A DNA stretch of 35,118 nt. Source: Nitrospira sp. Its GTDB lineage: Bacteria; Nitrospirota; Nitrospiria; Nitrospirales; Nitrospiraceae. How positions within the stretch are numbered: position 1 is the stretch's first letter; the number at the start of each line of letters is the position of its first letter. Made by a program: the position numbers and the translations under genes. Positions 1-35,118 of the stretch are shown one piece after another. The stretch lies in assembly GCA_003135435.1 (NCBI GenBank), contig PLBR01000059.1, positions 1 to 35,118 of the forward strand, given 5' to 3'. Below the pieces are notes generated by a model, which worked only from the letters and a program-made list of their open reading frames with translations, ran no database searches and was not told the DNA's origin.

Positions 1-179
1 GGCTTCGGCGAACTCGACACGCTGGTACCGGCCTACGCCGCCACCATCCACAAGAGCCAGGGCTCGGAGTATCCCGCCGTGGTTATCCCGATCATGACCC
101 AGCACTACGCCATGCTGCAGAGGAACCTCCTCTACACCGGCATCACCCGCGGCAAAAAACTCGTGGTCTTGGTTGGCAG
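1..179 (+). pseudogene. RecD-like DNA helicase, C-terminal fragment
   Basis: Frame 1 is open from the first base. It reads a stretch typical of the C-terminal helicase domain (UvrD_C_2) of RecD-type ATP-dependent helicases: [18 protein letters not shown], then a segment with [20 protein letters not shown]. The family normally continues a few dozen residues beyond this point (VGQKKALAIAV-like). Here the similarity stops near base 178, and the reading shifts into the rfbB tail in another frame. The N-terminal part lies outside the window. What is visible is a fragment without its proper end, so it is either a truncated pseudogene or one side of an assembly chimera. It is unrelated in function to the sugar genes that follow. 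Confidence 0.75.
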
Positions 180-335
180 CCGAAGGTGTCTTTTGAAGAA
201 GGGATCCGGACGGCAGTGGAGTGGTATCGCACGCACGAAGGTTGGTGGAAGAAGATCAAGTCCGGGGAGTTTCGCACCTACTACGATGAAATGTATGGCC
301 GGCGTCTGCAAGAAGGACGGGCGTGCGGATCTTAA
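171..335 (+). pseudogene. rfbB: dTDP-glucose 4,6-dehydratase, C-terminal fragment
   Basis: Frame 3 from about base 171 reads [13 protein letters not shown], then [10 protein letters not shown], and ends [17 protein letters not shown] before the TAA at 333-335. This is the characteristic C-terminus of RfbB/RmlB, the NAD-dependent dehydratase that converts dTDP-glucose to dTDP-4-keto-6-deoxyglucose in dTDP-rhamnose synthesis. Only about 54 of roughly 350 residues are present; the nucleotide-binding and catalytic parts are missing. Upstream, the similarity changes abruptly to a RecD-like helicase. The stop codon overlaps the rfbD start by 13 bases, the normal translational coupling of rfb operons, so the downstream side looks native. 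Confidence 0.8.
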
Positions 336-1219
336 TTACTGGAGCGAATGGTCAGTTTGGCTGCGATCTCCAACGCACTTTTGCGTCGCACGAATTAATC
401 TTGATGGACCTCCCGACCTTCGATCTGACCAAGTCTTCATGTGAGGAACAGGTAGCCAGTGCCCGACCTGACTTGGTGATCCATGCTGCAGCCTACACGG
501 ATGTCGATGGGGCCGAGCACCAGCCTGATCTGGCTATGGCAGTCAATGCCCAAGGGACAGAATGGGTAGCCAGGGGAACGACGAGAGCCAAAGCTCGGCT
601 GATCTATATCTCGACCGACTATGTGTTCGATGGATTGAAGAAGACTCCTTATCTTGAAAGTGATCTGGCGAATCCGCTCAATCAGTACGGCAAATCAAAA
701 CTGGAAGGCGAGCGACGGGCGCTCGACCTCTGTCACGATTCGCTCGTCGTTCGAACGTCTTGGCTCTACGGTGCCCATGGCAAGAATTTTGTAAAGACGA
801 TGATGCGATTGGCAATAGAGCAGCCGGAACTGCGTGTGGTGGTAGATCAACGTGGATGTCCGACGAACGCGGCTGATCTGGCGCAGTCGTTAGCCAAGAT
901 GCTTACGCTCGACATCCGGGGAATTGTCCACGCGACGGGGACAGGTGACTGTACCTGGTACGAACTGGCGTCTGCCATCGTATCGGCGATGGGGCGACAG
1001 AATCCCGTACATCCCATTACAACCGCTGAAGCAGGACGGCGAGCTGCCCGGCCTAGTTATTCTGTGCTAGCGAATTGCGTCCTGAAGCAGTCGGGAATTA
1101 CGCTTCCGCCTTGGCAATACAGTTTAATTCGATTTGTTGGAGAACACGGTCATGACAGTCAGTTTAAATCTTCTAATGCAGAATTAGATTCAATAGTCAC
1201 AATTGATGGAGCCCCCTAA
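323..1219 (+). CDS. rfbD: dTDP-4-dehydrorhamnose reductase
   Basis: RfbD/RmlD reduces dTDP-4-keto-L-rhamnose to dTDP-L-rhamnose with NAD(P)H, the last step of the activated rhamnose pathway, in the cytoplasm. The 298-residue length fits the family. The N-terminus has the Rossmann motif TGANGQFG (residues 6-13). STDYVFDG (97-104) and YGKSK (122-126) supply the short-chain dehydrogenase Ser/Thr-Tyr-Lys catalytic set, and RTSWLYG follows at 144-150. The start is a GTG inside the end of the rfbB fragment, giving a 13-base overlap. The next gene begins 5 bases after the stop, so the two are probably co-transcribed. rfbA and rfbC are not in the window and would have to lie elsewhere. Confidence 0.93.
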
Positions 1220-1224
1220 TTAGA

Positions 1225-2529
1225 ATGAGCAAAGAAAGTGGGCCAGGAGCATTCCCGCCACAGTTATCCACCGCCACAGTGGACGCTAAGACTTCCATTC
1301 ATTTACTGTTTTGGAAAATTCAGGTTTATGGGGTTGCGGTCATTACGTTTTTCAGTTTTTCCCCTGCGTTGGTCCATTTGCAGGAATATATATTTCTGTT
1401 TTTACTTGCGGCAGTCGTGGGCATAAGTGGCGTCGATAGAGTAATTCCATGGGTTAAAACCTCCATAGATATTCCTATAGGTTGCTTTGTTATGTGGGTC
1501 CTTTGCACCGTTCCATTTGCAACAGATGTTTCATACAGCTTTGTCGAGTGGCGCAAGTTCATCACACATGTCTTAGCATTCTATTGGGCCAGCGTGGTGT
1601 TTCAAAAGCAGACCCAAAGTCATTGGCAATCCTTGATGTTTGGGGCTGTGTTAGCAGGGGGGCTTTGTTTGACTTTCTATGCGATGTCCGATTTTTTCCT
1701 ACAGGGCGGATCCTGGCGATATAGTCGTGGATTTCGTGCCGGGGCTCCATCCTCTGACTATAATTGGTTGAGTACCTACCTCGTTCTCGTGTTGCCTCTT
1801 TTCATTGCGGGTTGGTTCGTCTATCGTGATTGGTGGGTGCGATTGGTTATTGCTCTCTCGTTGGTCCTGGGTGCTATGGCACAGATGGCATCATATACTC
1901 GTGCAGGTTGGTTGGCACACGCCGCGCAGGGGTTTGGGTTTGGGTTCGTCCACAGACGTCGTCAGTTCATGTTCGTACTGATCGGCATCTGTTTGCTGAT
2001 AGGATTATTCACCCAAATAAATATTCCTGGATGGCGTGAGACCGATACACTGAATCCTTGGACACTCGAGGCTCGATTTTCAGTCTGGAAATTAGGTCTG
2101 GCTGATATTCGTGATCATCCGTTTGTTGGTGTGGGGTATGGAAATGACACATTTGTAAAGCGTCACCAAGAATATGTTCACGAGGCGCAACTCTTCAAAG
2201 ATGAGCAGGCGCGAGTCTTGCCCTCGATGCATAGCACCTTTCTTATGGTCGCATTAGGTAGTGGACTACCCGCCTTTGCCACCTTTGTCTGGATCTTTGT
2301 TGCAATCATTAGGCGCCTGGTTGTGATCAAGAAAATTGACCTCCACACAGATATTGGTGTGCTTTCATTGGCAATAGGCATGGCCGTTCTTGGGTTTGCG
2401 GTACGTAACGGCTTTGATTACATGTTTGCAGGCAGCATGTCTTACCTGTTCTGGATTCTAGTCGCCTACGGTTTTGCTCTTCGGAACGTACAGCCTCTCG
2501 GCAGATCAGACAGTGAGGTGCACAGTTAG
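1225..2529 (+). CDS. O-antigen ligase / Wzy-like membrane protein
   Basis: This 434-residue protein is almost entirely hydrophobic, with about ten to twelve predicted membrane spans. The hallmarks of the O-antigen ligase/polymerase superfamily (Wzy_C, WaaL-like) are visible: the ASYTRAGWLAH segment near the middle, corresponding to the family SR-GW motif, and the periplasmic-loop motif DHPFVGVGYGN before the last spans. Members either join lipid-linked glycan to lipid A-core (WaaL) or polymerise repeat units (Wzy); sequence alone does not separate them. It starts 5 bases after rfbD and ends before a 142-base gap. Codon use is more AT-rich than in rfbD, as is common for O-antigen genes. Confidence 0.8.
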   Translation: MSKESGPGAFPPQLSTATVDAKTSIHLLFWKIQVYGVAVITFFSFSPALVHLQEYIFLFLLAAVVGISGVDRVIPWVKTSIDIPIGCFVMWVLCTVPFATDVSYSFVEWRKFITHVLAFYWASVVFQKQTQSHWQSLMFGAVLAGGLCLTFYAMSDFFLQGGSWRYSRGFRAGAPSSDYNWLSTYLVLVLPLFIAGWFVYRDWWVRLVIALSLVLGAMAQMASYTRAGWLAHAAQGFGFGFVHRRRQFMFVLIGICLLIGLFTQINIPGWRETDTLNPWTLEARFSVWKLGLADIRDHPFVGVGYGNDTFVKRHQEYVHEAQLFKDEQARVLPSMHSTFLMVALGSGLPAFATFVWIFVAIIRRLVVIKKIDLHTDIGVLSLAIGMAVLGFAVRNGFDYMFAGSMSYLFWILVAYGFALRNVQPLGRSDSEVHS

Positions 2530-2570
2530 TTTATTGTATGAGATTCAGTAATCCGACGTGGAATTTTTCC

Positions 2571-2599
2571 TTGACTCGATTAGGTTTAATTGCTATCCC
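2571..2599 (+). promoter_or_regulatory. Candidate sigma-70 promoter upstream of pseB
   Basis: TTGACT (2571-2576) and TATCCC (2594-2599) are separated by exactly 17 bases in the AT-rich gap between the O-antigen ligase-like gene and pseB. The -35 box matches the consensus in five of six positions; the -10 box is weaker. It would give a leader of about 65 bases. Confidence 0.4.
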
Positions 2600-2671
2600 A
2601 ATGCGCTGTCAATTTATGCGAGTAAACAATGCAGGATAAAGAATCTGTTGAGAGCGTGGAAGGAGTAAAGC

Positions 2672-3670
2672 GTGGAACGGCTTGACTGGTCAAGATCGAG
2701 AGTCTTAATTACTGGTGGAACAGGTTCATTTGGGAAGAAGTGTATGGAGACGCTTCTTCGTGAGAATCATCCAGAAAAACTTGTAGTTTTCAGCCGTGAT
2801 GAGCTCAAGCAGCATGAGATGCGGCAAAAGTTTCCAGACAACGGTTCATCCTCTGTTCGATACTTTATTGGAGATGTGCGAGATAAGGATCGTCTGTATC
2901 GGGCGTTCCAAGGCATTGATCTGGTAATCCATGCCGCAGCGCTGAAGCAAGTTCCGGCATGTGAGTACAACCCATTCGAAGCGGTGCAAACGAATGTTAT
3001 TGGAGCAAAGAATGTGATCGATGCGGCGATAGGCTGTGGGGTGAAGAGAGTTATCGCCCTGTCGACGGACAAGGCGGTGAGTCCAATCAACCTTTATGGT
3101 GCGACTAAATTGGTAGCTGAAAAATTGTTTGTTCAGGGGAATTCCTATGTTGGTTCAGGGGGAACTCGCCTCTCCTGCGTACGGTACGGCAATGTAGTTG
3201 GAAGTCGAGGAAGTGTGATTCCTCTATTTAAGGAACAACGTAAGACAGGAAAGATCACTCTTACGGACAATCGGATGACGCGGTTCTGGATCACCCTGGA
3301 GCAAGGCATCCGATTTGTACTGCGATGTGCTGAGCAGATGCACGGAGGTGAAGTGTTCGTTCCTAAGATCCCCAGCATGAGAATGACAGACTTGGCTGAA
3401 GCGGTAGCTCCAGGTTGCCAGATTGAGTTGACTGGTATCCGTCCAGGAGAAAAGCTTCATGAGGTGTTGGTGGCCGAAGATGAGGCACGGAATTCGTTCG
3501 AATTTGACGACATGTTCGTGATCACTCCTATCTTTCAGTGGTGGACGAGTGAAAAATGGCCTGGTGGAAAACCGCTTCCGGATGGCTATCGCTATGCGAG
3601 TGACACCAATACTGATTGGTTCACTCCGTCTCAGTTACACTCGATAATTGACGAAGGTGAGAGTGAGTGA
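2672..3670 (+). CDS. pseB: UDP-GlcNAc 4,6-dehydratase (inverting)
   Basis: PseB carries out the first step of CMP-pseudaminic acid synthesis: NADP-dependent 4,6-dehydration and 5-epimerisation of UDP-GlcNAc. The 332-residue protein has the Rossmann motif TGGTGSFG (14-21), SRDELKQHEM (41-50), the family signature HAAALKQVPACEYNPFEA (87-104), and a STDKA (131-135) plus Y142-x3-K146 catalytic set. STDK in place of STS/STD-Y is typical of PseB/FlaA1-type inverting dehydratases. The GTG start is preceded by AGGAG (2661-2665) at good spacing. In many genomes pseB and pseC are adjacent. Here 560 bases with a MITE separate them, so pseB may be transcribed separately from pseC-pseI. Confidence 0.92.
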   Translation: MERLDWSRSRVLITGGTGSFGKKCMETLLRENHPEKLVVFSRDELKQHEMRQKFPDNGSSSVRYFIGDVRDKDRLYRAFQGIDLVIHAAALKQVPACEYNPFEAVQTNVIGAKNVIDAAIGCGVKRVIALSTDKAVSPINLYGATKLVAEKLFVQGNSYVGSGGTRLSCVRYGNVVGSRGSVIPLFKEQRKTGKITLTDNRMTRFWITLEQGIRFVLRCAEQMHGGEVFVPKIPSMRMTDLAEAVAPGCQIELTGIRPGEKLHEVLVAEDEARNSFEFDDMFVITPIFQWWTSEKWPGGKPLPDGYRYASDTNTDWFTPSQLHSIIDEGESE

Positions 3671-3788
3671 GTCTGTTCTGAGAGAGCTCGTGTGTCAGCT
3701 GGCTATTTCCTCTGCTGATGACTGTGCTATTAGGGCAGCCTCCACCAACATGGCTGAGCCCCTGAAATTCTATTTCGGAAATGGATAA
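3663..3788 (+). CDS. Small ORF overlapping pseB, possible gene remnant
   Basis: A GTG at 3663 opens a 41-codon frame that overlaps the pseB stop. It reads SESVLRELVCQLAISSADD, with NMAEPLKFYFGNG at its end. The composition looks protein-like. A second frame just after it (from about 3781) reads MDNIFVAFQDGHLCT before a stop, so this may be a longer gene broken by a frameshift and then by the MITE that begins about 60 bases on. I do not recognise the family. Confidence 0.25.
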   Translation: MSESVLRELVCQLAISSADDCAIRAASTNMAEPLKFYFGNG

Positions 3789-4230
3789 CATATTTGTGGC
3801 GTTTCAAGATGGTCATTTATGCACCTAAACCACGTGGGTCTACTAGCCCGCATTATTCACGAAGGCTTCTACTGCAACCGTCGATACGCCGCTACGACAA
3901 GCCTGACGGCGGGCGGGCTCACCGCTCGGACCCTCAACGTACTGCACGAGTACGCATCGGGTCCTCACGGCTCCGCGCACTCGTCTCGCTTGGCGTCTCG
4001 GCGGTTTCGTCACGAACCTTCGTGAATAATGCAGGCTAGGCTCAGCCGACTCCGGAAATGACAAGATAGCGATCGCCCAATATATATATATATGGACCCT
4101 TTCGAGAGTTTCCGATTATGTAGGGCATTTTGCTGTAGGGATGCCGAGAGGGAGTATTCATATGAAACTAGGAGCGGAGAAAGTAAATGGTAGTGTCCGC
4201 AGAAGGGCAAGTGGCATTAGCTGAACAGGC
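3671..4230. other. Gap between pseB and pseC
   Basis: These 560 bases hold the end of a small ORF, a 189-bp palindromic element (3847-4035), a short (TA)n run around 4081-4093, and a 20-codon ATG frame from 4161 (starting MKLGAEKVNG) that ends just before pseC. That frame is preceded by a GGGAG at 4150-4154, but I cannot assign it. No long ORF on either strand is convincing. The last 190 bases probably carry the promoter or leader of the pseC operon, although no clear box is visible. Confidence 0.5.
3847..4035. mobile_element. 189-bp palindromic MITE with CTAG target duplication
   Basis: The ends are CCCGCATTATTCACGAAGG (3847-3865) and the complement of CCTGCATTATTCACGAAGG (4017-4035), 18 of 19 bases identical. 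CTAG flanks both sides (3843-3846 and 4036-4039), as expected for a 4-base target duplication. The interior is GC-rich and imperfectly palindromic throughout, centred on CGTACTGCACGAGTACG near 3945. There is no transposase ORF, so it would depend on a transposase elsewhere. The CC ends and 4-base duplication resemble the IS1380 family; that assignment is from memory and is an inference. Confidence 0.75.
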
Positions 4231-5391
4231 ATGATTCCTTACGGCCGCCAAGATATCTCCGAAGCTGACATCCAGGCGGTGGTAGATGTTCTACGTTCGG
4301 ATTTCCTGACACAAGGCCCTGCCGTTCCAGCATTTGAAAAGGCCATTGCTGATTACTGCGGTGCGCAGCATGCGGTGGCCGTCAACAGCGCTACCAGTGC
4401 CCTGCACATCGCTTGCTTGGCGCTAGGGGTGGGTCCGGGCGACTGGGTGTGGACCAGTCCGGTCACCTTTGTGGCTAGTGCCAACTGCGCTCTGTATTGT
4501 GGTGCACAGGTTGATTTTGTGGACATCGATCCGTGCACGTATAACCTAAGCGTGGAACGCTTGGCGGAAAAGTTGGCTCAGGCGAAGAAGTCAGGCTGCC
4601 TGCCCAAAGTGGTGATCCCGGTACATCTATGTGGCCAACCCTGTGGCATGGCAGATATCCGTGCGCTCGGTCAGCGCTATGGCTTCAAGATCATCGAGGA
4701 TGCCTCTCACGCAATAGGTGGCCGATACAAGGGCGAGCCCATCGGCAACTGCCGCTATAGCGACATCACGGTATTCAGCTTTCACCCGGTCAAGATCATC
4801 ACAACCGGTGAAGGCGGAATGGCATTGACCAATGATGAAAGCCTTGCCAAGCACATGCAACTCCTGCGTAGTCATGGCATCACCCGCGATGTAGCGGATA
4901 TGACCCACTCGCCGGACGGCCCCTGGTACTACCAGCAGATCGACCTAGGTTTTAACTATCGCATGGCGGATATACAGGCGGCGCTGGGCCTAAGCCAGAT
5001 GCGGCGACTCGACGAATTTGTCAACAAGCGCCATGCCATTGCCCAGCGTTATGACGAACTACTGGCTGACTTGCCTGTGATCATACCCTCGAAGCACCCG
5101 GACAGTTATTCGGGTCTGCATTTGTATGTGATTCGTCTCAAGCTTAACCAGATCCGCAAGACCCATCGAGAGGTGTTCGAGACCATGCGCGCAACGAGCA
5201 TTGGCGTGAACATACATTATATCCCCGTATACCGTCAGCCCTATTACGAGGTGCTAGGGTTTAAGCCCGGGCATTGTCTTGAGGCTGAGAAATACTACTC
5301 AGAGGCCATCAGCTTGCCGTTGTATTCAGCGTTGACGGAAGCGCAGCATGATCAGGTGGTGACAGCATTGCGTGAAGCGACAAGCGCATGA
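4231..5391 (+). CDS. pseC: UDP-4-amino-4,6-dideoxy-AltNAc transaminase
   Basis: PseC is the PLP-dependent aminotransferase of the DegT/DnrJ/EryC1 family that aminates the C4 keto sugar made by PseB, giving UDP-4-amino-4,6-dideoxy-N-acetyl-beta-L-altrosamine. The 386-residue length is normal. The start MIPYGRQDISEADI is typical of PseC. The EDASHAIGG segment (156-164, with D157 contacting the PLP ring nitrogen) and SFHPVKIITTGEGG (183-196, K188 forming the internal aldimine) are both intact. There is no strong ribosome binding site before the ATG. The stop overlaps the pseF start as ATGA, so pseC and pseF are translationally coupled. Confidence 0.93.
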   Translation: MIPYGRQDISEADIQAVVDVLRSDFLTQGPAVPAFEKAIADYCGAQHAVAVNSATSALHIACLALGVGPGDWVWTSPVTFVASANCALYCGAQVDFVDIDPCTYNLSVERLAEKLAQAKKSGCLPKVVIPVHLCGQPCGMADIRALGQRYGFKIIEDASHAIGGRYKGEPIGNCRYSDITVFSFHPVKIITTGEGGMALTNDESLAKHMQLLRSHGITRDVADMTHSPDGPWYYQQIDLGFNYRMADIQAALGLSQMRRLDEFVNKRHAIAQRYDELLADLPVIIPSKHPDSYSGLHLYVIRLKLNQIRKTHREVFETMRATSIGVNIHYIPVYRQPYYEVLGFKPGHCLEAEKYYSEAISLPLYSALTEAQHDQVVTALREATSA

Positions 5392-6086
5392 AAATCGCCA
5401 TCATTCCCGCACGTGGCGGCAGCAAGCGCATCCCGCGCAAGAACATCAGGCCTTTTGCAGGCAGGCCGATGATTGCCCATGCCATAGTCATAGCGCAGAG
5501 TAGCGGTTTATTTGATCATATCGTGGTCTCGACAGACGATAAAGACATTGCCCGAGCCGCAACAGAATGTGGAGCAGAAGTTCCGTTTGTGCGACCGGCA
5601 GAGCTGGCAGACGATCACACGCCTACGGTTCCCGTGATCGCTCATGCCATTGGCGCCTGCCAGGCACTGGGTTGGTGGGTAGATCAGGTGTGCTGCATCT
5701 ATCCTGCCGTGCCGTTTCTGCAGGGAACTGATCTTCTGAACGCTCTGCACATACTTGAGACAAATGGCGTGGATTTTGTATTTCCTGTCGCGGCCTTCCC
5801 CTCAGCTATCCAGCGTGCGCTACGTCGATTGCCGAATGGGTTAATGGAACCATTTTATAGCCAGTATGCTACGACTCGAACTCAGGATCTTGAGCCGGCT
5901 TTTTACGATGCCGGTCAATTTTATTGGGGGCTTCCACAAACATGGATGCAGGAGAAGCCCATTCACCAGCATTGTGCGGGTCTGGTCATACCCAGTTGGC
6001 GCGTAGTTGATATTGATACAGACGAGGACTGGGAGCGAGCCGAATTGATGTATGCGGTATTTAATGACCCGAATCGTGCTGCATGA
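5388..6086 (+). CDS. pseF: Pseudaminic acid cytidylyltransferase
   Basis: PseF activates pseudaminic acid with CTP to CMP-pseudaminic acid, the donor used by surface-glycan or flagellin transferases. The 232-residue protein has the N-terminal nucleotide-binding signature IIPARGGSKRIPRKNI (5-20), the STDDKDIA segment and a late VDIDTDEDW acidic motif, all standard for CMP-sialate-type synthetases. It overlaps pseC by 4 bases, and its own stop overlaps the start of the broken methylase by 4 bases (ATGA). It is one of two CMP-sugar synthetases in the window; the other starts at 15751. Confidence 0.92.
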   Translation: MKIAIIPARGGSKRIPRKNIRPFAGRPMIAHAIVIAQSSGLFDHIVVSTDDKDIARAATECGAEVPFVRPAELADDHTPTVPVIAHAIGACQALGWWVDQVCCIYPAVPFLQGTDLLNALHILETNGVDFVFPVAAFPSAIQRALRRLPNGLMEPFYSQYATTRTQDLEPAFYDAGQFYWGLPQTWMQEKPIHQHCAGLVIPSWRVVDIDTDEDWERAELMYAVFNDPNRAA

Positions 6087-6285
6087 AAGCTCATTTAAGG
6101 GAAAAATTGCCGGAGATGAATATGGTTGAAAAATTTAAAACACCCCACGAGGAATTGGGGGCGGGCAAGTTTGGTACTGACTACATTGGTCGGAACAACA
6201 GCGCGCATTTCTTGGCATCCAGCCTGAATTTTTTCTCAAAAGCACTCAAGCAGGCTGGCCGGGTAACACCCTGCATTGAGTTCGG

Positions 6286-6294
6286 GGCGAATAT
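6286..6294. repeat. Target-site duplication, left copy
   Basis: GGCGAATAT at 6286-6294 is repeated exactly at 6467-6475 on the other side of the 172-bp element. A single copy restores the methyltransferase reading frame, which supports transposition as the cause. Confidence 0.88.
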
Positions 6295-6466
6295 CAGTAG
6301 TGTCCGGTTAAGACAGAAATGGTCGTTTATTCAGTCGTAACCCATTGATTCGTATGGAGGCTGTGTTTGGTCTCGCATTGAAATCGTGACCACCATTAAA
6401 ACTTCGAAAATGCTTGCCGCCATTGGCTTTCAGCGGCGTGCGCCCATATTTAACCGGACACTACTG
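6295..6466. mobile_element. 172-bp MITE with 17-bp perfect inverted repeats
   Basis: The left end CAGTAGTGTCCGGTTAA (6295-6311) and the right end (6450-6466) are perfect inverted repeats, flanked by the 9-base direct repeat GGCGAATAT. The interior has no transposase, only short ORFs. It is a non-autonomous element, probably derived from a full insertion sequence with the same ends. I cannot name the family with confidence; the 9-base duplication would fit several DDE transposase families. Removing it restores one continuous frame across methyltransferase motif I. Confidence 0.9.
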
Positions 6467-6944
6467 GGCGAATATAGGGATGAACCTGAAGGCACTTCAA
6501 CTCCTTTACCCAGGTATTCATCTGAAGGGAGTTGAAATCAATCACGATGTCGCAAAGCAACTCACGGACTTGATTGGGGAGAGGAATGTATTTGAAGGCT
6601 CGGCTTTCGAGTATTCGGTAGCCGAGAAGGTGGATCTCTCATTGGTAAAAGGTGTTCTGATCCACATCAATCCGGACATGCTGGCTACTGTTTACGAAAA
6701 TTAAATCAGGCGTCAAGCCGGCTAATTTTAGTGTGTGAATATTACAATCCGTCACCCATAGCCATCCTTTATCGAGGGCATGCAGATCGTTTGTTCAAGA
6801 GGGATTTTGCGGGTGAAATGCTGGAAAAGTATCCTGACCTAAAGCTGATTGATTAAGGTTTTTCCTATCGCCGTGACCCAGCTTTTTCCCAGGACGATAT
6901 AACTTGGTTTCTGATGCAGAAGGCATAGCGAGAGGAATTGACTA

Positions 6945-8459
6945 ATGGAGACCGCGTTCCGCGTAGATGCCTCCAGCCAAATCGGCACCGGCCATTTCAT
7001 GCGTTGCCTGACCTTGGCGGATGCATTGAAGCAACGAGGCGCACGGGCTCGCTTTATCAGCCGGAACCTGCCAGAGCATTTACGGGGCATGTTGGTAGCA
7101 AAGGGGCATGATTTCATGCGGCTCAATAGTAGCTCAAGCGAGAAGATTGCAGACGATCTTCCTCATGCTAACTGGCTCAGTACCAATCAGCGCGCCGACG
7201 CGCGAGATACCATTCAGACGTTGTCTGATCAAACTTGGGATTGGCTGATTGTTGATCACTATGCATTGGATATTCGCTGGGAGTCAATGCTTCGTCATAC
7301 AGCAAAAAGCATCATAGTAATTGACGACCTTGCTGATCGTGAGCACGATTGTGATGTTTTATTGGATCAGAATTTCTACGCGGACATGGACACCCGTTAC
7401 ACCGGCAAAGTGCCCTCGCATTGCCGGTTATTGCTCGGCCCTTACTATGCCTTGCTACGCGAGGAGTTTCGTCAATTTCACAAGCAGGTCATGCCGCGGA
7501 CGGGGGTGATTAAGCGCATACTCGTATGTTGGGGTGGCGTGGATTCTGACAATTACACAGCTCTAACCATCGAGGCACTAGCTAATATCGGTAGCCACGA
7601 TTTGCATGTGGACGTAGTGATCGGTGCACAACACCCGCATCGCGAGCAAATTGAATCAGCATGCGCCGATCATGACTTTGTATGTCATGTGCAAACCAAT
7701 CGGATGGCCGAGCTAATGGCATTCGCTGATTTGGCAGTTGGTGCTGGCGGCTCTGCCAGTTGGGAACGATGTTGCCTGGGATTGCCGGCACTGGCTTTCT
7801 CTATGGCCACTAACCAGCGACGTCTGGTTGAGGAAGCTGCCTTGCGAGGACTCTTGTACGCGCCTCTATTGCGGGCTGGCATCGCACCATCTATTGAACT
7901 TCATCTCAAAGCGTTATTGGATAATCCGTACCTTCTACAGTTGATCTCTCGCAGAGGCTTGGAGGCTGTAGATGGTCTTGGAGTACAGCGTGTATTACAG
8001 GTTATTGGACCTAGATCAATTGCGATTCGTAAAGCGACGCAATCAGACTCAGGAAATTTGTTTACTTGGCGGAATGATTCTTCAATCAGGGCGGTAGCTC
8101 GCAATGCCGCTCCACTCGAAAAGTCTATTCATGAGGCATGGCTCAGTTCGGTCCTTTCTGATCCAGGCCGAGTACTGCTGATTGGGGAGTGTCAAGGCGA
8201 AGCAATTGGAGTGGTGCGTTTCGATGTGCGTGCTGACGAGGCCGAGGTCTCGATGTATTTGGTTCCAGGTCATCAGGGAGAAGGTTTTGGTTCGGAGCTG
8301 TTGCTCGCTGGGGAACAGTGGCTGGGTGAATATCGCTCCGATGTGCTTACTTTCAAGGCAGAAGTTCTTGAGAGCAACCAGCCTTCGCATCGTCTTTTTC
8401 GTACATGTGGATATCAACCATGTTCTGCTCTATATACCAAGGAAGTTTATCGTTTATGA
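6945..8459 (+). CDS. pseG: PseG sugar-nucleotide hydrolase fused to GNAT acetyltransferase
   Basis: Residues 1 to about 345 are PseG, which removes UDP from UDP-2,4-diacetamido-2,4,6-trideoxy-beta-L-altropyranose. The motif GTGHFMRCLTLADAL (14-28) contains H17, the catalytic residue known for Campylobacter PseG, and VGAGGSASWERCCLGLPAL (265-283) is the UDP-binding GT-B segment. Residues about 358-500 form a GNAT domain with the acetyl-CoA loop GHQGEGFGSELL (442-453), as in PseH, which acetylates the 4-amino group just before the PseG step. No separate pseH is visible, so the fusion probably supplies both activities, in reverse order to the pathway. The protein is 504 residues, against about 280-350 for PseG alone. 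Its stop overlaps the pseI start. Confidence 0.9.
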   Translation: METAFRVDASSQIGTGHFMRCLTLADALKQRGARARFISRNLPEHLRGMLVAKGHDFMRLNSSSSEKIADDLPHANWLSTNQRADARDTIQTLSDQTWDWLIVDHYALDIRWESMLRHTAKSIIVIDDLADREHDCDVLLDQNFYADMDTRYTGKVPSHCRLLLGPYYALLREEFRQFHKQVMPRTGVIKRILVCWGGVDSDNYTALTIEALANIGSHDLHVDVVIGAQHPHREQIESACADHDFVCHVQTNRMAELMAFADLAVGAGGSASWERCCLGLPALAFSMATNQRRLVEEAALRGLLYAPLLRAGIAPSIELHLKALLDNPYLLQLISRRGLEAVDGLGVQRVLQVIGPRSIAIRKATQSDSGNLFTWRNDSSIRAVARNAAPLEKSIHEAWLSSVLSDPGRVLLIGECQGEAIGVVRFDVRADEAEVSMYLVPGHQGEGFGSELLLAGEQWLGEYRSDVLTFKAEVLESNQPSHRLFRTCGYQPCSALYTKEVYRL

Positions 8460-9511
8460 ACGAACCGATTTGTATCGCCGACTGTCTTATAGGTCGTGAT
8501 CAGGCCCCATTTATCATCGCGGAGATGTCCGGAAACCATAACCAATCGCTTGAACGGGCCCTTGAAATCGTCGAGGCCGCTGCCAGGTCAGGCGTGCATG
8601 CGCTGAAAATTCAGACTTATACACCTGACACGATGACACTGGATCTCTCAGAGGGCGAGTTTTTTGTCTCTGACCCCAGCAGTTTGTGGAAGGGTACTTC
8701 GCTGTACAAACTCTACCAAGAAGCCCATACCCCTTGGGAGTGGCACAAGCCAATCTTCGAACGGGCGCGCGAGCGTGGGATAATCCCATTCAGCACCCCG
8801 TTCGATGAGACGGCGGTAGACTTTCTCGAAAACCTGGATGTGCCGTGTTATAAGATCGCGTCCTTTGAGAACACCGACCTGCCGCTGATTCGACGCGTTG
8901 CAGCCACCGGCAAGCCGCTGATCATCTCCACCGGTATGGCCACCGTGTCCGAGTTGGACGAAACTGTTCGCGCCGCACGTGAGGCGGGCTGTAAGGATCT
9001 GATTCTGCTCAAGTGCACCAGCGCCTACCCGGCCTCGCCAGAAAACATCAACCTCCTGACCATCCCGCACATGCGCGAGCTGTTCGACTGCGAAGTGGGC
9101 CTGTCCGACCACACCATGGGCGTTGGTGTATCGGTAGCCAGCGTAGCGCTGGGTGCCACCGTCGTCGAGAAACACTTTACCCTGAGCCGTGACGATGGTG
9201 GTGTGGACAGTACTTTTTCCATGGAGCCAAGCGAGATGGCACAACTGGTCCTGGAAACTGAGCGCGCTTGGCAAGCATTAGGGCAGATAAGCTATGGTGC
9301 AACCGATGGTGAAAAGAAGTCTATGGCGTTCCGTCGTTCGCTCTACATCGTGAAAGACATGAAGTCAGGAGAGATTCTAACCCGAGAAAATTTACGCGCG
9401 ATCAGGCCTGGGCTTGGTCTGCCAACCAAATTTCTTGACCAATTGCTGGGTAAGCAAGTCGTCCGTGATGTGCGTCGTGGCACAGCCGCTGCCTGGGATT
9501 TGTTGAGTTAG
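8456..9511 (+). CDS. pseI: Pseudaminic acid synthase
   Basis: PseI condenses 2,4-diacetamido-2,4,6-trideoxy-L-altrose with phosphoenolpyruvate to give pseudaminic acid. This NeuB-family protein has FIIAEMSGNHNQSLERAL near the N-terminus, the barrel segments KIQTYTPDTM, IPFSTPFDETAVDFLE and YKIASFENTDLPLI, and a C-terminal SAF (antifreeze-like) domain from about residue 290 to the end (RSLYIVKDMKSGEILT onward). The ATG at 8456 overlaps the pseG stop as ATGA and gives 351 residues, the normal size. An in-frame ATG at 8405 would add 17 residues inside pseG and is less likely. It is the last gene of the pse block. Confidence 0.92.
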   Translation: MNEPICIADCLIGRDQAPFIIAEMSGNHNQSLERALEIVEAAARSGVHALKIQTYTPDTMTLDLSEGEFFVSDPSSLWKGTSLYKLYQEAHTPWEWHKPIFERARERGIIPFSTPFDETAVDFLENLDVPCYKIASFENTDLPLIRRVAATGKPLIISTGMATVSELDETVRAAREAGCKDLILLKCTSAYPASPENINLLTIPHMRELFDCEVGLSDHTMGVGVSVASVALGATVVEKHFTLSRDDGGVDSTFSMEPSEMAQLVLETERAWQALGQISYGATDGEKKSMAFRRSLYIVKDMKSGEILTRENLRAIRPGLGLPTKFLDQLLGKQVVRDVRRGTAAAWDLLS

Positions 9512-9636
9512 TTGTATGCGTATCCATACCCACTCACGCGACTGATGTTTTCCTTATCCGAACTGAACGAAACCGCAAGACCAGAGGATATAATGCTTCC
9601 GTTTCGCCTGAGCATTGCGCCCAGTGTGGGCAAATT

Positions 9637-11070
9637 ATGCGAATAGGAATCATCCTTGACAACCCGAAGCGCGATTTGACCGGTGTGAGTCTGATTGCAT
9701 ATCACCTTCTAACACAGGGGCACACAACATTTATCGTACCTATGTACGAACAGGGCTGCGATGTTCCTCTCCTTGATCTCGACGGCATTATCGTCAATTA
9801 CGCTCGTACCAGCAACCTCGACTTTCTCAAAGTCTACAAGAAGTTAGGGCTTATGGTTTTCGTACTCGATACGGAGGGGGGACTGATGCCCGAGTTTGGT
9901 CAGGGATCGCCGGAGTTTTGGGCAAAGCGTGTGCACGAGATTGGGGCTTCTCGTTTCATCGATCATTATATGTTTTGGGGGGAGCGGCACTATGAGGCAT
10001 TCAAGAAGCATAGTGGTATCGCGGAAGATAGATTACAGATTACTGGCTCTCCACGCTATGATGTCTGTCATCCCAAGTGGAGACCGATCCTGCAGTACCC
10101 TCTGGCCGGATTCATTCTGATCAACCTTAATTTTCCATTAGTCAACCCATCGTGGGGGAATGCTCGCTACTCTTTAGAAGAGGATCGCATCATTTGTGAA
10201 TCGGCCAAGGCGGAGATGAATAATTTCTCCAAGGTGATTCCTGTAGATTTTGAAAAGTGGCATCGCTTTCAGGATGAGTTGATCTCTACGTTAAATGAGT
10301 ATGTGCGGACGATTCGACAGCTTGCCAGCTCGAACCCTGAGAGAACGTTCATTGTGAGGCCGCATCCGTTTGAGAATCAGGAAGTGTATAGAGCTTTCTT
10401 TGTTGGTACCTCAAATGTCAGAGTGGATGGGGCAGGTGAGGTAATGTGTGTGATCAACGCAGCAGATCTGGTCTTGCATCTGAACTGTGGAACATCCGTA
10501 GAAACGCGTTTGTTAGGCAAGGTGCCCGTTTCTCTGGAATTGTTAAACTCAGAAGTGATCAGATACAACGTAAGCGTCCCCTCCGATATTAGTTTTCCAG
10601 TTCATTGTTTCGAGGATCTGGATAATTTAGTCAAGGCGGCGGATGGAATTTCTTTGCAGTATCAAGCACGGGAAAGTTATTGCCATATCATCGATCCCTG
10701 GTTTCGAGAAGTCGATGGCAGGGCAGCTGAGAGGGTATCTGCCATTGTTTCTAGAGCTTTGTCCTTGCACGTATCCCGAAGCAGTGCTTCGCGCTGGCTG
10801 TATGCGCTGGGTGCATGCCATGAAAGTCCGGAAGGTCGCCATCTGCTCTTAGGTTGCTTAGCTCAACTCATCGGATCCCGTTGGTTGGCCCGCCTCCGCA
10901 ATCGCAATGACCTTCACCGCAATATGAAATATGTCTCGCCCCAAGTTCTTCGCGCTCGAATAGAGGAGATTGTGGACTGCGATAAGTCTCAACTCAAGTT
11001 CCACATCATGCCGGCACGACATCCTGTAACCGGACTGGGGTTGAGCACGCTTCAGTTGGTTCCTCTGTAA
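9637..11070 (+). CDS. Surface carbohydrate biosynthesis protein, GT-B-like
   Basis: This 477-residue soluble protein resembles proteins annotated as surface carbohydrate biosynthesis or capsule-type transferases. It starts MRIGIILDNPKRDLTGVSL. The middle has DHYMFWGERHYEAF and ITGSPRYDV, and the C-terminal half has TFIVRPHPFENQEVY followed by LHLNCGTSVETRLLGKVPVSLE. An R-x-HP motif followed by a T/S-x-E...G-x-P segment is the nucleotide-sugar-binding pattern of capsule (KpsC/KpsS) and other Kdo-type GT-B transferases. Placed directly after a CMP-pseudaminic acid pathway, it could transfer a nonulosonic acid, but donor and acceptor cannot be read from the sequence. A 125-base gap without a clear terminator precedes it, and no good ribosome binding site is visible. 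Confidence 0.6.
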   Translation: MRIGIILDNPKRDLTGVSLIAYHLLTQGHTTFIVPMYEQGCDVPLLDLDGIIVNYARTSNLDFLKVYKKLGLMVFVLDTEGGLMPEFGQGSPEFWAKRVHEIGASRFIDHYMFWGERHYEAFKKHSGIAEDRLQITGSPRYDVCHPKWRPILQYPLAGFILINLNFPLVNPSWGNARYSLEEDRIICESAKAEMNNFSKVIPVDFEKWHRFQDELISTLNEYVRTIRQLASSNPERTFIVRPHPFENQEVYRAFFVGTSNVRVDGAGEVMCVINAADLVLHLNCGTSVETRLLGKVPVSLELLNSEVIRYNVSVPSDISFPVHCFEDLDNLVKAADGISLQYQARESYCHIIDPWFREVDGRAAERVSAIVSRALSLHVSRSSASRWLYALGACHESPEGRHLLLGCLAQLIGSRWLARLRNRNDLHRNMKYVSPQVLRARIEEIVDCDKSQLKFHIMPARHPVTGLGLSTLQLVPL

Positions 11071-11131
11071 TCGCGTGGTCTGAGCGAGAGTTTTTTGGAT
11101 TATGCGGTGGATCTAACAATAGCGATTGTTT

Positions 11132-12643
11132 ATGTCGAAATTGAATAGGAACATAGTCGCTAATTATGTCGGGGTTGGTGTTACCGCATTGATGGCCGTG
11201 GTTGTTGTACCGATGTACCTCGGCATTCTCGGTGCCGAAGCCTATGGGCTTGTAGGGTTTTTCATGGCTTTTCGAGCAATGGCCGGGATGCTGGACCTCG
11301 GCCTGAGTACCGTCGTTTCCCGTGAGGTTTCGAAACGATTAGCCTCTGGGATCGAACAAAATTCTGTTGGTCGGTTGGTCAGAACTATCGAAGTGGCCTA
11401 TTGGGTAATAGGTTCACTATCGGGAGGGGCCTTGTTGATATGGGCCTATTTTGTTGGTCATAGCTGGTTTCAACTTTCTGAAATTAGTGCCGACACGGTC
11501 GTTACATCCGCCTCTGTATTTGCGGTAACGATGATGGTCACGTGGCCGATAGCGTTATACCGCGGAGTCTTACGCGCGTTAGAGCGACAAGTAGACCATA
11601 ACGTAATTCTTGTTCTTGCCTCCATATTAAGAGGATTTGGAGCAGTGGCGGTGTTGTTCTTTATTGAAAAGTCTGTTGTGGCCTTCCTTCTCTGGAATCT
11701 GCTCATCGGTGTCTTAGAAGTTGCTGTGATGGCTGTCACCTCGTGGAACTGTCTTAAGTGTGCCAGCAGCACTCATGACCGGAGAATTGACTATGCTGAG
11801 TTTAAAGGGATATGGCAGTTTCTCTCAGGAGTCAGTTGTATTACGTTGCTTGGAGTGGTTGTTTCTCAATGTGACACGCTATTAATAAGCAATCTCCTGG
11901 CCTTGGAGATGCTTGGCTATTACACGGTCGCAGCGACGCTAGCCGCCTCCCTTGGGCGACTAACAGGTCCGATCATTACCGCCGTTTTCCCACAACTGAC
12001 TGCGAGTTATGCCAGAGGCGACACGATTGCGTTGGCGAAACTTTTCCAGAAGTATTCCAGTTTAGTCGGGTTAGTTGTCGCTCCGATCGGGATTGCGCTC
12101 GCGTTTTTCTCAAATGACATTCTTATTGTGTGGACTCGATCTACAGAGGCAGCTCTCTATGGACATGATGCGCTTTCCCTTTTAACCCTCGGCTATCTTT
12201 TTTATGCTATGGCGCATTTGGATTCGAATTTGCTGTTGGCGGTAGGGCAGACGAAGTTTCTGCTCATCTACGGGGTGGTGTCATCCATTGTCTATCTGCC
12301 CGTGATATACCTGGCCACAACTATTTGGGGGATTTCGGGTGCGGCTAGTTGCTGGTTATTGTTGAATGTTGTATCTTTTATCATCCTATCGATTTTTAGA
12401 AATGCGAAAATTCTGAAAACTCATCTGTCAGTAATAATGTTGTTTGGAAACATGCGCTTTGTCTTGGCAGGCTCGATGCTGTTTGGACTGTCTCGATTGG
12501 TCGGTATGCTCGTCAATGCTGGCCCAACAGCAAGCCTTGGTATAGCGGCCATTGGTGGAGGGGCTTACCTTCTCTGGTGTTTTCCTCAGTATCGCTTAAT
12601 CCAGGATGGAATTAAGAATTCTCCGTCACGACTACCCCTATGA
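11132..12643 (+). CDS. Polysaccharide flippase, MATE/MVF-like (Wzx type)
   Basis: This integral membrane protein of about 503 residues has 12-14 hydrophobic segments. It begins MSKLNRNIVANYVGVGVTAL and continues into YLGILGAEAYGLVGFFMAFRAM-type sequence, the usual opening of polysaccharide biosynthesis transporters in the O-antigen/teichoic acid export group. Such proteins flip undecaprenyl-linked oligosaccharide from the cytoplasmic to the periplasmic face. Together with the WaaL/Wzy-like protein (1225) and the initiating transferase (19679) it makes up a Wzx/Wzy-type pathway. ATG 11132 was preferred over an in-frame TTG two codons upstream. Confidence 0.85.
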   Translation: MSKLNRNIVANYVGVGVTALMAVVVVPMYLGILGAEAYGLVGFFMAFRAMAGMLDLGLSTVVSREVSKRLASGIEQNSVGRLVRTIEVAYWVIGSLSGGALLIWAYFVGHSWFQLSEISADTVVTSASVFAVTMMVTWPIALYRGVLRALERQVDHNVILVLASILRGFGAVAVLFFIEKSVVAFLLWNLLIGVLEVAVMAVTSWNCLKCASSTHDRRIDYAEFKGIWQFLSGVSCITLLGVVVSQCDTLLISNLLALEMLGYYTVAATLAASLGRLTGPIITAVFPQLTASYARGDTIALAKLFQKYSSLVGLVVAPIGIALAFFSNDILIVWTRSTEAALYGHDALSLLTLGYLFYAMAHLDSNLLLAVGQTKFLLIYGVVSSIVYLPVIYLATTIWGISGAASCWLLLNVVSFIILSIFRNAKILKTHLSVIMLFGNMRFVLAGSMLFGLSRLVGMLVNAGPTASLGIAAIGGGAYLLWCFPQYRLIQDGIKNSPSRLPL

Positions 12644-12928
12644 CAAGAAGGGGTTAGTGCTATTTATTGATACAGATGAATGATCTCGTGGGTGCCTGTC
12701 CGATGAGCCGCGGGAAACTATTTTTGTTACTGAGTTTTCATGTGATAGGAGAGCGAGATCGTAATGCCGAAGGCAGTTCAATTTGCGATCAGGATGTTGA
12801 GGTGTGGAAGCAGCGTACGCGAGGTGTCCTTCAACTTGTGAAGGCATAGACATATGTGTGAAAACGTCCAATTCAAAATTGAGAACGGTCTACGGTAGAA
12901 GGCGGATTTATCTGTTGCGGAGTGCCGA
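12644..12928. other. Gap with small ORFs only
   Basis: These 285 bases separate the flippase from the dioxygenase-like gene. The best small frame is ATG 12764 to TGA 12841 (25 residues, starting MPKAVQFAIRML), with AGGAGAG at about 12747-12753 upstream. An overlapping 60-codon frame (12667-12849) is equally unconvincing. I cannot assign either; the stretch may be a decayed gene or a leader. Confidence 0.3.
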
Positions 12929-13915
12929 ATGCGAGAAGGTATCAAGTCTGTTTTTCGTCCGTTGTATCATTCCTACCTGGCTGTCCGTTACCGAGGACGC
13001 GCTCGAAAAATCTTGCAAGATTATGCTGAACAACATCGAGAAGCTCAACAGACGTATCGTGCTGCTGGACACATCCCAAGCTTGTCAGTGTCTTCGCTGA
13101 AAGATGTGCGTGTGAGAAGGATTGATCCTAAAGGGAGGGAATCATTCATCAGACTTCAGGGAGACTATCGCGCACTCATTGACCGAATCAGCCATGATGT
13201 GGAGGCTAAGCTCGGGTATGTTCGCAATTGCTGGTTCTTTCCTAAGCTCAAGGTTCCTCCAGCGCATGATAAAGTGACCGATCTAGAAGCAGTGCGAAAC
13301 GGAGAAGTGATTGCGGTGCAGTTGAAGGATTATTTGGGGGTCGAGGGCTTAAATGAGTTGTGTGCACACCTGATCCCTGAGATCGAAAAAAAGATTTACG
13401 GTTCCTACGTCTTGGTGGACAAGGTATATGTCTATCGCAATCTCGTAAGCCATGTGAAAGAACAGGTGTCGTGGACCTGGCACTATGACAATCATCCGGT
13501 CGAAATCCTTAAGGTGATGATCTATCTTACAGATGTCTCGGAATCAAACGGTCCTTTTGAGTACTTGCGTTCGAGCCGAACGATGGAGGGTATATATCGG
13601 ACTCCGACTCCGCTTAGCGGCTATGGAAGAGTGTCTAGCAGGGAAGTGCAGGGCTATCTTGCGGAAGGTGCCGAATCTCAAAAGGTAACCGGTCCAAGGG
13701 GAACCCTCCTGCTCTTCGATGATAATGTAGTTCACAAAGCTAACGTAGCACAGAGTGGATATCGCGATGTTATTGTTCTGCAACTTCGTCCATGCACGTT
13801 AAGGCAGAGAAGTTTCATCAGTTCTTCCCATACAGGATCGTTTGAACATGTTGATTTTAGCCAAGATCCTTGGCAGTACGCCCCCATAAGCAAGCAAACC
13901 ATGGTATCAGGGTAA
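12929..13915 (+). CDS. Phytanoyl-CoA dioxygenase-like 2OG-Fe(II) oxygenase
   Basis: The 328-residue protein has a double-stranded beta-helix oxygenase core in its C-terminal half. The WHYDNHP segment supplies the His-x-Asp pair, DDNVVHKANVA supplies the distal iron-binding His, and the Arg in GYRDVIVLQLRP would bind 2-oxoglutarate. LKVMIYLTDVSESNGPFEYL is the typical PhyH strand pair. Such enzymes hydroxylate or otherwise oxidise small molecules; here the substrate may be a glycan or sugar nucleotide, given the neighbours. The ATG is preceded by GGAG at 12918-12921. The first 80 residues are basic and look like a separate N-terminal region. It is followed after 12 bases by a methyltransferase, so the two are likely co-expressed tailoring genes. 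Confidence 0.65.
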   Translation: MREGIKSVFRPLYHSYLAVRYRGRARKILQDYAEQHREAQQTYRAAGHIPSLSVSSLKDVRVRRIDPKGRESFIRLQGDYRALIDRISHDVEAKLGYVRNCWFFPKLKVPPAHDKVTDLEAVRNGEVIAVQLKDYLGVEGLNELCAHLIPEIEKKIYGSYVLVDKVYVYRNLVSHVKEQVSWTWHYDNHPVEILKVMIYLTDVSESNGPFEYLRSSRTMEGIYRTPTPLSGYGRVSSREVQGYLAEGAESQKVTGPRGTLLLFDDNVVHKANVAQSGYRDVIVLQLRPCTLRQRSFISSSHTGSFEHVDFSQDPWQYAPISKQTMVSG

Positions 13916-13927
13916 CTCAATACACAG

Positions 13928-14818
13928 ATGGTAAGTAGGTTGCTATCACGGCCGTTGCCCAGAGGAGATCAGCTTGGTGTATTTTCAGAGGCCCGCGTGC
14001 TTGTTGAAGAGTTCGGAAGAAATCTCTTGGCATTGATCCTCTACCCAGTGCGGCGTGATCGGAAAACAGTTGACGCTGAGTATAATGATGGAAGATGGCA
14101 GGGGATTCTCTCAGGAAAGAGATGGTTGGGTTGCAAAACGTTGAGCGACTTTGTGATTCCCCCGGGAGATAAGTGGCGCATTGCCAAAGTCGGCAACAAG
14201 TGTTATCGAACAAGCGATCAAGAGTATTACAGATATCGAACCGCGGTCTTGCAAGACGTGGTAGGGAAGCTTACTCCTGCATGTACAGAGCTTGTAGAGT
14301 TGGGAGGTGGTTATGGGGCCAACCTTTTCGCACTGGCGCTAGGGGAGAAGAAGTGGAATCGGCTGATTGGGCTGGATATATCCAAAAATGCAATTCAGGC
14401 AGGTCGAGAGATCGCAAGTCACTTTGGATTAACTCAACAGATTTCCTTCGACACGCTCGATATCATTAAGGGGTCGGATTTGACCTTCCGTCACCTGCGC
14501 GGGCGAGCGGTCTTGACTTACTACTGCCTTGAACAACTCAAACATGATACTCGTATCGTGATTGAGAACATCCTAAAGGCTGGGCCTAGTCGGGTTATTC
14601 ATATTGAGCCGACCTTTGAGCTCCTACACCTCTCCTCGCTGAAAGACGTTGTCACGTATCTGTATATTGTCAGGAAGGATTACCAAGACAATTTGCTCAG
14701 TACTTTAAAAGAATATGAGAGAAAAGGAAAAGTGAAGGTCTTGATGGTTGAGCGGCTTTATTATGCCCCAACCGTAAGGAATGACCCGACCTTGATCTGT
14801 TGGGAGCCATGTCTGTGA
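13928..14818 (+). CDS. SAM-dependent methyltransferase, putative sugar O-methyltransferase
   Basis: This 296-residue protein has a class I SAM-binding motif ELVELGGGYGANLFALALG (around 120-138), the acidic post-motif IGLDISKNAI, and AVLTYYCLEQL at the motif IV position. The N-terminal 100 residues, with RTSDQEYYRYRTAVLQDVV, resemble proteins annotated as putative sugar O-methyltransferases of glycan clusters. RVIHIEPTFELL is also typical of these. It starts 12 bases after the dioxygenase-like gene. With the pseudaminic methylase at 6083 dead, this may be the only methylase acting on the glycan, though its target is unknown. Confidence 0.65.
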   Translation: MVSRLLSRPLPRGDQLGVFSEARVLVEEFGRNLLALILYPVRRDRKTVDAEYNDGRWQGILSGKRWLGCKTLSDFVIPPGDKWRIAKVGNKCYRTSDQEYYRYRTAVLQDVVGKLTPACTELVELGGGYGANLFALALGEKKWNRLIGLDISKNAIQAGREIASHFGLTQQISFDTLDIIKGSDLTFRHLRGRAVLTYYCLEQLKHDTRIVIENILKAGPSRVIHIEPTFELLHLSSLKDVVTYLYIVRKDYQDNLLSTLKEYERKGKVKVLMVERLYYAPTVRNDPTLICWEPCL

Positions 14819-14857
14819 GTTGAGCAATGATCATTTCCTTCCACCATCAGCACTAGG

Positions 14858-15745
14858 ATGCAAATGAAAACCAATCGTTCGATCGTTCAAATTCAGCGAT
14901 TCGAAGTAGGGGAGGGTAATCCTTGCTTCATCGTTGCGGAAATTGGCATTAATCATAACGGTGACCTTGCCATTGCAAAGCGGCTCATTGACGTGGCGAA
15001 AGAGGCAGGTTGCAATGCCGTAAAATTTCAAAAACGGAATCCTGAGCACTGTGTTCCGCCTGAGCAGCGAAACCTTATGCGGGAGACGCCGTGGGGGCCC
15101 ATGACCTATTTTGAGTATCGATACAAGGTGGAATTCGATGAAGCGGGCTATACGGAGATCGATCGATACTGCCAGAGCAAGGACATGCTCTGGTTTGCTT
15201 CACCATGGGATGAAAGCTCGGTCGATTTCTTGGAGAATTTTGCCCCACCGTGCTACAAAATTCCGTCTGCTTCGTTGACAGACGAAGCACTATTGCGTCA
15301 TGTGCGGAAGACAGGTCGTCCGGTAGTTTTATCGACCGGTATGTCTTCCATGGATCAAGTCCGGAAGGCTGTGAAGACGCTGGGACAGGACACCTTAGTT
15401 TTGACACATTGCACGAGCACCTACCCATGCAAGGCGGAGGAATTGAATCTCCGGATGATCCATACGCTGAAGTCTGAGTTCGACTGTCCCATCGGATACT
15501 CGGGTCATGAAGTGGGACTTCAGGCCACACTTGCTGCAGTGGCGATGGGGGCGGCCTTCATTGAACGTCATATCACGCTGGATCGCGCTATGTGGGGGAC
15601 TGACCAAGCGGCTTCGGTAGAACCATCAGGCCTTGCTCGGCTTGTGCGAGATATTCGAGTGATTGAATCGGCTCTGGGTGATGGCGTTAAGCGCGTCTAT
15701 GATAGTGAACGGCCCATTATGGCCAAATTGCGTCGGGTTCAGTGA
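14858..15745 (+). CDS. NeuB-family nonulosonate synthase lacking SAF domain
   Basis: This is a member of the N-acetylneuraminate synthase family, which condenses an amino or deoxy sugar with phosphoenolpyruvate. Visible landmarks are CFIVAEIGINHNGDLAIAK, NAVKFQKRNPEHCV, LWFASPWDESSVDFLE, YKIPSASLTDE, VLSTGMSSMDQV, THCTSTYPCKAEELNL, GYSGHEVGLQATLAAVAMGA and IERHITLDRAMWGTDQAAS. These cover the whole TIM-barrel active site. The protein is 295 residues and stops at the point where the C-terminal SAF (antifreeze-like) domain of about 55 residues would begin, unlike pseI at 8456. The next gene is a CMP-sugar synthetase that overlaps or nearly abuts its stop, so the pair probably makes a second nonulosonic acid. 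Confidence 0.82.
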   Translation: MQMKTNRSIVQIQRFEVGEGNPCFIVAEIGINHNGDLAIAKRLIDVAKEAGCNAVKFQKRNPEHCVPPEQRNLMRETPWGPMTYFEYRYKVEFDEAGYTEIDRYCQSKDMLWFASPWDESSVDFLENFAPPCYKIPSASLTDEALLRHVRKTGRPVVLSTGMSSMDQVRKAVKTLGQDTLVLTHCTSTYPCKAEELNLRMIHTLKSEFDCPIGYSGHEVGLQATLAAVAMGAAFIERHITLDRAMWGTDQAASVEPSGLARLVRDIRVIESALGDGVKRVYDSERPIMAKLRRVQ

Positions 15746-15750
15746 TTGGC

Positions 15751-16449
15751 ATGAAGGTTATCGCGATCATTCCTGCTCGCGGAGGCTCGAAACGTCTTCC
15801 AAAGAAAAATATCCTCCCTCTTGCTGGGAAACCTCTGCTGGCTCATTCAATTGAACAAGCGCGAGCGGCCCAGTCTGTTTCCCGCACGATCGTCACCACA
15901 GACAGCGACGAGATTGCTGCCATCGCGAGGGACTTTGGCGCAGAGGTCGTTCGTCGTCCTGCGACCCTTGCCGATGACACAGCAACGTCGGAGTCTGCTC
16001 TTGCTCATGCATTGCAGACATTAAAGGAGTCAGAGGGGTACGTTCCTGATCTCGTCGTTTTTCTTCAGTGTACGTCACCCATCCGGTGCGCGACTGACAT
16101 CGACATGGCTGTTCAGATGTTCTCGATCCAAAAGGCCGATTCGTTGTTATCGGTGTGTCGAACCCACACGTTTTTGTGGAGGCGCGGACCTGATGGTGCT
16201 GAGTCGGTGAATTATGATTACAGAAATCGGCGGCGCACGCAGGATATGCCCGAAGAGTTTGTTGAGAATGGTTCAATCTATGTGTTCAAGCCGTGGGTTC
16301 TTGAAAAGTTTAACAACCGGCTTGGTGGGACAATTGCGCTTTTTGAAATGGGATTTTGGGCTGCCTGGCAGATCGATACGCAAGACGATTTCGATTTCTG
16401 TGAATGGGTTATGGAGCGGCATCCAACTGCGAGTTCGTCCGTCCTTTAG
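15751..16449 (+). CDS. Acylneuraminate cytidylyltransferase family protein
   Basis: The 232-residue protein activates a nonulosonic acid with CTP. MKVIAIIPARGGSKRLPKKN opens the protein, followed by LAGKPLLAHSIEQAR, TIVTTDSDEIAAIARDFGA, FLQCTSPIRCATDID and WQIDTQDDFDFCEWV. This is the complete CMP-sialate synthetase pattern. It belongs to the NeuA side of the family and is clearly distinct from pseF. ATG 15751 gives the usual start; an in-frame GTG at 15742 overlaps the stop of the NeuB-like gene and cannot be excluded. No NeuC, LegG or other hexosamine-processing enzyme lies next to it, so the sugar precursor must come from elsewhere or from the pse branch. Confidence 0.85.
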   Translation: MKVIAIIPARGGSKRLPKKNILPLAGKPLLAHSIEQARAAQSVSRTIVTTDSDEIAAIARDFGAEVVRRPATLADDTATSESALAHALQTLKESEGYVPDLVVFLQCTSPIRCATDIDMAVQMFSIQKADSLLSVCRTHTFLWRRGPDGAESVNYDYRNRRRTQDMPEEFVENGSIYVFKPWVLEKFNNRLGGTIALFEMGFWAAWQIDTQDDFDFCEWVMERHPTASSSVL

Positions 16450-16484
16450 TTCTTTTTCTTCTCTGTGAATCACCCCTTTCTGTA

Positions 16485-18170
16485 ATGAATCGATCAATTG
16501 AGCGTTGGTTTCGTGGCAGTAGTCTGGTGCGCGCTCTTTACCAAGGAGCGCCAATTGTCGCGTTACACCGCGCGCTTGCTACGATCGGGCTGCAGGGTAC
16601 GCTGGGGATGGAGCTCAGTGATTTTTCCAGACTTGATCCAGTGGTCCCGATTCAAACGTCTGAGGGCCCGTCACGACAGCGTGTGCTGTTTGTAATTCCT
16701 CGGAACTTCAGGACCCATGCGACATTTCAGGCTAGTGTCGCGCAAGCACTTACTCTGCGAGGCGCCGATTGTGCCATCGCGACCTGTGGCGGGATCATGC
16801 CGGTTTGTGAGGTAGCATGGTCAGAGCAGGAGGTCTTTCCTCGGTGCGCGCGGTGTACGACATACATTTCTGAGCTAGCCGACCTTGCTGGAATCCCGCG
16901 CTATTCTCTCTCTGATTATCGAGATCGCACAAACGAAGAGAAAATTGAAGCGGAGCTGTCACCGCTCGATATCAAGGCGCTTACGCGGTATGTTTGGAAC
17001 CAATTCCCTATTGGAAACTTTGCAATTCCTCCGACGCGCTGGCGTTTGCGGTCGCATGACTTTGCTAACCATCCACAAGGACAGTCAGTTGTGAGAGGAT
17101 TTATTCGAGGAGGGGTGCGTTGGGCCATTGCGATCGAACAGGTTTTCAAACTCTTCCGGCCAGATGTCGTGGTCATGCTGAATGGCCTGTTCATGGAGGA
17201 GCGGGTGACGTGGGCTGTTTCTGATCGGCAAGGCTGTCGTTGCGTGTTCTTTGAAAAAGGGCGTGACGCCGGTACTGTGTTTCTCTCTCATGGTACATCT
17301 GCTCCTCGCTACGATATCAGTGCGACCTGGGACCGTGCAGCCCAAACTCCATTAAATGAAGAGCAGCGACTAGCTATTCTGAATCTTATGGATCGTCGTG
17401 TTCGAGGCGAGCAAATGGTCGAAACTTACTGGGCGGCCAAAGAGTCCGATGAGGAGAAAATTCGCCAACATCTTCGCCTTGATCTGAAAAGCCCATTGGC
17501 GGTGCTTTTCACGAATGTAGTCTGGGACACTGCTATGCAAGATCGGGACACTGTGTTTGACGGGATGCTGGATTGGCTCCAGACGACAATCCAACTCTTT
17601 CGTATTAACCCGCAGTGGACGCTGATTATCCGCATCCATCCAGCCGAGACCCAGGTGCCAGGCCGGGAATCACATGATAGGGTGGCGGAATGGATCCAGC
17701 AGGACCTAGGAAGTGTTCCGGAGAATGTTCGGTTGGTTTTGCCGGAAGCTCCAATCGATTCTTATGTCCTCATCCGTATGGCGCAAGTCGGCTTGGTCTA
17801 TGCTTCTACTGTTGGGCTAGAGATGGCAGTTGCGGGAACTCCAGTCGTCGTTGCTGGTGATGCCCACTACAGCGGCAAAGGATTCACATATGACCCGGCA
17901 CATCGAGATGACTATGCCCATCAGGTTGAGACACTGATGGCTGAACAGCGTGAAATCTCACGAGAAAAACAAGTGGATCTTGCGCTTAGTTATGCGCATA
18001 TTTTCTTTCTCCGTCGCACATTGCCGATCACTACATTGACGGAGCGGCAAGAAGCAAGACCGAGGCTCGCCTACCATTCATTTCCGGAGTTGATGCCCGG
18101 AGTCAGTTCTGCACTAGATGTAGTCTGTGACGGAATTCTCAACGGGCGTGAGTTCGAGGTCTATCGCTAG
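16485..18170 (+). CDS. Capsule-type (Kdo-transferase-like) glycosyltransferase
   Basis: This protein of about 561 residues has a GT-B-like layout. The N-terminal half begins after about 60 residues with RQRVLFVIPRNFRTHATFQ and contains a cysteine pair in FPRCARCTTYI. The C-terminal half has WTLIIRIHPAETQVPG, then a segment with YASTVGLEMAVAGTPVVVAG and SGKGFTYDP. RIHPAE plus the TVGLE...GTPVV...G-x-x-Y...GFTYD pattern is shared with capsule polysaccharide transferases of the KpsC/KpsS kind. Directly after a CMP-sugar synthetase, a nonulosonate transferase is a reasonable guess but unproven. ATG 16485 is preferred; an in-frame start at 16404 would overlap the previous gene by 46 bases. Confidence 0.6.
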   Translation: MNRSIERWFRGSSLVRALYQGAPIVALHRALATIGLQGTLGMELSDFSRLDPVVPIQTSEGPSRQRVLFVIPRNFRTHATFQASVAQALTLRGADCAIATCGGIMPVCEVAWSEQEVFPRCARCTTYISELADLAGIPRYSLSDYRDRTNEEKIEAELSPLDIKALTRYVWNQFPIGNFAIPPTRWRLRSHDFANHPQGQSVVRGFIRGGVRWAIAIEQVFKLFRPDVVVMLNGLFMEERVTWAVSDRQGCRCVFFEKGRDAGTVFLSHGTSAPRYDISATWDRAAQTPLNEEQRLAILNLMDRRVRGEQMVETYWAAKESDEEKIRQHLRLDLKSPLAVLFTNVVWDTAMQDRDTVFDGMLDWLQTTIQLFRINPQWTLIIRIHPAETQVPGRESHDRVAEWIQQDLGSVPENVRLVLPEAPIDSYVLIRMAQVGLVYASTVGLEMAVAGTPVVVAGDAHYSGKGFTYDPAHRDDYAHQVETLMAEQREISREKQVDLALSYAHIFFLRRTLPITTLTERQEARPRLAYHSFPELMPGVSSALDVVCDGILNGREFEVYR

Positions 18171-18544
18171 CGCAGACGGAGCCTCTGTCTTACCGGCCAG
18201 GTTCTACTAGATGTCACTTCACCGATACGTGGTGGTGCTGCTTTTCTGCATAACGGAAGTGTCACTGCGAGAGCTACGAGCCTGTCCGTGTAATAGCAAA
18301 ATGGTCCTTGGGGGGCTAGCAAAACCCCTTTTGAGTCGCTGATCGTCTATTCTTCAGCATTCTACGAGGTCGATTGTGTTGAGCGCATCGATTACTCAGA
18401 TAGGCTCCTAGAGATGGGGCAATCAACTAGGTTCGTTCTTCCTTTATTCAGACACCATGGGGTCATCCTCAATAATCTTCTTGACCGATACAGTCGGTAT
18501 GACCTGTGGTCAGTTCACAGCGGCCTTCCAGGAAGGATAGTTGC
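18171..18544. other. Gap, possible terminator and leader
   Basis: These 374 bases contain no convincing gene. A weak terminator-like structure, GGGGG-CTAGCAAAA-CCCC followed by TTTT, lies at about 18311-18333. A short inverted repeat ACCGA/TCGGT is at 18484-18498. The change in gene type across this gap (nonulosonate block to GT2 and initiating transferase) fits a transcription boundary. Confidence 0.35.
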
Positions 18545-19543
18545 ATGAAAGTGTCAGTCGTCATTCCAGTCTATAACGGGGCTGCGACAATTGGTCAGTG
18601 CCTTGAGAGTCTCCTCCCGCAAGCTATGGCAGGGTATGAGTGTGAGATTATCGTAGTCGATGACGGTTCTTGCGATGAAACAATGTCTGTATTATCCCGA
18701 TACAAGGATGCCCGGGTCGTCTCTCAGCCTCGGAACATGGGCCCGGCAGCCGCGAGAAACCGTGGGGCTCAAGAGGCAAGGGGAGAAATCATCTTGTTTA
18801 CTGATGCCGACTGTGTGCCGGGAGAGAATTGGGTAGCAGCCATGGTGAGGAGCTTTGAGGATGACCCAAGCGTCACTGGCGTGAAGGGGGTGTATCGAAC
18901 GAGACAGCGCGACCTCACTGCCAGGTTTGTGCAACTGGAATTTGAGTTCAAGTATGAACGCATGAAGCAGCAAGAGAAGATTTATTTTATCGATACGTAT
19001 TCGGCAGGATATCGCCGCGAGATATTTCTGGAATCAGGGGGATTCGACACAGGATTCCCTGTGGCATCTACTGAAGACATCGAACTGTCCTTTCGGTTGG
19101 CGGCGAAAGGGTATCGCATGGTATTTAACCCTCGCGCCTATGTATACCATCAGCATCCTGCTTCCTGGATTGACTATATGAAACGAAAGTTCAAATATGC
19201 CTACTGGGGTGCTGTGGTGATGCGCCGATACCCGAATAAGGCACTGAACGACTCCTATACACCGATTACACAGAAGGTTCAGTTGATGTTGGTACCCATT
19301 GGCATGGTCTGTCTTGGTCTGTCATTTTTCCCATCAATGATTTGGAGGTGGGGTGCGGTTGCGGTCTGGCTCAGCATCGGGTTTAGTATGCTTCCATTTG
19401 CTGCTCTCTCCCTCCGAAAGGACTGGTTGGCAACGTTGGCGAGTCCCCTGTTCCTCGTTCCTCGAGCTCTCGTGCAGGCCCTTGCTGTTTTGGCTGGGGC
19501 AATGCGCCCCCTCAGAAGTTCAGCAAGGGGTGCAGGCGGTTGA
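18545..19543 (+). CDS. Family 2 glycosyltransferase with C-terminal membrane segments
   Basis: The 332-residue protein begins MKVSVVIPVYNGAATIGQCL, the classic GT2 opening. EIIVVDDGSCDET and a DXD-type ILFTDADCVPGENW segment follow for nucleotide-sugar and metal binding. Near residue 180, GFPVASTEDIELSFRLAAKG carries the ED acid region of inverting GT-A enzymes. The last 90 residues are hydrophobic with about three spans, so it sits on the inner membrane. ATG 18545 follows AGGAAGGAT (18529-18537). An in-frame GTG at 18506 would add 13 residues of poor family fit. Donor sugar unknown; mannose or rhamnose would be available from nearby pathways. Confidence 0.85.
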   Translation: MKVSVVIPVYNGAATIGQCLESLLPQAMAGYECEIIVVDDGSCDETMSVLSRYKDARVVSQPRNMGPAAARNRGAQEARGEIILFTDADCVPGENWVAAMVRSFEDDPSVTGVKGVYRTRQRDLTARFVQLEFEFKYERMKQQEKIYFIDTYSAGYRREIFLESGGFDTGFPVASTEDIELSFRLAAKGYRMVFNPRAYVYHQHPASWIDYMKRKFKYAYWGAVVMRRYPNKALNDSYTPITQKVQLMLVPIGMVCLGLSFFPSMIWRWGAVAVWLSIGFSMLPFAALSLRKDWLATLASPLFLVPRALVQALAVLAGAMRPLRSSARGAGG

Positions 19544-19678
19544 GTAGAGTGTAGTCCGGTTCCTCCTCATGGCTTCTTGATACAGGTTTTGTGATGAACG
19601 TACAATTACAAGCGTGAAGAAGGGGGGATAGATGGCCCCTTCCTGACAGGTCAGCCTTGTGGGTATGCTCCTTCTCGT

Positions 19679-21073
19679 ATGCTGAAACGACACTCTCAAT
19701 TTCTTCAGAGCCTCCTCTTTCTGTTTGATCTGGCCCTGATCTCTGCCTGCTGGATTGCAGCCTACTACATTCGTTTCGTGGGCGGATGGGGGCCGGTTGA
19801 GATGGGTGCTCCACCTCTGGAAATTTACATCTATTTACTTGTGCCTATCCTGTTCGTATGGGGAGTATCGTTTCGGGCATTTAATTTGTATCGGCCTCGA
19901 CGGATGGGCTCCCATCTGGCCGAGGTTTTCGATATTGCTATAGCCAATTCCTTGTCGGTGTTGATTCTCATCGGGTTGACGTTCTTCATGCGTCAGTTCG
20001 AATATTCACGTCTAGTCTTTCTCTATTTCTGGGTTCTGAATTTTGTGGCGCTCAGCTTCTCGCGAATGGTCTTTCGCGAGGGCCTGAGGTTTTTCAGAAA
20101 GCAGGGTTACAACCAGCGGCACTGTCTGATTATTGGGGCAGGCAAACTCGGACAGAGGATTGCCCGCTCGCTGTCGCTTCATCCTGAATTCGGTCTTAAA
20201 GTCCATGGCTACTTGACTCGCCGTCCGCAAAAGTTGGGCCAAACCTTTGAAGGGGTTTCGGTCATCGGTCTGTACGGAGATGTGGAGAAGTATGCGCCGG
20301 GTTTGGACATTGTCTTTCTTTGTCTACCCCCTGAGGCCGAGCCCCAGGCGGAAAAGATGCTGGGGTATCTAGCGAGCACGACCGTCGAAGTGAAAGTCAT
20401 TCCGTCAATCTATGAGTTTATTACCCTCCGTGCCGAGGCGGAGATGTTTGAAGGGTTGCCGGTTATCACGCTGCAGGGCTCTCCCTTGTATGGATGGAAT
20501 ATTATCCTCAAGCGGAGCAGCGATTTATTCGGTAGCGTGACCGCTCTTCTCCTTACACTGCCTGTGCAGGGAGTTGTCGCGTTGCTGATTAAGTTGACTT
20601 CACACGGGCCCATCCTCTTCAAGCAGGAGCGCATGGGATTGGATGGAAAGACGTTCATGATGCTCAAGTTTCGCACGATGCGCGCGGATCATGCCGGTGA
20701 TCATGCGCTGTTGACTCAGAAGGATGATCCCCGCGTGACATCGATTGGGCGCTTCTTACGATCGACCAGTTTGGATGAACTGCCACAATTCTGGAACGTC
20801 CTGAAGGGGGACATGAGCGTCGTTGGACCGCGGCCGGAACGGTCTTGGGTGGTCGAGGAAGTTCGAAAAAAGATTCCCCTGTATATGCTCAAGCATAAGA
20901 TGAAAGCCGGGATTACAGGGTGGGCGCAAGTCAGTGGCTGGCGTGGTGACACCTCGCTCGAAAAACGAATTGAGTTCGACCTGTATTACATTGAGCATTG
21001 GTCTATCTGGCTCGACTTGAAGATTATGTGGCTGACGATATGGCAAGGCTTCATTCACAAACATGCGTATTAA
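19679..21073 (+). CDS. Undecaprenyl-phosphate sugar phosphotransferase (WbaP/WcaJ type)
   Basis: This enzyme starts repeat-unit assembly by transferring hexose-1-phosphate from a nucleotide sugar to undecaprenyl phosphate. The 464-residue protein has four to five N-terminal membrane spans and a central Rossmann-like region with [16 protein letters not shown]. The C-terminal catalytic domain (from about residue 275) contains [57 protein letters not shown] and [18 protein letters not shown]. This is the complete Bac_transf pattern of polyisoprenylphosphate hexose-1-phosphate transferases. The length and three-part architecture match WbaP/WcaJ/ExoQ-type enzymes rather than the short PglC type. 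The ATG has no strong ribosome binding site. Confidence 0.92.
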
Positions 21074-21195
21074 CCTAGTGCTGTTGGCGAGAGGACTCTT
21101 GCTCATCGGTTGCTCGTAGAACATCGGTTATTACCTGTTCTTGTGTTTGTACGGCTTGCTTGTTAAGATCGCCTCATCTTCAAGCGATCTCCCTC

Positions 21196-21774
21196 ATGGC
21201 ATCCAGACTAACTCCTCAACGAAAGCACCGCCCCCGCTCTGCTGTGGCACAGCGCTCTGTGCTCCGTGGGATCCGTCTCTTTGCCACCGATGTCGACGGC
21301 GTTTTGACGGACGCAGGGATGTACTATGCCGAGTCCGGCGAAGAGTGGAAGAAGTTCAACACGCGCGATGGCATGGGGATCAAGCTGTTGCAGAGGGCAG
21401 GGATCATCACCGCCATTGTCACGCAGGAGCGGACGAAGCTGGTGGCACGTCGTGCCGAGAAGCTCACGATTCCCGAGCTGCACCAAGGGGTGATGGATAA
21501 GTTGGCGCTTGTTTGCGAAATGGCGGCACGCTATGGGCTGACGCTAAGCCAGGTCGCCTATATCGGGGACGACATCAACGATCTTGAGACGCTGAAGGCC
21601 GTAGGGTTTTCCGCCACACCGGCCGATGGGATGCCCCAGGTTGCTGCGGTGGTGGACTATGTCTGTCAGAAGAAGGGTGGGGAGGGGGCGGTTCGGGAAA
21701 TCATTGAGATGATTCTGGACGCCCAAGGTCGAAGTTCCAAGTTCCAAGTTCCAAGCTCCGGAAAACGCTCATAG
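21196..21774 (+). CDS. kdsC: KdsC-like HAD phosphatase
   Basis: KdsC dephosphorylates Kdo-8-phosphate in lipopolysaccharide core synthesis. The HAD motifs are present: FATDVDGVLTD (29-39, D32 nucleophile and D34), a Thr in TAIVTQERT, a Lys in MDKLAL, and YIGDDINDLETL for metal binding. ATG 21196 gives 192 residues; an in-frame upstream start (21160) is less likely. The last 15 residues (SSKFQVPSSGKRS and neighbours) are not part of the family core and are encoded by a 7-base tandem repeat at 21734-21754. No kdsA or kdsB is nearby. Because the cluster makes nonulosonic acids by related chemistry, a role on a nonulosonate phosphate is an alternative. Confidence 0.82.
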   Translation: MASRLTPQRKHRPRSAVAQRSVLRGIRLFATDVDGVLTDAGMYYAESGEEWKKFNTRDGMGIKLLQRAGIITAIVTQERTKLVARRAEKLTIPELHQGVMDKLALVCEMAARYGLTLSQVAYIGDDINDLETLKAVGFSATPADGMPQVAAVVDYVCQKKGGEGAVREIIEMILDAQGRSSKFQVPSSGKRS

Positions 21775-21828
21775 GGTAGGAGACTCAGTGTATGGCTTCT
21801 CTCAAACGACGAACCTCGAACCTCGAAC
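21731..21828 (+). repeat. Inverted 7-base tandem arrays at the kdsC-manC junction
   Basis: Three copies of GTTCCAA (21734-21754) face GAACCTC, GAACCTC and GAAC (21811-21828). The GTTC/GAAC blocks can pair across a loop of about 55 bases that holds the kdsC stop and the manC start region. The left array encodes the tail of KdsC and the right array encodes residues near RTSNLEL of ManC. Confidence 0.75.
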
Positions 21829-23273
21829 TGCATAACCATCTGTATCCCGTGATCATGGCCGGCGGCAGCGGCACCAGGTTTTGGCCGCTCAGCCGACAGT
21901 TGTTTCCCAAACAGCTGCTGCGGATTATGGGAGATGAAACGTTGATTCAGCAGACCATGCGCCGGGTGGTCTGTGCTTCGGCACCGAACCGGGTGATGAT
22001 CTCCACGAATCCGGCCCAAGCAGAGTCCATTCGCGTCCAGCTGAGTGAATGGAAAGACGCGCTCACAGATAATTTCGTGCTTGAACCGGAAGGGCGTAAT
22101 ACCGCTCCGGCCATTGCCTTGGTGGCGTTAGAACTGGTCCGTCGGGATCCTGATGCGGTTATGTTGGTGGTTCCGGCCGATCATATCGTCAAGGGCCAAC
22201 GAGCGTTCGATGCGGCGGTGGCGTTGGCGGCGACGCTGGCGAAGAAGGACTATCTGGTGACGTTTGGTATCCAGCCGATCCGTCCAGAAACCGGCTACGG
22301 TTACATCAGACCCAACCGAAAAGTAATACTGGGAAAACAGGGCACGCTCAAGGGACATCCGGTCAGCCGATTCGTTGAAAAACCCAATGCCACCAAGGCT
22401 GCACAATATCTCAAGGCTGGGGACTACTACTGGAACAGCGGCATGTTTATTTGGCGCGCCGCGACGATTCTTGATGAAATTCGACGCCATCAACCCGCCC
22501 TCTTTCGTGGAATCGAACGGATCGGCCAATTGATGCAGGCAGGGGCGATTAGGCAGGCCATCGACGATGCGTACCGGACACTCACGCCGGTCTCGATCGA
22601 TACGGGTGTGATGGAGAAGTCGAAGAAAGCCGCGATCGTGCCTGTGTCCTTTCAGTGGTCTGACGTCGGGAGTTGGGGGAGTCTGGATGAAGTGGCGTCG
22701 AGGGATAAGGCTGGCAATGTCATGGTCGGTCGTGTGGTTGACGTCGACAGCCGTCGATCGATCGTCTACGGTGATCGCCGTCTCGTGGCGACAATCGGGC
22801 TCACTGATATGGTGGTGGTCGATACGCCGGACGCCACGTTAGTCTGTCCGAAATCCCGCGCGCAGGATGTGAAGCAGTTGGTCGAAATTCTAAAACGGCA
22901 GAATGCGCCGGAATATCTTGAACACATGACCGTGCAGCGGCCCTGGGGGTCCTATACGATCCTGGAAGAAGGACTGGGTTACAAAGTGAAGCGCGTGACG
23001 GTGAAGCCAGGAGGGCGGCTCTCGTTACAGATGCACCACCAACGGAGCGAACATTGGGTGGTGATCATCGGGACGGCGCGGGTGACCAGGGGTGACGAGG
23101 TCTTCGATCTCAAGATTGGCCATAGTACAGAAATTCCTGTTGAAACCCGTCATCGGTTGGAAAACCCCGGTCAAGAGACCCTGCATATTATTGAAGTGCA
23201 AAATGGGCCCTATCTTGGGGAAGACGATATTGTCCGGTTTCAGGATGATTATGGGAGAGGTGTTAAACCGTGA
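21792..23273 (+). CDS. manC: Mannose-1-phosphate guanylyltransferase / mannose-6-phosphate isomerase
   Basis: The bifunctional type II enzyme makes GDP-mannose and isomerises fructose-6-phosphate to mannose-6-phosphate. IMAGGSGTRFWPLSRQLFPK (21-40) is the pyrophosphorylase signature, FVEKP the sugar-binding motif, and YYWNSGMFIW is typical. The C-terminal cupin (about 375-490) has RPWGSYTILEEG, KPGGRLSLQMHHQRSEHW and EVQNGPYLGEDDIVR, which carry the isomerase metal ligands. The length of 493 is slightly above usual because about 17 extra N-terminal residues (through LELHNH) are encoded by a short tandem repeat. TAGGAG at 21776-21781 precedes the ATG. It works with the downstream phosphomannomutase. 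Confidence 0.92.
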   Translation: MASLKRRTSNLELHNHLYPVIMAGGSGTRFWPLSRQLFPKQLLRIMGDETLIQQTMRRVVCASAPNRVMISTNPAQAESIRVQLSEWKDALTDNFVLEPEGRNTAPAIALVALELVRRDPDAVMLVVPADHIVKGQRAFDAAVALAATLAKKDYLVTFGIQPIRPETGYGYIRPNRKVILGKQGTLKGHPVSRFVEKPNATKAAQYLKAGDYYWNSGMFIWRAATILDEIRRHQPALFRGIERIGQLMQAGAIRQAIDDAYRTLTPVSIDTGVMEKSKKAAIVPVSFQWSDVGSWGSLDEVASRDKAGNVMVGRVVDVDSRRSIVYGDRRLVATIGLTDMVVVDTPDATLVCPKSRAQDVKQLVEILKRQNAPEYLEHMTVQRPWGSYTILEEGLGYKVKRVTVKPGGRLSLQMHHQRSEHWVVIIGTARVTRGDEVFDLKIGHSTEIPVETRHRLENPGQETLHIIEVQNGPYLGEDDIVRFQDDYGRGVKP

Positions 23274-23352
23274 GGAGTGATCAGTGATGGGTGATGGGTT
23301 GGGATATTCTCTGTCCCGCATGGCTGATCACTCATCACGCATTACTCATCAC
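23270..23352 (+). repeat. Inverted 7-base arrays between manC and manB
   Basis: The left arm (about 23270-23298) carries GTGATCA, GTGATGG, GTGATGG units. The right arm (23325-23352) carries ACTCATC, ACGCATT, ACTCATC. Aligned as RNA, the plus strand gives a stem of about 26 positions with only a few mismatches and at least two G-U pairs; the loop is about 30 bases. It covers the manC stop and ends at the manB ribosome binding site (CAGGAG). Confidence 0.8.
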
Positions 23353-23363
23353 AGGAGTTAGGA

Positions 23364-24764
23364 ATGGGACTATTTCGCGAATACGATTTGCGTGGTGTCG
23401 TGGGCCAGGAACTCACCGATTCGATCGCGGAGCAGGTGGGGCGCGCCTACTGCAGCTATGTAATAGACCGTGGGGTGAAGACGATCTCGGTCGGGCGAGA
23501 TGGCCGACTGAGTTCCCCCAGTCTCTACAAGGCCCTTGTGCGGGGGCTCCTCACCGGTGGATTGAATGTGGTGGATATCGGTATTTGCCCCTCGCCGCTG
23601 GTGTATTTCTCTCTGTTTCAGCTACCGGTTGACGGCGGCATCATGATCACCGGGAGCCACAATGCGGCAGAATATAACGGATTTAAGATCTGCATCGGGA
23701 AAGACGCGATTCATGGAGAGGAGATCCAGGCGCTTCGAGCGGTGATGGAGGCTGGTTCTTTTGTATCCGGGGCTGGGCAGTTGTCGGAACATCCCATCAT
23801 TCCCGACTATCTGGCCTATATCAAAAAGAGCTTTACCCACGTCAATGCCAAGCGCCTGCATGTCGTTATCGACTGCGGGAATGGTGTGGCGGCTTTGGTG
23901 GCGAAACAGGCCTTGGAGTTCTTGGGTTGTCGCGTCACAGGGCTCTATTGCGATCTCGACGGAAGATTCCCGAACCATCATCCGGATCCCACGGTCTTAG
24001 AGAATCTCGACGATTTGATTCAGGCCGTCAAACAGCACAAAGCCGATGTCGGGATCGGCTACGATGGCGATGCCGATCGCATTGGGACCATCGATGAGCA
24101 GGGGAATGTGTTATGGGGCGATCGCCTGATGGTGGTCTATGCGCGCGATATTTTGGCGGAAAAGCCGGGGAGTACCATCATCTCAGAGGTCAAGTCGTCG
24201 CAGAGTCTTTATGATGACATTGCGAAGCAGGGGGGGCGGCCGATCATGTGGAAAACCGGTCACTCCTTGATCAAGGCGAAGATGAAAAGCGAGCACGCTG
24301 TCTTGGCCGGCGAAATGTCCGGGCATATGTTCTTTGCCGATCGGTATTTCGGGTATGACGACGCGATTTATGCCTCGTGCCGGCTCGTGGAGATCCTGGC
24401 CAAGACCACTCGTTCACTCTCCGCGTTGGTGGCGGATCTTCCGAAGACGTCCGTCACCCCGGAAATTCGGGTTGACGTGTCGGACTCCATTAAATTCGAG
24501 TTGGTCAGGCATGTGCAGAAACGGTTGGCAGACTGTGCGAAGACCTGCGAGGAGCTTGGTCCGGCCAAGCTGGTGATCCGCGATGTCGTCACCATCGATG
24601 GGGTACGTGCCATCTTCGACGATGGGTGGGGCCTGATCCGAGCCTCGAATACCCAGCCGGCCCTCGTGTTACGGTTTGAAGCTACCTCGCCGGAGCGATT
24701 GGCCACGATCCGCGCAGTCATCGAAGGGGAGCTGACCGCGGCCAAACAGGCCCTTGGCTGCTAA
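23364..24764 (+). CDS. manB: Phosphomannomutase / phosphoglucomutase
   Basis: This alpha-D-phosphohexomutase (466 residues) interconverts mannose-6-phosphate and mannose-1-phosphate, feeding ManC. The four family motifs are present: GIMITGSHNAAEYNGFK (S98 is the phosphoserine), GYDGDADRIG for magnesium, GEMSGHMFF for sugar recognition, and RASNTQPALVLRFEA for the phosphate-binding loop. The N-terminal FREYDLRG is typical of bacterial PMM/PGM (AlgC type). GAGTTAGGA lies just before the ATG. It follows manC after 90 bases occupied by a hairpin-forming repeat. Some members also work on glucose, so it may serve glycogen or UDP-glucose synthesis too. Confidence 0.92.
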   Translation: MGLFREYDLRGVVGQELTDSIAEQVGRAYCSYVIDRGVKTISVGRDGRLSSPSLYKALVRGLLTGGLNVVDIGICPSPLVYFSLFQLPVDGGIMITGSHNAAEYNGFKICIGKDAIHGEEIQALRAVMEAGSFVSGAGQLSEHPIIPDYLAYIKKSFTHVNAKRLHVVIDCGNGVAALVAKQALEFLGCRVTGLYCDLDGRFPNHHPDPTVLENLDDLIQAVKQHKADVGIGYDGDADRIGTIDEQGNVLWGDRLMVVYARDILAEKPGSTIISEVKSSQSLYDDIAKQGGRPIMWKTGHSLIKAKMKSEHAVLAGEMSGHMFFADRYFGYDDAIYASCRLVEILAKTTRSLSALVADLPKTSVTPEIRVDVSDSIKFELVRHVQKRLADCAKTCEELGPAKLVIRDVVTIDGVRAIFDDGWGLIRASNTQPALVLRFEATSPERLATIRAVIEGELTAAKQALGC

Positions 24765-24809
24765 CAGGAGGCTGAACAGGAACTTTGAAACGTGAGGCGT
24801 GAGAACCGG

Positions 24810-24903
24810 CTGGTTTCTCTTGTTTATTTGGTCTATTTGGTTTGTTTGGTTGGACTAGACTAACCAGATGAACAAAACAAACCAGATAAACCAGATCAAC
24901 CAG
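24810..24903 (+). repeat. Long hairpin of 9-base units, copy 1
   Basis: The left arm (24810-24851) has TTTATTTGG, TCTATTTGG and TTTGTTTGG units. The right arm (24862-24903) has AACCAGATG, AACCAGATA, AACCAGATC type units. The 42-base arms pair on plus-strand RNA with about six to seven mismatches and several G-U pairs; the loop is about 10 bases. The next gene's apparent ATG (24868) lies within the right arm. Confidence 0.85.
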
Positions 24904-25710
24904 TTTCGTCCGTCTCTCCCGTCCCGCGTGTCTCGTGCCTGGCTCGCACTGGCATGTCTGGTCCTGGGCGCCATGAGCAGTGCGATCTCGTGGGCTGAAC
25001 CTGGCAATAATACTCCATCAACGAGACCCTTCCAAGTCGGGGAACAGCTCACCTACGAAATATCTTGGATGAATATCACAGCCGGCACAGCGGTGATGGC
25101 TGTCAGTGGTGCCGGAACGGACGGAGACCGGCCGTTGGTGAAATTGATCACCACGGCCCAGTCGAGGCCCGCGATCACCACATTCTTTCCCGTGGATAAC
25201 CGGGTAGAGTCGATCGTAGATCCTGCTACGCTGCTTCCGGAGCATTTGACCTTCAAGCGGCGAGAAGGGAAGAAAAAAGAAGATATCGAGTACACATTTC
25301 ATCAGACAGAGGGGACGGTCACGGTTGTCAAAGGTGGGACGATTGAAACATTGGCGATGCCACCGGGCACCCAAGACGTCATTTCCTGTCTGTATTATGC
25401 GCGCAGCGAGTTGTCGCTACAGCCAGGGTCATCTCTGACGTTGAACGTGCATCACGATAAAAAGAACCGCAAAGTAAACGTGCGCGTTGAGGAGATTGAG
25501 ATTGTCAGCGGTCCGTGGGGGGAGGTTGAAACGGCTCGTGTGTTGGTCGTCATGCCGTTCCAAGGTCTCTTCCTCAACCAGGGTAACATCCGGGTGTGGT
25601 TTACCAATGATGATCGGCGCATTCCGGTTCGAATGAAGGCCAAGGTCATCATCGGGTCGATTGTGGCCGATCTCGTCAGCGGATTGCAGGCTTCTTCACC
25701 AACCCAATGA
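24868..25710 (+). CDS. Exported DUF3108-family protein
   Basis: The protein has a signal peptide (RAWLALACLVLGAMSSAISWA, cleaved around ISWA-EP) followed by a beta-rich region typical of DUF3108. FQVGEQLTYEISWMNITAGTAV opens the mature domain, and TFFPVDNRVESIVDPATLLPEHLTFKRREGKK-type sequence and a late NIRVWFTNDDRRIPVRMKAKV strand follow. Members are periplasmic or outer-membrane-associated proteins of unknown function. The ATG at 24868 adds about 20 residues (KTNQINQINQ) encoded by the 9-base repeat array. An in-frame GTG at 24928 would give a standard-length signal peptide and may be the true start. There is no clear ribosome binding site for either. Confidence 0.8.
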   Translation: MNKTNQINQINQFRPSLPSRVSRAWLALACLVLGAMSSAISWAEPGNNTPSTRPFQVGEQLTYEISWMNITAGTAVMAVSGAGTDGDRPLVKLITTAQSRPAITTFFPVDNRVESIVDPATLLPEHLTFKRREGKKKEDIEYTFHQTEGTVTVVKGGTIETLAMPPGTQDVISCLYYARSELSLQPGSSLTLNVHHDKKNRKVNVRVEEIEIVSGPWGEVETARVLVVMPFQGLFLNQGNIRVWFTNDDRRIPVRMKAKVIIGSIVADLVSGLQASSPTQ

Positions 25711-25726
25711 GGGAAGCAGCCTTTCG

Positions 25727-25755
25727 TTGCCCACCCTGTTCAAAACAGTTATACT
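25727..25755 (+). promoter_or_regulatory. Candidate sigma-70 promoter for fbp, near-leaderless
   Basis: TTGCCC (25727-25732), a 17-base spacer and TATACT (25750-25755) form a good promoter. Transcription would start around 25762, only about 4 bases before the fbp ATG at 25766, and no ribosome binding site is visible. The mRNA may therefore be leaderless. Confidence 0.5.
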
Positions 25756-25765
25756 TGCCTCGACC

Positions 25766-26770
25766 ATGGGACAGTTTCCTCTTACATTAAGCAGATTTAT
25801 CATTCAGAAGCAGGCGGCACATCCGGGGGCCACCGGGGAATTTTCCAGCCTCTTGGCTCAGATCGGCTTGGTTGGTAAACTCATTGCGCGGGATCTCAGA
25901 TGTGCAGGGCTCATCAATATCCTGGGAACGACCGGTGAGACTAATGTGCAGGGGGAGACAGTTAAGAAGCTGGATGAGATTGCGAACGAGACCTTTCTGA
26001 AGGCATTTCGCCATAGCGGACTTGTATGCGCACTGGCGTCGGAAGAGATGGAAAAACCGGTCCTGCTTCCGGAGAATTGGCCGCAAGCCAAGTACATGCT
26101 GCTCTTCGATCCTCTCGATGGCTCATCAAACACGGACTGCAACAATCCGCTCGGTGCGATTTTTTCGGTCTTGAGGTCCGAGCGCAAAGACCGGATGCCG
26201 ACCGAGGATGAACTTGTCCGCAAGGGAACAGAGCAGGTGGCTGCCGGCTATCTCCTCTTCGGGTCAAGCACCATGCTAGTCTATACCGTTGGACAAGGAG
26301 TACACGGGTTTACGTTGGAGCCTGGCATCGGCGAGTATCTCCTGTCTCACGAGCAGATCCGTATGCCTGCTCGAGGCAAGGTCTATGGCGCGAACGAAGG
26401 CAACTATCATAAATGGACGACGGGCATGAAGAAGTACATGGACTATCTGAAGATCCCGGATACAGCCACGGGGCGGCCCTACAGTGGACGCTATTCCGCC
26501 TGTCTGGTGGCCGACGTACACCGGATTCTCCTCGGCGGAGGTATCTATCTCTATCCCGGTGAGCTGGGCAAGCCAGAGGGCAAGCTTCGGTTGCTGTACG
26601 AAGCCAATCCGTTGGCGTGGGTCGTGGAGCAGGCAGGAGGGAGAGCCAGCACCGGCACCATGCGCATCCTCGACGTGGAGGCCAAGCAACTGCATCAACG
26701 GGTACCGTTGTTCATTGGGAGTGCGGACGACGTTCTGGACGCGGACGCGTTCATCCAAGGCAGACGATAA
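25766..26770 (+). CDS. fbp: Fructose-1,6-bisphosphatase class I
   Basis: FBPase hydrolyses fructose-1,6-bisphosphate to fructose-6-phosphate in gluconeogenesis. From ATG 25766 the protein is 334 residues, the normal size. TGETNVQGETVKKLDEIAN marks the N-terminal part, LASEEMEKP and LLFDPLDGSSNTDCNNPLG the metal and active-site loop, and YSGRYSACLVADVHRILL and LYEANPLAWVVEQAGG the substrate-binding C-terminal part. A longer in-frame reading from 25661 overlaps the DUF3108 gene and is rejected. The next gene is a class I aldolase, the enzyme that makes its substrate in the gluconeogenic direction. The fructose-6-phosphate product could also feed ManC. Confidence 0.94.
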   Translation: MGQFPLTLSRFIIQKQAAHPGATGEFSSLLAQIGLVGKLIARDLRCAGLINILGTTGETNVQGETVKKLDEIANETFLKAFRHSGLVCALASEEMEKPVLLPENWPQAKYMLLFDPLDGSSNTDCNNPLGAIFSVLRSERKDRMPTEDELVRKGTEQVAAGYLLFGSSTMLVYTVGQGVHGFTLEPGIGEYLLSHEQIRMPARGKVYGANEGNYHKWTTGMKKYMDYLKIPDTATGRPYSGRYSACLVADVHRILLGGGIYLYPGELGKPEGKLRLLYEANPLAWVVEQAGGRASTGTMRILDVEAKQLHQRVPLFIGSADDVLDADAFIQGRR

Positions 26771-26771
26771 C

Positions 26772-26974
26772 CGTGAAACGAATATAACTTACTCAGGTAG
26801 ATAGGCTGAAGGATCTTAGGGGTTGGGCTTCTTGCGCAACGAGGATTCATCTCTGCTTGAACCCAAGGACGTAGAAATCGAGAAGGTGTTGAATGGCTTG
26901 ATTCGTGCTTTGCGAGATCGTTTATAGCCTTCAGCCTGAACACCTGAGTAGGTACTAACGAATAACGTTTCACG
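26772..26974. repeat. 203-bp inverted-repeat element between fbp and fba
   Basis: Three matched blocks face each other: CGTGAAACG (26772-26780) with CGTTTCACG (26966-26974), TACTCAGGT (26790-26798) with ACCTGAGTA (26942-26950), and AGGCTGAAGG (26803-26812) with CCTTCAGCCT (26928-26937). The enclosed 115 bases hold a frame from TTG 26823 to the TAG at about 26925-26927 with protein-like sequence (RNEDSSLLEPKDVEIEKVL). No clear flanking direct repeat is visible. It could be a mobile element remnant or a terminator/regulatory structure. Confidence 0.65.
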
Positions 26975-26993
26975 AATCCAGGGGAGGAGAGAC

Positions 26994-27917
26994 ATGGCTG
27001 ATCGAGTACAAGAGATTCTGAGCTGGTACAGCAGCGACAACGCGGGAACAAAAACGAATATCGCCCGTTTGTTGCGCCATGGAAAATTGGCGGGGACTGG
27101 TAAGCTGGTGATTCTGCCTGTGGACCAAGGATTCGAGCATGGTCCGGCCAGGAGCTTTGCCTCCAATCCAGGGGGCTACAATCCCCTCTATCATTTTCAG
27201 TTGGCGATCGATGCGGGCTGCAATGCCTACGCCGCGCCGTTGGGATTTCTGGAGGCCGGGGCGAGTGAGTATGCCGGGCAAATCCCGATCATTCTGAAAC
27301 TCAATAGCCACGATACATTGCACGACGAAAAAGATCCGTTGCCTTCCGTGACGGGCAGCGTGAGCGATGCGCTGCGATTGGGCTGTGTGGCTGTGGGGTT
27401 CACGATTTATCCAGGGTCTTCGCACTGCAACGCCATGTATGAACAGCTGCGCGAGATTGCAGAAGACGCCAAGGACTGTGGCTTGGCGGTCGTCGTGTGG
27501 TCGTACCCGCGCGGGTCGATACTCAGTAAGGAAGGGGAGACGGCGATTGATGTGGTGGCGTATGCGGCCCAGATTGCGGCCCAACTCGGCGCCCATGTCA
27601 TTAAGGTCAAGCTTCCCACTGCGTATCTTGAACAGGCCGCGGCGAAGAAGGTGTACGAGTCGGCCAAGATTTCGATCACGACCCTGGCAGAGCGGGTCAA
27701 GCATGTGGTGCAGAGCTCGTTCGATGGGCGCCGGATCGTCATTTTCTCCGGGGGGGCCAAGAGCGAGGACAAGCATGTGTTTGAGGAAGCGCGCGCCATT
27801 CGTGACGGCGGCGGATTTGGCTCCATCATTGGGCGAAACTCGTTCCAGCGTCCCAAAGCAGAGGCGATTACGTTTCTCCACACCATCATGGGGATTTATT
27901 CCGGCGAGGGCCGGTGA
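26994..27917 (+). CDS. fbaB: Fructose-bisphosphate aldolase class I (archaeal/DhnA type)
   Basis: This Schiff-base aldolase interconverts fructose-1,6-bisphosphate with dihydroxyacetone phosphate and glyceraldehyde-3-phosphate. The 307-residue protein has KLVILPVDQGFEHGPARSF near the N-terminus, GSVSDALRLGCVAVGFTIYP and AVVVWSYPRG in the barrel, and HVIKVKLPTAY, whose lysine is the expected Schiff-base residue. IFSGGAKSEDKHVFEEARA and GSIIGRNSFQRP form the phosphate-binding end. The ribosome binding site GGGAGGAGAG lies just before the ATG. It pairs functionally with fbp upstream, with a 203-bp inverted repeat between them. Confidence 0.93.
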   Translation: MADRVQEILSWYSSDNAGTKTNIARLLRHGKLAGTGKLVILPVDQGFEHGPARSFASNPGGYNPLYHFQLAIDAGCNAYAAPLGFLEAGASEYAGQIPIILKLNSHDTLHDEKDPLPSVTGSVSDALRLGCVAVGFTIYPGSSHCNAMYEQLREIAEDAKDCGLAVVVWSYPRGSILSKEGETAIDVVAYAAQIAAQLGAHVIKVKLPTAYLEQAAAKKVYESAKISITTLAERVKHVVQSSFDGRRIVIFSGGAKSEDKHVFEEARAIRDGGGFGSIIGRNSFQRPKAEAITFLHTIMGIYSGEGR

Positions 27918-27984
27918 GGCGCCGGGATATACCGATTGTGTGTGAATCGTTCGGGTCACGAGGGATGAAGAGCAAGGATCACCT

Positions 27985-29502
27985 ATGAAACTCGTTCGTG
28001 CGTGGCTGGTTCCGTCCACTTTGCTGACTGTAGGGATTGTCATCGGGATTGTGGTGGCTTCTGACATGGGTTGGTTGCCGACCGGCACGGCCGGGCCTGA
28101 GCCGACTCCCGGCCCAATCGCTCGTCCCGTGGCTACCGCACCGCAGCTTCCAATGACAGGGGGGAGCGGGAAAAACTTCGTTGAGATCGCAAAATCGGTG
28201 AAGCCGGCGGTCGTCAACATAGCAGCGACACGAAGCGGAAAATCTGGAGAAGGTCAGCACAGTGCGCCGCTCGATGACCCGTTTTTTCGCAAGTTCTTCG
28301 GCGAAGAATTTTTTAAGCATGATGCCCCCCAGCGGGAGCCAAAAGAACGTGGCCAGGGGTCCGGGGTCATTGTGGAGGCCAATGGTTTGATCATCACCAA
28401 TAATCATGTGGTGAACAAGGCCGACGAGATTCGGGTCTTTTTGTCGGACAAACGGGAGTTTAAGGGCAAGCTGATTGGTACCGATGCGAAGGCGGATATC
28501 GCGGTCGTGAAAATCGAAGCGACAGGGCTCTCAACCATTCCCTGGGCCGATTCCGACCAACTGGAGGTCGGGGAGTTTGTGTTGGCCGTGGGGAGTCCGT
28601 TCGGGCTGACCCAGACCGTGACGATGGGGATCGTCAGTGCAGTCGGACGAGCCAGTATGGGAATTGCCGAATACGAAGACTTCATCCAAACCGATGCGGC
28701 GATCAACCCGGGCAATTCCGGAGGCGCGTTAGTCAACATGCGTGGCGAATTAGTCGGGATCAATACGGCGATCTTCAGTCAAAGCGGCGGCAACATGGGT
28801 ATTGGGTTTGCGGTGCCCAGCAACTTGTCGCGCGCCATCATGGATCAGTTGGTACGGACGGGGAAGGTCGTCCGTGGCTGGCTCGGGGTGGCGATTCAAG
28901 ATTTGACTCCTGAGTTGGCCACACAGTTCGGGATCACCGACACGAAGGGTGTGCTCGTCAGCGATGTGATGGACGACAGTCCTGCGAAGAAAGCGGGATT
29001 TGAGCGCGCAGATGTGATTATCGAATATGACGGCAAGTCGATGGATTCACCGACGCATTTGCGGAATGCCGTCGCACAGACTCCGATCGGGAAGAAGGTC
29101 TCGGTCAAGCTGATTCGAGACAAGAAGTCCAAGACGATTGAGGTCGCGATTGTGGAACAGCCGAAATCCTTAGGACAGCCCAGCGCAGAGGAGAGCAGGG
29201 AATCAGCGGTGCCAACGGGGGTCCTCTCGGATCTTGATGTCCGTGAGTTAAACGAGGAACTGACTGCTCGGTACGGATTGAAGGCCACCGAACGTGGCGT
29301 AGTGGTGGTCAGGGTAAAGCCCGGAAGCACGGTGGAGGAAATGGGTGTGCGCGAAGGCGATATTATTCTCGAAATCAATCGCAAGGCAGTGGGCTCGCTC
29401 AAGTCCTATGAACAAGCCGCTTCCAGCCTGGCCAAGGATCAAGCGGTCCTCTTGCTGCTCAAACGGAAGGGCCAAACGATCTATCTCACGCTGCGGCCCT
29501 AA
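27985..29502 (+). CDS. degP: HtrA/DegP-family serine endoprotease
   Basis: This periplasmic quality-control protease has 505 residues: an N-terminal membrane or signal segment (WLVPSTLLTVGIVIGIVVAS), a trypsin-like domain and two PDZ domains (about 270-365 and 400-500). The catalytic triad is intact: H141 in TNNHVV, D171 in AKADIAVVKI, S245 in GNSGGALV. QGSGVIVEANGLIITNNHVV and NMGIGFAVPSN are typical. The first PDZ begins GWLGVAIQDLTPELA; the second carries RGVVVVRVKPGST. It likely degrades misfolded envelope proteins. It stands alone after fba, with a 67-base gap. DegQ, MucD and DegS relatives cannot be told apart by eye, but two PDZ domains favour DegP/DegQ. Confidence 0.93.
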   Translation: MKLVRAWLVPSTLLTVGIVIGIVVASDMGWLPTGTAGPEPTPGPIARPVATAPQLPMTGGSGKNFVEIAKSVKPAVVNIAATRSGKSGEGQHSAPLDDPFFRKFFGEEFFKHDAPQREPKERGQGSGVIVEANGLIITNNHVVNKADEIRVFLSDKREFKGKLIGTDAKADIAVVKIEATGLSTIPWADSDQLEVGEFVLAVGSPFGLTQTVTMGIVSAVGRASMGIAEYEDFIQTDAAINPGNSGGALVNMRGELVGINTAIFSQSGGNMGIGFAVPSNLSRAIMDQLVRTGKVVRGWLGVAIQDLTPELATQFGITDTKGVLVSDVMDDSPAKKAGFERADVIIEYDGKSMDSPTHLRNAVAQTPIGKKVSVKLIRDKKSKTIEVAIVEQPKSLGQPSAEESRESAVPTGVLSDLDVRELNEELTARYGLKATERGVVVVRVKPGSTVEEMGVREGDIILEINRKAVGSLKSYEQAASSLAKDQAVLLLLKRKGQTIYLTLRP

Positions 29503-29528
29503 ACGCCTGGCGCTCTATCGGACGGAAT

Positions 29529-29636
29529 GTGGATGCCGTCGTGACCAGTGTGTTGCAACCCGCCGCGGGGCGTATGATCTTTACGCGCCTGAAGGAAGAG
29601 GCCGAACGAGAGGAGTCGCAAGTTGCTCGTGGCTAA
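29529..29636 (+). CDS. Short orphan ORF, possible gene remnant
   Basis: A frame open from within the end of the protease gene passes GTG codons at 29529 and 29541 and reads DAVVTSVLQPAAGRMIFTRL and KEEAEREESQVARG before TAA at 29634-29636. The composition is protein-like and GC-consistent with its surroundings. I do not recognise it. It could be a 31-35 residue peptide or the tail of a lost gene. Confidence 0.25.
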   Translation: MDAVVTSVLQPAAGRMIFTRLKEEAEREESQVARG

Positions 29637-29748
29637 GAACCTACCGAGAGATACGATTCTGCTGCGTCGAGCGATCCGCGGCCCTCTGCTTCGTTCCCGG
29701 CCTGACGAGATTTTTAACGTATTGCAGGGAATACGCCTCAAATCTTTT

Positions 29749-29765
29749 CAAGGCCTGCGGCCTTG
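29749..29765 (+). promoter_or_regulatory. Hairpin immediately before ispD start
   Basis: CAAGGCC-TGC-GGCCTTG is a perfect 7-base stem that ends 3 bases before the ispD ATG (29769). No ribosome binding site is visible there. The hairpin could limit initiation, or the true start may lie downstream, for example GTG 29823 or 29826. Confidence 0.4.
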
Positions 29766-29768
29766 CAT

Positions 29769-30587
29769 ATGACCACGGCTCGCTCACCTCGCGTCGAACC
29801 GATCCCTCGTCAGGCTCCTTTGGTGGTGGCACTTGTGCCGGCTGCCGGCCGTGGGCTGCGGATGGGCGGCGCCGTCCCCAAACAATTTCTTTCATTGGGT
29901 GGTGAGCCGCTCATCATTCAGTCGTTGCGGATGTTGCAAGCCGCTCCCGTGGTCGACCAGATTATTCTTGCCGTTCCGTCTGCAGACGTCGAATATTGTG
30001 AGCGCGAGATCGTCTCGCGGCATCGATTCACCAAAGTGACGAAGGTCGTGGCTGGTGGTGCAGAGCGCCAGGATTCGGTGCGGTACGCACTCGCTCAGGT
30101 TCCCCCAGACACAGACATCGTGCTCATACACGATGCCGTACGGCCATTTGTGACGCAACGGATGATCGACGAGGTCGTGGCTGCGGCGAGGAAAGAGGGA
30201 GCGGCGATTATCGCGCTTCCGATGCGGGATACCGTGAAACAGGTTCGGTCGGATGGGATGATTGAGCGAACGGTCGATCGCACCCCCTTGTGGCTCGCCC
30301 AAACTCCGCAGGCCTTTCGACGGGACTGGATCGAGACCGCCCACAGGAAAGCGCATGCCGAAGGGGTGCGGGCCACCGATGACGCATTCTTGGTGGAATG
30401 GCTGGGGTATTCGGTGGCGGTGGTTGAGGGAAGCGGAGAGAATATCAAAGTGACGAGGCCTGAAGACCTGGTGATCGGCGAGGCCATTCTGGCGTCGCGA
30501 ATCACAGGGAGCGGGATGCGCGAGAAAGGCGTGAAAAGCGGGACTGGCACGTCTCGACCTTCGCGCCAGTCTCGCAAGTCGCGCTGA
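29769..30587 (+). CDS. ispD: 2-C-methyl-D-erythritol 4-phosphate cytidylyltransferase
   Basis: IspD makes CDP-methylerythritol in the MEP isoprenoid pathway. The nucleotide-binding signature VPAAGRGLRMG with PKQFLSLGGEPL is near the N-terminus, IHDAVRPFV in the middle, and EGSGENIKVTRPEDLVIGEAIL near the end. The ATG at 29769 gives 272 residues, with an unusually long N-terminal tail (about 18 residues before the first strand). The last 20 residues (GTGTSRPSRQSRKSR) are an arginine/serine-rich tail encoded by a hairpin repeat and not expected in the family. ispF follows after 30 bases; ispD-ispF adjacency is widespread. Confidence 0.92.
   Translation: MTTARSPRVEPIPRQAPLVVALVPAAGRGLRMGGAVPKQFLSLGGEPLIIQSLRMLQAAPVVDQIILAVPSADVEYCEREIVSRHRFTKVTKVVAGGAERQDSVRYALAQVPPDTDIVLIHDAVRPFVTQRMIDEVVAAARKEGAAIIALPMRDTVKQVRSDGMIERTVDRTPLWLAQTPQAFRRDWIETAHRKAHAEGVRATDDAFLVEWLGYSVAVVEGSGENIKVTRPEDLVIGEAILASRITGSGMREKGVKSGTGTSRPSRQSRKSR
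30538..30575 (+). repeat. Hairpin inside the 3' end of ispD
   Basis: GCGGGACTGGC (30538-30548) pairs with GCCAGTCTCGC (30565-30575) over 11 positions with one G-U pair on plus-strand RNA; the loop is 16 bases. It encodes the atypical C-terminal tail of IspD and could also act as a weak intra-operon structure before ispF. Confidence 0.6.
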
Positions 30588-30617
30588 CTGACGCATGGCA
30601 AATCATGAGGAGAGCCT

Positions 30618-31106
30618 ATGACGATGCGAGTGGGCTGCGGTTACGACATCCATCCGTTGGGACCAGGACGAAAGCTGATTCTCGGCGGGATTGAGGTGCC
30701 TCACAGCAAAGGTTTGTTGGGACATTCCGATTCCGATGCCTTGGTCCATGCCCTCTGCGATGCGTTGCTCGGAGCGATGGGCGAAGGGGATTTGGGCCGA
30801 CACTATCCCAGCTCCGATCAGCGGTTCAAAGATATTTCGAGCCTGAAGCTGTTGGAGGATGTGGTCGGGAAGATGCGGGGGAAGGGGTATCGAGTCGTGA
30901 ACGTCGATACGGTCATTATCGCGCAGGCCCCCCGGCTCAGTTCGCATTTAGCAGCCATGCAGAAGCAGATGGCGCAGGTGCTCGAGGTCGATCCGGACCT
31001 CGTCAACGTGAAGGTAAAGAGCGGAGAGGGAATCGGCATGATCGGTCGAGAGGAAGGTATCGCCGCCCAGGCGGTCTGTTTGATCGAACGGTCTTCGACA
31101 GCGTAA
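30618..31106 (+). CDS. ispF: 2-C-methyl-D-erythritol 2,4-cyclodiphosphate synthase
   Basis: IspF cyclises CDP-methylerythritol 2-phosphate to the cyclic diphosphate in the MEP pathway. The 162-residue length is standard. RVGCGYDIHPL (D10, H12) and H44 in the LGHSDSDALVHALCDALLGA segment bind the active-site metal. GEGDLGRHYPSSD and the C-terminal VKVKSGEGIGMIGREEGIA are family signatures. GAGGAG lies before the ATG. It follows ispD closely and precedes cysE by 12 bases, so the three may share one transcript. Confidence 0.95.
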   Translation: MTMRVGCGYDIHPLGPGRKLILGGIEVPHSKGLLGHSDSDALVHALCDALLGAMGEGDLGRHYPSSDQRFKDISSLKLLEDVVGKMRGKGYRVVNVDTVIIAQAPRLSSHLAAMQKQMAQVLEVDPDLVNVKVKSGEGIGMIGREEGIAAQAVCLIERSSTA

Positions 31107-31118
31107 GATAATTCAACT

Positions 31119-31772
31119 ATGGTCCTGAAAGCCATTAGAGAAGATCTCCGGGCCGTGTTCGACCGAGATCCGGCTGCGACCAGCTGGCTTGAAGTCGTGC
31201 TGACCTATGCCGGCTTTCATGCGCTGCTGGCCTACCGCATTTCCCACTGGTTGAAGTCCTATAACGTGCCGTTCGTTCCTCGGGCTATTTCTCAGATTGC
31301 TCGCTGGTTCACGGGCATTGAAATTCATCCCTCGGCCAAGATCGGCACCGGGTTCTTCATCGACCATGGGATGGGGGTGGTCATCGGCGAGACAGCAGAG
31401 ATCGGAGATTACGTGACCCTCTTCCAGGGCGTGACGCTCGGAGGGACGGGGAAGGAACGAGGGAAGCGCCACCCCACGCTTGGCAATCACGTGGTCGTCG
31501 GGGCCGGAGCCAAGATTCTCGGTGGGATCACGATCGGCGACAATGTGAAGATCGGCGCCAATTCGGTTGTGCTCAAGAATGTCGCCGCCAATTCCACTGT
31601 CATTGGAGTGCCGGCCCGCGTGATTAAGACTCAAGGCGAGCGGCTCCCCGATGCCACGATGGACCACAGCAACCTGCCTGACCCGATCAGTGACCGGCTC
31701 TTGGCACTCGAGCAGGAGTTGATCGAACTTCGCAAAAAACTGGAAAACCAGGACTCCCCCCGCCTGTTTTAG
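31119..31772 (+). CDS. cysE: Serine O-acetyltransferase
   Basis: CysE acetylates serine with acetyl-CoA to O-acetylserine, the first step of cysteine synthesis. The 217-residue protein has the short N-terminal helical region [20 protein letters not shown], then a left-handed beta-helix of hexapeptide repeats beginning [20 protein letters not shown], with [19 protein letters not shown] in the active-site loop. It belongs to the shorter bacterial form lacking the long N-terminal helical domain of E. coli CysE. The gene converges with truA, leaving only 7 bases between the two stops. Confidence 0.93.
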
Positions 31773-31779
31773 CATCCTG

Positions 31780-32517
31780 CTAGTCGTAGTCCACTCGCAT
31801 GAGACAGAGTCCATGAGGAGGGGCGGTCTGGCCTGCTGCAGACCGATCCCGAGCCATCAGGACCTCTGTGAGACTCTTGGGAGTCCGTTTGCCCAGCCCC
31901 ACTTCGACCACTGTTCCGACCATCGCGCGGACCATGTGCTTCAGAAACCGGTCGGCATAGGCCTCAATGTAGATCTGGTCGTCGTGGCGGATGACAGCGA
32001 GTCGTTGCAGGTGGCAGATGGGATTGGTGTTGTCCGTGAGGCTTCCTTCGAAGGAGGAAAAATCCTGTGATCCGATCAGCGTCGCTGTCGCCTGTTGCAT
32101 AGCAGCCTCATTCAGCGGCCTGTAGATGTGCCACACGAATGCGCGATCGACAGTAGGGCGGGCCGGACGGTGGAGGATCCGATAGGTGTAGAGCTTGCCT
32201 CGTGCATCGTGTTGGGCATGAAAGCGGGCGTCCATGAGGGCAGAAGAACGAACGGCAATGTCTTTCGGCAGCACGGCATTGAGCGCCCGCATCCAGTTGG
32301 ACGCGGCGCAATCCCGGTCCGTGCGAAAGCTCGCGACTTGTCCGAGCGCATGCACACCGGAATCCGTACGGCCTGCGCCGACGACGGATACCGTGGCCTC
32401 GCTGACCTGGTGGATGGCTCGTTCGATGGCCTCTTGGATCGTGGGGTGAGCGGGTTGGCGCTGCCACCCGGCGTAACAGGTCCCATCGTATTCCAAGACT
32501 AACTTGACCGTAGGCAT
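31780..32517 (-). CDS. truA: tRNA pseudouridine synthase A
   Basis: TruA converts uridines 38-40 of the tRNA anticodon arm to pseudouridine. The 245-residue protein starts PTVKLVLEYDGTCYAGWQRQ, and VGAGRTDSGVHALGQV carries the catalytic Asp (D52). LYTYRILHRPARPTVDR and FLKHMVRAMVGTVVEVG are the standard later motifs. The start at 32517 gives the conventional N-terminus; an in-frame extension to 32715 runs into the amidase gene and is rejected. It lies 28 bases after the amiC stop on the same strand, so the two are likely co-transcribed. Confidence 0.94.
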   Translation of the reverse strand: MPTVKLVLEYDGTCYAGWQRQPAHPTIQEAIERAIHQVSEATVSVVGAGRTDSGVHALGQVASFRTDRDCAASNWMRALNAVLPKDIAVRSSALMDARFHAQHDARGKLYTYRILHRPARPTVDRAFVWHIYRPLNEAAMQQATATLIGSQDFSSFEGSLTDNTNPICHLQRLAVIRHDDQIYIEAYADRFLKHMVRAMVGTVVEVGLGKRTPKSLTEVLMARDRSAAGQTAPPHGLCLMRVDYD

Positions 32518-32545
32518 CGACGTGGGGGATAGCACAGTGCGGAGG

Positions 32546-33829
32546 TCATCGCGTGGCGAGTTTCGAAGAGGCGAGGAAGGTGTTGACGCCTTCCATGAGT
32601 GCTTTTGCCACGCGTGTGGTGAAAAGGCCGGTTCGGAGCAGGTCTTCTTCAGCAGAGTTCGAGATATAGGCAATTTCAGCCAGGATGCTGGGCATGCTGG
32701 TGAAGCGGAGCACATAGAAGGGTGCGGTCTTCACCCCATGGTCCACCAGGGCGTAGTGGTCGTTCAGGTTGGTCAGCATGGCTTCCTTGGCGGTCCAGGC
32801 GAGTTCGAGGGATGCTTCGAACTTCTTCGCCGTCAGGAGATCAGCGACGAGATATTCCCATCCCACGCCGGTGCTGTTGAGGGGGGTTCCATTTTCACGG
32901 GCCGCTACTTCGAGCGCCCGTTGATCCTTGGCCTCTCCGAAGTGGTAGATTTCAATTCCCTTCACGGAGCGTTGGGGGTGTGAATTCACATGGATCGACA
33001 CGAAGAGATCCGCCTCCTGCGCATTGGCAAACTTCGCCCGGTCTTCTAACTCGACGAACTCGTCCCGGTCACGGGTCATGAGGACGCGGACTCCCGGCTG
33101 CTTGCTCAAGAGATCGCGCAATTTCAACGCGACCTTCAGCGTAATGTCTTTTTCTTCCGTCCCACGTTGCCCATGTGCCCCAGGATCTTTCCCACCGTGC
33201 CCTGGATCGATCACGATGGTCTTAAATGACTTGGCCCGCGGCTGAGCAGGCTGGGGAGGAGTCGGGAGTGGAAGTCCTAGGCCGGGTGTTGATTCAACAG
33301 GCGGAGCTGTCAGAAATTCATGGCGAGGCACTACATCGATAACTAGCCGATAAGGATTTATCAACGTAAGCAACTTGTAGCTTTGAAATGAGCCAGTTGG
33401 GAGAGAGACCTCAACAGATCGTTCAGATCTCTGGGTGATGACAAAGGGCTTGGCAATCCTACCAGTTGCAAGTTTCGTCTTGGCGGATGGGCTCAAGGTG
33501 GCGTTGGGAATTTCGATGGTCACCCCCTCGGCCTGGAGCTGGGGATGTTTGTTGGGGTGGGCCTTCGCGTCGAGATCGAGCACGAGCCTCGTCAAACCCG
33601 GCGAGCTGGCAGTTCGGAGGTTCTGAATCGTCGTCAGGCCGAGCGCAGTGGGAGACAGGTGTACACGGGAGGTGCGAGACCGCTTGGACTTGGCTGGAGA
33701 CTCCTGATGAGACTCACTCGTTGCCGCACATGCCTGGCCGGCGTGAAACGGACTGAGGGCATGGCCAGGGAGGTCGAAGAGTCCGACCAGGAAGGTGAGG
33801 GTAAGAATGCGCCACAGGGCTGATCGCAT
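32546..33829 (-). CDS. amiC: N-acetylmuramoyl-L-alanine amidase with AMIN domain
   Basis: This exported zinc amidase cleaves the peptide from the glycan of peptidoglycan during cell separation. The 427-residue protein has a signal peptide (SALWRILTLTFLVGLFDLPG), an AMIN-like domain (about 60-170), a proline-rich linker (about 180-198) and an Amidase_3 domain from about residue 200. TIVIDPGHGGKDPGAHG places H211 as a zinc ligand and E226 (TEEKDITL) as the next. DLFVSIHVNSHP supplies the following His, and ILAEIAYISNSAEEDLL the catalytic Glu near the end. The AMIN domain targets septum-associated partners in related proteins. Confidence 0.92.
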   Translation of the reverse strand: MRSALWRILTLTFLVGLFDLPGHALSPFHAGQACAATSESHQESPAKSKRSRTSRVHLSPTALGLTTIQNLRTASSPGLTRLVLDLDAKAHPNKHPQLQAEGVTIEIPNATLSPSAKTKLATGRIAKPFVITQRSERSVEVSLPTGSFQSYKLLTLINPYRLVIDVVPRHEFLTAPPVESTPGLGLPLPTPPQPAQPRAKSFKTIVIDPGHGGKDPGAHGQRGTEEKDITLKVALKLRDLLSKQPGVRVLMTRDRDEFVELEDRAKFANAQEADLFVSIHVNSHPQRSVKGIEIYHFGEAKDQRALEVAARENGTPLNSTGVGWEYLVADLLTAKKFEASLELAWTAKEAMLTNLNDHYALVDHGVKTAPFYVLRFTSMPSILAEIAYISNSAEEDLLRTGLFTTRVAKALMEGVNTFLASSKLATR

Positions 33830-34250
33830 GGGTGTGTACTGCGTTGACGGGATAGAGAGTATTTCTCAGATGTTCGCGCCGTTGTCAAGAGGATTGACCG
33901 TGCCACGGTATGCCAGAGCCGATTGACAGTAGGCGGTGTGAGCAGTAGGGTCTCTAGCAGGATACTGAAAAAGTCCGCCAGCCTGTCTTGTTCATTTGGT
34001 CTGTTCGGTCTGTTTCGTTTATTTGGTTTGTCTTGTTTATTTGGTTGAATCAGACTAATCGGAGAAACCAGATGAACCAAATCAACCAGATAAACAAAAC
34101 AAACCTGACCAACCAGATGGACCAGACAGACCAGATAATCAGACAGACCGGGCTTGTCCCTCATGTGTCTGCCTGTGCGAGTCCGCACGCAGACATGCGG
34201 ACGATCGAAGTTCTCGCGTACCAAAATATTTTTTTGGTAGCCTGCTAGTC
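33830..34250. other. Divergent intergenic region with hairpin repeat
   Basis: These 421 bases separate amiC (minus) from the YacP-like gene (plus). They must hold at least one promoter in each direction, but none stands out. The stretch 33985-34127 is a long hairpin of 9-base units. A second small hairpin, TACCAAAA/TTTTGGTA (34219-34239), lies 12 bases before the YacP-like start. No gene is convincing; a frame through the right arm gives repetitive N/Q-rich sequence. Confidence 0.6.
33985..34127 (+). repeat. Long hairpin of 9-base units, copy 2
   Basis: The left arm (33985-34046) holds TTCATTTGG, TCTGTTCGG, TCTGTTTCG, TTTATTTGG, TTTGTCTTG, TTTATTTGG. The right arm (34066-34127) holds AACCAGATG, AACCAAATC, AACCAGATA, AACAAAACA, AACCTGACC, AACCAGATG and related units. 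Aligned as plus-strand RNA, the 62-base arms pair with roughly ten mismatches and many G-U pairs around a 19-base loop. It shares unit sequence and architecture with the element at 24810. Confidence 0.85.
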
Positions 34251-34784
34251 ATGGCACTCCACTTGATCGTCGACGGCTACAATCTCTTGGCTCAGGCGAG
34301 CCGGATCGGTGGCGGGACAAGCCTCCATTCCGAAGTGGCGCGCGAGGCCTTGTTGCGCGACCTGGCTGCCTATCGTCAGCGAAAATCCCATGCGATCACG
34401 GTGGTCTTCGACGGGTGGCAACAGGGATGGGGCACGGAACAGCGGGAGCATCGGCTTGGTCTTGAGATTATCTTCTCTCGACGGGGAGAAAAAGCCGATC
34501 AGGTAATTCAACGTCTGGCAGCCGAATTCGGATCCGCCTGCGCGGTGGTGAGTTCCGATCGTGAGATTGTCGACTTTGCGAGGGCGCAGGGAGCCTTCGT
34601 GATGAAGGCCCAGGAGTTTGTCGGGAAACTACGCGAGGGGACGAACCCGACCGGTGTATCGGCACACAAAGAGCTGGATACGGGAGAGGATCTTCGACCG
34701 AAGCGAGGTCCGGAGAAGCGCGGGAACCCGCGGAAATTGCCCAAGGCACTACGGCAGCGAAGCCGGCAGCTCAAGCGATTTTGA
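34251..34784 (+). CDS. YacP-type NYN domain protein
   Basis: The 177-residue protein starts MALHLIVDGYNLLAQASRI, followed by ALLRDLAAYRQRKSHAITVVFDGWQQ-type sequence and GEKADQVIQRLAAEFGSACAVVSSDREIVDFARAQGA. This is the NYN (PIN-like) nuclease fold, with acidic residues at VDGYN, FDG, EKAD and SSDRE positions. YacP/Rae1 homologues in Firmicutes are ribosome-associated mRNA endonucleases; the function in Nitrospirota-type bacteria is unknown. The last 35 residues are Lys/Arg-rich, consistent with RNA binding. Its stop overlaps the convergent tatD stop by 14 bases. Confidence 0.88.
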   Translation: MALHLIVDGYNLLAQASRIGGGTSLHSEVAREALLRDLAAYRQRKSHAITVVFDGWQQGWGTEQREHRLGLEIIFSRRGEKADQVIQRLAAEFGSACAVVSSDREIVDFARAQGAFVMKAQEFVGKLREGTNPTGVSAHKELDTGEDLRPKRGPEKRGNPRKLPKALRQRSRQLKRF

Positions 34785-35118
34785 ACAGGCGTTTCGCGTT
34801 CTCGGTCGTGATGCGTCCGATGGTGTCGACTGACATGCCTGGCGCATCGGCATGAATCTCCGCCAACTTTTGCGCGACGAAGGACACGTAGGCCGGCTCG
34901 TTTCGTGTGCCTCGATGAGGGATGGGTGTCAGATAGGGGCAGTCGGTTTCGATCAGGAGGCGGTCCAACGGAGCGGTTTTCGCGATGTCTCTGAGCATCG
35001 TCGCGTTCTGAAACGTAAGAATACCGGAGAACGAGAGGTAGAATCCCAAATCGAGCGCATCTTTCGCCAGCCACGCATCTCCCGAGAAGCAGTGAAACAC
35101 CCCGCCGATGTCTGACGC
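34771..35118 (-). CDS. tatD: TatD family metal-dependent hydrolase, C-terminal part
   Basis: The frame continues past the window edge, so only about the last 115 residues are visible. GVFHCFSGDAWLAKDALDLG, FYLSFSGILTFQNA, DRLLIETDCPYLTPIPHRGT and RNEPAYVSFVAQKLAEI are the standard C-terminal landmarks of TatD/YcfH metallohydrolases; the ETDCPYL Asp and the FHCFSG His are metal or catalytic residues. The family includes 3'-5' DNA exonucleases. The stop lies inside the 3' end of the YacP-like gene. Confidence 0.92.
   Translation of the reverse strand, partial: ASDIGGVFHCFSGDAWLAKDALDLGFYLSFSGILTFQNATMLRDIAKTAPLDRLLIETDCPYLTPIPHRGTRNEPAYVSFVAQKLAEIHADAPGMSVDTIGRITTENAKRLFKIA

Follow-up and report, generated by a model that had tools for sequence, protein, structure and literature searches.

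What lies between an fbp-like and an fba-like gene of Nitrospira sp. (contig PLBR01000059.1 of assembly GCA_003135435.1), where three pairs of complementary blocks enclose a short open frame? We analyzed the whole 35,118-nucleotide stretch around this gap, referred to here as the window. An earlier note on this DNA had read the blocks as one inverted-repeat element with an internal protein-like ORF, and had proposed a small mobile element, a cruciform or a dual terminator. All three blocks could be located, as could the 34-codon frame, which opens with TTG (Table 1). Two of the blocks lie within an inner pair of arms (26787-26812 and 26928-26953) that are 26 nt long and 81% complementary. When the gap was shuffled 2000 times with dinucleotides preserved, one shuffle matched its arm score, and 10 of 1745 placements of the same geometry across the window equaled it, in four clusters including the fbp-fba gap. 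Folding of the region as RNA beat 200/200 shuffles on each strand (z of -3.74 on the plus strand and -4.62 on the minus strand), and a cruciform or an RNA hairpin can form at the gap. A pattern scan of 26600-27150 found no promoter-like site and no terminator-like site (a G+C-rich stem followed by a T run), a result that lends no support to a dual terminator.

Table 1. Coordinates of the features at the fbp-fba gap, numbered along the window.
Feature	Position	Strand	Remarks
Upstream neighbor, fbp-like gene	25766..26770	+	Stop at 26770; name as in the earlier note
Outer older hairpin, left arm CGTGAAACG	26772..26780	+	CGTGAAA heptamer family
Left target duplication AAACGAAT	26776..26783	+	7/8 identical to right copy
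MITE-like non-autonomous element, IS66/ISBst12-type ends	26784..26955	+	172 bp; multicopy, ends, duplication
Left terminal inverted repeat	26784..26812	+	Outer ATAACTTACTCAGG, finishing in GGCTGAAGG motif
34-codon frame, IVP C-terminal remnant including stop codon	26823..26927	+	PF05635/TIGR02436 family
Right terminal inverted repeat CCTTCAGCCTGAACACCTGAGTAGGTAC	26928..26955	+	Arm alignment, end consensus
Right target duplication TAACGAAT	26956..26963	+	7/8 identical to left copy
Outer older hairpin, right arm CGTTTCACG	26966..26974	+	CGTGAAA family; pairs with left arm 9/9
Downstream neighbor, fba-like gene	26994..27917	+	Start at 26994; name as in the earlier note

The feature is very probably made of two nested palindromic elements: the remnant of a transposon with IS66/ISBst12-type ends, derived from a copy carrying an IVP gene (which codes for a four-helix bundle of the type known from 23S rRNA intervening sequences, PF05635/TIGR02436), lying within an older heptamer hairpin. 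The complementarity of the blocks therefore stands but their common origin does not, the inner pair being the transposon ends and the outer pair belonging to the older hairpin. The mobile-element reading likewise holds for the inner part, which is multicopy with terminal inverted repeats and 8-bp target duplications, but not for the outer pair.

To place the outer hairpin, we inspected by eye what lies between fbp and fba in 27 relatives. In 18 of these gaps there is an element whose arms are of the same type, seven contain a heptamer hairpin only, and two are reduced to 28 bp. The element-free hairpins are built of CGTGAAA-like units, and because seven of the 27 relatives have such a hairpin without the element, we assign the outer arms to it. 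With one mismatch allowed, the CGTGAAWCGTGAAWCGTGA unit has 59 sites in the own genome (overlapping array sites are counted repeatedly), its reversed control has none, and the unit is present in 30/32 genomes of the genus. The same unit also frames L009, an IVP gene that is intact in the own genome. We rejected the idea of a perfect 9-bp hairpin interrupted by the element, which is a reconstruction only: the hairpin of the element-free relatives is longer and of other sequence.

The elements found in the 18 gaps are in part worn and mostly have a palindromic middle, and may reflect either one old insertion or repeated ones. An IVP fragment was seen in just one of these relatives (L182), where it is inverted; these differences, with most of the 18 lacking the fragment, count against our preferred explanation. 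Outside the 27, one contig (G023 C573) joins an fbp end to IVP-fragment matches.

Heptamer-like sequence also occurs elsewhere in the window. From 33983 to ~34130, heptamer-like units (GGTTTGTTTTGTTTATCTGGTT type) form another long inverted repeat, which contains no IVP gene; its motif resembles the arms flanking L011, a further IVP gene that is intact in the own genome. The predicted protein that begins MNKTNQINQINQF, from 24868, looks like the same heptamer array (AACCAAATAAACCAA) read into an N-terminus.

Whatever its origin, the hairpin might be kept between fbp and fba for regulation or RNA processing, as a terminator or an RNase III site. We consider this unlikely, even though 25/27 relatives (18 with the element, seven with the heptamer hairpin) carry hairpin-forming sequence in the gap by eye, and even though ten element-type and three heptamer-type gaps, when folded, all beat mononucleotide shuffles (z from -1.6 to -6.5). 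Self-complementarity is expected of transposon ends anyway; two relatives have the empty 28-bp gap; sequence and middle vary among relatives; and the terminator scan described above was negative.

Returning to the nested-element explanation, the inner part belongs to a repeat family. BLASTN found about ten loci in the own genome with the element or pieces of it, and the inner end pattern, with up to three mismatches, occurs at 23 own-genome sites (both ends counted) and its reversed control at none, so the objection that the blocks might be single-copy fails. A 438-bp member from the own genome (contig C132), used as a query, has relatives in 25/32 genus genomes, the own one included. The exact 13-base end is present in 17/32 genomes of the genus and in 24/175 genomes of the family, where it reaches 4/22 genera.

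We examined 85 end pairs from these loci, some of which are alternative pairings of one element. An 8-bp flanking duplication identical at 7-8 of 8 bases was found in 17 of the 85, against 0.12 expected; duplications of 7, 9 and 10 bp were found in 2, 2 and 1 pairs, and other lengths stayed at chance. From the 17 matches, with other lengths near chance, we conclude that the element creates an 8-bp target duplication. Two observations count against the preferred explanation here. The other 68 pairs, again including alternative pairings, lack a good duplication, and that of the window copy becomes visible only once the register is shifted. An additional base at the left end, relative to the consensus GTAACTACTCAGG, and the different register used in the blind count kept the window copy out of the 17.

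Several further elements were noted. In the own genome, short derivatives are nested in a longer IVP-carrying copy (L045, contig C102, 22270-22790), whose outer ends are flanked by an 8/8 duplication, CACTTTTC. In G019, two exact ends 1033 bp apart were considered as an autonomous element and rejected, since the first 77 bp proved to be an element of their own and the ORFs are not transposase-like by eye. In the window itself, a second MITE-like element of 172 bp was recognized by eye at 6295-6466; it has a perfect 17-bp inverted repeat, CAGTAGTGTCCGGTTAA, with GGCGAATAT on both flanks as a possible 9-bp target duplication. A long imperfect inverted repeat beginning CTAGCCCGCATTATTCACGAAGG, from ~3841 to 4045, has an arm score of 26, above that of the fbp-fba feature.

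The GTAACTACTCAGG ends are GTAA-start terminal inverted repeats of the IS66/ISBst12 kind. According to the available part of PMC12898284, ISDge4, a member of the ISBst12 group of IS66, terminates in GTGACTACTCAGCA and GTAACTGCTCAGCA, with a repeat of 8 bp; the Nitrospira end GTAACTACTCAGGT differs from each of them by one mismatch in the first 12 bases. IS66 target repeats are given as 8 bp in the excerpts of PMC11946415 and PMC3281130, and the former gives GTAAGCG as the start of IS66, with which the Nitrospira end agrees in the first four bases only. On these partial sources, the likeness to ISDge4 and to MITEs derived from IS elements lies in the terminal sequence and the 8-bp target duplication. 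The Nitrospira element differs in having no transposase and in carrying an IVP gene or its remnant instead.

The link between the frame and IVP comes from longer copies. The 34 residues alone gave no match in a family search; we connect them to IVP because longer copies of the element contain it. In the long own-genome copies, on contigs C132 and C102, the IVP gene (PF05635) is present but broken. A full-length element was found in a related genus of the family (G124 C2, 230501-230939): it spans 439 bp with perfect 13-base ends and an 8/8 duplication, GTTACTTG, and its sole long ORF, of 128 codons, is an intact IVP gene. A second intact element (L069, in G012) has a 7/8 duplication. The intact protein, a four-helix bundle of ~119 residues, scores above the family cut-offs (113.7 bits for PF05635, 114 for TIGR02436), resembles the solved structure of XCC0516 (2gsc) with an E value of 4e-26, and has no transposase domain among its family matches. 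When the window frame was aligned with the C-terminal 34 residues of intact IVPs, the seven rows agreed fully in 18 columns; judged by this alignment, the frame is the C-terminus of an IVP gene.

IVP genes of the Nitrospira lineage also occur where such ends are missing: in the 14 long loci that we read, two settings of this kind recur. By eye, what we take to be a heptosyltransferase-like gene adjoins IVP in eight of the 14, and presumably a dihydroorotase-like gene does so in two. Within the set of eight, one locus (L068) has a good left end and four have broken frames. Between ten intact IVP copies (45 pairs), mean dN is 0.067 and mean dS 0.624, rates that indicate a gene under purifying selection.

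The IVP protein, rather than an IS66 transposase, might itself move the 439-bp element. We find this improbable. Being the only long ORF of the full-length element and under purifying selection, the gene is a candidate, and an IS66 partner with matching ends was found neither in the own genome nor in the available DNA of ten IS66 loci of relatives. However, a bundle of ~119 residues that matches no transposase family is a poor fit to such a role, IVP also sits at sites that lack these ends, and the ends and 8-bp duplication are of the IS66 type as far as the cited excerpts describe it. No IS66 transposase was found in the own genome; such genes occur in 4/32 genus genomes (E up to 1e-5) and 10/172 family genomes (E up to 1e-20). 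The ten loci of relatives, several of them near contig ends, contain no matching end pair in the available DNA, and a search of the own genome, genus and family, in which several candidate loci run off their contigs, likewise found no parent IS with the same ends. From its ends and the length of its duplication, we infer that a transposase of the IS66 type moved the element in trans.

In the window, this element survives as a remnant that has lost internal sequence and is probably untranslated. The internal ORF proposed earlier holds only as a fossil, the last ~31 codons of an IVP gene. In 19 gap-free element fragments, 40/87 changes (46%) are synonymous, against 28% expected without constraint, compared with 65/100 in the ten intact genes. 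The fragments thus show weaker constraint than the intact genes, perhaps inherited from coding ancestors, and their 46% share was counted against the preferred explanation. That the frame is a working small protein is very hard to sustain: it is open and clearly similar to IVP, and among 26 fragment BLAST rows (with four duplicate pairings) just three are frameshifted and one has a stop, but most of the four-helix bundle is absent, constraint on the fragment frames is below that on intact genes, and the fragments are truncated at differing codons (the first matched base is 1, 4, 9 or 17 of the reference stretch) and so share no common start.

Altogether, the nested-element explanation would proceed in three steps. 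A CGTGAAA-family hairpin of seven-base repeats would already have stood in the fbp-fba gap. Next, a transposon bounded by IS66/ISBst12-type ends, whose cargo was an IVP gene flanked by inverted GGCTGAA repeats, would have inserted into this hairpin with an 8-bp target duplication, presumably mobilized in trans by an IS66-type transposase. Finally, the ~439-bp form would have lost most of its middle, perhaps via deletion between internal repeats, so that a MITE-like copy of 172 bp remained, in which only the final ~31 codons of IVP are left. If transcribed, the region is predicted from folding to form a long hairpin that separates the fbp and fba frames.

We further investigated IVP genes in other bacteria by scanning genome contigs with an IVP alignment, and analyzed the best 80 of at least 556 loci, from many phyla. 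For the 73 loci with full 200-bp flanks (seven were dropped), the left flank was aligned to the reverse complement of the right, and a score of at least 14 was taken as positive. Of these 73, drawn from the best 80 of at least 556, 55 were positive and 12 scored below 12. Controls were far lower: 2/876 random placements and 6/677 other ORFs of 90-200 codons in the same loci reached 14, as did 6/73 flanks in direct orientation and 8/511 mismatched flank pairs. In the 120-bp flanks of 74 of the 80 loci, self-match was highest at lag 7 (0.368 versus 0.263, p = 8e-32), followed by lag 14, with lag 8 also raised (0.296 versus 0.255). The heptamer unit varies from locus to locus. Seven of the eight intact IVP genes of the own genome also reached 14, scored without a separate control (L014 fell below). 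None of the best 80 loci matched rRNA at the Rfam gathering score, and the association is therefore distinct from the known 23S case. This shows that IVP genes outside rRNA are associated with inverted arrays of seven-base repeats, and hints that IVP loci are an overlooked kind of palindromic element. We found no report of such a tie by title or abstract, which, given partial literature coverage, is weak evidence of novelty.

Two IVP loci stand in particular surroundings. A planctomycete IVP gene (L221, 3667-4008) lies within a long tRNA gene array, with 20 tRNA matches in the locus. A Dyella IVP gene (L250, 5001-5339) seems to lie between what we take to be dnaK- and dnaJ-like genes, with short GGTGAAT/GGTGAAC units and their inverse alongside.

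The closest known arrangement is the 23S intervening sequence of Coxiella, which in the portion of PMC4990558 available combines an S23p/IVP ORF with a terminal stem of 28 bp and with GACAGAT heptamers in tandem. The trio of ORF, terminal stem and heptamers is therefore already known inside rRNA. The same portion mentions transposition as a suggested origin of the Coxiella sequence, describes IVP/S23 as without known function, and treats the role of rRNA intervening sequences as open. Set against this description, the Nitrospira element shares an IVP ORF between complementary ends, a length of ~430 bp and heptamers beside the ORF, but differs in lying outside rRNA (no Rfam match was found in the window) and in having IS66-type ends with target duplications. 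Seven-base intergenic units are also described in the accessible text on Xanthomonas and Nostoc (PMC4692102), where those of Xanthomonas sometimes form inverted pairs, and as TAACTGA repeats in Beggiatoaceae (PMC4679880); the main text of these two sources, as far as available, uses neither the word S23 nor four helix.

A further likeness is to RAYT/REP systems: in both, a gene stands between inverted repeats, and the repeat unit is also scattered at sites that lack the gene. In those systems REP repeats frame a Y1 tyrosine transposase gene, whereas the gene framed at IVP loci encodes a four-helix bundle, matching IVP families only, and the units are heptamer arrays.

We tentatively propose, as a view somewhat short of even chances, that a widespread and as yet unnamed class of palindromic elements has IVP/S23 proteins as its dedicated partners, and that in this class inverted heptamer arrays frame the gene and shed gene-less hairpins, much as in RAYT/REP. 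The 23S intervening sequences would be just those members of the class that inserted into rRNA genes, and many of the heptamer repeats of bacteria would be its offspring. One Nitrospira unit would have gained IS66-type ends and with them a second way to move, and the window would hold one family's offspring inside another family's hairpin.

The window locus is thus an ordinary decayed transposon copy, informative as a clue. With inverted heptamer arrays at 55/73 IVP loci (from the best 80 of at least 556), the function of IVP becomes a testable question, namely whether the protein binds or propagates heptamer repeats. If IVP does act on these repeats, the scattered heptamer repeats of bacteria would gain a common origin.
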